From positions 4,084,372 to 4,148,371 of the forward strand of contig NZ_HG964497.1 in NCBI RefSeq assembly GCF_000613125.1: DNA of 64,000 nucleotides, given 5' to 3'. This document shows, piece after piece, positions 1 through 64,000 of the stretch (the first letter of the stretch is position 1; the number at the start of each line of letters is the position of its first letter). This stretch comes from Bacillus sp. EB01. GTDB taxonomy: Bacteria; Bacillota; Bacilli; Bacillales; Cytobacillaceae. Both the position numbers and the translations under genes were made by a program. The notes below the pieces were generated by a model. The model did not search any database, was not told where the DNA came from, and worked only from the letters and a program-made list of their open reading frames with translations.

Positions 1-1447
1 CTGCCATCGACTGGACACGGCCGTCGACTAGAATACCGCTGGATACTCCGACAAGTACGTCTGGCGCACCTTTTGTGACAATGAAGGACCTGCCCTGTTT
101 ATCCTTTACTGCAATACTCATCATCTTCCTGTTTGAATCAAAGGGGAATTCATTCAGAATTTGAAATTCTTCAAGCAATTTCTTTCTATCATATCCGGCC
201 TTCATTGCACTGACAAGGAGCGCTCCTTCTGTCGGGTCGCCATCAAGAACGATTTCTTTTTCCCTGTAAACAAGATCCGAATGATTGCAGAGCATTCCGA
301 ACATAAGCATTTGCTGAAGCGGCTTTTCACGCTTAATATCAATAGGCTGACGGGTTTCAGCAAAGAATCGTCCCTCAGGTTGATAGCCTGTGCCATCCAC
401 CGTCCATGTTCTGCCCCCGCTCCAAAGATGGGTCACCGTCATTTTGTTTTGTGTCATTGTCCCTGTCTTATCGGAGCAAATAACAGACGCACAGCCAAGT
501 GTTTCGACTGCAGGCAGCTTTCTAACTATCGCATTTGAGCGGATCATCTTTTGTACACCAAGCGACAGGGCGACCGTAACAATCGCAGGGAGACCTTCAG
601 GAATCGCCGCAACTGCCAAGGAAACACCCGCTAGGAACATTTCATATAATTCGTGCCCCTGCAAGACACCGATGCCAACGACAAGGACAGTTAGCAATAA
701 AGCGACTGTTATGAGAATCTTTCCAAGCTGTTCCAGCCTTCTTTGCAATGGGGTTTCCGCAGCCTCTGCATTTTGCAAAAGGTCTGCAATTTGCCCCATC
801 GCTGTTTTCATGCCAGTCGCAATAACAGTTCCGACCCCGGTTCCTCTTGTAACCATAGTTCCCATAAAGGCAATGTTCTCCATATCCCCTAGGCCCGGGT
901 TTGGAGTTGTTAAGACTCCATTATCCTTCGTCACCGGAACAGATTCACCGGTAAGCGCGGACTCTTCTATTTCAAGGCTTTTACAGTCAATGAGCCTTAA
1001 ATCCGCTCCAATCCGGTCCCCGCTGGCAAATCGGACGATGTCGCCTGGAACAGCTTCTCGAGAAGGAATTTTTATCCATTTTCCCTCCCGGAGAACCTGA
1101 ATTTGAGGAGCAGACAATTCTTTTAATGCCTGCAGCGATTTCTCGGCCTTCCTCTCTTGAAAAAAGCCGAGGAAGCCATTTATAATGACAATCGCAATAA
1201 TCGCAATTGCATCGATGTATTCACCGAGCAGGCCGGATACCAGTGTTGCCGCCAAAAGGACAAGAACCATGAAATCCTTGAACTGACTCAGGAACAATAT
1301 TATCGCAGATTGCTTTTCTCCTTCCTCAAGTTCATTAAAGCCATGTACCTCGACCCTCTTTTCCGCCTCTTGCATCGATAATCCAGACGAATAGTCAGTA
1401 TTCAGTGCCTTTTCCACTTCACTTGCGTTCATTTCATGGAACTTCAT
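1..1447 (-). CDS. yloB: Cation-transporting P-type ATPase, YloB-like (partial; C-terminus outside window)
   Basis: About 482 N-terminal residues of a P-type ATPase, probably the Ca2+-transporting YloB family. In order I see the N-terminal cation-ATPase segment, first membrane hairpin, actuator domain with the TGES motif (SALTGESVPV), then the phosphorylation motif CSDKTGTMTQ with the acceptor Asp near residue 326, and the nucleotide-binding motif KGAPD close to the window edge. I chose the ATG at 1447; an earlier ATG at the ribosome-binding site is followed by a stop two codons later, and an internal ATG at 1437 is possible. It is divergent from rqcH, as yloA/yloB are in B. subtilis. Ca2+ as substrate is inferred from that synteny. 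The reading frame is open through base 1 because the gene is cut by the window, not because it is broken. Confidence 0.93.
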   Translation of the reverse strand, partial: MKFHEMNASEVEKALNTDYSSGLSMQEAEKRVEVHGFNELEEGEKQSAIILFLSQFKDFMVLVLLAATLVSGLLGEYIDAIAIIAIVIINGFLGFFQERKAEKSLQALKELSAPQIQVLREGKWIKIPSREAVPGDIVRFASGDRIGADLRLIDCKSLEIEESALTGESVPVTKDNGVLTTPNPGLGDMENIAFMGTMVTRGTGVGTVIATGMKTAMGQIADLLQNAEAAETPLQRRLEQLGKILITVALLLTVLVVGIGVLQGHELYEMFLAGVSLAVAAIPEGLPAIVTVALSLGVQKMIRSNAIVRKLPAVETLGCASVICSDKTGTMTQNKMTVTHLWSGGRTWTVDGTGYQPEGRFFAETRQPIDIKREKPLQQMLMFGMLCNHSDLVYREKEIVLDGDPTEGALLVSAMKAGYDRKKLLEEFQILNEFPFDSNRKMMSIAVKDKQGRSFIVTKGAPDVLVGVSSGILVDGRVQSMA

Positions 1448-1591
1448 CCGGCCATCTCACTTCCCCCTTTTCAATATCCGGAATGCCATTTCCAAAGGGC
1501 ATTCTGCTCTCACGTAAGCTTATTCAGACTCGTCCAAAAAAATGCTAAAATAGATAAAAGCCAATAACCTGAGTTTTTTTAGTTTTTGCGC

Positions 1592-1597
1592 TATAAT
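1592..1597 (+). promoter_or_regulatory. Candidate -10 box upstream of rqcH
   Basis: A perfect TATAAT lies 39 bases before the rqcH start. No good -35 hexamer sits at 16-18 bp spacing (the best is CTGAGT at 1569-1574), so this is only a candidate. Confidence 0.4.
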
Positions 1598-1635
1598 TTA
1601 GTTAATCTCTAGAAAAGAAAGAGCAGGTATAAATC

Positions 1636-3348
1636 ATGTCATTTGACGGTTTATTTACAAAAGCCATGGGCGGTGAACTCGGCACGGCAATTACCGGAGG
1701 CCGAATCAATAAAATCCACCAGCCCTTCAAAAATGAAATCATTATGGTCATCCGTGCTAACGGTGCCAACCATCGGCTCCTCCTGTCAGCCCATCCAAGC
1801 TATGCAAGGGTGCAGCTGACTTCAGATACGTTTGATAACCCTTCCGAGCCTCCTATGTTTTGTATGCTGCTAAGGAAGCATATCGAGGGTCATATCCTTG
1901 AAAGTGTACATCAGGCTGGTAATGACCGGATTCTCGTTTTTGAAATTAAAGGACGAAACGAAATTGGTGATGTCAGCTACAAGCAGCTCATTGTCGAGAT
2001 TATGGGTAAGCACAGCAATATCATTCTTGTCGATAAAGACCGAGGTATCATTCTCGATTCAATTAAGCACGTTTCGTATGCAGTTAATACACACCGAGCC
2101 GTCCTTCCCGGCCAAGCTTACGTTTCTCCCCCAGCGCAGCATAAGCAAGACCCTTTTACGGCAACCGAGGATGATGTACTAAAGGCAATTGATTTTAACA
2201 GCGGGAAACTTGATCGCCAGCTTGTCGATGCTTTTTCCGGCGTCTCCCCGGTTTTTGCAAAAGAAGCTGTTTTTGCAAGCGGCTTAGCAAATAGGAGTAC
2301 TCTGCCAAAGACGTTCATTTCCATGATTGGCAGGCTGAAGGATGGGGCCATTGAACCTTCTATTACCTACACAGCCAATAAAGAAGCCTTCTACCTATTC
2401 CCGCTCCGCCATTTAAAGGGTGAACACAGGGTGTTTGGATCGCTGAGCGAGATGCTTGATCGCTTTTATTTCGGAAAAGCTGAGCGTGATCGTGTCAAGC
2501 AGCAGTCCGGCGGTCTCGAACGCTTCCTTGCCAACGAGAAAGAAAAGAATGAAAAGAAAATTGGCAAGCTGAAAGCTACGTTGAAGGATGCGGAACGTGC
2601 AGAGGAATTCCAGAAGTTTGGGGAGCTTTTAACAGCAAATATGCACCTTGCCAAAAAAGGCATGAAGGAAATTGACGTATTGGATTATTATGATGAGGAC
2701 GGTTCAATGATTACGATTCCATTGGATCCGCTGAAAACCCCATCCGAAAATGCCCAGCGGTACTTTTCAAAATACCAAAAGGCAAAGAATTCAGTGCTTG
2801 TCGTTCTTGAGCAAATTAAGAAAGCTGAGGATGAAGTTATTTATTTTGATACTCTTATCCAGCAGCTTGACTCGGCATCACCGAAGGATATCGAGGAAAT
2901 GCGGGAGGAGCTTGCCGAGGGCGGCTATATACGCCACCGGGCAAGAAAGAATGGGAAGAAACAACAAAACCTTAAGCCTGTCCTTGACAAGTATGTAGCG
3001 GCTGATGGAACCGAAATACTTGTAGGCAAAAACAACAAACAAAATGACTACTTAACAACGAAGCATGCTGCCCGGGACGAAATCTGGCTGCATACAAAGG
3101 ATATCCCTGGCTCACATGTGGTCATCCGCAGCAAAGAACCGTCGGACGAAACCATCCAAGAGGCCGCAATGCTGTCAGCTTATTTTTCAAAGGCACGGAA
3201 TTCAAGCTCCGTACCTGTCGATTACACACGAGTCCGCCATGTAAAAAAACCAAGCGGATCGAAGCCCGGGTTCGTTATATATGACAATCAAAGGACAGTA
3301 TATGTCACACCAGATGAAGAGACCGTATTATCGTTGAAGCAAAAGTAA
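1636..3348 (+). CDS. rqcH: Ribosome quality control protein RqcH (NFACT / FbpA family)
   Basis: This 570-residue protein is the bacterial Rqc2/NEMF homologue. It binds split 50S subunits carrying stalled peptidyl-tRNA and recruits tRNA-Ala to add C-terminal alanine tails that mark the chain for degradation. An NFACT-N domain is at the start, and Asp97-Arg98 (in GNDRIL) match the B. subtilis RqcH pair needed for tRNA recruitment. A charged coiled-coil follows at about residues 290-440, then the NFACT-R domain with [19 protein letters not shown] at about 470-490. It was formerly annotated as a fibronectin-binding protein. It is one of only three clear plus-strand genes here, divergent from yloB and convergent with pyrE, and ends in a strong terminator. 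The window also holds ylmH, whose S4-domain product is tied to the same pathway. Confidence 0.97.
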
Positions 3349-3392
3349 GAGGCTGTCCCAAAAGTAAACTTTTGGGACAGCCTCTTTTTTTG
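3348..3392 (+). terminator. rqcH intrinsic terminator
   Basis: A perfect 18-bp inverted repeat (3348-3365 with 3368-3385), starting at the last base of the rqcH stop codon and followed by seven T residues. On the minus strand the trailing T tract is weak, so it mainly terminates rqcH. Confidence 0.95.
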
Positions 3393-3448
3393 ACTGAATA
3401 ATACCAGTTGATTCCCCGCATAAAAATGCCGTAATTATAACATTGATC

Positions 3449-3690
3449 AAATGGTTCTTCCATTGGATATTGATATCCTCATGCCACAAAACATTTTGCA
3501 CTGTTATAGATCGTGAAATGGTTCCTATATAGCTTATTGGGCACATTTCGCCTTGCTGCAAAGGGGAAAATGGTTCCAATATAGCTTATTGGCAACATTT
3601 TGCCTTACTTCAGAGCGTAAAATGGTTCCAATACAGCTCGTTGGACACATTTTGCTTATCTGCAAAGGAGGAAATGGTTCCAACAGTGTC
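3449..3690. repeat. 52-bp-period hairpin array 1
   Basis: Three full tandem units start at 3516, 3568 and 3620. Each is a 33-bp imperfect palindrome beginning AAATGGTTCC and ending CATTT, followed by a 19-bp linker. A longer upstream copy (3449-3515) has a 48-bp palindrome but keeps the 19-bp linker, and a decayed partial unit starts at 3672. The arms pair as AAATGGTTCCAATA with TATTGGCAACATTT around a 5-nt loop. The array fills the convergent gap between rqcH and pyrE. No conventional terminator is visible after pyrE, so these hairpins may form the pyr mRNA 3' end (inference). Short open frames across the region are by-products of the repeats. Confidence 0.9.
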
Positions 3691-3790
3691 GTCAATATCC
3701 ACCTGCCGAGTTCTTCCCGATTCCCATCACTTAATAAAGCAAAGATACTTGCAGTTAACAAGGAAGATTGCCAGCAATCGGACATACTTA

Positions 3791-4422
3791 TTAGTTCAAC
3801 CTAGCAAGGCTCCAGCTTGCGGGGTCTTGCTTCCACTCCAAAAGAGCCTCCATATCGGATCCGGAAATATATCCTTTCTCTTTTGCTGTTTCAATAAGGT
3901 CTGAAAAGCGGGTCAATGCAAGTGCATTCAAATTCGCATTAGACAAAAGCTGCTTTCCTTTATCCAAACCATATGTAAAAATAGCAACGGCACCCAGTAC
4001 TTCAGCACCTGCGTCACGCAATGCGTCAGCTGCAGTAATGACACTGCCTCCAGTTGAAATAAGATCCTCAACAATGACAACTTTTTGCCCACTCAGCACT
4101 TTACCTTCAATTTGATTGCCTTTTCCATGACCTTTAGCACTGCTGCGCACATAGCACATTGGCAAATCCAGTTTTGCGCTAACCCATGCAGCATGAGGAA
4201 TACCTGCAGTCGCAGTACCGGCAATGACCTCGACTTCAGGAAAATGTTCGCGTATTAACTCACCAAGGCCATTGGCAATTTCCCTCCGAACCTCAGGATA
4301 AGACATGGTCAGCCGGTTATCACAATAAATCGGCGAACGCATTCCAGAAGACCATGTATACGGATTCTGAGGACTTAACGAAACCGCACTGATTTCCAAT
4401 AATAGTTCAGCAATTCTCTTAC

Positions 4423-4426
<4 letters not shown>
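3791..4426 (-). CDS. pyrE: Orotate phosphoribosyltransferase
   Basis: PyrE (211 residues) joins orotate to PRPP to give OMP, step five of UMP synthesis. The PRPP-binding signature [13 protein letters not shown] is at residues 116-128, and the catalytic-loop lysines lie in the [10 protein letters not shown] stretch at about 95-104. The start overlaps the pyrF stop as ATGA, so the two are probably translationally coupled. It is the last gene of the operon. About 100 bases of unremarkable sequence follow, then hairpin array 1. Confidence 0.98.
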
Positions 4427-6821
<2,395 letters not shown>

Positions 6822-6825
<4 letters not shown>

Positions 6826-9800
6826 ACCAGCACCTCCGCCTTGCTGGAGGAAATTGCTTCTGCAGAAAAGTTCATTGATTCAATTACCCTCAGGATTGCT
6901 TCAGCTGTATCCAATGAAGTCAGGCAAGGAATACCATTTTCAACTGCTTCGCGCCTGATTCTAAAACCGTCCCTCTCCGGCTGCTTCCCTCTTGTCAGGG
7001 TATTGACGATAAACTGAACTTCACCTTTTTGAATAATGTCGACAAGTGTAGGGCCTTCGGAACCAATTTTTCCAACTACTTCGACCGGAACCCCCATGCC
7101 GGCAATTGCAGCGGCTGTCCCGCTCGTTGCCATGACACGGTAGCCCTCAGCGGCAAACCTCTTAGCAAGCTTGGAAGCTTCCTGCTTATCCTTATCAGCA
7201 ACAGTCATCAGGACCGTCCCGAACTTCTTGATTGTGATGCCTGAAGCAACAAGCCCTTTATAGAGCGCCTTTTCCAGTGTGAAATCCTTGCCCATCACCT
7301 CGCCGGTCGATTTCATTTCTGGTCCAAGAGTTATATCGACTCTCCTTAATTTAGCAAAAGAAAACACCGGAACCTTTACATATACTTCCTTCGGCTCCTC
7401 AATTAAGCCGCTTTTGAAGCCCTGTTCCCGTAACGAGATACCAAGCATTGCCTTCGTCGCCATTTTAGCCATAGGCACGCCTGTAATTTTGCTTAGGAAA
7501 GGAACTGTTCTGCTTGAACGCGGATTTACTTCAAGAACAAAGACACCGTGATCTGACAGGACAAACTGGATATTCAATAGCCCAACGATGTTGAGGCCTC
7601 GTGCTAGCCGCTCAGTATAATCGGCAAGCACTCGCTTGTTTTCCTCAGTCAGCGATTGAGGCGGGTAAACAGCAATTGAGTCACCCGAATGGACGCCAGC
7701 CCGTTCGATGTGCTCCATAATGCCCGGAATCACCACATCGAATCCGTCCGATATGGCATCAACCTCAATTTCCTTTCCTGTAATATAACGGTCGATCAGG
7801 ACAGGATGGCCTGTGTTGATTTTAACAGCATTCTCCATGTAGTGGATGAGCTCGGCTTCACGGTCAACGATTTCCATCGCCCGGCCACCAAGCACATACG
7901 AAGGCCTGACGAGCACCGGATAGCCAATCTCCTCAGCTATATCAACCGCTTCTTCAACAGACAAAGCTGTTTTTCCAAGCGGCATTGGAATACCAAGTTC
8001 GATCAGCGCCTGTTCGAATTTATCGCGGTCTTCGGCACGGTCCAAATCCTCAAGCGACGTGCCCAACAGCCTCACGCCACGCTCTGCCAAGCCTGAAGCG
8101 AGGTTGATTGCCGTCTGGCCGCCAAATTGGACCACAACGCCAATTGGATTCTCGAGTTCAATGATATGCATCACATCCTCGATGGTCAGCGGTTCAAAAT
8201 AAAGCTTGTCGGAAATGCTGAAATCTGTTGAAACAGTTTCCGGATTGCTGTTGATGATGATTGCCTCATAGCCAGCTTCGCGGATTGCCTTGACAGAATG
8301 GACTGTCGCATAATCAAATTCAATTCCCTGGCCAATCCGGATTGGCCCTGATCCAAGTACAACAACACTTTTCCGGCCGCTTCTTTCGGATTCATTTTCT
8401 TCTTCATACGTCCCATAGAAATAAGGTGTTTGTGATTCGAACTCTGATGCACATGTATCTACCATCTTATACACTGGGATAATTCCATTTTGCTTCCGCC
8501 AAACAGTTACTTCGCTCTCATGACATGTCCATGCTTTGGCGATTGCCATGTCAGTAAACCCGCGCTTTTTAGCTTCGCGGCAGACCTGCACATCGAATGG
8601 GCTTTCTGTTAACTCTTTTTCATTCTCAATTATTCCTTTAAACTTATGAAGGAAAAACAGGTCAATCTTACTCCATTCATGAATCGTTTCAATCGTGATA
8701 CCACGCCTTAACGCTTCAGAAATATAGAAGAGCCTTTCATCGCCAGCTTTACGGATCCGCTTCTCAATGATTTCATCGGAAATTCCTTCAGCATCAGGGA
8801 GCTCGAAATGATGAACATTTACTTCAAGGGAGCGAATCGCCTTTAACAGTGATTCTTCAAACGTCCTGCCGATTGCCATTACTTCTCCGGTCGCCTTCAT
8901 TTGCGTCCCAAGGACCCGGTTGCCTGTTTCAAATTTGTCAAATGGCCATCTTGGTATTTTCGTAACAATATAGTCAAGGGCCGGCTCGAAACTTGCATAT
9001 GTCTTTCCAGTGACAGGGTTCATCATCTCATCAAGCGTAAGACCCACAGCGATTTTAGCGGCAAGCTTCGCAATCGGGTAGCCGGTTGCTTTCGAGGCAA
9101 GTGCGGATGAGCGGCTAACCCTTGGATTCACTTCAATAATGTAATAATTGAAGCTTTCGGGATCAAGAGCGAGCTGAACATTGCAGCCACCCTCAATTCC
9201 AAGCGCCCTGATTATCTTTAACGATACATTTCTTAATAGCTGATATTCTCTGTCACTCAGCGTCTGGCTTGGGGCGACGACAATTGAATCACCAGTATGA
9301 ATACCCACTGGATCGATATTTTCCATGTTGCAAACAACGATTGCTGTATCATTTGCGTCCCGCATAACCTCATATTCGATTTCCTTGTAGCCGGCGATGC
9401 TTTTTTCAAGGAGGCATTGGCTGACGGGACTATGTTTCAGCCCACCTGTAACGATTTCTTCAAGCTCTTCATCATTCGAACAGATTCCGCCGCCAGTTCC
9501 ACCAAGTGTAAACGCCGGGCGTACAATAATAGGAAAACCGATTGTCTCAACGAAGGCCTTTGCCTCCTCCAATGTATGGACGATTGCACTTTCAGGAACC
9601 GGCTCTCCAAGCTCGTTCATTAAATTCCGGAACAACTCTCTATCTTCCGCTTTTTCAATTGCATCAAGCTTGGTCCCAAGGATTTCTGTCCCGCATTCTG
9701 CCAGGACACCGGATTTGGCTAGTTCTACAGCGAGGTTCAGCCCTGTCTGCCCTCCTAAAGTTGCAACGAGTGCATCCGGGCGTTCCTTCCTGATGATTCT

Positions 9801-10025
9801 CGACACAAACTCCAATGTCAGCGGCTCGATGTACACCTTGTCAGCAATTTCAGTATCGGTCATAATCGTTGCCGGGTTTGAGTTGACAAGGATAACCTTG
9901 TAGCCTTCTTCTTTAAGGGCAAGGCAAGCTTGTGTGCCCGCATAGTCAAATTCCGCGGCCTGGCCGATGATGATTGGGCCAGAACCGATAACCATGATTG
10001 TATTTATATCTCTACGCTTTGGCAT
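6822..10025 (-). CDS. pyrAB: Carbamoyl-phosphate synthase, large subunit (pyrimidine-specific)
   Basis: This 1067-residue subunit makes carbamoyl phosphate from bicarbonate, ammonia and two ATP. It shows the duplicated structure of the family: two halves each with a PreATP-grasp domain ([21 protein letters not shown] and [21 protein letters not shown]) and an ATP-grasp domain, then a C-terminal MGS-like allosteric domain (about 930-1050). I chose the ATG at 10025, behind GGGAGG; a longer frame starts at 10055 inside pyrAA. It overlaps pyrAA by 14 bases and pyrK by 4. Several long plus-strand open frames across it are antisense shadows. Confidence 0.98.
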
Positions 10026-11105
10026 ATAGCTGTTCCTCCCTTGTATGCATCTCAATCATTTCCATAAATTGGTCAAATAGTGCGTTTGCATCCTCAGGCC
10101 CCGGTGATGCTTCCGGATGGTACTGTACAGTAAAGGCAGGTAAAGTCTTATGGCGCAGCCCTTCAATACTGCCGTCGTTTAATGCGATATGTGTGATTTC
10201 CAGCTCTGTATGAGTAAGAGAGCCCTCTTTCACGGCATAGCCATGGTTTTGTGAAGTAATTGAAATTTTTCCAGTTGAAAGCTCTTTTACTGGATGGTTG
10301 GAACCTCTGTGGCCAAAAGGCATTTTTTCGGTGTCGGCTCCACAGGCAAGAGCAAACAGCTGATGGCCAAGGCAAATACCGAAAACCGGCACCTTGCCTA
10401 GAACGCCTTTCAGCATCTGAATGGCTTCTGGTACATCCTTCGGGTCTCCCGGTCCATTTGAAAGCATGATGCCATCCGGTCTCATTTGGAGGATTTCCTC
10501 TGCCGTCATATTATAAGGAACAACAGTCACATCACAGCCTCGCTGATTCAGTTCCCTCAAGATGCCATGCTTCATTCCAAAATCGACAAGAACAACCCTG
10601 CTTCCCCGGCCTGGGCTCGGATATGGATTTTTCGTAGAAACTTCTTTAACCTGGTCGGTTGGAAGCTGCTCATTCCTCAGCTGGGCTGTAACTTTAACAG
10701 GGTCTGAATCCAACCCGCAAATTGCTCCTTTCATTGTGCCGTGTTCGCGGATTGCCCTTGTGAGCCTGCGTGTATCGATTCCTTTTAGCCCGGGAATTTT
10801 CTTCATTTTCAAGTATTCATTCAAAGACATTTCATTTCGCCAATTAGAGGGAAAATCGGCCGTTTCCTTTACGATTAGCGCGCTGATTGACGGATTAATC
10901 GATTCGAAATCATCGCGGTTTATTCCGTAGTTGCCTATAAGCGGGTACGTCAGGACAACTAACTGCCTGCAATAGCTAGGATCAGAGAGTATTTCCTGAT
11001 AGCCGGTCATACCAGTGTTGAAGACAACTTCTCCTTTTGCTTCAGAAAGATCACCAAATGCTTCGCCTATAAAAATGCTGCCATCCTCCAATATTAGTTG
11101 GCGTT

Positions 11106-11109
<4 letters not shown>
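10012..11109 (-). CDS. pyrAA: Carbamoyl-phosphate synthase, small (glutaminase) subunit
   Basis: This 365-residue glutaminase subunit hydrolyses glutamine and channels ammonia to PyrAB. The class I amidotransferase triad is visible: Cys246 in FGICLGHQ, and His331 and Glu333 in YHPEASPGP. The N-terminal half is the CPSase small-chain domain. Its ATG overlaps the pyrC stop as ATGA. The pathway-specific, PyrR-controlled copy is expected in this operon position; a separate arginine-specific enzyme could exist elsewhere. Confidence 0.98.
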
Positions 11110-13412
<2,303 letters not shown>

Positions 13413-14720
13413 TTATGCTGTTTTTTCGTCATCATTTACTTCAAACATATTCTCCTGTGCAGGCTCCCTGCCTGGAAGGACCTGGTTCAGCACGATTCCA
13501 AGAATCGCTGCCAGAGCCATGCCCTGAATTTCAAATCCGTCAGTAACCTTTATGAACGCTCCTCCAATACCGACTACAAGGATGACCGAGGAGATAGCAA
13601 GATTACGATTGTTTCCAAAATCGATTTTACTGTCAACTAGCATCCTCAAGCCTGAAGAGGCAATGATTCCGAACAAGAGGATGGATACGCCTCCCATTAC
13701 AGCAGGTGGGATTGAACCGATCAACGCTGTGATTGTTCCTATGAATCCGAAAATTATCGCCGCAACGGCAGCCCCTGCGATAACATAGACACTATAAACC
13801 TTAGTAATCGCCAGAACACCGATGTTTTCGCCATAAGTGGTCTTTGGCGGCCCGCCAATCAGTGCAGAAATCATTGTTGCTACCCCGTCTCCGAGGATGG
13901 AGCGGTGCAGGCCTGGCTCTTTAATATAGTCACGGCCAACGACCTTGCTGAGGACAAGCTGATGGCCAATATGCTCGGACAATGTGACAACTGCGACCGG
14001 CACCATCAAAAGGACAAGGTCAAGTGTGATATTAATATCGTAGTGAACGAAAGGAATGATAAACTCTGGCATTTCAAAGAACTTTGCTTCAATCACTTTT
14101 GAAAAATCAACAATGCCTACAGCCAGCGAGTAAAGATAGCCAACCACGATGCCTGCGAGAATCGGGATGATACTCAGCATCCCTCTGGCGAAAACAGAGA
14201 ATATGATGGTAGATGCAAGGGTTATGAGTGCTGCCGAGAAATGAATCAAGCTATAATGCTCAGGGCCGTTTGTTGTATTCATAGCCATGCCTACTGCTGT
14301 TCCAGCGAGTGAAAGTCCAATTACGATAATGACGGGGCCTACAACGATTGGAGGCAGAATATTCATTATCCAGCGGTGGCCAGCTTTTTTAATAATAAGA
14401 GCGACAATTCCATAAACCAAACCTGCCATAAAGCTTCCAATCATAGCGCCGCCTGGTCCATCAGTCGCTTTTGCGGCCAAAATCGGATAAATAAATGCGA
14501 AGGAAGATCCTAGGTAAGCTGGTACTTGCCATTTGGTAATCGCCATGAAGGCAAGAGTTCCCAGGCCGCTTGAGATAAGCGCAATCGCAGGGCTCAAATC
14601 GACCAGGAACGGTACAAGAATGGTCGCGCCAAACATCGCAAACAGATGCTGAAGGCTCAAGGTAATTAACTGGATAATATTTGGTTTTTCATTTACGTCT
14701 AGAACTGGTTTGTTTTGCAT
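13413..14720 (-). CDS. pyrP: Uracil permease
   Basis: PyrP (435 residues, as in B. subtilis) is a nucleobase-cation symporter-2 protein that imports uracil for salvage. It has about 12-14 hydrophobic segments, and the NCS2 signature segments include the conserved Glu in TLSEHIGHQ and the TTYGENIGVLA motif. I chose the ATG at 14720, eight bases after GGGGGAG; a longer frame starts at 14750. It sits between two PyrR attenuators, so its expression is adjusted separately from that of the biosynthetic genes. Confidence 0.97.
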   Translation of the reverse strand: MQNKPVLDVNEKPNIIQLITLSLQHLFAMFGATILVPFLVDLSPAIALISSGLGTLAFMAITKWQVPAYLGSSFAFIYPILAAKATDGPGGAMIGSFMAGLVYGIVALIIKKAGHRWIMNILPPIVVGPVIIVIGLSLAGTAVGMAMNTTNGPEHYSLIHFSAALITLASTIIFSVFARGMLSIIPILAGIVVGYLYSLAVGIVDFSKVIEAKFFEMPEFIIPFVHYDINITLDLVLLMVPVAVVTLSEHIGHQLVLSKVVGRDYIKEPGLHRSILGDGVATMISALIGGPPKTTYGENIGVLAITKVYSVYVIAGAAVAAIIFGFIGTITALIGSIPPAVMGGVSILLFGIIASSGLRMLVDSKIDFGNNRNLAISSVILVVGIGGAFIKVTDGFEIQGMALAAILGIVLNQVLPGREPAQENMFEVNDDEKTA

Positions 14721-14750
14721 GAGTCTCCCCCAATAATTATTATTGCGCAA

Positions 14751-14979
14751 TTTTCGCGCTTTTCTCTTTTACAAAGGCTGCGGTAATCAAGTCAGATGAT
14801 TTCCACCCTAATTTCACCTTACAAAAAAACCTCCCTGCAGCAGAATGTGCAAGGAGGTTGAATGCAGCAGAGTACACAAGTATCCTGTATCGGACAGGGT
14901 ATATCAGCCCTGCTATCCTGCATTTCCCCCTTGGCAGACTCTCTGGACTGCAATTAAAAGGGATATTCTGTTTTCAATT
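14751..14979 (-). promoter_or_regulatory. PyrR-responsive attenuator between pyrR and pyrP
   Basis: The minus strand carries the PyrR-binding loop AGTCCAGAGAGTCT (14936-14949), an antiterminator region, and a terminator hairpin (about 14827-14860: CAACCTCCTTGC paired with GCAGGGAGGTT) followed by seven T residues. Layout and loop sequence match the B. subtilis pyrR-pyrP attenuator. Confidence 0.95.
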
Positions 14980-15549
<570 letters not shown>

Positions 15550-15550
15550 T

Positions 15551-15569
15551 TAGAAAAGCGCAAGCCTTT
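15551..15569 (-). repeat. Short fragment of an AAAAGCGCAAGC repeat
   Basis: AGAAAAGCGCAAGCC at 15552-15566 matches the conserved left end of the long repeat at 41193-41460. It lies between the leader terminator and pyrR, and is probably an insertion remnant. Confidence 0.4.
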
Positions 15570-15575
15570 TATTAA

Positions 15576-15698
15576 AACAAAAACCTCCCAGCAGCTGTGG
15601 GAGGTTGGAAATTCCATACAAGAGTTCACCCATTGGGCGCTCAAAATGTCCGTTTCCTTCTCAGTCTCACAGGACTGCTCTTAAAGGGCTTATTAAAC
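15576..15698 (-). promoter_or_regulatory. PyrR-responsive attenuator upstream of pyrR
   Basis: The leader holds the PyrR-binding loop AGTCCTGTGAGACT (15663-15676, minus strand) and a terminator hairpin AACCTCCCA / TGGGAGGTT (15582-15590 with 15598-15606) followed by TTTTTGTTTT. With the other two leaders this gives the triple-attenuator organisation of B. subtilis. Confidence 0.95.
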
Positions 15699-15705
15699 TA
15701 TAGCT

Positions 15706-15734
15706 ATCATACTTCAATATAAGGCAATTGTCAA
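15706..15734 (-). promoter_or_regulatory. pyr operon SigmaA promoter
   Basis: TTGACA (minus strand of 15729-15734), a 17-bp spacer, and TATGAT (15706-15711) form a near-consensus promoter overlapping the rluD stop codon. Transcription would start near 15699 and enter the first PyrR leader. Confidence 0.88.
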
Positions 15735-16642
15735 TTCATTTTGCGCAATTCGTCTAGGAATTTGTCGAAATATGTCGGGAGAGGTGCTTCAAATTCAAGA
15801 TATTCACCAGTACGTGGATGCTTAAATCCAAGTATTCCCGCATGCAATGCCTGCCCGCCTAGATCGAGGGTTTTCTTAGGTCCGTATTTCGGATCACCAA
15901 CAAGCGGATACCCAATATATTTCATATGGACGCGTATTTGATGGGTCCTTCCCGTTTCCAGCTGACATTCAATAAATGTGAAATCTCCAAGCCTTTCGAG
16001 AACATGGAAATGTGTCACAGCATGTTTCCCGCCATCAACGACAGTCATGCTTTGCCTGTCCCTGGCATCCCTCCCAAGCGGAGCGTCAACCGTCCCATAG
16101 TCGTGCGGAATGGTGCCGTGGACAATTGCTTTATATTTTCTGGTAACTGTTTTTTCAACAAGCTGATTCACCAGGCTCTCATGAGCCATATCGTTTTTTG
16201 CCACCATTAGAAGCCCTGAAGTGTCCTTATCAATCCTGTGGACGATACCAGGCCTAAGAACCCCATTAATGCCCGACAAATCCTTGCAATGATGCATCAA
16301 CCCGTTGACAAGCGTCCCTGTCAAATGTCCTGGCGCAGGATGGACAACCATTCCTTTAGGCTTGTTTACAACAAGAACATCACTATCTTCGAAATAAATA
16401 TCAAAATCCATTGGTTCCGGCACTACATCAAGCTCTTCCGGATCCGGAATCGTTACTTCAATCACGTCATTCAGCGCGCACTTATAATTTGTTTTGACAG
16501 GCTTTTGATTGACAAGTACGTTGCCTTCTTTAATCCAGGCCTGCACCTGGGTCCTTGACCATTCTTCATTAAGGGATGCAACTACCTTATCTATCCTGTC
16601 ACCCTTCTCTTTATCAAGAATGGTGTGTTCCATCTTTTCCAT
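15731..16642 (-). CDS. ylyB: RluD-family 23S rRNA pseudouridine synthase (YlyB)
   Basis: This 303-residue protein has an N-terminal S4 RNA-binding domain (about residues 14-70) and an RluA/RluD pseudouridine synthase domain. The catalytic Asp138 is in HRIDKDTSG. In E. coli, RluD modifies helix 69 of 23S rRNA; the exact target here is not shown by sequence. It overlaps the end of lspA by 29 bases, and its ATG at 16642 has AAGGAG seven bases upstream. Length and position equal B. subtilis ylyB. Confidence 0.95.
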
Positions 16643-17108
16643 ACGATTTCTCCTTCTTCATTTCCCGTTCTTCTTTTATCATTTGTATCATCAACAGAAA
16701 TACTCCAATAACAAGTGCGGAATCCGCGATGTTGAATACTGGGAAATTGTAGTTAAATATGAATGTGTGGATGAAATCGACTACTTCCTGCCGGTGCACA
16801 CGATCGATAAAGTTGCCAATCGCCCCTCCCAGCATAAAACCCAGAGAAACACCTAGCAGAGTCTTGCCCTTAGTCTCTTTCTGGATGTAATACACGATTC
16901 CAATGATTACAATGACGGTTATTACATAAAACAGCCACATTTGCCCCTGCAAAATGCCCCAAGCAGCACCCTTGTTGCGGTGTGACGTTATATAAAGGAA
17001 ATCATTTATAACCGGAATGCTATCTCCTATATTCATATATTTCACAATCAGCCATTTCGTAATTTGGTCCAGTAGGATAATAAAAGCCGCAATTAAGTAA
17101 TAAAGCAC
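16614..17108 (-). CDS. lspA: Lipoprotein signal peptidase (signal peptidase II)
   Basis: LspA (164 residues) cleaves signal peptides of diacylglyceryl-modified prolipoproteins in the membrane. The two catalytic aspartates are Asp102 (GNFIDRV) and Asp129 (FNIADSA), and four transmembrane segments are apparent. I chose the GTG at 17108: it gives MLYYLIAAF, matching the MLYY start of B. subtilis LspA, and has GGAGGG eight bases upstream. An ATG at 17126 would place its own codons over that site. The C-terminal tail is highly charged. Confidence 0.96.
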
Positions 17109-17247
17109 CAAATAAACCCTCCACATCTTCTCGATGACTTCTAATGCATTTTAGCACAAACATGCAATGCTGCACAAAAATAATTGGATTTTCTAAATAG
17201 GTACTTATTAAATTCGAGAAAACATGACCCTTTTTAGCAAATAATGT

Positions 17248-17254
17248 TGTCGAA
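17248..17254 (+). promoter_or_regulatory. Possible Spo0A box upstream of the NlpC-like gene
   Basis: TGTCGAA matches the core Spo0A-box heptamer about 90 bp before the start of the NlpC/P60-like gene. One heptamer is weak evidence, and no convincing promoter hexamer pair is placed around it. Confidence 0.25.
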
Positions 17255-17344
17255 CAGTTCTTTATAAAAAGTTGAAACGAAATATGATTCCTCTTCGACT
17301 ATTGTGTTGTGTCAAACAAATTCACTTAATTGGGGGTCATCAAA

Positions 17345-17833
17345 ATGGCAGTACGGTTTCAAGTTTCAAAGGGGTTAATAGTATGGGGAGTAATTTTGGC
17401 GTTGGTTGTTTCTATGTTTGCAGTTCCATTCACCAAGAAGGCGGAGGCATCAGTATCCTGGGGGCAGGAAGTTACCGAAGTTGCGAAGCGGTATATCGGA
17501 ACACCATATAAATGGGGCGGTACAACACCTAAAGGCTTTGATGCTTCAGGCTACACTCAATTCGTTTATAAAAAGTCTGCTGCAAAAATCAGTCTGCCTC
17601 GTACTTCAAAAGATCAATATAAGATTGGCAAAGCTGTAGCGAAGAAAAATCTTAAAGAAGGCGATCTTGTATTCTTCAACACGGATGGCAAAGGCGTATC
17701 ATTTGTTGGTATCTATCTAGGCAAAAACAAATTTATCGCCGTTACTGTAAGCAAAGGGGTTTCCATCCAATCCATGGATTCAAAGTATTGGAAGGACCGC
17801 TATGTCGGGGCAAAGAGAGTCTTAAAGCAATAA
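17345..17833 (+). CDS. NlpC/P60-fold protein with all catalytic residues replaced
   Basis: A 162-residue secreted protein: a short positively charged N-terminus, a hydrophobic segment (about residues 10-28), a probable cleavage site near AEA-S, then one NlpC/P60 domain. The fold motifs are clear (YIGTPYKWGGTTPKGFDxSGYTQFVY and FVGIYLG). However, the catalytic Cys is Ala67 (GFDASGY; codon GCT), the catalytic His is Phe120 (SFVGIYLG), and the usual third-residue His is Ala132 (FIAVT). The protein should therefore not hydrolyse peptidoglycan peptides but may still bind them. I chose the ATG at 17345, nine bases after a GGGGG ribosome-binding site; a TTG at 17330 is unlikely. It is alone on the plus strand between lspA and ileS, where B. 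subtilis has ylyA. Confidence 0.9.
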   Translation: MAVRFQVSKGLIVWGVILALVVSMFAVPFTKKAEASVSWGQEVTEVAKRYIGTPYKWGGTTPKGFDASGYTQFVYKKSAAKISLPRTSKDQYKIGKAVAKKNLKEGDLVFFNTDGKGVSFVGIYLGKNKFIAVTVSKGVSIQSMDSKYWKDRYVGAKRVLKQ

Positions 17834-17851
17834 CCCTAATACACTTTGAAC

Positions 17852-17943
17852 GGATTTAAAGGTTTGGTCCGATAGTTCGCCCCTATTGGCCATAACCTTT
17901 TAAATCGGAGCCTTGTCCTGTAGCCCATTCCTATAGGGCAAGG
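17852..17943. other. Tandem structured hairpins after the NlpC-like gene
   Basis: Two large imperfect hairpins lie back to back. In the first, GATTTAAAGGTT (17853-17864) pairs with AACCTTTTAAATC (17894-17906), with an inner TGGTCC/GGCCA and GATAG/CTAT extension. In the second, CCTTGTCCTGTAG pairs with CTATAGGGCAAGG (about 17911-17943). Neither has a long T tract, so a simple terminator is not certain. It could be the 3' end of the NlpC-like transcript or a small structured RNA. Confidence 0.5.
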
Positions 17944-17984
17944 TTTCCTATATACAAGTACATTCGGGCTTCTTTTTTCCAAAA

Positions 17985-18020
17985 GAAAAGCCCAGAACAC
18001 AAATGTGCTCTGGGACCTTT
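17985..18020 (-). terminator. ileS terminator
   Basis: CCCAGAACACA (17991-18001) pairs with TGTGCTCTGGG (18004-18014). On the minus strand it is followed by CTTTTCTTTT. It lies 24 bases after the ileS stop and also has T residues on the plus-strand side, so it may be bidirectional. Confidence 0.88.
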
Positions 18021-18043
18021 TTCATAGGTGAAAATTAAGTTTC

Positions 18044-20824
18044 TTATTCTTGTGAACCCTCGTTAGAGTAGGATTCCTTTACAACACTAGCGCAACGCGG
18101 GCATAGTGTAGGATGATCAGGATCCTCGCCAACCTCTGGGGTAACAACCCAGCAGCGTTCACAAGTTTCGCCTTCAGCTTTAGTTACAACTAGTGCGGCA
18201 TGCTCAAGCTTAATTGCATTCTCAGGCGCTTGGTCATACGTACCGGCGACTTCGAATCCGGATACAATAAACAGCTGCTTAACATCCTCATCAATCGAAT
18301 CGAGCAAAGCCTGGCTTTTTTCATTAACATATAAAGTCACTTTCGCAGTCAGGGACTTGCCGATGACTTTTTCATTACGCGCTTCTTCCAATGCTTTTAA
18401 AACATCGTCACGAAGCTTCATGAATGAAGTCCACTTTTCTTCTAGTTTTTCCCCATTAGCCATCTCTTTATGTTCCGGCATATCTGTCAACTGTACGCTT
18501 TCTTCCTCGACTCCAGGGATAAAGCCCCATACCTCGTCGGCAGTATGCGAAAGAATTGGTGATACAAGCTTAGTCAGCGAAACAAGTGATTCATACAGGA
18601 CAGTCTGGATAGCCCGGCGTTCCTTATTGTCAACTGCTTCAATGTAGAGAACATCTTTTGCAAAATCGAGATAGAATGCACTTAAATCCAGCGTACAGAA
18701 ATTATTTACTGCATGGTAGATAACAGAATACTCATAGCGTTCATAAGAATCCCTTACCTGTTTAATCAGCTTGTTCAGCTTAACAAGCATGAACTGGTCA
18801 ACCTCACGCAATTCTTCATACGGTACCGAATCTGTTGCGGGATTGAAATCAGCAAGGTTTCCGAGCAAGAATCTGAACGTATTCCGGATTTTGCGATAAA
18901 CCTCTGATACCTGTTTCAGGATGGCATCGGATACACGGACATCCGACTGGTAGTCTACTGATGATACCCACAGGCGGAGAATGTCTGCACCCATCTGGTC
19001 CATTACCTTCGCTGGCACCACTACATTGCCCAGTGACTTACTCATTTTCCTGCCTTCACCATCAAGGGTAAAGCCATGGCTTAGCACTCCCTTATATGGA
19101 GCCTTTCCTGTCACTGCTACTGCAGTTGATAAAGAAGAGTTAAACCAGCCGCGATATTGGTCAGAGCCTTCCAGGTAGAGGTCTGCAGGACGCTGCAGGT
19201 CTTCTCTTTCTTCCAGTACTGCCTGGTGGGAAGAGCCGGAATCAAACCAGACATCCATGATATCCGATTCTTTCGTGAACTTGCCATTTGGCGACGCAGG
19301 GTGTGTAAACCCTTCTGGAAGCAGATCGTTTGCTTCTCTTTCAAACCAAATATTTGAGCCATGTTCACGGAACAAGTTTGAAACATGTTCAATCGTTTCA
19401 TCAGTGATGATTGGCTCGCCGTTTTCACCATAGAACACCGGGATTGGCACACCCCAGACACGCTGGCGGGAAATACACCAGTCCCCACGGTCACGGACCA
19501 TGTTGAACAGGCGGGTTTCACCCCAAGCCGGTACCCATTTCGTTTCCTTGATTGCCTCAAGCAAATCATCGCGGAAATCCTTGATGGAGGCAAACCATTG
19601 GGCTGTTGCCCGGAAAATAACCGGCTTCTTCGTCCTCCAGTCATGTGGATAAGAGTGAGTGATGAATGAAAGTTTAAGCAGGGCGCCTGATTCTTTAAGA
19701 GCCTCTGTAATTGGCTTATTAGCTGTGTCATAAAATAGACCTTCAAAGCCTTCAGCTTCTTTTGTCATAACACCTTTATCATCAACAGGACTTAGGACAT
19801 CGAGGCCATATTTCTGGCCGACCTGGAAGTCGTCTTCCCCGTGGCCAGGAGCGGTATGGACACACCCGGTACCAGCATCTGTCGTTACATGCTCCCCAAG
19901 CATAACCAACGAATCACGTCCGTAAAGCGGGTGGGCAGCGACAACATATTCAAGATCGCTTCCTTTAACCTTCTTGGTCACTTCCCATGATTCCCAGCCA
20001 ATTTCTGTCGCGACTGCTTCTAGTAGTGCTTCAGCAACAAGATAGCTGCCGCCGCCTGCAGTAACTACAACATAAGTTAATTCAGGATGGACTGAGATTC
20101 CCAGGTTAGCAGGAATAGTCCAAGGTGTTGTTGTCCAGATGACAATGCTAGTGTCCGTATCCAATACGCCCTTTCCATCCTTTACCTTAAACCCAACATA
20201 AATCGATGGAGATTTCTTGTCCTTATATTCAATTTCAGCTTCCGCAAGGGCAGATTCACTGGAAGGAGACCAGTAAACAGGCTTAAGGCCTTTATAGATA
20301 TAGCCCTTTTTAGCCATTTCTCCAAATACCCTGATTTGCTGTGCTTCATAAGCTGGCTTAAGCGTGATATAAGGGTTTTCCCAGTCACCCCGGACTCCGA
20401 GCCGTTTGAATTGTTTTCTCTGGCTGTCGATTTGCTCCAGAGCATATTCCGTACAAAGCTTACGGAACTCGGCAATCGTCATTTCCTTGCGCTTAACACC
20501 TTTATTGGTCAGTGCCTGCTCGATAGGAAGGCCGTGTGTATCCCACCCAGGTACATAAGGTGCATTATAGCCGGTCATGGATTTGTGGCGGACAATGATG
20601 TCCTTCAGGATTTTATTGAGCGCATGCCCAATATGGATATCACCATTGGCATACGGAGGGCCGTCATGCAATACATACATTGGGCGGCCTTTTGTCCGTT
20701 CCTGTACCTTGGCGTAGATGTTCATTTCATTCCACTTTTGCTGAATTTCTGGTTCCCGCTTTGGAAGGTTTCCGCGCATCGGAAAATCCGTCTTCGGCAT
20801 TAACAACGTGTCTTTGTAATCCAT
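18044..20824 (-). CDS. ileS: Isoleucyl-tRNA synthetase
   Basis: IleS (926 residues) is a class I synthetase that charges tRNA-Ile and edits Val-tRNA-Ile. The HIGH motif is at residues 64-67 ([10 protein letters not shown]), KMSKS is present in [10 protein letters not shown], the CP1 editing domain lies between them, and a C-terminal zinc finger has CERCW and CPRCA cysteine pairs. This is the eubacterial IleS1 type. The ATG at 20824 has GGGAGG upstream. Expression is controlled by the T-box leader described separately. Confidence 0.98.
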
Positions 20825-20884
20825 TTCCTTTTCCTCCCGAAAATTGCTTCAAACTTTAGATTGGCTGTGGCCGCTTTTACGTCT

Positions 20885-21163
20885 CTCGAAAAAACAAAAA
20901 ACCTCCCCATCCCAAATAGGGACGAGAAGGTTTGTATACTCCCGCGGTACCACCCTGATAGACAGTTCAAAACTGTCCGCTCAAACATCCGTAACGTGGA
21001 TGTGACGCCTGTGCTTAGTCAGCAGATGCTTTTCGGCACGGGGCTCCAGGGTGATATTCAATTATTCCTGCTTTTACCGGGCTTCCACCATACCCGGCTC
21101 TCTGGAAAAAGCTGATGAATAATTTACTGTCCCTGTCATTGCCTGTTAAAGTTTACTTTTATT
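20885..21163 (-). ncRNA. T-box leader (isoleucine) controlling ileS
   Basis: The T-box signature AGGGTGGTACCGCG is on the minus strand at 20943-20956. It is followed by a terminator hairpin with arms ACCTTCTCGTCCC and GGGATGGGGAGGT and a T run (about 20890-20932). A specifier loop GAATATCACC offers the Ile codon ATC at 21053-21055. Uncharged tRNA-Ile pairing with the specifier and T-box bulge is expected to stabilise the antiterminator and let transcription reach ileS. Confidence 0.95.
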
Positions 21164-21169
21164 CTAAAA

Positions 21170-21198
21170 ATTATATGCGAAACGCTGGTAAACGTCAA
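21170..21198 (-). promoter_or_regulatory. ileS SigmaA promoter
   Basis: TTGACG (minus strand of 21193-21198), a 17-bp spacer and a perfect TATAAT (21170-21175) lie at the 3' end of divIVA. The -35 box overlaps the divIVA stop codon. The expected start near 21163 places the entire T-box in the transcript. Confidence 0.88.
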
Positions 21199-21710
21199 GC
21201 GAGCGAGTCTTCTTCCTGGCTTGATTTCAATTCGGCAGCATCGACCTTATAATCCAGGAGGTGATCCCAATCGTCGTTATTGATCATATCAAGCTGTGCT
21301 TCAATCAACATTTTGAAGCGGGTCCTGAATACTTTTGACTGCTTTTTCAAATCCTCAATTTCAAGGGCAATCTTGCGTGCTTTTGACAGCGATTCATTAA
21401 CAATCCTGTCTGCATTCTTTTCGGCTTCCTTAATGATTAGCTTTGCTTCCTTCTGGGCTATGCGTTTAACTTCCTCAGCTGCTTCCTGAGCGATGATAAT
21501 CGATTTGTTTAGAGTTTCCTCGATATTGGTAAAATGACCAAGCCTGTCATTCATATCATTCAGTCGTTCTTCCAGGTCCTTCTTCTCCCTGAGGATCAGT
21601 TCATAATCCTTGATTACCTGATCGAGGAATTCATTTACTTCATCCTCATCGTATCCCCGGAACCCTTTATTGAATTCCTTATTGTGAATATCTAACGGCG
21701 TTAATGGCAT
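21195..21710 (-). CDS. divIVA: Cell division initiation / polar scaffold protein DivIVA
   Basis: DivIVA (171 residues) is a coiled-coil protein that binds negatively curved membrane at septa and poles and positions MinJ/MinCD and sporulation proteins. The conserved N-terminal membrane-binding segment MPLTPLDIHNKEFNKGFRGY carries the Phe-Arg-Gly-Tyr motif. Long heptad-rich coiled coils follow to about residue 150, with an acidic tail. It closes the ylm gene block. A good GGGAGGTGG ribosome-binding site precedes the ATG. Confidence 0.97.
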   Translation of the reverse strand: MPLTPLDIHNKEFNKGFRGYDEDEVNEFLDQVIKDYELILREKKDLEERLNDMNDRLGHFTNIEETLNKSIIIAQEAAEEVKRIAQKEAKLIIKEAEKNADRIVNESLSKARKIALEIEDLKKQSKVFRTRFKMLIEAQLDMINNDDWDHLLDYKVDAAELKSSQEEDSLA

Positions 21711-21790
21711 GACGCCACCTCCCTAATTGAATTCTTTATCTGCCAGTCCGGCGCCTGAGCCCGTTACGAGCTATATGTACTATTTTGTTA

Positions 21791-21797
21791 TTCGACA
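21791..21797 (-). promoter_or_regulatory. Possible Spo0A box upstream of divIVA
   Basis: TGTCGAA on the minus strand, about 80 bp before the divIVA start, lies beside a weak SigmaA-like pair (CTGTCG, 17 bp, TATAGC). A single heptamer match, so low confidence. Confidence 0.22.
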
Positions 21798-21829
21798 GAA
21801 ACAGGCATTTTCCTTCATAATTTTAAAGA

Positions 21830-22603
21830 TTATTTTTGTTTCCCCACTGTTATTCGCCATTTATCTTTCTTCGTCTTACCTTCAATAGACTGGATTTTCA
21901 CTCTGCCATATCCGCGGACTGAAATCATGTCGCCTTCCCCACACTCAAAAGCCGAGTTTTCTGTTACAGCCCAATTCACCTTGGCTACGCCCTGCTGAAT
22001 CAAAAGCTGGGCCTTTTGCCTGGAAATATGATGAATTGCCGCAAGAACAGCATCAAGTCTTAATGAACTGATGGTGGTCGTTTCTTCTGACCACGTTTCG
22101 GCAGGCATGATAGCTTCAGTCATCTTAACTTCTGAAAGGCTGACCGAAGCCCGGCCAACTGATTCAAGCTGGCTCATAACATAGTGCGATACCTCAGACG
22201 CGCAAAGAAATTGGACCTTATTGCCATCAGCAAGGATATCGCCAAATTTTTCACGTTTCAGCCCGAGTGACATTAAGCTTCCCAGAACCTGAGGATGTTC
22301 TATTGTTACAAATTTTGAAGCGTATTTGATTTCAATTAATCTGATTTGATAATCCTCCGGGCTGCTGGAGGCATAATCGGGAAGCAATAATGCTCTCTTT
22401 CTTTCTGCATAATCAGGGCCACCGTACAGTTCTACACGGATATCATGGTTATCCCCAATTAAGGATTTCAGGATATGCTGCTCTCTTGGGTCAAGAAAAT
22501 CAGTAAGCCTGGGAGCATACGAATTCTCGACTGTGTCCTTCCAATTAAGGACCTGATCGATAAATTCACGTTCTTGAGGTCTGAAATGCTGATAAATATT
22601 CAT
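21830..22603 (-). CDS. ylmH: S4-domain RNA-binding protein YlmH (ribosome quality control associated)
   Basis: YlmH (257 residues, the B. subtilis length) has an N-terminal region of about 180 residues and a C-terminal S4 RNA-binding domain (about 183-245; ISSLRLDAVLAAIHHISRQKAQLLIQQG). B. subtilis YlmH binds stalled 50S-peptidyl-tRNA complexes and can support alanine tailing alongside RqcH/RqcP, so it links functionally to rqcH in this window. I chose the ATG at 22603, seven bases after AAGGAG, over a longer frame from 22666 that runs back through the ylmG terminator. Confidence 0.96.
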   Translation of the reverse strand: MNIYQHFRPQEREFIDQVLNWKDTVENSYAPRLTDFLDPREQHILKSLIGDNHDIRVELYGGPDYAERKRALLLPDYASSSPEDYQIRLIEIKYASKFVTIEHPQVLGSLMSLGLKREKFGDILADGNKVQFLCASEVSHYVMSQLESVGRASVSLSEVKMTEAIMPAETWSEETTTISSLRLDAVLAAIHHISRQKAQLLIQQGVAKVNWAVTENSAFECGEGDMISVRGYGRVKIQSIEGKTKKDKWRITVGKQK

Positions 22604-22631
22604 TTGAGACTCCTTATGTAGTAAACCTGCA

Positions 22632-22662
22632 ATTAAAAAGGACTGGCTCTTTTGAAGCCAGT
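22632..22662 (-). terminator. Terminator after ylmG
   Basis: ACTGGCT (22642-22648) pairs with AGCCAGT (22656-22662), and on the minus strand it is followed by CCTTTTTAA. It lies 14 bases after the ylmG stop and before ylmH, so ylmH is expressed by read-through or from another promoter. Confidence 0.75.
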
Positions 22663-22675
22663 GCACTTTGCGTTT

Positions 22676-22948
22676 TTAAAAATTCCTAATTAACCAATCG
22701 AACACACTGTCCAATCCTGATTGAGCCAGCCTAAGCGTAATGATTGCGACAATCGGTGAAATATCGATCATGCCCAGCGGCGGAATGAACCTCCTGAAAG
22801 GCTCTAGGTACGGTTCACAAATCCTCGTCAGGAATTGGCCAATTGCTGACTCTCGCGCATTTGGGAACCATGAAAGCAAAATATATATAATCAAAGCCCA
22901 ATAGTAGAGCCCGATTACTTGTATAAGAATAGCTGATACAAACTCCAT
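22676..22948 (-). CDS. ylmG: YggT-family membrane protein YlmG
   Basis: A 90-residue protein with two hydrophobic segments (about residues 4-27 and 62-84), separated by the conserved loop [30 protein letters not shown] cut by family-typical prolines. YggT proteins are found beside sepF in many Gram-positives and are linked to division and osmotic stress; the molecular role is not established. Its ATG has AAGGAG upstream and it follows sepF by 7 bases. Confidence 0.95.
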
Positions 22949-22955
22949 TTACTCC

Positions 22956-23393
22956 TTACCACCTCGAATCTTGAAAGTCACTTTCTTGCATCAACTCGGA
23001 AATATTGCCAGAAACCTCAACATTGTCCGGAGTACAAAGGAAAATGCTTAATCCAATCTTTTGAATGTCACCACCTATAGCATATACTGTTCCGCTAAGG
23101 AAATCGACAATCCTCTTCGCCTGATCATGCTCAATCCTTTGAAGGTTGACAACTACTGCACGCCTATTCTTCAAATGATCGGCAATTTCCTGCGCTTCGG
23201 AATACATTCTTGGCTCAATCAAAACAACTTTAGAAGACTTCTGCACGCTCTGAAGAGAGACGACATTCTGTGTCTTCACAGCAGTCTGCTGCTTCTGGGG
23301 CCTCAACGGTTCAGGCTCTTCAATGTAATCCTCTTCCTCGTCGTATTGGTCATCCAATAAAAAGAATGTCTTGAATTTTGATTTAATGCTCAT
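22956..23393 (-). CDS. sepF: Cell division protein SepF
   Basis: SepF (145 residues) polymerises into rings that bundle FtsZ filaments and anchors them by an N-terminal amphipathic helix ([13 protein letters not shown]). A variable acidic linker (about 16-60) precedes the conserved SepF core with [20 protein letters not shown] and the GxIxKIG region. It overlaps the end of ylmE by 11 bases, so coupling is likely. Position between ylmE and ylmG is the standard Firmicute order. Confidence 0.97.
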
Positions 23394-24084
23394 TTACCTG
23401 CACCTCCGTATCGTTTTTCCCCACTAGCGCTGTCCCAATCCGGATCATTGTAGCCCCTTCTTCAACAGCAAGTTCAAAATCATTTGACATCCCCATCGAT
23501 AATTCCCTGCAAGGCGCGTACGGGAGACCCATTTCCTGGATGCGGTTCCTCAATACTCGCAGACTCCTAAAACATGTTCTCAGTACTTCTTCGTCATCCG
23601 TAAACGGGGCCATCGTCATCAGTCCATCAACGACAATATTCTCAAAGCGGCCAAGCTCCGAAATGAAGTCAATTGCGGCTTCAGGACTTAGACCGTGTTT
23701 GCTCTCTTCGCCAGAAACATTTACCTGCACGAGGCATTTAACAGGGCCATTCGCTCGCTTATTGATTTCTTCGGCCAAAGATAGCCTGTCCAGTGAGTGG
23801 ATATAATCCGCTTTTCCGATGACAGCCTTGACCTTTCTCGTTTGCAGTGTGCCAATAAAATGAAATGCCGCCCTGCCTTCAAGGTGTTCCCATTTGGCAA
23901 GAAGCCCGTCATCGCGGTTTTCACCGATATCTGTAAGTCCCGCTTTTACTGCTTCAATTGCTCTCTCTATACTGACATATTTAGTTACAGCAATAATCCT
24001 AATTTCCCCTGGGTCCCTTTCAGCCCTTTGGCAAGCATCTTTTACTCTTGTCTGAATTTCCCTGAGGTTTTTAGCTACTTCCAT
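23383..24084 (-). CDS. ylmE: YggS-family pyridoxal phosphate homeostasis protein YlmE
   Basis: This 233-residue protein of the alanine-racemase-like barrel fold binds PLP through Lys35 (IIAVTKYVS). It carries the family motifs [12 protein letters not shown] and [10 protein letters not shown]. The family (YggS/PLPBP) buffers PLP and affects amino- and keto-acid pools; it is not known to be an enzyme. The start overlaps the ylmD stop as TAATG. Confidence 0.95.
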
Positions 24085-24911
24085 TACTTCTTGGCACCCT
24101 CTCTCCAGCCTATGAATCCAACCATCCTCCCAGTCTTGCCTAAATCCCGGCGATGAGAGAAAAAGCTTCCCGAATCACAGCTGGAACAATAATTACTGAT
24201 TGTTATGTTCTCTTCCGGTATGCCGCTCTCAAGGAGAAGCTGCCGGTTCATCTCTTTCAAGTCTAAGCTATATTGGCCTGTCCTAATCTGATTATATGGC
24301 TTTTTTTCGACATGTTCCAGTCTCTTCTTTACAAAAGATAAAACATAATCATCTACAATATAACATTTTTCGCAAATAGATGGGCCAATAGCAGCCAGAA
24401 TGTCTGAGGGTTTAATTCCCTCAGCCTTCCATGCCTTCACCATTTCCGGCCCTATCCCCGATACTGTCCCTTTCCATCCGGCATGGGCGACGCCGGCCAT
24501 CTTGAATTCCGGAGCAATGAAATAAATCGGAATGCAATCAGCAAAGCAGAGTGAAAGCAATAGGCCGGTTTCATCTGTATAAAATCCATCAGTATCCTTG
24601 ACAGAACTGGTATATTCACTTGCGCCTTTTCCCATGTGGGAACGGGCAGCCTTTACTATATTGGCGCCATGAGTTTGTTCCGCGCAAACCCATGTTTCAA
24701 GAGGAAAGCCTACATTATTAGCAATGATTTTCCTGTTTTTGACTACACAATCCTGATCATCGCCAACATGGTAGCCAGTATTCAGACTTATAAAAGGCGA
24801 TTGGCTTACACCGCCATTTTTTGAAGAAAAGCCAGCAACGAGGCCAGGAAACTTTTCCATCCATTCTTCTAAAACAAAAACCGTTCCTTCTTTGGAGATA
24901 AATGGTTCCAT
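24084..24911 (-). CDS. ylmD: YfiH/PgeF-family purine nucleoside phosphorylase / laccase-like protein YlmD
   Basis: This 275-residue protein has the metal-binding triad of the DUF152/YfiH family: His81 (AEQTHGAN), Cys126 (CFADCIP) and His143 (VAHAGWKGT). Members have been reported as polyphenol oxidases and purine nucleoside phosphorylases, and as PgeF in peptidoglycan editing; which activity applies here cannot be told. It lies between ylmC and ylmE and is coupled to ylmE. Confidence 0.94.
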
Positions 24912-24972
24912 GGTGGCTCCCTTGTTTTTTCTCTAGTGTATCACAAGGGAGCTTTTTGCGGAACTGCAGAAC

Positions 24973-25251
24973 TCAACTAACGGTGTTTTCTTCCTCTTGT
25001 ACAGACTTTTGACTTAACCCCGCTGTCCTGACCAAAATAACATCCTCTCCAATTTTCAATATATTCGGCCAGGGAATAATCATATCTTCATCCTTCCCGA
25101 AAAGCCCCAATACTTTGCCCGTTCCTCCTATCACAACAGATTGGATCTTACCGGAAGCCAGGTTGATATCTATATCTGTGATATTGCCAAGCTTCTTTCC
25201 ATCAGCAACATTGATGACATCCTTCATCTGAAAATCTGATATACGAATCAT
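24973..25251 (-). CDS. ylmC: PRC-barrel protein, YlmC/YmxH family
   Basis: A 92-residue PRC-barrel protein with the typical MIRISDFQMKDVINVADGKK start and GNITDIDINLASGKI strand pair. The C-terminal extension (about residues 79-92) is acidic. The family is widespread in spore-formers and of unknown function. I chose the ATG at 25251, with GGAGTGGG upstream; the open frame extends to 25410 but the upstream residues do not belong to the family. The B. subtilis ylmA gene that would precede it is missing and replaced by repeats. Confidence 0.92.
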   Translation of the reverse strand: MIRISDFQMKDVINVADGKKLGNITDIDINLASGKIQSVVIGGTGKVLGLFGKDEDMIIPWPNILKIGEDVILVRTAGLSQKSVQEEENTVS

Positions 25252-25379
25252 CTTTACCCACTCCTGTCCTGTTCTATTAAGAATATATGTGCAATGGGCT
25301 CGTCTATTGAGGGATTTAAATAAAAAGATGAAATTTATACTATATCGGGTCAACTGAAGTTTTTGGCTGTTTTGCTTTA

Positions 25380-25580
25380 ATGAATGACATTTTGAGCTCC
25401 TGACAAACATGAAATGTCACTCATGGCCTCTATGAATGACATTTTGACCTCCTAGAAAACGCGAAATGTCACTCATGGCCTCTATGAATGACATTTTGAG
25501 CTCCTAGAAAACGTGAAATGTCACTCATCGCCTCTATGAATGACATTTTGAGCTCCTGGCGAACATGAAATGTCACTCAT
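25380..25580. repeat. 52-bp-period hairpin array 2
   Basis: Three near-identical 33-bp palindromes (25412, 25464, 25516) of the form AAATGTCACTCAT-7 nt-ATGAATGACATTT are separated by 19-bp linkers such as TGAGCTCCTAGAAAACGTG. A right half-arm (25380) opens the array and a left half-arm (25568-25580) closes it. Equivalently, there are four 45-bp inverted repeats with 7-bp spacers. Units differ by only a few bases. It lies in the 621-bp gap between sigG and ylmC. It is not a CRISPR, because the linkers are themselves repeats. Confidence 0.97.
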
Positions 25581-25675
25581 TTTTAGCTAAGGTTGTTTTA
25601 TAGGATAAAGGTTTTTATTTAAAAAACTGTTTTCGTAAACTAGTTGCTTTTAGGAAAGAAATTATATGGAACCAA

Positions 25676-25781
25676 GTTGATTGTAGCGGAAGGCGCGAAG
25701 ACTCGTTCGAAAATGCAAAAAGCGCGTCTTCTCCTGCGTTGATTATTCTTGGAATCTTCCCTTTGAGGAGTGGAGATCAAC
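25676..25781 (-). repeat. GTTGAT-bounded Bacillaceae intergenic repeat, copy A
   Basis: A 106-bp element bounded by GTTGAT and ATCAAC. Read on the minus strand it contains CTCCACTCC, GGGAAG, AATAATC, CGCAGGAG, GCTTTTTGCATTTTCGAAC and GCGCCTTCCGCT, blocks shared with copies at 41948-42226 and 62993-63095. It is non-coding; a short open frame through it is not conserved in the other copies. Confidence 0.85.
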
Positions 25782-25845
25782 GGACTTTTGTACCAAATAC
25801 AGAGATAATCACATCTCTCTTTTGGTTTAATCATTGAAATCAACA

Positions 25846-25874
25846 AATTTAAAAGCTGCCCATAGAGGCAGCTT
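25846..25874 (-). terminator. sigG terminator
   Basis: AAGCTGCC (25853-25860) pairs with GGCAGCTT (25867-25874), followed on the minus strand by TTTAAATTTG. The stem begins at the sigG stop codon. Confidence 0.82.
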
Positions 25875-26652
25875 AGCTTTGGATGTTCTTATTCATTTGT
25901 TTAATTGCAGCCTTTTCAAGCCTGGAGACTTGGGCTTGTGAGATACCTATTTCTTCGGCAACTTCCATTTGGGTTTTCCCCTGGAAAAAGCGTTTTCGCA
26001 AGATGAGCTTTTCCCTTTCGTTCAGACGCCGCATCCCTTCTTTAAGGGCAATTTCTTCAATCCAATTTGAATCTTTATTCCGTTCATCACTGAGCTGGTC
26101 CATGACAAAGATTGGATCTCCGCCATCATTGTAGATGGGCTCGAATAATGAAACAGGGTCCTGGATGGCATCCAGTGCAAAAACGATTTCTTCATGAGGT
26201 ACTTCGAGTACCCTGGCAATTTCTTCGGCTGTCGGTTCCCTTGAGGTTTCACTCATCAGCCTTTCTCTTACCTGGAGGGCTTTGTAGGCAATATCCCTCA
26301 GCGACCTTGAAACACGAATTGGGTTATTGTCACGCAAGTAGCGGCGGATTTCCCCAATAATCATTGGAACTGCATAAGTTGAAAACTTTACATTTTGACC
26401 AAGATCAAAATTATCAATCGATTTCATCAGGCCGATACAGCCCACTTGAAACAGATCATCAACGAATTCTCCACGGTTGTTGAAACGCTGGATGACGCTT
26501 AACACAAGCCGCAAATTCCCGTTGACCAGCTTTTCCCTTGCGGATATGTCCCCTTCTTGCATTTCCTTGAAAAGCAAACGCATCTCTTCGTTTTTCAATA
26601 CCGGAAGTTTGGACGTATCAACACCGCAAATTTCAACTTTATTCCGAGTCAA
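25873..26652 (-). CDS. sigG: RNA polymerase sporulation sigma factor SigmaG
   Basis: SigmaG (259 residues) directs late forespore transcription. Region 2 (NLRLVLSVIQRFNNRG, DDLFQVGCIGLMKSIDNFD), region 3 and the region 4 helix-turn-helix (TQMEVAEEIGISQAQVSRLE) are intact and nearly identical to B. subtilis SigG. The start is a TTG at 26652, ten bases after GGAGGG, giving MTRNKVEICGVDTSKLP. A SigmaF/SigmaG-like promoter lies in the sigE-sigG gap, in line with sigG being switched on in the forespore. Confidence 0.98.
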   Translation of the reverse strand: MTRNKVEICGVDTSKLPVLKNEEMRLLFKEMQEGDISAREKLVNGNLRLVLSVIQRFNNRGEFVDDLFQVGCIGLMKSIDNFDLGQNVKFSTYAVPMIIGEIRRYLRDNNPIRVSRSLRDIAYKALQVRERLMSETSREPTAEEIARVLEVPHEEIVFALDAIQDPVSLFEPIYNDGGDPIFVMDQLSDERNKDSNWIEEIALKEGMRRLNEREKLILRKRFFQGKTQMEVAEEIGISQAQVSRLEKAAIKQMNKNIQS

Positions 26653-26691
26653 TGCCTTTTCCCTCCTTACAGGAGCTGCTGTTCAAAAAAC

Positions 26692-26719
26692 AGTATCTCC
26701 GCGGAAAGGAAAAATATGC
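26692..26719 (-). promoter_or_regulatory. Candidate SigmaF/SigmaG promoter of sigG
   Basis: On the minus strand GCATA (26715-26719), a 14-bp spacer and GGAGATACT (26692-26700) resemble the SigmaF pattern GYATA-N15-GGNNANNDT, with one spacer base missing and one mismatch. It lies about 40 bases before the sigG start, just after a GGCACCCGAGTCATGAGTGCC hairpin that could limit read-through from sigE. Confidence 0.5.
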
Positions 26720-26836
26720 AGGCACTCATGACTCGGGTGCCACGCTCAATTAACTCAAGCCCAGTCCTATAAGGAATTTATGGAAAAATTTTTTTTTGAA
26801 AAAGACAGCATTTTTAAAATCACTTTTTGAAATTCA

Positions 26837-27556
26837 TCAAACCATTTTATTGAATTCTTTCCTTAGGCGTTTTATGATTCTTTTTTCCAGCCTTGAAATA
26901 TAGGATTGAGATATCCCAAGCATATCAGCGACATCCTTCTGAGTTTTCTCTTCTCCATTCACTAGTCCGAATCGAAGCTCCATAATTTGCTTTTCCCTGT
27001 CTGATAACTGATGGAGTGCTTTGGCGAGGAGTTTTCTGTCTACATTTGCTTCCAGATCCTTTGTGATAATATCCTCATCTGTCCCCAAAACATCCGATAA
27101 CAGCAGCTCATTTCCATCCCAATCAATATTCAGCGGTTCATCAAAAGAAACCTCTGAACGGATTTTATTGTTTCTCCTTAGGAACATCAGAATTTCGTTT
27201 TCGATGCACCGCGAAGCGTATGTAGCAAGTTTGATTTTTTTCTCGGGATTGAACGTATTGACTGCTTTGATCAGTCCTATTGTCCCTATCGAAATCAAGT
27301 CTTCAATGTTAATACCGGTGTTTTCAAATTTACGTGCAATGTAGACGACAAGGCGCAAATTACGCTCAATCAGGATTGACCTTGCTGCTTTATCACCGCC
27401 AGGGAGCTTTTTTAGGAGAACTTCCTCCTCATCCTTACTAAGCGGCGGGGGAAGGGCTTCACTGCCTCCTATATAGTAGACCTCATCCTTTTTTATACCA
27501 AGCTTGATTAACAGTCTGGTCCAATAATAGGATATTCGTAGTTTCCATTTACTCAA
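26837..27556 (-). CDS. sigE: RNA polymerase sporulation sigma factor SigmaE (pro-SigmaE)
   Basis: Pro-SigmaE (239 residues, the B. subtilis length) is the early mother-cell sigma factor. The N-terminal ~27-residue basic, amphipathic pro-sequence ([20 protein letters not shown]) precedes the processing region around [17 protein letters not shown]. Regions 2 ([21 protein letters not shown]) and 4 ([20 protein letters not shown]) follow. The start is a TTG behind AAGGAGG. It follows spoIIGA, whose protease removes the pro-sequence. Confidence 0.98.
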
Positions 27557-27601
27557 AGTGTCTTCCTCCTTCTAAATTATGTATCTGTGAGTATATTTAT
27601 A

Positions 27602-28537
27602 TTAACTTGCTACACCGGGCCCGTTATCGGGTACTCCGGACAGTAGTTTCGGATGGACAATGCATTCAAAGGAGCCATCAGCAGATAGCTTTTGCATAGT
27701 GAAGGATACAAGAGCCTTCGTTGTTGTATATGACTGCCCGTTTGCATGAATTGAAACTTTATCAGGCCTTATTGCAACGACCATCTGATGCTCTTGTCCA
27801 ACTACTGAGTAAGGAACTATTCTCATCCGGCCTTCCCACCCCTCAGGGATGGCTTTTTCACTGTTAATCATTTCATCAGCTGAAGCTGTAAACATCTTAA
27901 AACTTTGAGGCAATTCCTCGATTCTTTCCTTTATGGATGCAAACATGACAGGCAGCCGTGATAAAGGATCATAAAGCTGATTGCCACTGTCTACCAGACC
28001 GGAGAATTGAAAACACTGTTCGTTGATAGTTATTTCTACAGTTACGAGCTGATCGTATTTGATTTTTGCCATTTCAATGTTTCCAATGCGATTTTTCGAG
28101 AAATGCCAAGCAATCGGAAAGCCGAGTACAATGAACAGCCAACTGACCGGGTCCCCCAGCCCCGCAGAAGCCGATGCAAGGAATTCGGAAGCAGCTCCCT
28201 CTGCAGTTTGAAAATAATAATGGGCGCCCATTAGCGCTCCGCCTATCAGGAAAGTTGAAAAGTATAAGGCCAGGAGTGCTGAAAAGAAAAATTTCAAATG
28301 TCTGTACCCGAATGAAGCGAGTACCATCATGATCGAGAATGCAAATTTCGTTAACGGATGGGTTGCATAGTAACCAATTGAAGTGAAATGAAGCAGAATG
28401 ATCAGCGAACCTAGAAGACCACCAGCTGCAAGCCGCCACATGCTGACTCGACATTTTATAATCAGCGCGGCAAGACTAAGCAAAAGGCAATCAAACAAAA
28501 AGTTCAAAGCCCATATAACATCCAGATAAACAGTCAC
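27602..28537 (-). CDS. spoIIGA: Sporulation aspartic protease SpoIIGA
   Basis: SpoIIGA (311 residues) activates pro-SigmaE in the mother cell after the signal from SpoIIR. It has five N-terminal hydrophobic segments (to about residue 145) and a C-terminal aspartic-protease-like domain with the active-site Asp183 in GLVDSGNQLYDPLS, the same position as in B. subtilis. The start is GTG at 28537 with AAAGGAGG upstream. It is the first gene of the spoIIG operon; a candidate promoter with the operon's unusual spacing lies 260 bases upstream. Confidence 0.97.
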   Translation of the reverse strand: MTVYLDVIWALNFLFDCLLLSLAALIIKCRVSMWRLAAGGLLGSLIILLHFTSIGYYATHPLTKFAFSIMMVLASFGYRHLKFFFSALLALYFSTFLIGGALMGAHYYFQTAEGAASEFLASASAGLGDPVSWLFIVLGFPIAWHFSKNRIGNIEMAKIKYDQLVTVEITINEQCFQFSGLVDSGNQLYDPLSRLPVMFASIKERIEELPQSFKMFTASADEMINSEKAIPEGWEGRMRIVPYSVVGQEHQMVVAIRPDKVSIHANGQSYTTTKALVSFTMQKLSADGSFECIVHPKLLSGVPDNGPGVAS

Positions 28538-28684
28538 ACGCTCCTCCTTTCTCCCACTCTTAACGGGAAGTAGAACCCCACCTCAAGATTCAAAGGTAAA
28601 CAAGAACATTAGCGGGGAATAACAGCCCGTAAAGATCTGATTGATGAACTTAGATTTTTCATGGAGCTTCAGGCTTTGGAAAAA

Positions 28685-28757
28685 CCAATCCCGCTTTGTG
28701 CGAGACTAACCATCAGTGAAGGGTGGCAACCCCCAACTGAAGGAAGGTTCACTTTTT
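28685..28757. repeat. Structured element in the spoIIGA leader
   Basis: Two hairpins are visible: CGC-TTTGT-GCG (about 28692-28702) and TCAGT-gaa-GGG-tggcaa-CCC-cca-ACTGA (28714-28740), followed by GGAAGGTTCACTTTTTTAA. I recall very similar blocks (CCCGCTTTGTGCGAGACTAA with a CAGTG/CACTG hairpin) as dispersed repeats in Bacillus genomes; that is memory, not a search. It lies between the proposed spoIIG promoter and the gene. Confidence 0.5.
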
Positions 28758-28797
28758 TAAGACCTCAAATTAGGGAACCGTGTTCTGTTTACGAAAA

Positions 28798-28831
28798 AGT
28801 ATAGCCTATCTAAGAGTTGGAAGTGTGTCAC
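28798..28831 (-). promoter_or_regulatory. Candidate Spo0A-controlled spoIIG promoter with a 22-bp spacer
   Basis: On the minus strand GTGACA (28826-28831) and TATACT (28798-28803) each match SigmaA hexamers at 5 of 6 positions but are 22 bp apart, the distinctive spacing of B. subtilis spoIIG. Two Spo0A-box-like heptamers lie upstream: TGACAAA (28877-28883) and TGACAGG (28889-28895). Confidence 0.6.
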
Positions 28832-28981
28832 TTCCTGTAAGTGAAATTAAGGAAATTTCAGCTGATGTATGCAGTTTTTGTCAGTATTCCTGTCATAATT
28901 ATGAATGAAAAGCGGGAAAATTCTTTTTATATTCTTCTCAATGGGATATCTGTATAAGGGGAAAATAGGAGTTAAACTGAA

Positions 28982-29021
28982 ATAACGGAAAAAGAACCGG
29001 GTCAATTTTCCCGGTTCTTTT
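28982..29021 (-). terminator. cstA terminator
   Basis: AAAAGAACCGGG (28990-29001) pairs with CCCGGTTCTTTT (29010-29021), with a TTCC tail on the minus strand. It ends the lytS-lytR-cstA block 68 bases after the cstA stop. Confidence 0.9.
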
Positions 29022-29088
29022 GCTCATTAATAATGTACTTTATTTAGCAAGGAAGAAATTTCATCCAGCTTATAAAAACTTTAAATAC

Positions 29089-30882
29089 TTATGCTGCTTT
29101 TGCATCCAACAGCCTCGTCGGAGAATTCCAAACTTCAATCCATTTCTTGATAGCTGTAACCATGATTACTATGCCAAGTATCAGCATAATGATTGATAAT
29201 ATACCGTTCAGAACATTGTACCCTGCTGCTGCAGTGTTCAGGTAGACATTCGTAATCATCCAGTACCCTGCGTAATTGACTGTTACAAATAGATATGCCA
29301 ATGGAATTAAACATGTAAGCATATAGCGGCGCTTGTCCGCAATTTTCAAGATAACGGTAGCTCCGATAATCAAACCGATTGAAGCCATCAGCTGGTTGGA
29401 TACGCCAAAGAGTGCCCAAACCGAACCGATATCACCGGAGTAAAGGAGATACCCCCACATAAAGCACGCTAGCGCGCTAGCAAAAATGGATCCTGGTACC
29501 CAATCAGTCTTCTTCAAAGGCTTGTAAAAATCGCCAAAGAAGTCCTGAATTAAGTAGCGGGCAACACGGGTACCCGCATCAATTGCCGTCAAGATAAAGA
29601 CAGCTTCAAACATGATGACAAATTGGAAGAAATACGAGGCAAGATTGCTGAACCAAGGGATTTCAGTAAATATATACGTCATCCCAACTGCCAAAGTAAC
29701 AGCACCGCCAGTACGCCCTTCCAGGTCAAGTCCAATTTCCCTGGCCAATTCAGGTAGGTTAACGACGTTCATACCCAGAGTTTTAAACACTTCAGGGGTA
29801 GAGTTAATTGCAAAGTAATCTCCAGGATGAAGTGCTGTTGCCGCAATCAAGGCCATGACACCTACGAGAGACTCGACCAGCATGGCACCAAAACCGACTG
29901 CCTTAATATCGCTCCAGCGGTCAAGCATTTTCGGCGTTGTACCAGATCCAACGAACGCATGGAAACCGGAAATAGCACCACAAGCAATTGTGATTGAAAT
30001 AAAAGGCCAAACAGGGCCGGCAAGAATCGGTCCGCCTCCACCGATAAATTCGGTAAGTGCTGGCATTTCAATTGCAGGATTAATGAAAAATACCCCGATA
30101 ATCAAAGCAATGAATACACCGATTTTCATGAAGCTGCTCAAGTAATCCCTTGGTGCAAGCAGCAGCCAGACAGGCAGAGCCGCGGCAAAGAATGCATAGA
30201 TTGGAAGAATAATAGCAAGTGTTTTAGTATCTAAGGTTAACAACTCGCCTATGGCAGTATTCTGAATAGAAGGCCCTGCCAGAACACATGCCATAAGGAC
30301 AATAAAGCCCACTGTAGTAGAAACCTTTAAGTTGCCGGTCTTTTTATAATAAAGACCCATTACCATCGCAATCGGAATGGTCACACCGACGGCGAAAGTT
30401 CCCCACGGATTGTTCTCAAGTGCATGGAGGACAACCATAGATAAGCCAGCCATCGTGATTGTTATGATGAATAACATGGCAAGGCCTGTACAAAAGCCAG
30501 CAACCGGGCCAAGCTCCTCTTTCGCAACTTCAGAGAGCGACTGTCCCTTCTTACGCATTGATGCAAATAGAACAACTGCATCATGGACAGCACCACCGAT
30601 AACCGCGCCGATTAAAAGCCAAAGCAAACCTGGCAAATAACCAAACTGCGCTGCAAGGATTGGCCCTACCAGAGGCCCTGCTGCGGCAATCGCTGCAAAG
30701 TGGTGGCCAAAAGTGACCCATTTGTTTGTAGGGACATAATCTTTACCATCGTTCAGTTCATGTGCTGGTGTTGGTTTGGAATCGTCCAGTTTTAACACTT
30801 TTACAGCCATGAAAGTTCCATAAAGCCTGTACGCAATCACCAAAACACAAATGGATCCGATGACTATAGAAATCGCATTCAT
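29089..30882 (-). CDS. cstA: CstA-family carbon starvation / pyruvate-peptide transporter
   Basis: A 597-residue membrane protein of the CstA family with about 16 hydrophobic segments. The conserved N-terminal block FGHHFAAIAAAGPLVGPIL (about residues 58-76) and the central SGFHAFVGSGTTPKML region are clear. E. coli members CstA and BtsT take up pyruvate and peptides. The adjacent LytS/LytR pair resembles BtsS/BtsR and B. subtilis LytST, which sense pyruvate, so pyruvate import under LytST control is the best inference. A cre-like site lies in its promoter region, suggesting CcpA repression. The ATG at 30882 has AAAGGGGAG upstream. Confidence 0.93.
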   Translation of the reverse strand: MNAISIVIGSICVLVIAYRLYGTFMAVKVLKLDDSKPTPAHELNDGKDYVPTNKWVTFGHHFAAIAAAGPLVGPILAAQFGYLPGLLWLLIGAVIGGAVHDAVVLFASMRKKGQSLSEVAKEELGPVAGFCTGLAMLFIITITMAGLSMVVLHALENNPWGTFAVGVTIPIAMVMGLYYKKTGNLKVSTTVGFIVLMACVLAGPSIQNTAIGELLTLDTKTLAIILPIYAFFAAALPVWLLLAPRDYLSSFMKIGVFIALIIGVFFINPAIEMPALTEFIGGGGPILAGPVWPFISITIACGAISGFHAFVGSGTTPKMLDRWSDIKAVGFGAMLVESLVGVMALIAATALHPGDYFAINSTPEVFKTLGMNVVNLPELAREIGLDLEGRTGGAVTLAVGMTYIFTEIPWFSNLASYFFQFVIMFEAVFILTAIDAGTRVARYLIQDFFGDFYKPLKKTDWVPGSIFASALACFMWGYLLYSGDIGSVWALFGVSNQLMASIGLIIGATVILKIADKRRYMLTCLIPLAYLFVTVNYAGYWMITNVYLNTAAAGYNVLNGILSIIMLILGIVIMVTAIKKWIEVWNSPTRLLDAKAA

Positions 30883-30923
30883 CTATATAACTCCCCTTTC
30901 CTTTTCAAGACGATTTTATCGAA

Positions 30924-30937
30924 AGAAAGCGCTTTAT
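30924..30937 (-). promoter_or_regulatory. Candidate CcpA (cre) site upstream of cstA
   Basis: ATAAAGCGCTTTCT on the minus strand fits the relaxed cre pattern TGWAARCGYTWNCW at 12 of 14 positions, with the palindromic core AAAGCGCTTT. It would lie between a poor -35 (CACAAT) and a -10 (TAAAAT) of an activator-dependent cstA promoter, 42 bases from the gene. Confidence 0.6.
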
Positions 30938-30971
30938 TGTGCGTTTTCGGATAAAATGCAGAAATTCCGGG

Positions 30972-31010
30972 GTAAAAAGCAAAAAGTTCTGATTGAAATG
31001 CAATCAGAAC
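30972..31010 (-). terminator. Terminator after lytR
   Basis: GTTCTGATTG (30986-30995) pairs with CAATCAGAAC (31001-31010), followed on the minus strand by TTTTTGCTTTTT. The stem includes the lytR stop codon. cstA is therefore mainly transcribed from its own promoter. Confidence 0.92.
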
Positions 31011-31735
31011 CCTAAAATTGATTTTATTTCCTTTGCATATGTCCGGCTTACCGGAACCTTCTCGCCGTTTTCAAGAATGAGATTATAAGTCGAATTAAAC
31101 CACGGTTCAATTGCCTTCACTTTATCAAGATTGACCAAATAAGACCGATGAACCTTGCGGATGTCAGGATTCTGCAGTTTTTTTTCAAAACTGATTAATG
31201 GATCAGCGGTTTCCAGCCGGTCCTTTTCTGTCACAATTATTGTTCTGCCTTCTAGAGCACTAATATAGACAATTTCCTTGACATTGAGAATCAAGATTTT
31301 ATCATCAGCTGAGATGGCAAGTCTTTCTGGCTTATTGATTATTCTTGGATTTAATTCCTGTTTTATTGGTTCCTTGATTATCAGTTTTTCAAGCTTTTCA
31401 ATGGTCTGGCGGACTCTATCTCCATCAAATGGCTTTAAGATATAATCAGCTGCATTGAGCTCAAACGCAGTCAATGCATAGTTGTCATAAGCTGTCGCAA
31501 ACACGATAAACGGGGGTTTCTCCAGTTGATTTATCCACTTTGCAATTTCAAGGCCGGTTTCTTCAGCAAGCTGGATATCTAGGAAGATAACGTCCGCGCC
31601 TGCCTTTTGCAATCCTGTCAAAGCCTCACTTATATTCTCGGCTTCCCCTGCAATTTCAACATGTCCTGTATCTTTAAGCAAAAATGCCAGTTCGTCCCTG
31701 GCTAGCGGTTCATCGTCAACTATAAATGCTTTCAA
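31004..31735 (-). CDS. lytR: LytTR-family response regulator
   Basis: A 243-residue response regulator: a receiver domain with phospho-acceptor Asp53 (VIFLDIQLAEETG) and acidic pocket at residues 7-8, and a C-terminal LytTR DNA-binding domain (about 140-243) with IRKVHRSYLVNLDKV. The start is a TTG behind GGAGGG and overlaps lytS by 20 bases. Likely partner: the LytS-type kinase just upstream. Likely target: cstA immediately downstream, by analogy with BtsR-btsT and B. subtilis LytT-pftAB. Confidence 0.94.
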   Translation of the reverse strand: MKAFIVDDEPLARDELAFLLKDTGHVEIAGEAENISEALTGLQKAGADVIFLDIQLAEETGLEIAKWINQLEKPPFIVFATAYDNYALTAFELNAADYILKPFDGDRVRQTIEKLEKLIIKEPIKQELNPRIINKPERLAISADDKILILNVKEIVYISALEGRTIIVTEKDRLETADPLISFEKKLQNPDIRKVHRSYLVNLDKVKAIEPWFNSTYNLILENGEKVPVSRTYAKEIKSILGF

Positions 31736-33491
31736 GGTTTTCTCCCTCCTTTTTGAAATAGGATAACGGCAAGCCGATTGTTACAGTTGTCCCAATACCT
31801 TCTTTGCTTTCAATCTTGAATGAGCCGGAATGGCCGTACAGCTCTTTTATCCTTTTTTTGATATTCCAGAGGGCAGTGCCGCTCCCCTCCTCAGATTCAA
31901 CCGTATCCGCTCCAAGAATTTGAAGCTTGGCAGCACGGATTCCATTTCCATTGTCCCGCGTGACAATATACATTTTTCCTTCTTCTGAAAATGCAGTGAC
32001 TGTCACTCTTCCAACAGATTTTCGTTTGAACGCATGGCGTATGGAATTTTCAACCAGAGGCTGAAGGATAAATGGTGGAATTAAACTCTCCTGCAAGTCA
32101 GGGGCCACGTCGATTTCCACCTTATATTTATCAGGGAAGCGGGCCTGCTCAAGGGACATATAGGCTTCGAGATGCTCAAGTTCCTTTTTAAGAGGTATCA
32201 GCATGTGATTTGCTCCCTGCAGATTGCTCCTGAAAAAAGTACTTAATTTCAACAATAACTTCCTCGCCTTTTCCGCATCAGTCCGAATTAGACTTGAAAT
32301 CGTATTCATTGAATTGAACAAGAAATGCGGGTGTACCTGTGCCTGAAGGGCTTTGATTTCAGCGTCTTTCAAAAGCCGCCGCTGCAACTCTGCGTCTCCA
32401 AGCTCCAATTGGGTTGAAAAGAGCTTGCTTAGGCCTTCTGCAAGCTCACTTTCAGCCAAATCCAGCCTTTTTGGGTTTTTATAATAAAGCTTGAGTGTTC
32501 CAATCGTCGTTCCATTGGCTTTAAGTGGCAGGACAATGGCAGCCTGAAGCGGGCAGCCCTTATGATTGCATTGGATTTCCTCAGTGGACTTGGCCTTGAG
32601 GATTTCTCCTTCGGAAATAACTTTTTTTGTTAAAAGAGTCACCATTTTCTGCCCTGCAATATGATGGTCCCCACCCTCTCCAACATGAGCAAGAACTTCA
32701 TTCTGGTTGGTTATGGCAATCGCATCAGCGTTCGTCCATTTAAGGATAATGGTTGCTGCATTCGTTGCAGATTCGGTCGATAACCCCTGTCTGAAGAAAG
32801 GCAGTGTCTGCTGGGCAATATATAGAGCTTTATGTGTTTCGAGTACACGTGTCCGTTCTTCTTCCTGAAGCATCGCCTGAATCATTAGCATAAACAGCAA
32901 TGTACCAAAGGCATTAATTGAAATCATTGGTATAGCAATCAGACTGACCAGTTGATATGCTTCGTCAAAAGGCCTGGCAAGAAGAAGTATGATTCCCATC
33001 TGTGCACCTTCCATTAGTAAGCCAATTATCACTGCCTTCATATCAGAGTTTTTGCCTTTCACATCAAAACGCCTGCCTATAAGGCCGGCGACAACTCCTG
33101 CTATTAAGGTTGAAATGGCGCACGCTTCAGCGGTAAAACCTCCAAGTGTTAAACGATGAAGACCAGAAACAAGCCCAGCACCAAAACCGACAAGCGGACC
33201 GCCCAGCAGGCCCCCGATTGCAACCCCCATGATTCTTGTGTTTGCAATAGCCCCATCATCTTCAACTCCAACCTGCCAAACCTGCGAAGTTATTTCGCCA
33301 TGGTCAATCTCAATCCCTGTATAATTGCTGATTATCCCGAAAAGCCCAAAGATCAGAATAAGCATCATCTTCTCTTTCAGACCATGCTCATTATGGATGA
33401 CCTCCCTGAAGGAACGCATCCTCGAAAGCAGGAATGTGACAATAATCAGTATTCCTACTCGTTCTAACATTAATGGAAGCAATTCAGCCAT
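31716..33491 (-). CDS. lytS: LytS-family sensor histidine kinase
   Basis: A 591-residue sensor kinase with an N-terminal 5TM-5TMR_LYT membrane domain (about residues 8-205; NTRIMGVAIGGLLGGPLVGFGAG), a GAF-like middle domain (about 225-365), and a His_kinase/HATPase pair. The phospho-acceptor region is VHPHFLFNSMNTISSLI (His389), with an N box around PLVENSIRHAF. LytS proteins of this class sense extracellular pyruvate in B. subtilis and E. coli. The gene lies between ftsZ and spoIIGA, where B. subtilis carries the bpr protease gene. Confidence 0.94.
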   Translation of the reverse strand: MAELLPLMLERVGILIIVTFLLSRMRSFREVIHNEHGLKEKMMLILIFGLFGIISNYTGIEIDHGEITSQVWQVGVEDDGAIANTRIMGVAIGGLLGGPLVGFGAGLVSGLHRLTLGGFTAEACAISTLIAGVVAGLIGRRFDVKGKNSDMKAVIIGLLMEGAQMGIILLLARPFDEAYQLVSLIAIPMISINAFGTLLFMLMIQAMLQEEERTRVLETHKALYIAQQTLPFFRQGLSTESATNAATIILKWTNADAIAITNQNEVLAHVGEGGDHHIAGQKMVTLLTKKVISEGEILKAKSTEEIQCNHKGCPLQAAIVLPLKANGTTIGTLKLYYKNPKRLDLAESELAEGLSKLFSTQLELGDAELQRRLLKDAEIKALQAQVHPHFLFNSMNTISSLIRTDAEKARKLLLKLSTFFRSNLQGANHMLIPLKKELEHLEAYMSLEQARFPDKYKVEIDVAPDLQESLIPPFILQPLVENSIRHAFKRKSVGRVTVTAFSEEGKMYIVTRDNGNGIRAAKLQILGADTVESEEGSGTALWNIKKRIKELYGHSGSFKIESKEGIGTTVTIGLPLSYFKKEGENLESIYS

Positions 33492-33560
33492 TTATGCATC
33501 CACTCCTTACTTTCTTGAGGAGAAATTTGCAATACTACTTGCATTATTTCACCTTAACCT

Positions 33561-33594
33561 TGAAAAACGGCATGCCCTTGGGGCTATGCCGTTT
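33561..33594 (-). terminator. ftsZ terminator
   Basis: AAACGGCAT (33565-33573) pairs with ATGCCGTTT (33586-33594), with an inner GCCC/GGGC pairing. A short TTTTC follows on the minus strand. It lies 12 bases after the ftsZ stop and marks the end of the dcw cluster. Confidence 0.85.
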
Positions 33595-33606
33595 GTAGAG
33601 ATGAAA

Positions 33607-34743
33607 TTATCTTCTTCTGTTACGGTTGCGCAGGAAGGTTGGAATGTCCAGAGCATCTTCCTGTGATACAGATGAAGGTCTAACCGGCTCCTGGACAGGT
33701 TCCTCTCGCTTTGGTTCCCTTTTCACAGTCCCCATTGGCGCCTTTTGCTGTCCAAATGACGGTCTTGCTGAAGGCCTTTGTTGGATTGCTTCTTCATTGA
33801 AACCTGTTGCGATAACAGTAACAAGGATTTCATCCTTCAAATTTTCATTAATGACCGAACCGAAGATCATGTTGACTTCCTGGTCCGAAGCGGATGCGAC
33901 AATATCAGCTGCTTCCTGTACTTCATATAGGCTCAGGTTTGATCCCCCTGTGATATTCATCAGGACACCCTGTGCTCCGTCAATTGAAGTTTCAAGGAGA
34001 GGTGAGCTGATTGCCTTTTTTGCTGCCTCAGCTGCACGATTTTCACCTGAAGCTACGCCAATGCCCATCAGCGCGGAACCTTTGCTGGACATAATTGTTT
34101 TTACATCCGCGAAGTCAAGGTTGATTAGGCCTGGAACCGCGATAAGGTCGGAAATACCCTGGACCCCTTGGCGCAGGACATTGTCTGCTTCACGGAACGC
34201 TTCGAGCATCGGAGTGCTCTTGTCGACAATTTCAAGCAGCCTGTCATTTGGGATAACAATCAATGTATCGACCGCTTCCTTCATTCCCGAGATACCCATT
34301 TGAGCCTGGCCCTGGCGCTTTTTGCCTTCGAAGGTAAATGGCCTGGTGACAACTCCAACTGTCAATGCGCCAAGATCCCTTGCAATTTGTGCAATGACAG
34401 GAGCAGCCCCAGTGCCTGTCCCTCCGCCCATGCCTGCAGTAACGAATACCATGTCGGCTCCGCGAAGCGCTTCTTCAATTTGTTCTTTGCTTTCTTCAGC
34501 AGCTTTTTTCCCTACTTCGGGATTTGCGCCAGCCCCCAGTCCCCTGGTCAGCTTTGCGCCAATCTGCATTTTGACTTCTGCTTTGGAAAGGTTCAAAGCC
34601 TGTGCATCCGTATTTACAGCGATGAATTCCACCCCTTGGACGCCATGTTCAATCATTCTGTTTACTGCGTTATTCCCGCCGCCTCCAACACCAATTACTT
34701 TTATGGTTGCTAGCTGGTCTAAATTTGTATCAAACTCCAACAT
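33607..34743 (-). CDS. ftsZ: Cell division GTPase FtsZ
   Basis: FtsZ (378 residues) polymerises into the Z ring. The tubulin signature [10 protein letters not shown] is at about residues 104-113, the T7 synergy loop [11 protein letters not shown] is near 207, and the conserved C-terminal peptide [13 protein letters not shown] binds FtsA, SepF and ZapA/EzrA partners. I chose the ATG at 34743, seven bases after AGGAGG; a frame from 34767 begins at a TTG before that site. It follows ftsA with a hairpin in the gap. Confidence 0.99.
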
Positions 34744-34809
34744 GCCATATCCTCCTAATTCGTCCAATTTCCGTGTAATGGGAATACCTGTCCCTTAATG
34801 GCCCGATTT

Positions 34810-34854
34810 GGCTAGCTGCCTGCTGGAGAACCCCCCACTTAGCAGGCAGTTGCC
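34810..34854 (-). other. Post-stop hairpin between ftsA and ftsZ
   Basis: CTGCCTGCT (34816-34824) pairs with AGCAGGCAG (34841-34849), directly after the ftsA stop codon. On the mRNA strand the loop contains GGGGGGTTCTCC. No T tract follows, so it is more likely a processing or stability element than a strong terminator. Similar loops follow pbpB and spoVD. Confidence 0.7.
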
Positions 34855-36141
34855 TTATTCAAAAAAGTAACCCAGGAATTTTTTAACTTTTGATGTCATT
34901 TTCTCTTCGGGCTGCTTTTCCTGCTTTGGTTTCGGCTGCTGCTTAACCTGTCTCTTCTCTTTCTGCTCGGAACCCTGAGGAATTTTTACAGATTGGACTG
35001 TGTACCCTTCCAGCCTGTTGTTTCTCGCAGCGTATTTGATGAGCCCGACACCACTTGTATATTGAGGCTCCCTAACCCCGATATAATCGGGTACAGCCTT
35101 TCTTACCCTGTTCTGGAATACTGCCTGGGCAAGATCAAGGATACCATCTATGTTGGAGACCCCTCCAGTCAGAACGTATCCCCCTGGCAAGTCACGTATA
35201 CCCATTCTTTTAAATTCATGAAGTACAAGCTCGAAAATTTCTTCCAGCCGCGCTTCGATGATTTCGGAAATTTCAAGCTGAGTGAACTGCTGGTGCTGGT
35301 CGCTCCCGATTACAGGGACACTGAACACTTCTTCACCAGATGCATCCTCGTAAAACGCATGTCCATATTTAATCTTGATTTTCTCAGCGTCCTCTGTTGA
35401 AGTCCTAAGGACAATTGACAGGTCCTTAGTTATATGGTCCCCCCCGATAGGGATGACACTTGTGGCTTTAAGGTAGCCCTCTTCAAATACAGCGATTGTC
35501 GTGGTGCCTCCCCCTATATCAACAAGGGCTGTACCAAGGCTTTTTTCATCATTTGAGAGGGAGAACATCCCGGCCGCAAGCGGCTGGAGTGTAATATCGA
35601 GTACCTCCAGATTGGCACGCTCCACACATCTTAGTACATTATGTAGGATTGTCTTGTAGCCTGTAATAATCGTACCTTCCATTTCAAGTCTTACACCCAT
35701 CATATTGATTGGGTCATTAATTTCATCCTGTCCGTCCACTATGTATTGCCTTGGGACAACATCAATAATTTCCCGTTCAGGCGGTATCGAAACAACCTTT
35801 GCGGCATCCTCGACACGGTAAATATCCTCACGTGTAATTTCCTTATTCTCGCTAGATACGGCAACTACTCCATGGCATGGCTGAAGCATAACATGATTGC
35901 CAGTGATACCGACAATGACTTGGCGAATCTCCATTCCTATCATTCTCTCAGCCTGTTCAACTGCTTTATTGATAGAATGAACCGTTTCTTCTATATCAAC
36001 AATGGCACCCTTCCTGAGGCCAGCTGATTTTACATTGCCAACTCCGATAATATTTAACGAGTCATTGACTTTTTCACCAATGATCACTTTTACACTGGAT
36101 GTACCGATGTCAAGACTAACAAATATTTCATTGCTGTTCAT
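34855..36141 (-). CDS. ftsA: Cell division protein FtsA
   Basis: FtsA (428 residues) is the actin-like protein that tethers FtsZ to the membrane. ATP-binding segments are visible: SLDIGTSSVKVIIGE (about 8-22), the LVDIGGGTTTIAVF phosphate-2 loop, and GYVLTGGVSNIDGI. The 1C domain typical of FtsA lies at about 85-160. A lysine/glutamine-rich linker ends in the C-terminal membrane-targeting helix (KVKKFLGYFFE). The ATG has AAAGGAGGTG upstream. An AT-rich region with TATAAT-like boxes upstream (36200-36260) could hold a promoter. Confidence 0.98.
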   Translation of the reverse strand: MNSNEIFVSLDIGTSSVKVIIGEKVNDSLNIIGVGNVKSAGLRKGAIVDIEETVHSINKAVEQAERMIGMEIRQVIVGITGNHVMLQPCHGVVAVSSENKEITREDIYRVEDAAKVVSIPPEREIIDVVPRQYIVDGQDEINDPINMMGVRLEMEGTIITGYKTILHNVLRCVERANLEVLDITLQPLAAGMFSLSNDEKSLGTALVDIGGGTTTIAVFEEGYLKATSVIPIGGDHITKDLSIVLRTSTEDAEKIKIKYGHAFYEDASGEEVFSVPVIGSDQHQQFTQLEISEIIEARLEEIFELVLHEFKRMGIRDLPGGYVLTGGVSNIDGILDLAQAVFQNRVRKAVPDYIGVREPQYTSGVGLIKYAARNNRLEGYTVQSVKIPQGSEQKEKRQVKQQPKPKQEKQPEEKMTSKVKKFLGYFFE

Positions 36142-36260
36142 CCTATGGCACCTCCTTTAGAAACCCTTCTATTTCTACTTTTTATTGTTCATAAGATTGT
36201 AAATATATATTTATATTATAAAAATATTCGTCAGAACAAAATGATTCCCTTTAAAAAAAA

Positions 36261-36623
36261 TCAATTTTTTTCTGTTTTTTCACGAGCTGTTGACCATTTT
36301 GTCAATAATAACCTTCGGATTACGGCAATATTTTGAAAAAGCCGGACTCCAAAAGCAAAAACAGCAGCTAAGTACAAGTCTACACCAAGATGGACTCCCA
36401 GAAAAGCTAAACTTGCCGCAAGGATGATGTTAAAAAAGAACCCGGAAACAAATACTTTTTCATCATAGATATTTTGAAGATGGGCCCTGACTCCCCCGAA
36501 AAGGGTATCCAACGCTGCTAAAACAGCGATTGACAAATAATTAGAGTATTCATCGGGAATCCTGATGTCGGTCATAAGACCGAGTATCACCCCAATAATA
36601 AGGGATAACAGCGGAAGCCACAT
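36261..36623 (-). CDS. sbp: Small basic protein Sbp (DUF1290)
   Basis: A 120-residue membrane protein with four hydrophobic segments and a basic C-terminal tail (RRLLLTKWSTAREKTEKN). Length and position next to ftsA match B. subtilis sbp; function is unknown. Its ATG overlaps the ylxX stop as TAATG. Confidence 0.93.
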   Translation of the reverse strand: MWLPLLSLIIGVILGLMTDIRIPDEYSNYLSIAVLAALDTLFGGVRAHLQNIYDEKVFVSGFFFNIILAASLAFLGVHLGVDLYLAAVFAFGVRLFQNIAVIRRLLLTKWSTAREKTEKN

Positions 36624-37372
36624 TATGGTTTGCCTCCTTCACCGGATCCGGCCGGTTTCATATTCGATACCTGAATTTCGCTATCATATGCTTCGATTTT
36701 AATTTCCTGAATAGGTTCAGAGATTGTCAGTCTTAGATTTTCAATGAAAAACTCTTCCGCCGCCTGGGAAGCTTTCATTTTATTGGACAATTTTTCGGCA
36801 TCCATTGCATTTTCCGCCAAGACCTTGACTTCAATCGGCAGCTTACGAAGGCTATGGCCATCAATTCTCGTTTCCCCGCTAATCTCACGGATGACGGTTG
36901 AATTGATTACTCGCTGCCCATCAATCGAGATATGTTTCGCTTCATACATATTCAATTCATTTGTAAGCCGCTTTAGTAAATCTGGAGTAATCGTGTTACT
37001 GATAGGATCACCAAGTATAACCTCTTCGAAGACAGGTTCAATCGTCAGAATGATTCCGGGGCCGGCTACTTCAGTCATTCCGGCTTCCTGTTTCAATTCC
37101 TCTAGCGTTTCCTTCAGGACCTGTCCCTTACCTTGCTGTCTCATTGTCTCATATCCTGCAAGTTTTTTCTCGGTAGAACGAATCTCAGACAGTAAATCTG
37201 ATTGAAATTTCTTTTCTTTAAGCAAATCTTCCCTTAGCTGCCAAATATCCCGGGTATCACGCGCTATAGGCTCCTTGATTGACTGGAATTGAATTGCAAT
37301 CATAAATCCAATAATGGCAGCTATTATTGCAAAGCTTGTGATTTTATTTTTGGGTTTGTCCACTGTGTTCAC
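36623..37372 (-). CDS. ylxX: DUF881 protein YlxX
   Basis: This 249-residue protein has one N-terminal transmembrane segment (about residues 11-30), a coiled-coil (about 40-100) and a DUF881 domain with PGIILTIEP near 104. It is paralogous to YlxW upstream. Function unknown; both lie among division genes in Bacillaceae. The start is probably GTG at 37372; a second GTG three codons on (37363) has equally good spacing to AAGGTAAGG. Confidence 0.9.
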   Translation of the reverse strand: MNTVDKPKNKITSFAIIAAIIGFMIAIQFQSIKEPIARDTRDIWQLREDLLKEKKFQSDLLSEIRSTEKKLAGYETMRQQGKGQVLKETLEELKQEAGMTEVAGPGIILTIEPVFEEVILGDPISNTITPDLLKRLTNELNMYEAKHISIDGQRVINSTVIREISGETRIDGHSLRKLPIEVKVLAENAMDAEKLSNKMKASQAAEEFFIENLRLTISEPIQEIKIEAYDSEIQVSNMKPAGSGEGGKP

Positions 37373-37417
37373 CTTACCTTTTCTGTGGACATTATACTGT
37401 GGCGAAACTACACCAGC

Positions 37418-38122
37418 TTACAGTATCGGATCCAAGGAAATCAGATCGTTTTTTTCCAATGTGAATATAATGTTATCATTAACCAGTTGATCCCTGATTC
37501 CGCCCGTCATATTCAAAGCTGCCTCCATTACCCCAGGGTCCCCTATTGCTGTGACTACAAAAGGAGCCGGGTGCTGTGTTCCATCAACGGTTATAACTGG
37601 ACCGTTGCATACAATGTAAGATTGGCTAGTCAGCCTCTGGCCATTAATTGCTACAGCAGAGGCACCTGAAACATATAATTCATTTACAACTTTGAATACG
37701 TGATACTCGTGGACAAGATAATCATTGATATTGGGCTGATCAGCATCATACTCGCCATCTTCAAGCGTAACTTGCACCCCAGGCCCTTGTACTTTAACCC
37801 TGCCAAGAAACATTCTGTACTTTTCAGCTTCCTCAGCTATTTTGGAAAAAGTCTCCTCTTGGTTTGAAAGAGCTTTTTCATTTTCAAGCACCTGTGCTTG
37901 CTTCTTGTTAAATTCCTTTTGCAGTTTACGGTTAGTTTCTTCCAAAGATATCAACTGATTTCTCAGGCCTAATGTCCGATCATACTGTTTCCCGGTAACA
38001 GCGGGATTTCGTTCTTCATTCTCGACTTGTGTTAAATGATAAGAAAAGGCCATCATATATCCAAGTACAAGGCATACAAGGGATAGAATTACTTGATTAC
38101 CCTTCACCTTCAGTTTCTTCAA
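37418..38122 (-). CDS. ylxW: DUF881 protein YlxW
   Basis: A DUF881 protein of about 234 residues: a short basic N-terminus, one membrane segment (VILSLVCLVLGYMMAFSYHL), a coiled-coil (about 40-105), and the conserved GPGVQVTLEDGEY block. I chose a TTG at 38122, six bases after GGGGAGGAA and overlapping the end of divIB; a GTG at 38107 or an ATG at 38149 are alternatives. Its function is unknown. Together with ylxX it looks like an old tandem duplication. Confidence 0.85.
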   Translation of the reverse strand: MKKLKVKGNQVILSLVCLVLGYMMAFSYHLTQVENEERNPAVTGKQYDRTLGLRNQLISLEETNRKLQKEFNKKQAQVLENEKALSNQEETFSKIAEEAEKYRMFLGRVKVQGPGVQVTLEDGEYDADQPNINDYLVHEYHVFKVVNELYVSGASAVAINGQRLTSQSYIVCNGPVITVDGTQHPAPFVVTAIGDPGVMEAALNMTGGIRDQLVNDNIIFTLEKNDLISLDPIL

Positions 38123-38888
38123 GGCCTTCCTCCCCTTCCTCCTTTTCATATGCCCTAAAAAACGAACCAACTTCGAGGTCAATAACTCCCTTAACTTTCG
38201 GATCAAGCTGACTGGCAATGGATGGATAATGAACCATTTTATCAACAAATGTCCGCAGTGAGGCACTGACTTCAAATCCGTCATTCATAAACAGAGAAAT
38301 ATGGTATTCATCTGTCTTTTGAGGGGTATAGTGGATTTCAGAAATGGAGTTATAAACTTCTGCGGGAAGATTTTCAAGTGATTTACACATCACATCCAGG
38401 ATCTTGCCTTCTTTAAATCCTGATAGTACAGGTGCATTCACTGTCAAGGGTGCTCCCTCTGTATCTTTTAGTATCCGGCCGTTTTCCATGACAGGATAAA
38501 AATCTGATTCTTTGACGATATATGCAATCCGTTTATATTCCTTGATATTTATCATAATCGTATTAGGCAGCTGAAGTCCCACTTTTGCATCTTTTATTTC
38601 AGGAAGCTTTTTCAATGTATCTCGAACCTTCTGCTTGTCCACTTTCCAGATATTCGTCGCGGCGGTAATTCCTGTGGCTTTTACAATTGTCGCTTCTGTA
38701 TAGGCCCCATTGCCGCGGACTTCAATTGTTTTAACATGACTGAGGGGAGATTGAATATAGATAACGCACAATATAAGGATAAAAAACATGAACAGCAATA
38801 AAATAAGCCTTCTGTTTGCCTTTTTCCGCCTTTGCTCCTTAAGCTTTGGAATTCTGTCTTCCAAAGTAAGAACTTTCCCCTTTTGCAT
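38097..38888 (-). CDS. divIB: Cell division protein DivIB (FtsQ)
   Basis: DivIB (263 residues, the B. subtilis length) is a bitopic divisome protein that stabilises the FtsL-DivIC-PBP2B complex. A basic cytoplasmic N-terminus (about residues 1-28) precedes a single membrane span (LILLLFMFFILILCVIYI), an extracellular POTRA domain (HVKTIEVRGNGAYTEATIV) and the FtsQ beta domain. The C-terminal tail is acidic. I chose the ATG at 38888 with GGAGGTGG upstream; the open frame begins further up at 38957. Confidence 0.96.
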   Translation of the reverse strand: MQKGKVLTLEDRIPKLKEQRRKKANRRLILLLFMFFILILCVIYIQSPLSHVKTIEVRGNGAYTEATIVKATGITAATNIWKVDKQKVRDTLKKLPEIKDAKVGLQLPNTIMINIKEYKRIAYIVKESDFYPVMENGRILKDTEGAPLTVNAPVLSGFKEGKILDVMCKSLENLPAEVYNSISEIHYTPQKTDEYHISLFMNDGFEVSASLRTFVDKMVHYPSIASQLDPKVKGVIDLEVGSFFRAYEKEEGEEGLEETEGEG

Positions 38889-38936
38889 GCATTCCACCTC
38901 CGCCCAAGCTGGTGCCCAAATCTTTTTTAATTGAAA

Positions 38937-38966
38937 ACAACGGCACGTTAGTTTCATGCCGTCGTT
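38937..38966 (-). terminator. Hairpin between murB and divIB
   Basis: AACaACGGCA and TGCCGTcGTT form an imperfect stem around an 11-nt loop, followed on the minus strand by TTTTC. It could act as a partial terminator between murB and divIB. Confidence 0.5.
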
Positions 38967-39044
38967 TCTGCAAACAGCTTTTTAACCAGATTTCAATGGA
39001 AATATTATAGCACACAAACACCAGCCATTAAGATATATTTCCTG

Positions 39045-39953
39045 CTATTTTCTGCCGATTATTTCAACTTCTGTTTCCATCTTAATATCATATGATTCCA
39101 GAATGACATCCTTGACATGCTGAATCAGGGCAAGGACATCCTCTGCCGTTGCATTTCCATCATTCACAATGAAATTCCCATGCATTTCAGAAATTTTCGC
39201 TCCGCCTATCCGGTGCCCTTTTAATCCTGCAACCTCAATTAGTCTCCCAGCATAGTTAGGGAGCGGATTCCGGAAGATACTTCCCGCGCACGGGTAATTC
39301 CATGGTTGAGTTTCTTTTCGGTAATCTTTATTCTTCTGAAGCTCTTTAACGATGGCCTCTTTTTCTCCTTGTTCGAGCTGAAAGACTGCTTCGACAACGA
39401 TTCCCGGCCGTTTCTTTTGCAATACGGAGGAACGATAGGAAAATTCAAGTTCCTCATTCGAAAGCCACTCCATGCTTCCATCCTCAAATAGGATATGGGC
39501 TTTCTTGAGGATTTTGCTGATATCCGACCCGTGGGCTCCCGCATTCATATATACCGCACCCCCGACCGAACCCGGGATGCCGCCTGCAAACGCTAAACCT
39601 TTTAACCCTTTCCTGCTTATGGAAGTTGCCATTGAAACAAGTGATTGCCCGCCCCCCGCAGTTACCTCAGTTCCGTTAATTTCCAGCTTATCAAGACCAG
39701 GACCGAGTTTCACAACTATACCTTCTATTCCTTTATCGGAAACAAGCAGGTTCGAACCTCTGCCTATCGCCCTCCAGGGGACATTGTGGTTACGAACAAT
39801 TTCCATTGTCTTGAGCAGGTTATCCACGGAAGATGGCTCGACAAACAAATCTGCAGGCCCGCCAATTTTTATTGTAGTGTGGCCGGCCAGTGGTTCCATA
39901 TTCTTTACCTTGCCTACACCGGCAGATTCCAATTCTCTTCTCAGCTCATCCAT
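39045..39953 (-). CDS. murB: UDP-N-acetylenolpyruvoylglucosamine reductase
   Basis: MurB (302 residues) reduces UDP-GlcNAc-enolpyruvate to UDP-MurNAc using NADPH and FAD. The FAD-binding segment includes [15 protein letters not shown] and [35 protein letters not shown] and the catalytic Ser region CAGSIFRNP are intact. It lacks the Tyr-loop insert, so it is a type II MurB, as expected for Firmicutes. GGGAGG precedes the ATG. Confidence 0.98.
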
Positions 39954-40039
39954 AAGATCCTCCCTATCTTTGTGTAATAGAGTTATTGCATACTATGCAA
40001 TGTAATTCATTGGGTTACAGCCCATTCCATGCCTATATC

Positions 40040-41143
40040 CTATCTTATTTTTTGGGAAACAAGATCCCGCATGACCTTGTAAAGCCTTTCGGCGGCATCC
40101 TGGACCCCAAGTTTACGTGCTTCCTTAGCCATGGCTGTTAATTTTTCTTTATTCAATGTGATGCTATCAATGGTGCTGACCAGCTTTTTACCTGACAGTT
40201 CTTTTTCTGCCAGAAGTTCTGCCGCCCCTTTATCACTAAGGGAGAGCGCATTTTTTTCCTGATGGTTATCGGTTACATACGGACTAGGGATCAGGATAGC
40301 CGGGATACCAAGCGAAGTCAGCTCTGCCAGGGTGGTTGCACCTGCACGAGACACAACCAAATCAACGCCTGCTAATACATCGGGCATGTTATGGATAAAT
40401 GGTTTAATAATTACGTTGTCGGGGCTGCCAAGCAGCTCTGCTTCCTTCCTAACATCCTCATAGTGGACATCGCCTGTGACATACAGAACCTGATATGGTT
40501 TTGAAGCAAATTCTCCAAGGGATTGTACAACCGCCTCATTAATAGGACGAGCGCCCCTGCTGCCTCCGAAAATAAGAACTGCAGGCATTCCGAGCTTGAG
40601 ACCGGTGGAAAGGCGCCCTTTTATTCCGTCGCGCCCTAAAACCTCCGATGCTCTTGGGTTTCCAGTGAACACAACCTTCTCTTTAGGAAAAAAGCTGGCA
40701 GCTTCCTCAAAGCAGATTGCTATTTTGTTCACATAGCGGCTTAGGAATTTATTTGTAAGCCCTGGTAAACTGTTTTGTTCGTGGATCACTGTAGGTATCT
40801 TTAGTTTGGATGCAGCATAAACGACCGGCCCGCACACGTAGCCGCCAGTACCTATCACGATATCCGGTTTGAATTCTTTAAGGATTGCTTTGCTTTTTTT
40901 GACACCCGTTAGGAATCTCCATACTGTTTTAATATTTTCAAAGGATAGCTTTCTTTTAAAGCCTGTTATATGTATAGATGCGAATGGAATGTTCTCCCTT
41001 GGAACGAGTGTGCTTTCAAGTCCTTTTTCGGTGCCGATATAAAGGAATTCTGCATCAGGGTCCTTTTTTTGAATTTCTCTAACAAGTGCAAGTGCCGGAT
41101 AAATATGTCCACCGGTACCACCGCCGCTAATGGCGATTTTCAT
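40040..41143 (-). CDS. murG: UDP-GlcNAc:lipid I N-acetylglucosaminyltransferase
   Basis: MurG (367 residues) is the peripheral GT-B glycosyltransferase that converts lipid I to lipid II at the inner membrane face. The N-terminal G-loop [12 protein letters not shown] and second G-loop [11 protein letters not shown] are present, as is the C-terminal donor-binding region with [11 protein letters not shown] and HQEKNAL. It is separated from spoVE by 1.16 kb of repeats and a spoVE terminator, unlike the tight junction in B. subtilis, so murG to ftsZ probably has its own promoter. Confidence 0.98.
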
Positions 41144-41192
41144 GTTTCCACCTCTTTTTTATATCTTTCAATGCAATGCCAGCAGGGCAAAT

Positions 41193-41460
41193 AGAAAAGC
41201 GCAAGCGCCTTCGTGACAGGCAAAAAACGCCTGTCCCTGCGATGATTAATCACAGAAGCTTTCCTTTGTGTTTAGCGCCGTATGGACTGGAGGGCCTCGA
41301 AGGAGAAAAAGGAAACACGATAAGCGCAAGCGAATCGATGTTGACTTATCGTAACGAGGGGACCGAAGTACACTAGGCGCTAGGCGCTCCTCGAAAAAGC
41401 TACCGCTTTTTCTTCGTGCGATGCTTATGCTGCCGAAGCTTTCCTTGTGGAGCTAGACAG
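41193..41460 (-). repeat. Long AAAAGCGCAAGCGCC...GGAGCTAGAC repeat
   Basis: A 268-bp non-coding block starting AGAAAAGCGCAAGCGCC and ending GGAGCTAGACAG, with an internal second AAGCGCAAGCG and several inverted repeats (for example ACAGGC/GCCTGT). The same end sequences, collapsed to about 37 bp, occur at 61257-61293, and a fragment lies at 15551. It resembles bcr-type dispersed repeats of Bacillus as I recall them. No transposase is present. Confidence 0.7.
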
Positions 41461-41653
41461 CTCTCAACAAAAGATATACATTCATATCTTTTGAAAAAGC
41501 ACCCACTCTATTTACCCCCATTCTACTATACTTTAAACCAGGAAACATCGAAAAACACTAACGTTTCTATGGAATCACTGTAGTTTTTTTCCTAATGCTT
41601 TACCGAACCATAATCCCTTAGGTAGTAATGGAAGAGGATAAGTAACGACTTAG

Positions 41654-41842
41654 AGTTTCTGTTCCGCTTTTTCATTGAAGACATTTTGACATAATCTCCA
41701 CAGCAAAATATCATCAATCGGACTCCTTGGCAACATTTTGAGCCGATATCATTAGCAAAATGTAACCAATAAGCTTTCTTGATACCGTTTCAACCTATTT
41801 TCCACGGCAAAATGTAACCAATAGGCATTCTTTGATAAGGCC
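41654..41842. repeat. 52-bp-period hairpin array 3 (degenerate)
   Basis: 33-bp units starting AAAT occur at 41706, 41758 and 41810, each 52 bp apart, with 19-bp linkers (41739-41757, 41791-41809). A right half-unit ends in ACATTT at 41686, followed by a 19-bp linker. Arms such as AAATGTAACCAATA and CTTGGCAACATTT resemble array 1. The units have drifted in sequence but kept the exact spacing. Confidence 0.85.
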
Positions 41843-41947
41843 ATAACCATTTGCCTCAACCAAAGGTACGACTGTGTCGGTATTATTATTGTCTCCACTA
41901 TAATTTCTATCTTTATTTAATCTAACTATAAAGCTATGTTAAATAAC

Positions 41948-42226
41948 GTTTTGATTTCCACTCCACAAAGGGAAGCTTCCAAGAATAATCATCGCAGGGA
42001 CACAAAGGAAAGCTCCTCGGAAAAAACATCGCAGAGACATGCGAATTTTGCATGTCGCGAGGCTGGTCTATGCCTGTCACGAGGCACTTCGCTTTCCGTG
42101 GGGCAGGCGGTGAGCCTCCTCGTCGCGCTGCTCCCACAGGACGTTGAATAATCTTCCCTGAGAAGCACCGCAGGAGAAAATGCGCTTTTTGCATTTTCGA
42201 ACTTCGCGCCTTCCGCTCCATTCAAC
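41948..42226 (+). repeat. GTTGAT-type Bacillaceae repeat, copy B (long composite)
   Basis: A 279-bp element running from GTTTTGATTTCCACTCC to GCCTTCCGCTCCATTCAAC. Its ends match copies A and C. The middle carries an extra block (GAGGCACTTCGCTTTCC, GGCAGGCGGTGAGCCTCCTCG, CTCCCACAGGA) that I recognise from the full-length form of a dispersed Bacillaceae intergenic repeat. It appears composite, with a second partial left-end-like segment around 42145-42175. Short open frames through it are not credible genes. Confidence 0.8.
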
Positions 42227-42261
42227 AATGCTAATAAAACAACAAGAACCTTTAACACAGC

Positions 42262-42294
42262 TATCTATAAAAAAGAGACCCTATAAAGGATCTC
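42262..42294 (-). terminator. spoVE terminator
   Basis: GAGACCC (42275-42281) pairs with GGATCTC (42288-42294), followed on the minus strand by TTTTTTAT. It lies 8 bases after the spoVE stop and separates mraZ-spoVE from murG-ftsZ. Confidence 0.88.
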
Positions 42295-42302
42295 AGTCGT
42301 TA

Positions 42303-43409
42303 TTAAATTTTTACATGCCGGCTTATATTCAATAGCACACCAATTGCCATTAGCATCAAGGTTAGCGAAGACCCTCCATAGCTTAAGAACGGCAGGGTGA
42401 TCCCGGTGACAGGCATAAGTCCGGTTACAACACCAATATTGATCATCACCTGGATAGCAACCATTGCAATGATTCCTACTGCCAGGAAACTACCGTACAA
42501 ATCGGGGGCACCAAGTGCGATTCTGATTCCCCTCCACAGAAGCAGGGCAAATAGAATCAAAATGAATGAGCCTCCGATAAATCCAAGTTCCTCTGCCAAA
42601 ATGGCAAAAATGAAGTCCGTTTGCGGCTCTGGTAAATAGAAGAACTTCTGCCGGCTTTCACCTAGCCCCAGACCGAACAATCCACCCGGGCCAATTGCGT
42701 ATAATGATTGAATCATTTGGAAACCCGCACCAAGCGGATCTGACCACGGGTCTAAAAACGAAGTAATCCTTTTTATCCGATAGGGAGCCGAAATAACAAG
42801 AGCCGCAAATCCAGCAATCCCTAACAGCCCCAAGCCGGCAAAATGGAGGATCCGCCCTCCGGCGACAAAAATCATCACGATGCAGGTTCCAACCATAACA
42901 GTTCCTGTTCCGAGGTCCGGCTGAAGCATAATCATTGCAAAAGCGAGAAAAACGAGGCCGAGTGAAGGAACGAGCCCCTTCCTGAACGATGTAATCATTT
43001 TTTGTTTTTCAGATAAATACTTTGCCAAAAAGGCTATCATCGCAAGTTTCATAAACTCGGAGGGCTGTATTGAAAAAGCTCCTACCCCAATCCAGCTTCG
43101 GGACCCGTTCCGTTCAACACCAATGCCGGGAATCAAAACAAGGACGAGCAGGACGAAACAAATGATGACAGCCACTTTTGCCCAGGTACGCCATGTCTGG
43201 TAATTTACATTCATAATAAAAAACATCGCAGCAATCCCAACTCCCGCAAAAAGCAATTGCCTCTTTGCAAAGAAGAAAGAATCACCGAAATTAAATTCCG
43301 CCTGAATTGCACTGGCACTGTATACCATCATAAGGCCTGTGGCCAGCAACGTGAACGTGATGATCATAAGAATTATATCAGGAGTATTCTTTTTTACTGG
43401 CACCGCCAT
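42303..43409 (-). CDS. spoVE: SEDS-family sporulation cortex protein SpoVE (FtsW/RodA type)
   Basis: A 368-residue SEDS glycosyltransferase with about ten membrane segments. Family motifs are visible: VYSASAI (about 29-35), GSRSWIGVGAFSIQPSEFMKL (cut here as the conserved PSEF region), MLQPDLGTGTVM with the catalytic Asp, and the C-terminal GITLPFLSYGGSS. Neighbour spoVD encodes its partner class B PBP. Both make spore cortex peptidoglycan in B. subtilis. Placement between murD and murG supports SpoVE rather than the vegetative FtsW. Confidence 0.95.
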   Translation of the reverse strand: MAVPVKKNTPDIILMIITFTLLATGLMMVYSASAIQAEFNFGDSFFFAKRQLLFAGVGIAAMFFIMNVNYQTWRTWAKVAVIICFVLLVLVLIPGIGVERNGSRSWIGVGAFSIQPSEFMKLAMIAFLAKYLSEKQKMITSFRKGLVPSLGLVFLAFAMIMLQPDLGTGTVMVGTCIVMIFVAGGRILHFAGLGLLGIAGFAALVISAPYRIKRITSFLDPWSDPLGAGFQMIQSLYAIGPGGLFGLGLGESRQKFFYLPEPQTDFIFAILAEELGFIGGSFILILFALLLWRGIRIALGAPDLYGSFLAVGIIAMVAIQVMINIGVVTGLMPVTGITLPFLSYGGSSLTLMLMAIGVLLNISRHVKI

Positions 43410-43442
43410 ACACCTCTGCCCGCTAATTTAGGGCTTTCCGGC

Positions 43443-43471
43443 AGGGCCGGGCATTAACTTTGCCGGCCCAC
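43443..43471 (-). other. Hairpin between murD and spoVE
   Basis: GGGCCGG (43444-43450) pairs with CCGGCCC (43463-43469). An outer AGGGCTT/AAGCCCT pairing (43430-43436 with 43481-43487) encloses it, starting just after the murD stop. No T tract follows. Confidence 0.6.
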
Positions 43472-43489
43472 AGAAGAGACAAGCCCTTA

Positions 43490-44839
43490 CTAAAGCTTAT
43501 GCACGGCCTCGATAAACATGTCGCCACGAACTTCAAAAGTTTTATATTGATCCCAGCTTGCACAAGCAGGTGAAAGCAAAATCACATCACCTGGCTCTGA
43601 ATGCTGGAATGCCACCGGAACTGCACCCTCAACATTATCGGCACGGATAACAGTTTTTATTCCAGCGGCACTCGCTGCCTTTTCGAGTTTTCCGGCAGTT
43701 TGGCCAAATGTGACGAGGGTCCGGACATTTTTCAAAGCAGGAATCAATTCATCGAATTCATTTCCCCGGTCAAGCCCTCCAGCCAGCAAAACGACAGAGC
43801 CTTCAAACGCCTCAAGCGCTTTTGTTGTTGCGAGGATATTCGTTGCCTTTGAATCATTATAAAATTTTCTTCCATCCTTTTCGGCGACAAACTGGAGACG
43901 ATGGCGGACACCTGTAAAGGTTGTCAGCACCTTCCGTATCGCCTCATTGCTTGTACCAGAAAGCTTCGCTGCGGCAATTGCAGAGAGAATGTTCTCAAGG
44001 TTATGCGCTCCTGGTAAGACGACTTCTTCACGAAGAATGATTTTCTCTCCCTCAAAGCAAAGCCAGCCATCACTTTGATAAGCTCCTTCACCAAGGTCCG
44101 TTGTAGCCGAAAATGGAACAAGCCTTGCCCTGGAAAGTCTGGCAATTGCTGCTACATCTTCCTGATCCGCATTATAAATAAAATAATCCGCCTCATCCTG
44201 ATTTCTGGTGATGTTCGCTTTTGCTGATATATACTCTGCTCTTGTACCGTGATAATCAAGGTGGGCATCATATAAATTAGTCAGAACAGCAATTTTCGGC
44301 TTGAACTCATCAATACCCATCAACTGAAAGGAAGATAGTTCAATAACAATCGTATTGCTCTTTTCTGCCTCTTGGGCGACACCAGAAGCAACTGTTCCGA
44401 TATTCCCGGCGATTAGCGGACGTCGATCGCCTTCGTTCAGCATGTCAAAAATCAATGTGGTTGTCGTTGTCTTTCCGTTTGTTCCAGTAATTCCTATAAA
44501 TGGAGCTTCTGAAATTTGATAGGCTAGTTCTACTTCAGTAATAACCGGTATCCCCATTTCAACAGCCTTTTTCACAAGAGGGTTTGAATAAGGGATTCCA
44601 GGGTTTTTAACGACAAGTTCAAATCCTTCATCCATCAATTCTGCAGGGTGGCTGCCGCAAATTACCTTGATTCCCTGCTCAAGCAGGCCTCTGGCTTCAC
44701 TATTTTCAGAGAGTGGTTTAAAGTCATTGACCGTCACAAAAGCACCGAGCCGATGCAGCAAGTCTGCTGCACTGACTCCGCTTTTGGCCAGGCCTAGTAC
44801 CAGTATTTTTTTATGTTTATAGATATCTATCTTCTTCAC
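43490..44839 (-). CDS. murD: UDP-N-acetylmuramoylalanine--D-glutamate ligase
   Basis: MurD (449 residues) adds D-Glu to UDP-MurNAc-L-Ala. The N-terminal Rossmann motif [15 protein letters not shown], the Mur-ligase P-loop [14 protein letters not shown] (about residue 115), the [19 protein letters not shown] segment with the carbamylated Lys, and the C-terminal NDSKATN are all present. I chose a GTG at 44839 that overlaps the mraY stop as TAGTG, with GAGGTG eight bases upstream; the longer open frame runs back into mraY. Confidence 0.96.
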
Positions 44840-45813
44840 TATAACCACACCTCGATATAAATTCCAAGTATCGCAAGGAGTAACCCTACAGACCAAAATG
44901 TTACAACAACACGCCATTCAGACCAGCCCGACAATTCATAATGATGATGCAGCGGGCTCATCTTGAAAATACGTTTCCCTGTTGTTTTGAATGAAATTAC
45001 CTGGAGGATAACAGAAAGTGTCTCAATGACAAATACTCCGCCAATAATCAGGAGTAACAGTTCAAGCCCGGTAAGGATAGATACAGCGGCTATTGCCCCG
45101 CCAAGTGCAAGCGAACCCGTATCACCCATAAATACTTTTGCCGGGTGGGCATTGAAGACAAGAAATCCAAGTACCGCGCCAACGACAGCAACAGAAAATA
45201 TTGCCAGTTCAAACTGCGATTGATTCCAGGCGAGAACAGCAAAAGCACCAAATGCTATTGCGGCCGTTCCGGAAACGAGACCATCAAGTCCATCCGTCAG
45301 GTTAACTGCATTTGAGAAACCTACCATCCAGAAAATGACGAACACCAGATAGAACCAGCCTAGATGCAGAGAATAGTCAGTAAACGGTATATTCAATTCG
45401 GATGGAAAATCATTTTGTCGATACATTAGATAAAAAATCACCGAAATAATGATTTGTCCCACTAACTTTTGTTTTGATGTCAAGCCGAGATTCCTCTTCA
45501 TGGCTACCTTGATAAAGTCATCAAGGAATCCGAGGAGGCCAAAGCCTAATGTAACGATGATAAGCATATAAGTTCGCGCGGTCGGTTCCGCGAATTTAGA
45601 AATCATAACAAGGGAAGTCACAACGACCGATAAAAGGATCATGATTCCGCCCATTGTTGGTGTACCTGATTTTTTCTGGTGGGATTTTGGCCCTTCCTCC
45701 CTAATGCTTTGACCGAACTTAAGGCGCCTAAGGAACGGGATGAAGATAGGAGAAAGTAACACTGTTACCAAAAAACCCATCAGGATAGTAAAAAAGATAA
45801 CCTGCTCAAGCAT
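44839..45813 (-). CDS. mraY: Phospho-N-acetylmuramoyl-pentapeptide transferase
   Basis: MraY (324 residues, the B. subtilis length) transfers phospho-MurNAc-pentapeptide to undecaprenyl phosphate, forming lipid I. About ten membrane helices, the GxGFLDDxxK motif ([15 protein letters not shown]), the NLTDGLDGL motif with catalytic aspartates, and the C-terminal HHHYELSGW loop are present. I chose the ATG at 45813, six bases after AAGGAGGG; a GTG-initiated frame from 45855 is less likely. Confidence 0.98.
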
Positions 45814-45973
45814 TGCAAGCCCTCCTTCCGGGACAAACGGACGGGCAAATGCCACCCGCTACAGGTATATCATATGTTCCATCCCACAATGCGAGAAGAA
45901 TTTTTTCTGAAAAAACATCTAGTAAACAATTCATATCTCTGTCTATACTCCAATTTCAATAAATTATTTTAAA

Positions 45974-47437
45974 CTACTTACTGTTAGCCACGGCTTCACG
46001 GGCAATGATTCTGTCATCAAAATCATATTTTACACCCTTGATTTCCTGATACGTTTCGTGGCCTTTCCCTGCTATTAGGATGATATCTCCTGCCCGGGCT
46101 TGGTTTACTGCATATTCAATTGCCTCTTTGCGGTCAGGAATTACTTTGTAATCCCGGCCATTAACCCCTTGTTCCATATCGCGGAGGATGTCAAGCGGAT
46201 CCTCAGTTCGGGGATTATCAGACGTCAGGATTGGGTCCGTAGCGTTATCACAGGCGATTTTGGCCATTAGCGGGCGCTTCCCTCTATCACGGTCGCCTCC
46301 ACAGCCTACTAAAACAAAGACCCTCTTTTCCGCAAACTCTTTCACTGTTTTTAAGACATTTTCCAGGCTATCCGGTGTATGGGCATAATCAACGATAATC
46401 GTAAAATCCTGGCCCGCGTCAACAAGCTCAAATCGCCCCGCAACACCTTTGATACTCTCAATTGACTTAATTGCTTCACCTATGCTGATTCCGGAACAAA
46501 TCGTTGCACCAATTGCAGCAAGTGAATTATACACATTAAATTTACCAATCTGTTTCATGGATACCGAATAAGTCTGTCCGGCTGCATCCAGGATGAATGA
46601 AGTCCCCTTTGGAGAAAGCATAATATCCCTAGCCCGGAGGTCTGCCTGATTATCAATCCCATATGTAATGACATGCGCTGCAGTTGCACGCTTGAAATCA
46701 AGTGATGCCGGGTCATCAGCATTCAGGATGGCAAATTTGGGGTGTTTGTCTGAATAAGCATTTCCAAGCTGGGAAAACAGAAGGCTTTTCGCATGCTTAT
46801 AGCTTTCCATAGACTTGTGATAGTCAAGGTGATCCTGGGTCAAATTTGTAAAAACAGCCACATTGAAATCGGCTCCATGGACCCTGCCTAAATCGAGAGC
46901 ATGGGATGATACCTCCATCACGGCATGCTGAATTCCCGCATCCGCCATACTGCGGAACGTTTTTTGCAGGGCCAGGCTTTCAGGTGTTGTATTTTTTGCC
47001 TCAAAGACTGTTGTGCCTATCCTGGTATACATCGTCCCAATAAGACCGGTTTTTTTATCTGCATCCGCAAATATTTTTTCTATTAAGTGGCTTGTTGTTG
47101 TTTTGCCGTTCGTCCCAGTAATCCCCGTAAGATGGAAGCTTTGGCTTGGATGCCCGTAAAATGCATCGGCAAGTACAGCCATCGCCCTCATTGAATCTGG
47201 AACAATAATTAAAGGAACATCTACATCCAGGTACCTCTCAGCGATGATGGCTGCCGCACCTTTATCAACAGCTGATTTAGCATAGTCATGCCCATCAACA
47301 GTATATCCTTTAATACAGATAAACAGGCTCCCCTCTAGGACCTTTCTATTATCATTTTCAATGGACGTAATGTCCGGATTCTCCCCTGCGTATGGACGGA
47401 GCAGGTGGAGATGTCCAAGAAGTTCTTGCAATTTCAT
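45974..47437 (-). CDS. murE: UDP-MurNAc-tripeptide synthetase (meso-diaminopimelate adding)
   Basis: MurE (487 residues) adds the third amino acid of the stem peptide. The ATP loop [14 protein letters not shown] (about residue 108) and the DNPR motif (TSDNPRTEDP, about 404) that reads meso-diaminopimelate are present, so the wall is the A1-gamma meso-DAP type of Bacillus rather than a lysine type. HNxxAxxAA-type segments and GHETYQ at the C-terminus fit the family. It starts 136 bases after spoVD. Confidence 0.98.
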   Translation of the reverse strand: MKLQELLGHLHLLRPYAGENPDITSIENDNRKVLEGSLFICIKGYTVDGHDYAKSAVDKGAAAIIAERYLDVDVPLIIVPDSMRAMAVLADAFYGHPSQSFHLTGITGTNGKTTTSHLIEKIFADADKKTGLIGTMYTRIGTTVFEAKNTTPESLALQKTFRSMADAGIQHAVMEVSSHALDLGRVHGADFNVAVFTNLTQDHLDYHKSMESYKHAKSLLFSQLGNAYSDKHPKFAILNADDPASLDFKRATAAHVITYGIDNQADLRARDIMLSPKGTSFILDAAGQTYSVSMKQIGKFNVYNSLAAIGATICSGISIGEAIKSIESIKGVAGRFELVDAGQDFTIIVDYAHTPDSLENVLKTVKEFAEKRVFVLVGCGGDRDRGKRPLMAKIACDNATDPILTSDNPRTEDPLDILRDMEQGVNGRDYKVIPDRKEAIEYAVNQARAGDIILIAGKGHETYQEIKGVKYDFDDRIIAREAVANSK

Positions 47438-47544
47438 ACTTTCAATCCTCTCCCAGCTAGCAATCGATTCTTATTTTACATTATTCATCTCTATTTAGCC
47501 ATTAATCACGAGAATTAATCATTGAATTTCCGCCATAAATGCCA

Positions 47545-47571
47545 AGAAGGCGGAGGAACCCCCCGCCAGCC
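47545..47571 (-). other. Post-stop hairpin between spoVD and murE
   Basis: GGCGG (47549-47553) pairs with CCGCC (47563-47567) within six bases of the spoVD stop. The mRNA loop reads GGGGTTCCT, close to the loops after pbpB and ftsA. No T tract follows. Confidence 0.6.
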
Positions 47572-47573
47572 TT

Positions 47574-49496
47574 TTATTCTTCTTTTTGACCAAAATAAAG
47601 AATGATGGTTGAGCCTTCTTTTACTCTAACGCCCGCTTGCGGCAATTGTTTTACAACCACATCGCCCTCTCCTTTTGATTCTATTTTCAAATTCACCATT
47701 TGTTCGGAGATTTCTTTTTTCGTCAACCCTTCAAGTTCTGGCATTTCAAGCATCGGCACATCCGACCAGGTCATTTTCTTTTCGATTTGGTCCTTACTTG
47801 GTGGGACGCCTATTGCGCGTAGGGAATCCTTCATGATATTTCCAACAATTGGCGCGGAAACGACTCCCCCAAATTGAACAGTTCCTTTTGGATTATCAAC
47901 CGCAACATAGACGACAAGCTGTGGATTATCAGCAGGTGCAAAGCCGATAAAGGAGACAATATGGTTGTTTTCCAGGTAGCGGCCGCCCTGTGCCTTTTGG
48001 GCAGTACCTGTCTTCCCGCCAACACGGTAGGAATCGACAAACGCCTTCCCTCCTGTCCCCTGGGCGACAACACTTTCAAGAGCATGCCTGATTTGTTTTG
48101 ACGTCTCTTCAGATATGACCCTATGCTTCAGCTTCGGGGAATTTTTCATAACAACTTCTTTTGTTAAAGGATCGATAAGCTCCTTTGCAATATATGGTGT
48201 ATACAAATATCCACCATTGACAGCAGCGGAAACAGCCGCAACTTGCTGAATGGGTGTTACAGAAACACCCTGACCAAATGCCGTTGTCGCTAGTTCAACA
48301 GGCCCAACGCGATTGATGTTAAAAAGAATCCCTGTTCCTTCACCCTGAAGGTCAATGCCTGTTTTTTGGCCGAACCCAAATCCTTTAACATAGCCAAACA
48401 ATTTTTCCTTGCCAAGCCGCTCCCCAAGCTCAACGAAACCCGGGTTGCAGGAGTTCTGGACAACTTCGAGGAATGATTGGCTGCCATGGCCGCCGCGCTT
48501 CCAGCATTTCAGTCTCGCGCCTCCAACTTCAACAGACCCGGAATCATGGAAATGGTCGTTTTTCAAATCTACCTTCCCTTCTTCAAGCGCAGCAGCAAGG
48601 GTAATGATTTTGAAGGTCGATCCGGGCTCGTATGTACTCCAGACAGGTAGATTCCGATTATATACTTCCTGTGGTACATTGCGGAAATTTGCGGGATCGA
48701 AATTCGGCCTGCTCGACATGGCAAGAATTTCACCATTATTCGGATTCATGGCAATCGCAATGATTCCATCCGGGTTGTAGGCCTTTTGAGCGATATCAAG
48801 CTCTCTTTCTACAATGGTCTGTATCTTTGTATCTATAGTAAGCCTCAAGTCCAGCCCATCAAGCGGGGGCTGGTAATCATCGGCCATATCGTTCATCCTT
48901 CTGCCTTTTGCATCGGCATAGAATTGCACGGACCCCTTTTCTCCGCTTAATTCTTTGTCGTAAAACAACTCCAGTCCCATTAACCCTTGGTTGTCGATAC
49001 CAGCAAATCCCAGTACATGCGAAAGATAGCTTCCATACGGATAGTGCCTCTTTGAGTCTTCACCGATATAAATCCCTTTTAAGCCAAGCGACCTGATTTC
49101 CTTTGCTTTTTCGTGGGAAATCTTCCTCCCCGACGGCAGCCTAATGATGGATTCTTTTTTAGTCAGGCTTTGAAGCGTTGCCTCTTTTGACGAATTCAAG
49201 ATAGAGGCAAGCTTTTCTGCTGTTGCTTCCGGATCCACAATTTGTCTCGGGACAATCCAGACTGTCGGGGCACTGATATTCGTTGCCAACGGTACACCAT
49301 TCCGGTCGACTATTTCACCACGTTCAGGAGCAAATGGGATATCCCTGCTCCAGGAGCCCTTTGCTCTGTCAGTCAGCATATCTCCTAAATAGAACTGTAC
49401 GTACCCAAGCCTGACATCAATAATCAGGAATACCATGATTCCGATAAATAAAGCTGCCAATAAGCGCCTGCGTACTGTCACATTTGAAACCCGCAT
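47574..49496 (-). CDS. spoVD: Stage V sporulation protein D (class B penicillin-binding protein)
   Basis: SpoVD (640 residues) is the transpeptidase for spore cortex synthesis, partner of SpoVE. It has a single N-terminal membrane span, a PBP dimerisation domain (about 50-215), and a transpeptidase domain with active-site Ser293 (EPGSTFKIIT), an SxN motif (SCN in VVQNSCNPGFVE) and KTGTAQ. One C-terminal PASTA domain (about 580-640) is present, which distinguishes it from vegetative PBP2B (two PASTA domains). Two cysteines (in RLKCWKRG and NSCNPG) match the redox-regulated Cys pair known in B. subtilis SpoVD. Confidence 0.96.
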   Translation of the reverse strand: MRVSNVTVRRRLLAALFIGIMVFLIIDVRLGYVQFYLGDMLTDRAKGSWSRDIPFAPERGEIVDRNGVPLATNISAPTVWIVPRQIVDPEATAEKLASILNSSKEATLQSLTKKESIIRLPSGRKISHEKAKEIRSLGLKGIYIGEDSKRHYPYGSYLSHVLGFAGIDNQGLMGLELFYDKELSGEKGSVQFYADAKGRRMNDMADDYQPPLDGLDLRLTIDTKIQTIVERELDIAQKAYNPDGIIAIAMNPNNGEILAMSSRPNFDPANFRNVPQEVYNRNLPVWSTYEPGSTFKIITLAAALEEGKVDLKNDHFHDSGSVEVGGARLKCWKRGGHGSQSFLEVVQNSCNPGFVELGERLGKEKLFGYVKGFGFGQKTGIDLQGEGTGILFNINRVGPVELATTAFGQGVSVTPIQQVAAVSAAVNGGYLYTPYIAKELIDPLTKEVVMKNSPKLKHRVISEETSKQIRHALESVVAQGTGGKAFVDSYRVGGKTGTAQKAQGGRYLENNHIVSFIGFAPADNPQLVVYVAVDNPKGTVQFGGVVSAPIVGNIMKDSLRAIGVPPSKDQIEKKMTWSDVPMLEMPELEGLTKKEISEQMVNLKIESKGEGDVVVKQLPQAGVRVKEGSTIILYFGQKEE

Positions 49497-49603
49497 TTAG
49501 AATGCTCCCCTTTCATCGATCCTCCTATAAATTTGCCGATACTTGGACAAAAAGAAGGACATGCTTGTTCGTTCATTCTTATGCGGGTCTTGGAAAAAAT
49601 AGA

Positions 49604-49630
49604 ATGCCGGCGGAGAACCCCGCCGGCAAA
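49604..49630 (-). other. Post-stop hairpin between pbpB and spoVD
   Basis: GCCGGCGG (49606-49613) and CCGCCGGC (49620-49627) form a perfect 8-bp stem with loop GGTTCT on the mRNA strand, five bases after the pbpB stop. An imperfect ATTCTATTTTTTCC tail leaves open a partial terminator between vegetative pbpB and sporulation gene spoVD. Confidence 0.75.
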
Positions 49631-49632
49631 AT

Positions 49633-51837
49633 TCATGACCTTACATCTGTTTTCTTTTCTTCTTTATCATCATTCAAACTTTCAATTGGAGTCTCAAGCT
49701 CAAGGGTCAGCATATCCCCTTTTTTCAAAGCGGTGCCCCTGGTGATGCTTTGCTTGGCAACATATCCAGAACCTTTGTAATCAAGATTAATGCCAGCAAG
49801 GGTTGCCACTTTCATTGCATCGCGAAGCGACCATCCCTTCATATCCGGCATCGTTGCGTTACCTGTTGTAAGCAAGATAATTCGTTCCCCTTCCAGGGCA
49901 GTTTCCCCTGGCGCTGGAACCTGAGTTTCGATTTCACTTCCTTTTCCAATGATGACCGCTTCAAGTCCCTTATCCTTTAGTGATTTCACAGCATTAGACG
50001 AGGGCTCTCCTGTTAAATCCGGAAGTTTAACGGAAGTAGGTGCTTCCTTGGTCGATGGTTTAATGTTCAGATATTGAAGACTGTTTTTCATTACGGGGTT
50101 GAAAATCATCGAGACTGGAATTGACCCTTTGGAATAATGATCAATTTCTGGCTGTTGGACAGCAACATACACAACCAGTTCCGGGTCATCCTTTGGTGCC
50201 ATGCCTAGGAATGAAAAGATATAATCTCCCGGCCCGTCCAAATATCCCCCTCCCTGGGACATTTCCGCTGTTCCTGTTTTCCCAGCTACACTGTAGCCTT
50301 CAATGTTATATCGGTTACCAGTTCCTTTCTTGGAGGTAATGACCGTTCCAAGGATATCCCGAACTTCTTTTGCAGCAGCGGCGGTAATCGGCGTTCCCGC
50401 GACCTGAGGCTTCTTTTCTTGGATTTCGCCTGTATCAGGGTCTACTACTTTTTTTATGACATATGGTTTCATCATTTTGCCATCATTGGCTATCGCAGTA
50501 GCAGCCTGGATTTGCTGAATTGCGGTAATGGCTGTACCCTGTCCAAAAGAAGTGGTGATTTTTTCAATCGGCCATTCGTAGCGGAGCTGGCTTGTTGCTT
50601 CATCCGGCAGATCAATACCGGTTGGCTTATCAAGCCCGAATTTTGACAAATACTCCCTGAAGGTTTCAAACCCCAACTTTTCCTTGGCAATCTTGGCAAA
50701 CGCCACGTTAGATGAACGCTGGACACCTTCAAGATATGAAATCTTGCCCCAGCCTGTCCAGTTGTGGTCACGAATGGGTTTGTCTCTTTTTGTAACCTGG
50801 TAAGACCCTGATTGAAATTGCTCATTGGGGTTAAACTTTCCCTCGTTTACAGCCGCAGCAAGAGTGAAAATTTTCATCGTCGATCCTGGTTCAAATGGAT
50901 ATTCTATCGCTTCGTTAAGCCAGGTTTTTTCCAACCCTTCCCTTGTTTCAGGATGAAAAGACGGCCGCTGTCCCATTGCAAGAATTTCGCCTGTTTTTGG
51001 ATCGGCGACTATTGCGATTATTTTTTTCGGATTGTATTCCTCGACTACCTTATTCATGGAATCCTCAAGGAACGTCTGGATTTTTTTATCAAGCGTCAAA
51101 TATATATCCTTGCCGTTATCGGGAGGGGTAACGATTTCTTTGCCGTCCGGGAGCAGATATCCCCAGACATCACTTTCGAATTTGATTTTCCCATCTTTGC
51201 CTTTAAGAATTGAGTCCATTGACTTCTCAATCCCCAGCCTTCCAATATTCCTTGTTTCTTCACCCTTTTTCTCAAGCTTTTCAACAAAGCCGACCAAATG
51301 CGAAGCAAAGACGCCATTCGGATAAAAGCGTTTTGAATCTGGCTGAAAAATAATCCCGGGCAGCTCTTCTTTTTCTATCTGCATTTTCGTTTGATAAGAG
51401 ATATCCCTTCCGGCTTTACCAAATTCGACCTGGAACAGCTCAGGGTTTTCTTCTTTTTTAGAGAGGATTCGTAAAATCTCGCTTTCATTCAAATCAATAT
51501 ATTTCGCCAGGGTTGCAGCAGTTTTTTCCGGGTCGACAACATGCCGTGGCTTTTTTGGATTGGTTGTCATTTTTTTATCAAGGATAGCGACAAGGTTGTA
51601 CGACACGGTGTCCTCAGCGACAACCTCGCCGGATCTGTCCATGATTGTCCCTCTTCTTGCCTCAATGGTGTCCTGTCTCATATGCTTTTGCTCCGCCTTG
51701 GCAGCAAGCGGCTGTCCGGCAGCTTCCCCAGTGATGCCAATAACGGAAAAACGGTATAGTACGACTAAAAAGAGCAGGAGGAAAGTGAAAAACAATCCAA
51801 CTGCTCCCCTGTTTATATTAGGCTGTTTCTTTGGCAT
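49633..51837 (-). CDS. pbpB: Penicillin-binding protein 2B (septal transpeptidase)
   Basis: PBP2B (734 residues) is the essential class B transpeptidase of the divisome. Its short cytoplasmic N-terminus, single span (VGLFFTFLLLFLVVLYRFSV), dimerisation domain (EARRGTIMDRSGEVVAEDT), transpeptidase domain with active-site Ser319 (EPGSTMKIFT), SSN (VQRSSNVAFAK) and KTGTAEM, and two C-terminal PASTA repeats (about 590-720) are intact. The ATG directly abuts the ftsL stop codon, so translation is probably coupled. Confidence 0.98.
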   Translation of the reverse strand: MPKKQPNINRGAVGLFFTFLLLFLVVLYRFSVIGITGEAAGQPLAAKAEQKHMRQDTIEARRGTIMDRSGEVVAEDTVSYNLVAILDKKMTTNPKKPRHVVDPEKTAATLAKYIDLNESEILRILSKKEENPELFQVEFGKAGRDISYQTKMQIEKEELPGIIFQPDSKRFYPNGVFASHLVGFVEKLEKKGEETRNIGRLGIEKSMDSILKGKDGKIKFESDVWGYLLPDGKEIVTPPDNGKDIYLTLDKKIQTFLEDSMNKVVEEYNPKKIIAIVADPKTGEILAMGQRPSFHPETREGLEKTWLNEAIEYPFEPGSTMKIFTLAAAVNEGKFNPNEQFQSGSYQVTKRDKPIRDHNWTGWGKISYLEGVQRSSNVAFAKIAKEKLGFETFREYLSKFGLDKPTGIDLPDEATSQLRYEWPIEKITTSFGQGTAITAIQQIQAATAIANDGKMMKPYVIKKVVDPDTGEIQEKKPQVAGTPITAAAAKEVRDILGTVITSKKGTGNRYNIEGYSVAGKTGTAEMSQGGGYLDGPGDYIFSFLGMAPKDDPELVVYVAVQQPEIDHYSKGSIPVSMIFNPVMKNSLQYLNIKPSTKEAPTSVKLPDLTGEPSSNAVKSLKDKGLEAVIIGKGSEIETQVPAPGETALEGERIILLTTGNATMPDMKGWSLRDAMKVATLAGINLDYKGSGYVAKQSITRGTALKKGDMLTLELETPIESLNDDKEEKKTDVRS

Positions 51838-52194
51838 TTAATGCACAACCTTGACTTTTTTGTCATCAAGTGTAAGGCCTTTTTCCTGAGCTTTTTTCAT
51901 AATCCGCTCATAGCTGCTTAATTCCTGTTTGAGGACTGTTAGATCACCATTCTGCTTTTCCTGCTTGCTGATTGCCACTTTCATTTCCTGGATATCCTTG
52001 TTGGTTTGATAAATTTCTGCCTGGGTGGAGATGATTTGCACAGCACCTAAGCTTAGGAATGCCGCAAATAACATCCATATGAAACGTTCCCCCGGAGTTA
52101 CCTTTTGCCATGTCGACCTGCGCCTCTCGGGTTGGGCCGCCTGTTGTCTTTGCTCATTTTGCTGTTCCTGGAGCTTTCTTGCCAAACTGCTCAT
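51838..52194 (-). CDS. ftsL: Cell division protein FtsL
   Basis: FtsL (118 residues) is a small bitopic divisome protein that forms a coiled-coil complex with DivIC and activates PBP2B/FtsW. A basic, Gln-rich cytoplasmic tail, one span (about 38-58; FIWMLFAAFLSLGAVQII) and an extracellular heptad-rich region are visible. FtsL is unstable and rate-limiting in B. subtilis, and MraZ sets its expression there. AGGAGGGG precedes the ATG. Confidence 0.96.
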   Translation of the reverse strand: MSSLARKLQEQQNEQRQQAAQPERRRSTWQKVTPGERFIWMLFAAFLSLGAVQIISTQAEIYQTNKDIQEMKVAISKQEKQNGDLTVLKQELSSYERIMKKAQEKGLTLDDKKVKVVH

Positions 52195-52261
52195 TCGTTC
52201 CCCTCCTGATTCACTATTTTTTCCATAGGCATATCCTGGACCAGTGTCTCTATTTTTTCAT

Positions 52262-53194
52262 CTAAAGTTTTTCTGCTATTCTTAATTTTGCCGATCTTGC
52301 GCGATTATTCTCTTCAAGCTCATGCTCTCCTGGTACAATCGGCTTCCTGTTTACAAGCTTGAGAATCGGCTTATATTCATCTGGGATGATCGGCAGTCCG
52401 TGCGGTAATGGCGGTGTTTCCGAGGCCTGTTTTAATGCCACCTTGCAAATCCTGTCTTCAAGCGAATGAAAGGTGATAACCGAGATGCGGCCGCCCGTAT
52501 TTAAAAGCTTGATTGCCTGGTGAAGAGACTTTTCGAAAACTCCAAGTTCATCATTTACAGCGATCCTGATGGCCTGGAAAACTCGTTTGGCAGGATGGCC
52601 TCCCGTTCTCCGGGCCGGTGCTGGTATGGCTTCCTTAATTAGATCGACCAGTTCTGCCGTGCTTTCGATCGGCTTTTTTTCTCTTGCCGCTTCAATTTTT
52701 CGTGCGATTTGCTTTGAAAACTTTTCTTCTCCGTAGCGGAAAAAGATTTTGACCAATTGCTCGTATGACCAATGGTTAACTACATCGTAGGCAGATATGT
52801 CGCCCTCAAGGTCCATCCTCATATCCAGAGGGGCATCATGATGGTAACTGAAACCACGCTCCGGTGTATCAAGCTGGGGAGACGAAACCCCCAAATCATA
52901 TAGCACACCATCAACACTATGTATCCCTATATTCTCCAATTCACTTTCAAGATGAAGGAAATTGCTTTTGATTATTGTTAGCTTGTCCGTATAAGCAGAA
53001 AGCTTTTCACGAGCATGTGCGATTGCTGTTTCGTCCTGGTCAAAGGCAATGAGTCGGCCCCCGGCACCAAGCTGCTGGGCAATCTTCAAGCTGTGCCCCG
53101 CGCCTCCAAGTGTACAATCGACATAAATTCCATTTGGTTTAATATTCAATCCTTCTACAGCTTCATCCAATAATACTGTTGTATGTTCAAACAT
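52262..53194 (-). CDS. rsmH: 16S rRNA (cytosine1402-N4)-methyltransferase
   Basis: RsmH/MraW (310 residues) methylates N4 of C1402 in the decoding centre of 16S rRNA using SAM. The SAM-binding motif [10 protein letters not shown] (about residues 27-36) and [10 protein letters not shown], plus the C-terminal [10 protein letters not shown], are present. I chose the ATG at 53194, six bases after AAGGGTGG; an upstream in-frame TTG at 53212 is less likely. Second gene of the cluster. Confidence 0.98.
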
Positions 53195-53255
53195 CGTTAG
53201 CCACCCTTCCAATCGAACGATACAAAAAAGAAATTATTCCAGAATAATATCCCCT

Positions 53256-53687
53256 CTATATATCGAACCCAATCATATTTTCTGCGATTTCAGCAAAAGA
53301 ATCCTCGGATTCCTGGAAATATTCTTCCCATAACTGCTTGCTCCAGATTTCAATTCGATTGGAAACACCTAAAATCACACATTCTTTCTGCAGTTGAGCA
53401 TAGTCAAGTAATGGAGCAGGTATATTAATTCTTCCCTGCTTGTCTATTTCGCTTTCAGTCGCGCCGGAAAAAAAGAACCTTGTAAAAGCGCGAGCATCTT
53501 TTTTTGTAAGCGGGAGAGCCTTCAGTTTCTCCTCAATCTCACTCCATTCAGAGAGCGGGTAACCAAACAAGCATCGGTCAAGACCACGGGTTATGATGAA
53601 CATCTCCCCCAGATTGTCCCTTAACTTGGAAGGAACGATCAGGCGGCCTTTATTATCGATGTTATGATGGTACTCACCCATGAACAT
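53256..53687 (-). CDS. mraZ: Transcriptional regulator MraZ
   Basis: MraZ (143 residues, the B. subtilis length) is a ring-forming AbrB-like protein with two SpoVT-AbrB repeats ([21 protein letters not shown] cut at its conserved DxKGR, and [18 protein letters not shown]). It binds direct repeats in front of its own operon. The start is the ATG at 53687 with GGGGG upstream. Three GTGG repeats lie just upstream. Confidence 0.97.
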
Positions 53688-53719
53688 ACCCGTTACCCCC
53701 ACTTTCTAATAAGAATGTA

Positions 53720-53743
53720 CCACAATCCTCCACTTTCCTCCAC
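53720..53743 (-). promoter_or_regulatory. MraZ operator repeats
   Basis: GTGG occurs three times on the minus strand (at 53720-53723, 53730-53733 and 53740-53743), exactly 10 bp apart, two of them as GTGGAGGA. This is the layout of MraZ boxes in other bacteria and lies between the candidate promoter and mraZ. Confidence 0.8.
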
Positions 53744-53800
53744 TATTTTTTATAATTACTTTATTAAGTTGGTATACAATTCTGACTATGATGGTTCTGC

Positions 53801-53832
53801 ATTATCTATCAAAGATAGACAAAAATCGTCAA
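53801..53832 (-). promoter_or_regulatory. Candidate mraZ/dcw promoter
   Basis: TTGACG (minus strand of 53827-53832), an 18-bp spacer and TAGATA (53803-53808); GATAAT at 53801-53806 would give 20 bp. The region also holds the palindrome TCTATCAAAGATAGA (53804-53818). It lies about 110 bases before mraZ, upstream of the MraZ boxes. Confidence 0.45.
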
Positions 53833-54169
53833 AAACCGCGGTGTATTGCGGGATTAAAGGATTAGACTACCTCCTATAAAAAAAGATTTAATGGAAAAAT
53901 CTGCTGTCTATAACGGAATAATCTGTCTAAAGAAAAATAGACTAAAAACATTGCTAAAAAGATAAGCTCGATGCCACCACCTGTATTGTTCTTACAATTT
54001 ATAAAAGTGGGAACTTATGAATTTTGGTAAGAAAACAATGTCAGAGTGGGTGGTAGTGGTGGATAGAGTGAGATAACAGGGAAACTTTTAACGTTAGATT
54101 GAGTTAATTAGCGGTCCGATTTCAGGGGCTGTGGTGCAAAGTGGAGGAAAAACATAAACAAGCTTCAAG
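53833..54169. other. Intergenic region between bshC and mraZ, no gene seen
   Basis: AT-rich non-coding DNA. The plus strand has a cluster of four GTGG tetramers (54046-54062) and one GTGGAGGAAA (54141-54150) resembling the MraZ boxes. On the minus strand an AGGAGGT near 53866-53872 has no start codon after it. No credible open frame. Confidence 0.5.
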
Positions 54170-54203
54170 AAAAAAGGTTCCGCTATATGCGGAACCTTTT
54201 TTT
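54170..54203 (-). terminator. bshC terminator
   Basis: A 14-bp stem (54170-54183 with 54189-54202; core GGTTCCGC/GCGGAACC) is flanked by A and T tracts and begins at the bshC stop codon. The symmetry means it can work in both directions. Confidence 0.93.
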
Positions 54204-55836
54204 AAATCCGTACTAATTTATGGGTACCATCAAATTCATACTCAAGCTCGAGGAGCCGGCTTGGAAAATCAAGTCCAAACTTATTCATATAATAAAGGAT
54301 ATTCCAGACCCGTTCCTGCGGGCTCCCTTCTGGCCTTAATTCAAGAGATACTCGATTAAATTTGCCGAGGGCAATGGAATGCCTCATCTTTATTGCTTCC
54401 TCAAGCTTCTTTTGCATAAAGCCGATTTGCGAAAGTATGATACTTTCATTCTTTTTCACTAAAGCAAGAATAGCTGGTTCAATTTCAATTGTTTTATCTT
54501 CAATCCGTCTGTATTGTGCATTGACTTCTTTGATAGCGTTCTGAAAAACGGATTCAAGTTCGGGGTCCTGGATCGAATCAAGAAACCTCTCCTCATCCGG
54601 CTCTGTCCCTCGCCTGATTGTCTCAGAAACATTCAAGCCAAGTTCCTGAATATCTCTTTCAATTGTTCTATCGATGAATGTAATGTTGAGCCTTGGCACA
54701 ATTGGGGGCATTTTCATGCCAAAGTTTTCAAACACAAGCTTCAGCTCGGCCCAATAAGCTATTTCTCCCGGACCCCCTATAAACGACAAGACCGGGAACA
54801 GCCATTCCTGCATTAATGGCCTTGTCACAACATTATTACTAAGGCTGGCAGGTTCATTCCTGGCGATCTGCAGCAATTCTTCAAGGGTAAATGAAAGGCT
54901 GCCTTTATTGCCGACGAAACACCCTGACAACGGATCAAAATCAAGCAGAACTCGTTCATTGATAGTTTTATCATAATAAAATAAATTTGCGGAGTTCTCT
55001 GAAGCATCTATCGTTTTAGGGAAACCGCCTTTGCTTATTTCCTCCTGCTGACGGAGCAATGCAGAAATAATTGCTTCCTGGCCGAGGATGATGTCCTCGA
55101 ACCTCGTACGTTCAATTTCTCTTAATTCAGGATTCCCAGAATCAATTAGCAAGAGACCGGAGTCAGGAAAGAGACCGGTAATCAAGTCTCCAAAAAAGTC
55201 AGTGAATGTTTCGGAACGCTTTAACGCGTCCTCCATAAATGCTTTAACCTGCCGTGTATGTCCGGTTTCCCCAAAAAGGGAAAGTATGCTGGCAATCCAG
55301 GAACGGCAAAGCTCCTTATCTATCCGGATGTCAGTGACCATTTTTTTCTGAATGACTTTTTGCGGAAAAATCCACTTGTCCGCCCTGGTGCCAATCGGGA
55401 CATAAACATGGTTCACTTCCTGATAGTCATGGTCTTCACCTGCAATCCAGAAAACAGGAATGACTGGGATTCCAAGTTCCTTCTCTTTCTGTCTGGCTAG
55501 TTGGATAATGGAAATGACTTTATGTATCGAGTATAAAGGCCCGGTAAGGATGCCTGCCTGCTGCCCGCCAATAATTACCGCGCTGTCCGGCTGCTTCAAT
55601 TTTTCAAGCGAGTTTTTAATTGCTGCAGACGGCTGGAAACGCGCCATATACTTTTCGATATGTACGGCAAGCTCTTCTCTCGGAAATTGCCTTGTAGCTA
55701 GTTCATCAAGCCTTGCCCTGTCAGCTTCAGGCTCATTATATGTATAGTGGAAAAATGGCATTACTTCATTTGTCTGCTGCAAATAATAAGATGCAAACGG
55801 ATTTGCCGCAGGCAATATGAGATTTGAAACCTCCAT
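54202..55836 (-). CDS. bshC: Bacillithiol biosynthesis cysteine-adding enzyme BshC
   Basis: BshC (544 residues, formerly YllA) adds cysteine to GlcN-malate to complete bacillithiol, the main low-molecular-weight thiol of Bacillus. Family segments include VIIGGQQAGILTGPLYSIHK, PVFWIAGEDHDYQEVNHV and the C-terminal coiled-coil that mediates dimerisation. Its site between panE and mraZ is conserved in Bacillaceae. The ATG has AAAGGAAG upstream. Confidence 0.96.
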   Translation of the reverse strand: MEVSNLILPAANPFASYYLQQTNEVMPFFHYTYNEPEADRARLDELATRQFPREELAVHIEKYMARFQPSAAIKNSLEKLKQPDSAVIIGGQQAGILTGPLYSIHKVISIIQLARQKEKELGIPVIPVFWIAGEDHDYQEVNHVYVPIGTRADKWIFPQKVIQKKMVTDIRIDKELCRSWIASILSLFGETGHTRQVKAFMEDALKRSETFTDFFGDLITGLFPDSGLLLIDSGNPELREIERTRFEDIILGQEAIISALLRQQEEISKGGFPKTIDASENSANLFYYDKTINERVLLDFDPLSGCFVGNKGSLSFTLEELLQIARNEPASLSNNVVTRPLMQEWLFPVLSFIGGPGEIAYWAELKLVFENFGMKMPPIVPRLNITFIDRTIERDIQELGLNVSETIRRGTEPDEERFLDSIQDPELESVFQNAIKEVNAQYRRIEDKTIEIEPAILALVKKNESIILSQIGFMQKKLEEAIKMRHSIALGKFNRVSLELRPEGSPQERVWNILYYMNKFGLDFPSRLLELEYEFDGTHKLVRI

Positions 55837-55934
55837 ACAGTACTTCCTTTCTGCAAAAACAATTGTGTATCAATACCATATGAGTATAGCATTTACATTA
55901 CGTAAACAAAAAAAACTTTGCCTGACAATCTACT

Positions 55935-56330
55935 TTAAGGAAATTGGACGGCAGTTGTTGCACGTTGAATTAATCCAAATACGATCAACCCTAAGTATCC
56001 AATAAAAAACAAAAGGAAATTAAATCTCCAAAATCCTCTGAAGACTTTCCCAAGAACTACTTCCCCTCTTATTTTCCAATGCAGGACGGCAAAAATCATT
56101 GCAGTGGCAAACACTATAATCAAAATTAGCCAGAGGTAGGATTGTCCCCAAATGGTTCTAATTAAGAAATGGACGGCAAGAATTAGGAGCAAAGTTGTAA
56201 AATCCACCGCACTTCGCACCGAACGCCTGTGGTTTCTGGTTATCGACTTGCTTATTATAAAGATTAGCAAGTATCCCAAAAGCGGCATAACGATGAATGC
56301 AGCGAGAAACGATGAAATAACTGTGCTCAT
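55935..56330 (-). CDS. DUF3397 family membrane protein
   Basis: A 131-residue integral membrane protein with four hydrophobic segments and a basic cytoplasmic loop (SKSITRNHRRSVRSAVDF). It fits the DUF3397 family, found in Bacillaceae next to panE/bshC; function unknown. I chose the ATG at 56330, six bases after GGGGGG; it overlaps the panE stop as ATGA, so it is coupled to panE. Confidence 0.85.
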   Translation of the reverse strand: MSTVISSFLAAFIVMPLLGYLLIFIISKSITRNHRRSVRSAVDFTTLLLILAVHFLIRTIWGQSYLWLILIIVFATAMIFAVLHWKIRGEVVLGKVFRGFWRFNFLLFFIGYLGLIVFGLIQRATTAVQFP

Positions 56331-57217
56331 GTATTCCCCCCCTGTCCCCATTCAATTCCTTTAATCATATGATAAAAAGCGGTTATGAGGGGAACGCCCT
56401 TCCCCATGTCTCCAGCCTGCTCAAGAAGATAGCCGAGAATCGCATCAACCTCCGTCTTTCTGCCTGACTCAATATCCTTCAGCATTGAAGAACGGTTCTC
56501 CGCTGTTTTTTTGCAAATATCTTTAACATGCTTTAATTGCCTGGCCTTATCCTTAAATCCCAGGATATCCACCACCTCAGCAAATAAATCCTCAAGCATC
56601 TTTTCAAAATACGGGTTTGTAATAAGCTCGCCATTTGGAACACGGAGGATAGCGGTAAGCGGATTTATAACAGCATTGGCAGAAAGTTTGCTGGCCAGCA
56701 TCATATAATAATCCTTTTCTATTAAGAATGGGAAATCCGTTTTAGAAATTGCCGCAAGTTCATTTAGCAATTCACCGTCGCCCTTCACTACTGCTGCTTT
56801 CGTAGCCCCAATTCCATTATGGCTTACAATTGCCGGACCTTCCCTAAACGCCCCGTGTTCAACAGACCCAACAAAGATATTACAGCCTGAAAGTTTTTCA
56901 AAGAGCTTCAAGTGACCCATGCCATTCTGTAAAAAAAGCACGTTGGGGATGCCGTCGAGTTGAGAAAGAACGCTCTCAAGCTGGTATTGCTTCACCGCCA
57001 CAATCGCGAGGTTAATATCAGGAAACCTATCCATTAATTTCTTAGCCACAACATTGACTTTAAAGGATTCAACTCCTCTGTGAAGCGTAATACCTGTTTT
57101 ATTTATTTCATCAGCTTGTTCAATCGTACGAGTATATAAAAGGACATCAAAACGGGTTTGCAAATATGCTGCAAACAGCAACCCAATTGACCCTCCACCT
57201 ATTACAGCAATTTTCAT
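56327..57217 (-). CDS. panE: 2-dehydropantoate 2-reductase (ketopantoate reductase)
   Basis: This 296-residue enzyme reduces ketopantoate to pantoate with NADPH in pantothenate/CoA synthesis. The N-terminal NADP Rossmann motif is AVIGGGSIGLLFAAYL, and the C-terminal domain has the catalytic Lys in ASKLSANAVINPLTAILRVP. Length and position match B. subtilis YlbQ/PanE. No convincing terminator follows; the downstream DUF3397 gene overlaps. Confidence 0.95.
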   Translation of the reverse strand: MKIAVIGGGSIGLLFAAYLQTRFDVLLYTRTIEQADEINKTGITLHRGVESFKVNVVAKKLMDRFPDINLAIVAVKQYQLESVLSQLDGIPNVLFLQNGMGHLKLFEKLSGCNIFVGSVEHGAFREGPAIVSHNGIGATKAAVVKGDGELLNELAAISKTDFPFLIEKDYYMMLASKLSANAVINPLTAILRVPNGELITNPYFEKMLEDLFAEVVDILGFKDKARQLKHVKDICKKTAENRSSMLKDIESGRKTEVDAILGYLLEQAGDMGKGVPLITAFYHMIKGIEWGQGGNT

Positions 57218-57319
57218 CAGCTTAACTCCCGTCTATGCTTTACCTACATTTTACCAAAATAGGACAGGCTTTGTGACTAAATTCCTATCTTTCTTTAAAA
57301 GAAAAATAAATATGTTGAA

Positions 57320-57359
57320 ATGAATACAAAACCCTTCCGCGCATTTAGAGCGGAAGGGT
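57320..57359 (-). terminator. Terminator of the acyl-CoA carboxylase operon
   Basis: ACCCTTCCG (57331-57339) pairs with CGGAAGGGT (57351-57359), followed on the minus strand by TTTTGTATTC, 13 bases after the carboxyltransferase stop. Confidence 0.9.
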
Positions 57360-57372
57360 AAAATTGGTGAAC

Positions 57373-58914
57373 TTATACTGGATAGACCGGATGCTTTCGG
57401 GTACTGAAGTTCAATTCCTTTGTTTCATAGTAGCCAAAGCGATTAATCAGTACCTCTCTCAACTCATCGGCTGCTACAATCTCATCGACTATCAACTCTG
57501 ATGCGAGCTTGTAAATATCAATCGATTCCTTGTATTCCTGATGCTTTTCCTGTACAAAAGCAAGCTTTTCCTTCGAATCGGCAATTTCATTGATTTTATT
57601 GGAATAGACAGCGTTAACGGCAGCTTCCGGCCCCATAACCGCTATTTGCGCAGTAGGAAGTGCAATGCATACATCCGGCTCGAAAGCTGGGCCCGCCATA
57701 GCATACAGGCCGGCGCCGTAGGCCTTGCGGACAATGACTGAGATTTTCGGCACAGTCGCTGAACTCATAGCTGCAATCAGCTTTGCCCCGTGGCGAATAA
57801 TACCAGCCCGTTCAACCTTGGTCCCAATCATGAAGCCTGGCACATCCGCTAGGAACAAAAGCGGAATATTGAAAGCATCGCAAAGTTGAATGAACTTAGC
57901 ACCCTTATCAGCTGAATCGACGAACAGGACACCGCCTTTTACCTTTGGCTGGTTGGCAATGATACCAACTGTCCTGCCGCTGAGTCTTGCTAACCCCGTA
58001 ATCAATTCAGGGGCGAACAGTTTTTTAATTTCAAAAAAGCTTCCTTCATCTATCAAACTATTGATTGCTTCATACATATCAAATGGCGCATTCTGATTCA
58101 CAGGAACGATCGACTCTAAAGAACGTCCGGAAACAGGTGGGACAGAGTCAATAGTTTTGGGCTTTTCCTGAAAGTTTGCCGGGAAGTAAGCAATATACTT
58201 TTTGGCAGACTCAATCGCTTCCTCCTCGTTCGCTACCAGGATGTCTCCACATCCGCTAACCGTACAATGCATGCGGGCACCGCCCATTTCCTCGAGAGTA
58301 ACTTTCTCTCCAATTACCTTTTCAGCCATTCTTGGTGACCCAAGATACATAGAGGCGTTCCCATCAACCATAATGACCACATCACAAAATGCAGGTATGT
58401 ATGCTCCACCTGCAGCAGATGGGCCAAACAATAAGCATATTTGAGGAATCATCCCGGACAGCTTCACCTGATTGTAAAATATCCTGCCTGCGCCGCGCCT
58501 GTTCGGAAACATGTCAAGCTGGTCAGTAATCCTTGCACCGGCGGAATCAACCAAATAGAAAAGCGGCACCTTCAGTTTTTCAGCAACTTCCTGGATTCGT
58601 ATGATTTTCTCGACTGTCCGAGAGCCCCACGATCCTGCTTTTACAGTTGAATCATTAGCCATGACGCAGACGGTTTTTCCGCCAACCTTGCCTATTGCTG
58701 TTACTACGCCATCTGCTGGCAGACCCTCCGCCTGATTATTGGCGAACTTGCCATCTTCTTCATACTTGCCATTGTCAAATAACAAAGCAAGCCTGTCACG
58801 GACAAACAGCTTGCCCTGTTCTTTATTTTTTTCATGATATTTCGGGTGGCCGCCTGCTTCGGCGACAGTCCTTTTCTCGTTCAGTTTATCTGATAATGTA
58901 GTAGTTTCAGTCAT
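57373..58914 (-). CDS. Acyl-CoA carboxylase, carboxyltransferase subunit
   Basis: A 513-residue carboxyltransferase of the propionyl/methylcrotonyl-CoA carboxylase beta type: two crotonase-fold halves, with the first oxyanion loop at SAAGGAYIPAFCD and the second at KAYGAGLYAMAG. It transfers CO2 from carboxybiotin to an acyl-CoA. The substrate (propionyl-, methylcrotonyl- or another acyl-CoA) cannot be fixed from sequence; the order with the biotin carboxylase and carrier recalls the B. subtilis yng locus. I chose the ATG at 58914 behind AGGGGGG; the open frame reaches 58947. Confidence 0.93.
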   Translation of the reverse strand: MTETTTLSDKLNEKRTVAEAGGHPKYHEKNKEQGKLFVRDRLALLFDNGKYEEDGKFANNQAEGLPADGVVTAIGKVGGKTVCVMANDSTVKAGSWGSRTVEKIIRIQEVAEKLKVPLFYLVDSAGARITDQLDMFPNRRGAGRIFYNQVKLSGMIPQICLLFGPSAAGGAYIPAFCDVVIMVDGNASMYLGSPRMAEKVIGEKVTLEEMGGARMHCTVSGCGDILVANEEEAIESAKKYIAYFPANFQEKPKTIDSVPPVSGRSLESIVPVNQNAPFDMYEAINSLIDEGSFFEIKKLFAPELITGLARLSGRTVGIIANQPKVKGGVLFVDSADKGAKFIQLCDAFNIPLLFLADVPGFMIGTKVERAGIIRHGAKLIAAMSSATVPKISVIVRKAYGAGLYAMAGPAFEPDVCIALPTAQIAVMGPEAAVNAVYSNKINEIADSKEKLAFVQEKHQEYKESIDIYKLASELIVDEIVAADELREVLINRFGYYETKELNFSTRKHPVYPV

Positions 58915-58925
58915 CCTCGTCCCCC

Positions 58926-59138
58926 CTATTCCAGGACAACCAGACAATCGCCTTCATTGACGAAATCGCCGATGTTGACCTTGAGCTCTGTAATTTTTCC
59001 GGCAAAATTGCTTTCAACAGGAATTTCCATTTTCATTGACTCGATAACGATGATTTCTTGGCCTTCTGTCACTTCATCTCCAGCCGAGACAAGGATATTC
59101 AGTACCGTGCCTGCCATTGATGCATTTATTTCCTTCAT
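58926..59138 (-). CDS. Biotin carboxyl carrier protein (short biotinyl domain)
   Basis: A 70-residue stand-alone biotinyl domain. The biotinylated Lys36 sits in ESMKMEIPV, and the barrel repeats (GDEVTEGQ, GDFVNEGD) are clear. It carries carboxybiotin between the flanking biotin carboxylase and carboxyltransferase. Stand-alone carriers of this size accompany acyl-CoA carboxylases other than the main acetyl-CoA enzyme. I chose the ATG at 59138 with GGAGG eight bases upstream; an earlier in-frame ATG at 59156 overlaps that site. Confidence 0.94.
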   Translation of the reverse strand: MKEINASMAGTVLNILVSAGDEVTEGQEIIVIESMKMEIPVESNFAGKITELKVNIGDFVNEGDCLVVLE

Positions 59139-59173
59139 TATTTCTTCCTCCCCCATTTTCTAAGACTTCAGAT

Positions 59174-60499
59174 TTATTTTTGTAAAAATGATGTTGTATA
59201 ATTCCCTTTTGCAAAATTGGCATCCTCAAGGATTCTTGTGAAGAGAGGAGCGTTTGACTTTATTCCGCTAACAGTAAGCTCCTTAAAAAAATTCCTGCCA
59301 CGTTCCAGCGCCTGTTCCCTTGTTTCCCCATAAAGGACACACTTTGCAATCATTGGATCATAAAAAGGGGTTACTGTATCACCGGATTTATAGCCATAAT
59401 CTACTCGAATTCCTTCACCGCCGGAAAAAACGAAGCGATTAATCTTACCTGGAGATGGCAGGAATTTTTCCGGATCCTCTGCGTAAAGTCGGAACTCGAT
59501 TGCATGTCCCACGCTGCTAATGTCTGACTGGCTTTTTGGTACGTCTTCCCCTCTGGCAACAAGAATTTGCCACTCCACAAGATCAATACCAGTAACTTGT
59601 TCCGTAACAGGATGCTCTACCTGGAGGCGGGTGTTCATCTCAAGAAAATAAAAGTTCTCGTGTTCATCAAAAATGAATTCAATCGTACCCGCATTTTTAT
59701 AATCCACCGCCTTCGCAGCATTGATAGCGGTTTCAAAAAGCTTTGAACGAGTCCCTTCGGAAAGAAATGGCGATGGGGATTCTTCCACCACTTTTTGATT
59801 GCGTCGCTGGACCGAGCAATCACGCTCGAAAAGATGGACGATGTTCCCATTTCCATCACCAAAAACTTGTACTTCAATATGCCGGGCGTTGGCTATGAAT
59901 TTCTCCAAAAACACTTCATCAGAACCAAAGTAAGCCTTTGCCCTTGCTTTGACTGAAGCAAACGCTTTTTCAAGCTCAGCTTCATTGGAGCATTTGACCA
60001 TGCCGATTCCGCCTCCTCCACTCGAAGCCTTTAGCATGACCGGATAGCCAATACCTTCCGCAACTACCTTCGCCTCATCTACAGCGGCTATACCGCCATT
60101 ACTCCCAGGTACAACAGGTACACCCGCTTTTTCCATAGCTGCCCTTGATGCGACTTTATCCCCCATTAACCGGATTGTATCTGATTTAGGGCCTATAAAC
60201 ACAAGCCCTTCCTTCTCAACAAGCTCAGCAAATTCTGCATTTTCCGATAAAAACCCATACCCGGGGTGAATGGCTTCAGCCCCTGTACTTTTTGCCGCAT
60301 GAAGAATTGTTTCCGCTTGCAGATACGATTTGGCGACAGGAGGCTCGCCAATTCTAACAGCTGTTGTTGCTTCCAACACATAGGGAAGCCCAACATCCGC
60401 ATCAGAATAGACAGCAACCGTTTCGATTCCCATCCTTTTACACGTTCTAATTATTCTTAATGCTATTTCGCCTCGATTGGCAATTAGTATCCTTTGCAC
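59174..60499 (-). CDS. Acyl-CoA carboxylase, biotin carboxylase subunit (AccC-like)
   Basis: A 441-residue biotin carboxylase that uses ATP and bicarbonate to carboxylate the carrier. PreATP-grasp start (ILIANRGEIALRIIRTCKRMG, conserved block), ATP-binding SSGGGGIGM loop (about 165), catalytic ERDCSVQRRNQKVVEESP and EMNTRLQVEHPVTE are intact. The start is probably GTG at 60499, five bases after AAAGGGG; an in-frame TTG at 60520 is possible. It is likely a second AccC paralogue, because the housekeeping accBC lies elsewhere in Bacillus. First gene of a three-gene operon with 35- and 11-bp gaps. Confidence 0.94.
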   Translation of the reverse strand: MQRILIANRGEIALRIIRTCKRMGIETVAVYSDADVGLPYVLEATTAVRIGEPPVAKSYLQAETILHAAKSTGAEAIHPGYGFLSENAEFAELVEKEGLVFIGPKSDTIRLMGDKVASRAAMEKAGVPVVPGSNGGIAAVDEAKVVAEGIGYPVMLKASSGGGGIGMVKCSNEAELEKAFASVKARAKAYFGSDEVFLEKFIANARHIEVQVFGDGNGNIVHLFERDCSVQRRNQKVVEESPSPFLSEGTRSKLFETAINAAKAVDYKNAGTIEFIFDEHENFYFLEMNTRLQVEHPVTEQVTGIDLVEWQILVARGEDVPKSQSDISSVGHAIEFRLYAEDPEKFLPSPGKINRFVFSGGEGIRVDYGYKSGDTVTPFYDPMIAKCVLYGETREQALERGRNFFKELTVSGIKSNAPLFTRILEDANFAKGNYTTSFLQK

Positions 60500-60779
60500 A
60501 CTATACCCCTTTCTCCCCAAGAATCATTGTTCGCTTACTCTATCCCCAAGGGCAGCCGAAAGAAGGTCACTTTTTCATTTATCCGATCCTGCATGCCCTA
60601 TACTATGGTTCTACCATACATTCTGAATATCCTGCAAATTTTGAAAACACCTTTTCATGCTAAAATGCAGAATTTTTCATATTCGTAGTATATAATTAGA
60701 ATAATTAAAGAAATTGTTTGGCTTAAGCTTTTTACTTTATATGAATGAAAAGGGAGAATTTTTAAAAGGGGGCTACTAA

Positions 60780-61253
60780 ATGGCAATAAAAGTTGAAAAA
60801 CTGAAAGTCAATTACAAAACGCTTGAAGAGTTTAAGAAGTTTAAAGAATATGGAGTCCAGGAATTGTCCATGCTCGAGGATCTGGAAGCAAACATTCTGG
60901 AAAACGATAGCGAATCTCCCTTTTACGGGATTTATTTCGGGGATAAATTGGTTGCCCGGATGAGCCTCTATCAAGTTGATGCAAAGAGAGATCTTTATTT
61001 TGACCCACCGCAAAATTATTTGGAACTTTGGAAACTGGAAGTACTCTCCGCCTATCAGGGCAAAGGATATGGCTCGGCTCTGGTAAAGTTCGCAAAAGAT
61101 TTCGGGCTTCCTATCAAGACAAACCCTCGTGTCGGATCAAGAGGATTTTGGGAAAAGCACGGATTTATAAACGTTGAATATGAAGTAGAGCGTGATCTTG
61201 GCGAAAACCCGCTGGTATGGTATCCGGAAGGGGTAAGCGCCCAGCATCATTAA
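60780..61253 (+). CDS. ylbP: GNAT-family N-acetyltransferase YlbP
   Basis: A 157-residue GNAT protein. The acetyl-CoA binding segment is LEVLSAYQGKGYGSALVKFAK (a relaxed Q/RxxGxG/A, about residues 87-107). It is on the plus strand, convergent with rsfA and divergent from the carboxylase operon, as ylbP is in B. subtilis. Substrate unknown. AAGGGGG precedes the ATG, and AT-rich DNA with a TATAAT (60687-60694 region) lies upstream. Confidence 0.92.
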   Translation: MAIKVEKLKVNYKTLEEFKKFKEYGVQELSMLEDLEANILENDSESPFYGIYFGDKLVARMSLYQVDAKRDLYFDPPQNYLELWKLEVLSAYQGKGYGSALVKFAKDFGLPIKTNPRVGSRGFWEKHGFINVEYEVERDLGENPLVWYPEGVSAQHH

Positions 61254-61256
61254 AAG

Positions 61257-61293
61257 AACAAAAGCGTAAGCGCCTTCGCTCTGGAGCTAGACG
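61257..61293 (-). repeat. Short AAAGCGTAAGCGCC...GGAGCTAGAC repeat
   Basis: A 37-bp collapsed copy whose two ends match those of the long repeat at 41193-41460. It lies just after the ylbP stop. Confidence 0.6.
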
Positions 61294-61337
61294 TAGACAA
61301 GTTGAATAAAAAATTTCTAATCTCCTTAACAATAAAC

Positions 61338-61369
61338 AAGGCTGTACGGATTTTCTTCCGTTCAGCCTT
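61338..61369. terminator. Shared terminator of rsfA and ylbP
   Basis: AAGGCTGTACGGA (61338-61350) pairs with TCCGTTCAGCCTT (61357-61369) with one mismatch, and T residues lie on both sides. It lies between two convergent genes. Confidence 0.88.
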
Positions 61370-61374
61370 TTCAC

Positions 61375-62010
61375 TTACTCTACCCTTTCAAGGTTTCCAA
61401 ACTTATCAATCTGAAATTTTGCTTTATGCTGGCCCTGTGCCGCTTCTTCCTTATCGGCAGCCATCTTTCTTGCACGGTCCAGGATGGACATCAATGCTTG
61501 ATAGTCTTCTTCAAGAGTGTTTAGCTCTTTTAACAGGCTTTCATTTTCCCTTTCAAGTTCTCGTATCCTTACAAGGGCTTGCTCATATTCATTTGCCGAA
61601 TTCCCGGCCCGCGCATAAAGATTTTCTAAATAGGCCAGCACATCCTTAAATTCAGGAATTGAGGAGCCTGGGTTTGGCTGGACAGATTGAACATCCTCAA
61701 CTGATTGGGAATCTGCAAGCAGTTGAACTACCGGCTGTTTTGGTGTTTCAAGCTGCTGATCCTTGGATTCACGAGAGTTCTTTTTTGCTTCCTTGCGTTG
61801 TTTTTTTGCATGTTCAATGCCAGCCTTGTATTGTTTCCTTACATGGGAATTCCATCGGAACCCGCATGCCGCGGAGGTTCTGGACAGTTTCCTTCCCACC
61901 TCCTCGAATGCCTGAAGCTGTGTGCCGCCTTCTCTTATATTGCGCAGGATTACCTCGGCTAGAAGCAGGTCTTCATCCGCGGTCCATGCGTCCTGTCGTG
62001 TCGATGACAT
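61375..62010 (-). CDS. rsfA: RsfA-family prespore transcription factor (YlbO)
   Basis: A 211-residue regulator of the RsfA family, which tunes SigmaF-dependent transcription in the forespore. The N-terminal Myb/SANT-like domain (AWTADEDLLLAEVILRNI, then GRKLSRTSAACGFRWNSHV, about residues 8-60) is followed by a basic stretch and a C-terminal coiled coil (about 125-185). Gene order next to ylbP matches B. subtilis ylbO-ylbP. GGAGGG lies upstream of the ATG. Confidence 0.94.
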   Translation of the reverse strand: MSSTRQDAWTADEDLLLAEVILRNIREGGTQLQAFEEVGRKLSRTSAACGFRWNSHVRKQYKAGIEHAKKQRKEAKKNSRESKDQQLETPKQPVVQLLADSQSVEDVQSVQPNPGSSIPEFKDVLAYLENLYARAGNSANEYEQALVRIRELERENESLLKELNTLEEDYQALMSILDRARKMAADKEEAAQGQHKAKFQIDKFGNLERVE

Positions 62011-62098
62011 CCTTCTGATCCCTCCTATCGTTTTACCTCATACTTATGCAGGTAATAGGAAAGATAGAATTAGTATGCAAGTCTCATTTTTTGAATTG

Positions 62099-62857
62099 CT
62101 ATTTACTTTTCTCGAGGAATTTAGCCACCTGTTTATGATGGGCTTCTGTTTGCCACAGTTCCGCACAAAACTCGACTTCTTTATCAATTCTCACCTTTAG
62201 GCCAGCACGCTCCCATTTGTTTACCCAGACACGTTTATATCCTCCTAGGACTGCTCCTTCTCTTAAAAGCATATCACTGCAGAATTCGCCGAGCGCATCT
62301 ACTGGCTGACCATCAAAGACGCTGTCTATGAATCCAGTTACCGCCAGTTCCTCCACTGAATGAAGGTTTGCATCCATTACTAGCTTCATTGCAACAGGAC
62401 CTGACAGCTTTTCTGATAAAAGTGATGTACCGCCCCAGCCCGTGATGATTCCTTGCCTCCCTTGAATGAATCCAGCTTTTGCTCCTTTTGCTGCAATTCT
62501 GAAATCACACGCTGAAGCAAGTTCGCAGCCGCCGCCAACAGCAGCCCCATTCAGGACTGCAACCGTAGGTTTCAATAAGGTTGCAAGAGAGTAAAGAATG
62601 GCGGCCGCCTTAGATAGCATTGGATATGCATCCTCTTTAGTTTTTAATTTGTGAAACTCAGACAAATCTCCGCCAGAGCAAAAAGCTTTTGAACCTGTTC
62701 CTGTAACCGCGACTATTTTTACCTTATCGTCCTTAGAAAGTTCAATTAACCGATTTAATCCATCCAGGACTTCGAAACTAATCGCATTCCGCTTTTCTTC
62801 CCTATCGATTGTAAATAAGAGAATCCCTTCTTCGAGCATGGTAATCGTATATGCCAA
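62099..62857 (-). CDS. Enoyl-CoA hydratase/isomerase family protein
   Basis: A 252-residue crotonase-fold protein. Oxyanion-hole segments are visible: GSKAFCSGGDLSEF (about 52-65) and LNGAAVGGGCELASACDFRIA (about 99-119). The usual second glutamate of canonical hydratases is not obvious, so isomerase or another crotonase activity is possible. The start is a TTG at 62857, seven bases after GGAGGG. It is a single gene between rpmF and rsfA and may act with the acyl-CoA carboxylase operon 2 kb downstream (inference). Confidence 0.9.
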   Translation of the reverse strand: MAYTITMLEEGILLFTIDREEKRNAISFEVLDGLNRLIELSKDDKVKIVAVTGTGSKAFCSGGDLSEFHKLKTKEDAYPMLSKAAAILYSLATLLKPTVAVLNGAAVGGGCELASACDFRIAAKGAKAGFIQGRQGIITGWGGTSLLSEKLSGPVAMKLVMDANLHSVEELAVTGFIDSVFDGQPVDALGEFCSDMLLREGAVLGGYKRVWVNKWERAGLKVRIDKEVEFCAELWQTEAHHKQVAKFLEKSK

Positions 62858-62992
62858 GTGCGTTCCCTCCTGCTAAAAAAATTATATGTAAACAAAAGCT
62901 TTCCTAAATATCGCCCCTTTACCAGCATATGTCCAAAGGGGTCTCGTCACAAGATATTAAATCTATATATAGTAATCACAAGTTTTTTCCAT

Positions 62993-63095
62993 GATTTTCT
63001 CTCCACAAGGGGAAGCTCCTGAGAATAACCATCGCAGAAGAAAAAGCGTTTTTTGCATTTTCGAACGAGTCTTCGTGCTTTCCGCTTCAATCAAT
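62993..63095 (+). repeat. GTTGAT-type Bacillaceae repeat, copy C
   Basis: About 103 bp with the same block order as copies A and B: TCTCCACAAGGGGAAGCTCC, GAGAATAACCATCGCAG, GCATTTTCGAACGAGTCTTCG, CTTTCCGCTTCAATCAA. The termini have diverged. It occupies the gap between rpmF and the enoyl-CoA hydratase gene. Confidence 0.8.
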
Positions 63096-63170
63096 TAGTG
63101 CCTTCGCTTCGCATTTCTTTAGTTTATATTAATCCTAAATGGATTTTTACGGTATTAAATTTTTTTAACG

Positions 63171-63203
63171 AAAAAAGCACAGGGGATTATCTCCCCTGTG
63201 CTT
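63171..63203 (-). terminator. rpmF terminator
   Basis: AAGCACAGGGGA (63175-63186) pairs perfectly with TCCCCTGTGCTT (63192-63203), and TTTTTT follows on the minus strand. It lies 15 bases after the rpmF stop. Confidence 0.95.
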
Positions 63204-63217
63204 GTTCGAACGGAAAA

Positions 63218-63391
63218 TTAGTCGTTAACTACTTCTTTTCCTTTGTATGTTCCGCAAGCTTTGCAAACGCGGTGAGCAAGTTTCATTTCTCCGCAGTTTG
63301 GGCATGCCACCATTCCAGGAACATTTAATTTGAAATGAGTGCGACGTTTTCTTTTCGCAGTTTTAGAAGTCCTTCTAAAAGGTACAGCCAT
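63218..63391 (-). CDS. rpmF: 50S ribosomal protein L32
   Basis: L32 (57 residues) with the typical start [20 protein letters not shown] and a zinc ribbon formed by Cys30, Cys33, Cys43 and Cys46, so this is the zinc-binding form. I chose the ATG at 63391, with AAGGAGGTG upstream; a GTG three codons earlier overlaps that site. It follows ylbN by 84 bases. Confidence 0.98.
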
Positions 63392-63475
63392 TCTTCCCAC
63401 CTCCTTAAAGAGTTATAAGAAAGTTATGAAGGCCAGAAATTGCTGGTTCTTCACTTGCTTACTTTTTTTTGCCGA

Positions 63476-64000
63476 TTATGAATCGGATGGTTTGTTGTCG
63501 TCAAAAAACTTGGCCAGGCCAGCAAGCCTTGGATCAATTTTGTTGCGCACGTCCTCTTCGCTTACGACTTCCCAATCCTTTCCGGATTGCGGAGCCGCGC
63601 CTTCAGGATTTGCTTCATCACTGAAAACTTGCATCGGAACTTCAAGCAACAGAATTTCCCTGATGACAGGCATCAAGTCGACCACATCGCCTTTAACCTG
63701 GTGAGCTTCCTCATCAGTTTCATATCCAGACATATTGAAAAGGAACGTTTCCGTTGTCTCTACATCAACTGGATAAATGACATCAACTAGAGTCCGTGAA
63801 CAAGGGAGGACCAGATGGCCTTTAATCCTGATATGAAAGGTCACACGCGATGACCCGATATCAGCCCGTCCGGTTACGTGAATCGGGGATACATCCCTAA
63901 TGGTTGGGTCAGTTTCCCTAATTTCGTCCGCACTCACTGTATCATCAATCAGCATTTCCTTGTTGCGGTTTTTTTGTAGTTGGCTAATTGTCCATTTCAT
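63476..64000 (-). CDS. ylbN: YceD/DUF177 family protein YlbN
   Basis: A 174-residue YceD-family protein beginning MKWTISQLQ, with conserved ITGxxxVxLPCSRTL-like strands (GHLVLPCSRTL near residue 65) and an acidic C-terminal half. The family is nearly always located next to rpmF; the E. coli and plant homologues are tied to 23S rRNA accumulation. The start codon is the last three bases of the window, so the ribosome-binding site is not visible, but the length fits B. subtilis YlbN. Confidence 0.93.
   Translation of the reverse strand: MKWTISQLQKNRNKEMLIDDTVSADEIRETDPTIRDVSPIHVTGRADIGSSRVTFHIRIKGHLVLPCSRTLVDVIYPVDVETTETFLFNMSGYETDEEAHQVKGDVVDLMPVIREILLLEVPMQVFSDEANPEGAAPQSGKDWEVVSEEDVRNKIDPRLAGLAKFFDDNKPSDS

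Follow-up and report, generated by a model that had tools for sequence, protein, structure and literature searches.

A conserved, catalytically dead NlpC/P60 protein family of Bacillales with an ECF-type promoter and recurrent linkage to IseA genes

The locus and the predicted protein

In the window (the whole 64,000-nt stretch analysed, from genome G000), the gene under study lies between lspA and ileS, with the following features on and around it:

16614..17126, minus strand: lspA, divergent neighbour
17248..17254, plus strand: TGTCGAA element, resembling a 0A box, 97 nt upstream of the ATG
17273..17302, plus strand: ECF (SigX-type) promoter, TGAAAC-N17-CGACTAT, also kept in orthologues, relocated copies among them
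17332..17337, plus strand: ribosome-binding site GGGGGT, from the sequence
17345..17833, plus strand: coding sequence of a non-catalytic NlpC/P60 protein, 162 aa plus stop, from the open reading frame and Pfam
within 17345..17833, plus strand: signal peptide, residues 1-35; domain, residues about 40-160
18044..20824, minus strand: ileS, convergent neighbour

The frame is open throughout and follows a ribosome-binding site, as the original prediction had it, and the accompanying claim that signal peptide and fold motifs are intact agrees with the signal-peptidase motif AEA at residues 33-35 (A33 and A35 are nearly invariant across the dead clade described below), with a match over the full Pfam NLPC_P60 model (PF00877, 1-105/105, E=8e-33) and with a predicted LytE-like fold. 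When the protein is aligned to live enzymes, Ala67, Phe120 and Ala132 occupy the Cys/His/His triad positions, which bears out the reading that the nucleophile, the His and the third catalytic residue have all been replaced. Its 162 residues include no Cys and no His, so that a Cys-His site cannot be restored by another residue, and a displaced catalytic Cys was rejected. The Cys-His-His/Asn triad that defines an active C40 D,L-endopeptidase is therefore missing from the window protein, and it is missing clade-wide. A functional link to lspA or ileS was also rejected, since the gene lies elsewhere in other genera and in the second of two copies in genome G007.

An AlphaFold2 model of the protein reaches a pLDDT of 96-98 over the domain, and a Foldseek search with it finds B. 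subtilis LytE (8i2d; 43% identity, rmsd 1.3 Å, TM 0.91 on the target), E. coli MepS and C. difficile Acd24020 among the nearest solved folds, the LytE-IseA complex (8i2e) following closely. The predicted likeness to the LytE catalytic domain (8i2d/8i2e) covers both the fold and the substrate-site residues; LytE, however, is an active D,L-endopeptidase, whereas the window protein has all of its catalytic residues replaced and consists of a single secreted domain only. In the YkfC-dipeptide structure, Tyr226, at the transition-state position, forms the gamma-D-Glu site together with Trp228, Asp237, Ser239 and Ser257 (PMC2954226). Equivalents of all these residues (Tyr55, Trp57, Asp66, Ser68 and Ser88) are present in the window protein. 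Of these, Asp66 and Ser68 never vary across the dead clade, perhaps solely because the fold requires them; Trp57, Arg86 and Ser88 vary as they do in live enzymes, position 57 being mostly Trp or Tyr; and Tyr55 is replaced by Phe in 26 of the 57 dead sequences compared with 0 of 76 live relatives. Compared with random sites, six substrate-site positions showed no significant excess of conservation in the dead clade (P=0.08). The residue pattern is what a domain that had lost catalysis and retained its pocket would look like, conservation of the groove being descriptive only, and muropeptide binding by the window protein is plausible with the S1-site residues kept. The domain is also strongly basic in the dead clade, with a median net charge of +13 against 0 in live enzymes.

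A dead clade under purifying selection

All 57 dead sequences have Ala at position 67, 55 have Phe at position 120 and 55 have Ala or Gly at position 132, so that the dead state is conserved among orthologues; the copy in G004 has Cys120 and Thr132. In a maximum-likelihood tree of dead and live NlpC/P60 sequences, read without a shown root, a branch supported at 100/99 separates the 57 dead sequences from the live ones, with a single label change, and the simplest reading of this tree is an apparent single origin of the dead state. The original prediction had spoken of three independent losses, a count that does not hold for this gene: the three changes, in whatever order they arose, are shared across the clade. 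Judged by sequence, the window protein is a member of a conserved, secreted and catalytically dead NlpC/P60 (LytE-type) family of Bacillales. A search of the open-access literature, with subscription papers outside its scope, found no description of such a clade.

The dead gene occurs in six of eight genomes of the genus (G000, G001, G003, G004, G005 and G007, the last with two copies) and is missing from the other two, and the same triad state is seen in named Neobacillus, Peribacillus and Niallia and in unassigned Bacillus relatives. A nucleotide pattern for FDASG[FY]T was found at 27 places in 25 of 193 genomes of the GTDB family, representing 9 genera, compared with 3 places for the reversed pattern in the same genomes; among genomes sampled from the order, 32 of 397 carried it, from 16 genera. 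The distribution is patchy. Phage records gave only matches below 60% identity. One dead NlpC/P60 copy lies on the Priestia megaterium megaplasmid pFDU301A (L278:6001-6489), at a place where the plasmid table lists no gene. Separate from the dead clade, genome G446 (L142/L189) encodes one protein with three NlpC/P60 domains in the arrangement dead-live-dead: the first has FDASG with the His kept, the second is live (FDCSG, SHVG), and the third has FDTAG and no His at the usual His position.

Pairwise dN/dS among genus members (NG86) is 0.02-0.12, similar to or lower than the 0.04-0.12 of a live paralogue, although many dS values are saturated and the ratios are good to an order of magnitude only; they indicate purifying rather than relaxed selection. 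The G003 copy (L170) carries TGA in place of the codon for signal-peptide Trp14 and is otherwise conserved, and is possibly a recent null allele. G40, Q72, Y92, K93 and T134 are conserved in the dead clade and not in live relatives, as are T71, G155 and K150 in an entropy comparison, and these positions point to a new constraint. With a dead state that is clade-wide, apparently of single origin and under purifying selection, the proposal of a retained non-enzymatic role in place of decay is strongly supported.

Elements upstream of the dead gene

Among 52 dead-gene upstream regions, 15 have the GAAAC form of the promoter, where 2.7 would be expected, and 26 have the wider G[ACT]AAC form, where 2.6 would be. 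It is preserved at the relocated second G007 copy, where the surrounding intergenic sequence differs. A sigma-70 promoter scan of the dead-gene upstream region gave one weak match, under the shuffle mean. A SigX orthologue was found in 13 of 13 genomes tested, and 13 of 14 sigX genes have an autopromoter of the form TG[AT]AAC-N16/17-CG[AT]CT; the sigX promoter of G000 itself, GTAAC-N16-CGTC, is not identical to the dead-gene promoter. In one lineage (f47), the dead gene sits at the sigX locus, after SigX (NCBIfam SigX, 268 bits, cut-off 260) and a 392-aa open reading frame, and has its own promoter, GTAAC-N17-CGAC; the 392-aa product has no family match and is perhaps an anti-sigma factor. The exact promoter pattern shows no enrichment in the G000 genome (3 matches, against 5 for the reversed control). 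The dead gene is probably under the control of an ECF sigma factor, probably SigX, and is a putative member of its regulon. Just 3′ of one of three exact GAAAC-N17-CGACTA matches in G000 lies a lipoprotein gene (L241:998-1495), whose co-regulation with the dead gene is possible.

The Spo0A 0A box has the sequence TGNCGAA, and a possible box upstream of the gene had been taken as a hint of sporulation. The box is real and commoner than chance, TGTCGAA or its complement being present in 17 of 52 upstream regions against 1.7 expected, in loci that are not independent. In most GAAAC-type loci its distance to the -35 element downstream is about 26 nt, and in G001 and G004 it is degenerate. Because of this position, upstream of a conserved ECF-type promoter, the sporulation reading is not specifically supported. 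TGTCG elements are conserved upstream in the window and in L106, L114, L091, L094 and L098, often in tandem and about 22-23 nt apart, with about 26 nt separating the nearer element from the ECF -35 downstream, and they look like a putative regulator-binding site.

Linkage to IseA genes and candidate roles

IseA (YoeB) is an inhibitor of NlpC/P60 D,L-endopeptidases. The neighbourhoods of the dead gene differ between genera, with genes for the IseA domain (PF16800) as the recurring partner: they lie within about 2 kb of the dead gene at 10 loci in four GTDB families (G131, G129, G057, G179, G010, G091, G096, G381, G504 and G322). Among family genomes, 10 have both genes and 7 of these have them within about 2.5 kb, for which the chance is about 1e-17 at 0.2% each, a rough assumed estimate of window length over genome size, or 1e-6 when only three lineages are counted. 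In the flanks of 53 IseA loci, a subset of the IseA places and in many cases with flanks of no more than 1.5 kb, a dead NlpC gene lies in four places and a live NlpC/P60 gene in none, although per genome live genes outnumber dead ones several-fold. IseA occurs in 10 of 25 dead-positive and 27 of 168 dead-negative genomes of the family (Fisher P=0.008, kinship ignored). IseA as an obligatory partner was rejected, many dead-gene genomes being without it; an IseA above the cut-off is present in just 17 of the 53 genomes positive for the motif. In the linked IseA proteins an ADGGS segment is retained; it aligns with GDGDNLL in B. subtilis IseA, and we infer it to be the inhibitory loop. Neither the IseA linkage nor the SigX link had featured in the original prediction.

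The linked IseA domain either stands alone as a secreted protein or forms the C-terminal part of an FG-GAP lipoprotein. At L273 and L194, two lineages that are apart in the dead tree, a response regulator, a histidine kinase resembling WalK (below the cut-off), an IseA lipoprotein, IseA and the dead NlpC gene follow one another on the same strand. The lipoprotein, 560 aa long, combines FG-GAP-like repeats with an IseA domain at its C-terminus (L273:3768-5447, L185:2773-4488, L194:6449-8158); its cassette with the response regulator and histidine kinase sometimes follows a SigX-like sigma gene, and the lipoprotein is also found without a dead NlpC gene.

D,L-endopeptidases are autolysins both essential and dangerous. 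The reading that we put forward, tentatively and at somewhat less than even confidence, is that the dead protein is a secreted non-catalytic regulator under SigX-type envelope-stress control that competes at the D,L-endopeptidase site. Envelope stress would activate a SigX-type ECF sigma factor, and the dead protein would be secreted into the wall, where it would occupy the site used by live D,L-endopeptidases, the L-Ala-gamma-D-Glu-mDAP stem peptide. Where IseA is present, it would also occupy the stem-peptide-mimicking loop of that inhibitor. Local endopeptidase activity would thereby be tuned without cutting, probably as a brake through substrate competition or shielding. The dead triad, the selection on the gene, the basic domain, the ECF-type promoter and the linkage to IseA and sigX come directly from the computation, and the LytE-like fold from its predicted model; stress-induced secretion and the tuning of endopeptidases by site occupancy we infer. 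For the window copy, we favour substrate-site competition over a decoy for IseA, because G000 has no canonical IseA and the two genes are nearly complementary in the genus: canonical IseA is in G002, G004 and G006, and, of these, only G004 also has the dead gene. Two alternative brakes fit this distribution better than a decoy and its target.

In the decoy alternative, the dead LytE-like domain would titrate IseA through its stem-peptide-mimicking loop and so relieve the inhibition of live enzymes. The recurrent adjacency across four families and, within the dead tree, several subclades, the close linkage in family genomes, the lack of live genes in the IseA flanks, the retained ADGGS motif and the predicted match to LytE in its complex with IseA all speak for it, but IseA is missing from many dead-gene genomes, adjacency fits a co-acting brake equally well, and the window genome has, besides the near-complementarity in its genus, only a weak and unlinked IseA-like match (26.7 bits, cut-off 29.9, no ADGGS). 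We consider such titration unlikely, and similarly doubtful is the broader idea of a Bacillales enzyme-inhibitor-decoy circuit, in which a LytE-derived pseudo-endopeptidase under a SigX-type stress promoter soaks up IseA-type inhibitors. IseA itself belongs to the same D,L-endopeptidase system, and its gene is the neighbour at the 10 loci, but its fold is unrelated to the enzyme-derived domain of the window protein; it inhibits by an unstructured region placed in the groove (PMC12700454). In B. anthracis, the IseA-like protein IpdA is a proposed inhibitor of the deacetylase PdaN; it shows that proteins of the IseA fold acquire new partners in Bacillales, but it is not itself an NlpC/P60 protein (PMC12700454). 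The sub-threshold match in G000 is a secreted 236-aa protein outside the window (L258:4743-5453; C1:4209518-4209928), which might be an IpdA-like inhibitor.

A pure peptidoglycan-binding or scaffold protein, anchoring or recruiting others and leaving D,L-endopeptidases unaffected, has a precedent in RipD (Rv1566c) of Mycobacterium tuberculosis (PDB 4JXB/4LJ1), a secreted NlpC/P60 protein with its nucleophile Cys changed to Ala and its His lost (A83/S132/E144), whose domain is reported to bind peptidoglycan and to be non-catalytic (PMC12067865). The high basic charge, which favours the anionic wall, and a weak match to the NCBIfam RipD profile (NF033743, 57.9 bits against a cut-off of 215) are in keeping with this role. 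The triads differ, however (A/S/E in RipD, A/F/A in the dead clade), identity to the window protein is 28% by fold search, and the window protein has neither a second domain nor the C-terminal pentapeptide repeats of RipD. A scaffold would also leave the IseA and SigX links unexplained, links absent from the RipD source (PMC12067865), and we think it improbable.

Less probable still is a co-receptor that binds muropeptides, the products of D,L-endopeptidases, and reports to the neighbouring histidine kinase and IseA lipoprotein. The linked cassette and its WalK-like kinase suggest it, as does B. subtilis WalRK, a repressor of iseA that is responsive to D,L-endopeptidase activity (PMC7299342), but most lineages, and the surroundings of the window copy, do not have the cassette, and the window protein has no membrane anchor. 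That the gene is a pseudogene or a slowly decaying duplicate is highly improbable: patchy presence and the premature stop in G003 would suit decay, but the conserved promoter and clade-specific residues argue against it, and the dead triad kept across genera, the tree and dN/dS rule it out at the clade level.

If the regulator reading is true, a pseudoenzyme tied to IseA and SigX adds a regulatory layer to wall homeostasis, and the dead protein, IseA and SigX form a three-component system open to direct testing. Plasmid matches to the wider family, where annotated, carry the labels 'C40 family peptidase' or 'NlpC/P60 family protein', and members of the dead clade would plausibly receive such labels too, though unable to cut.
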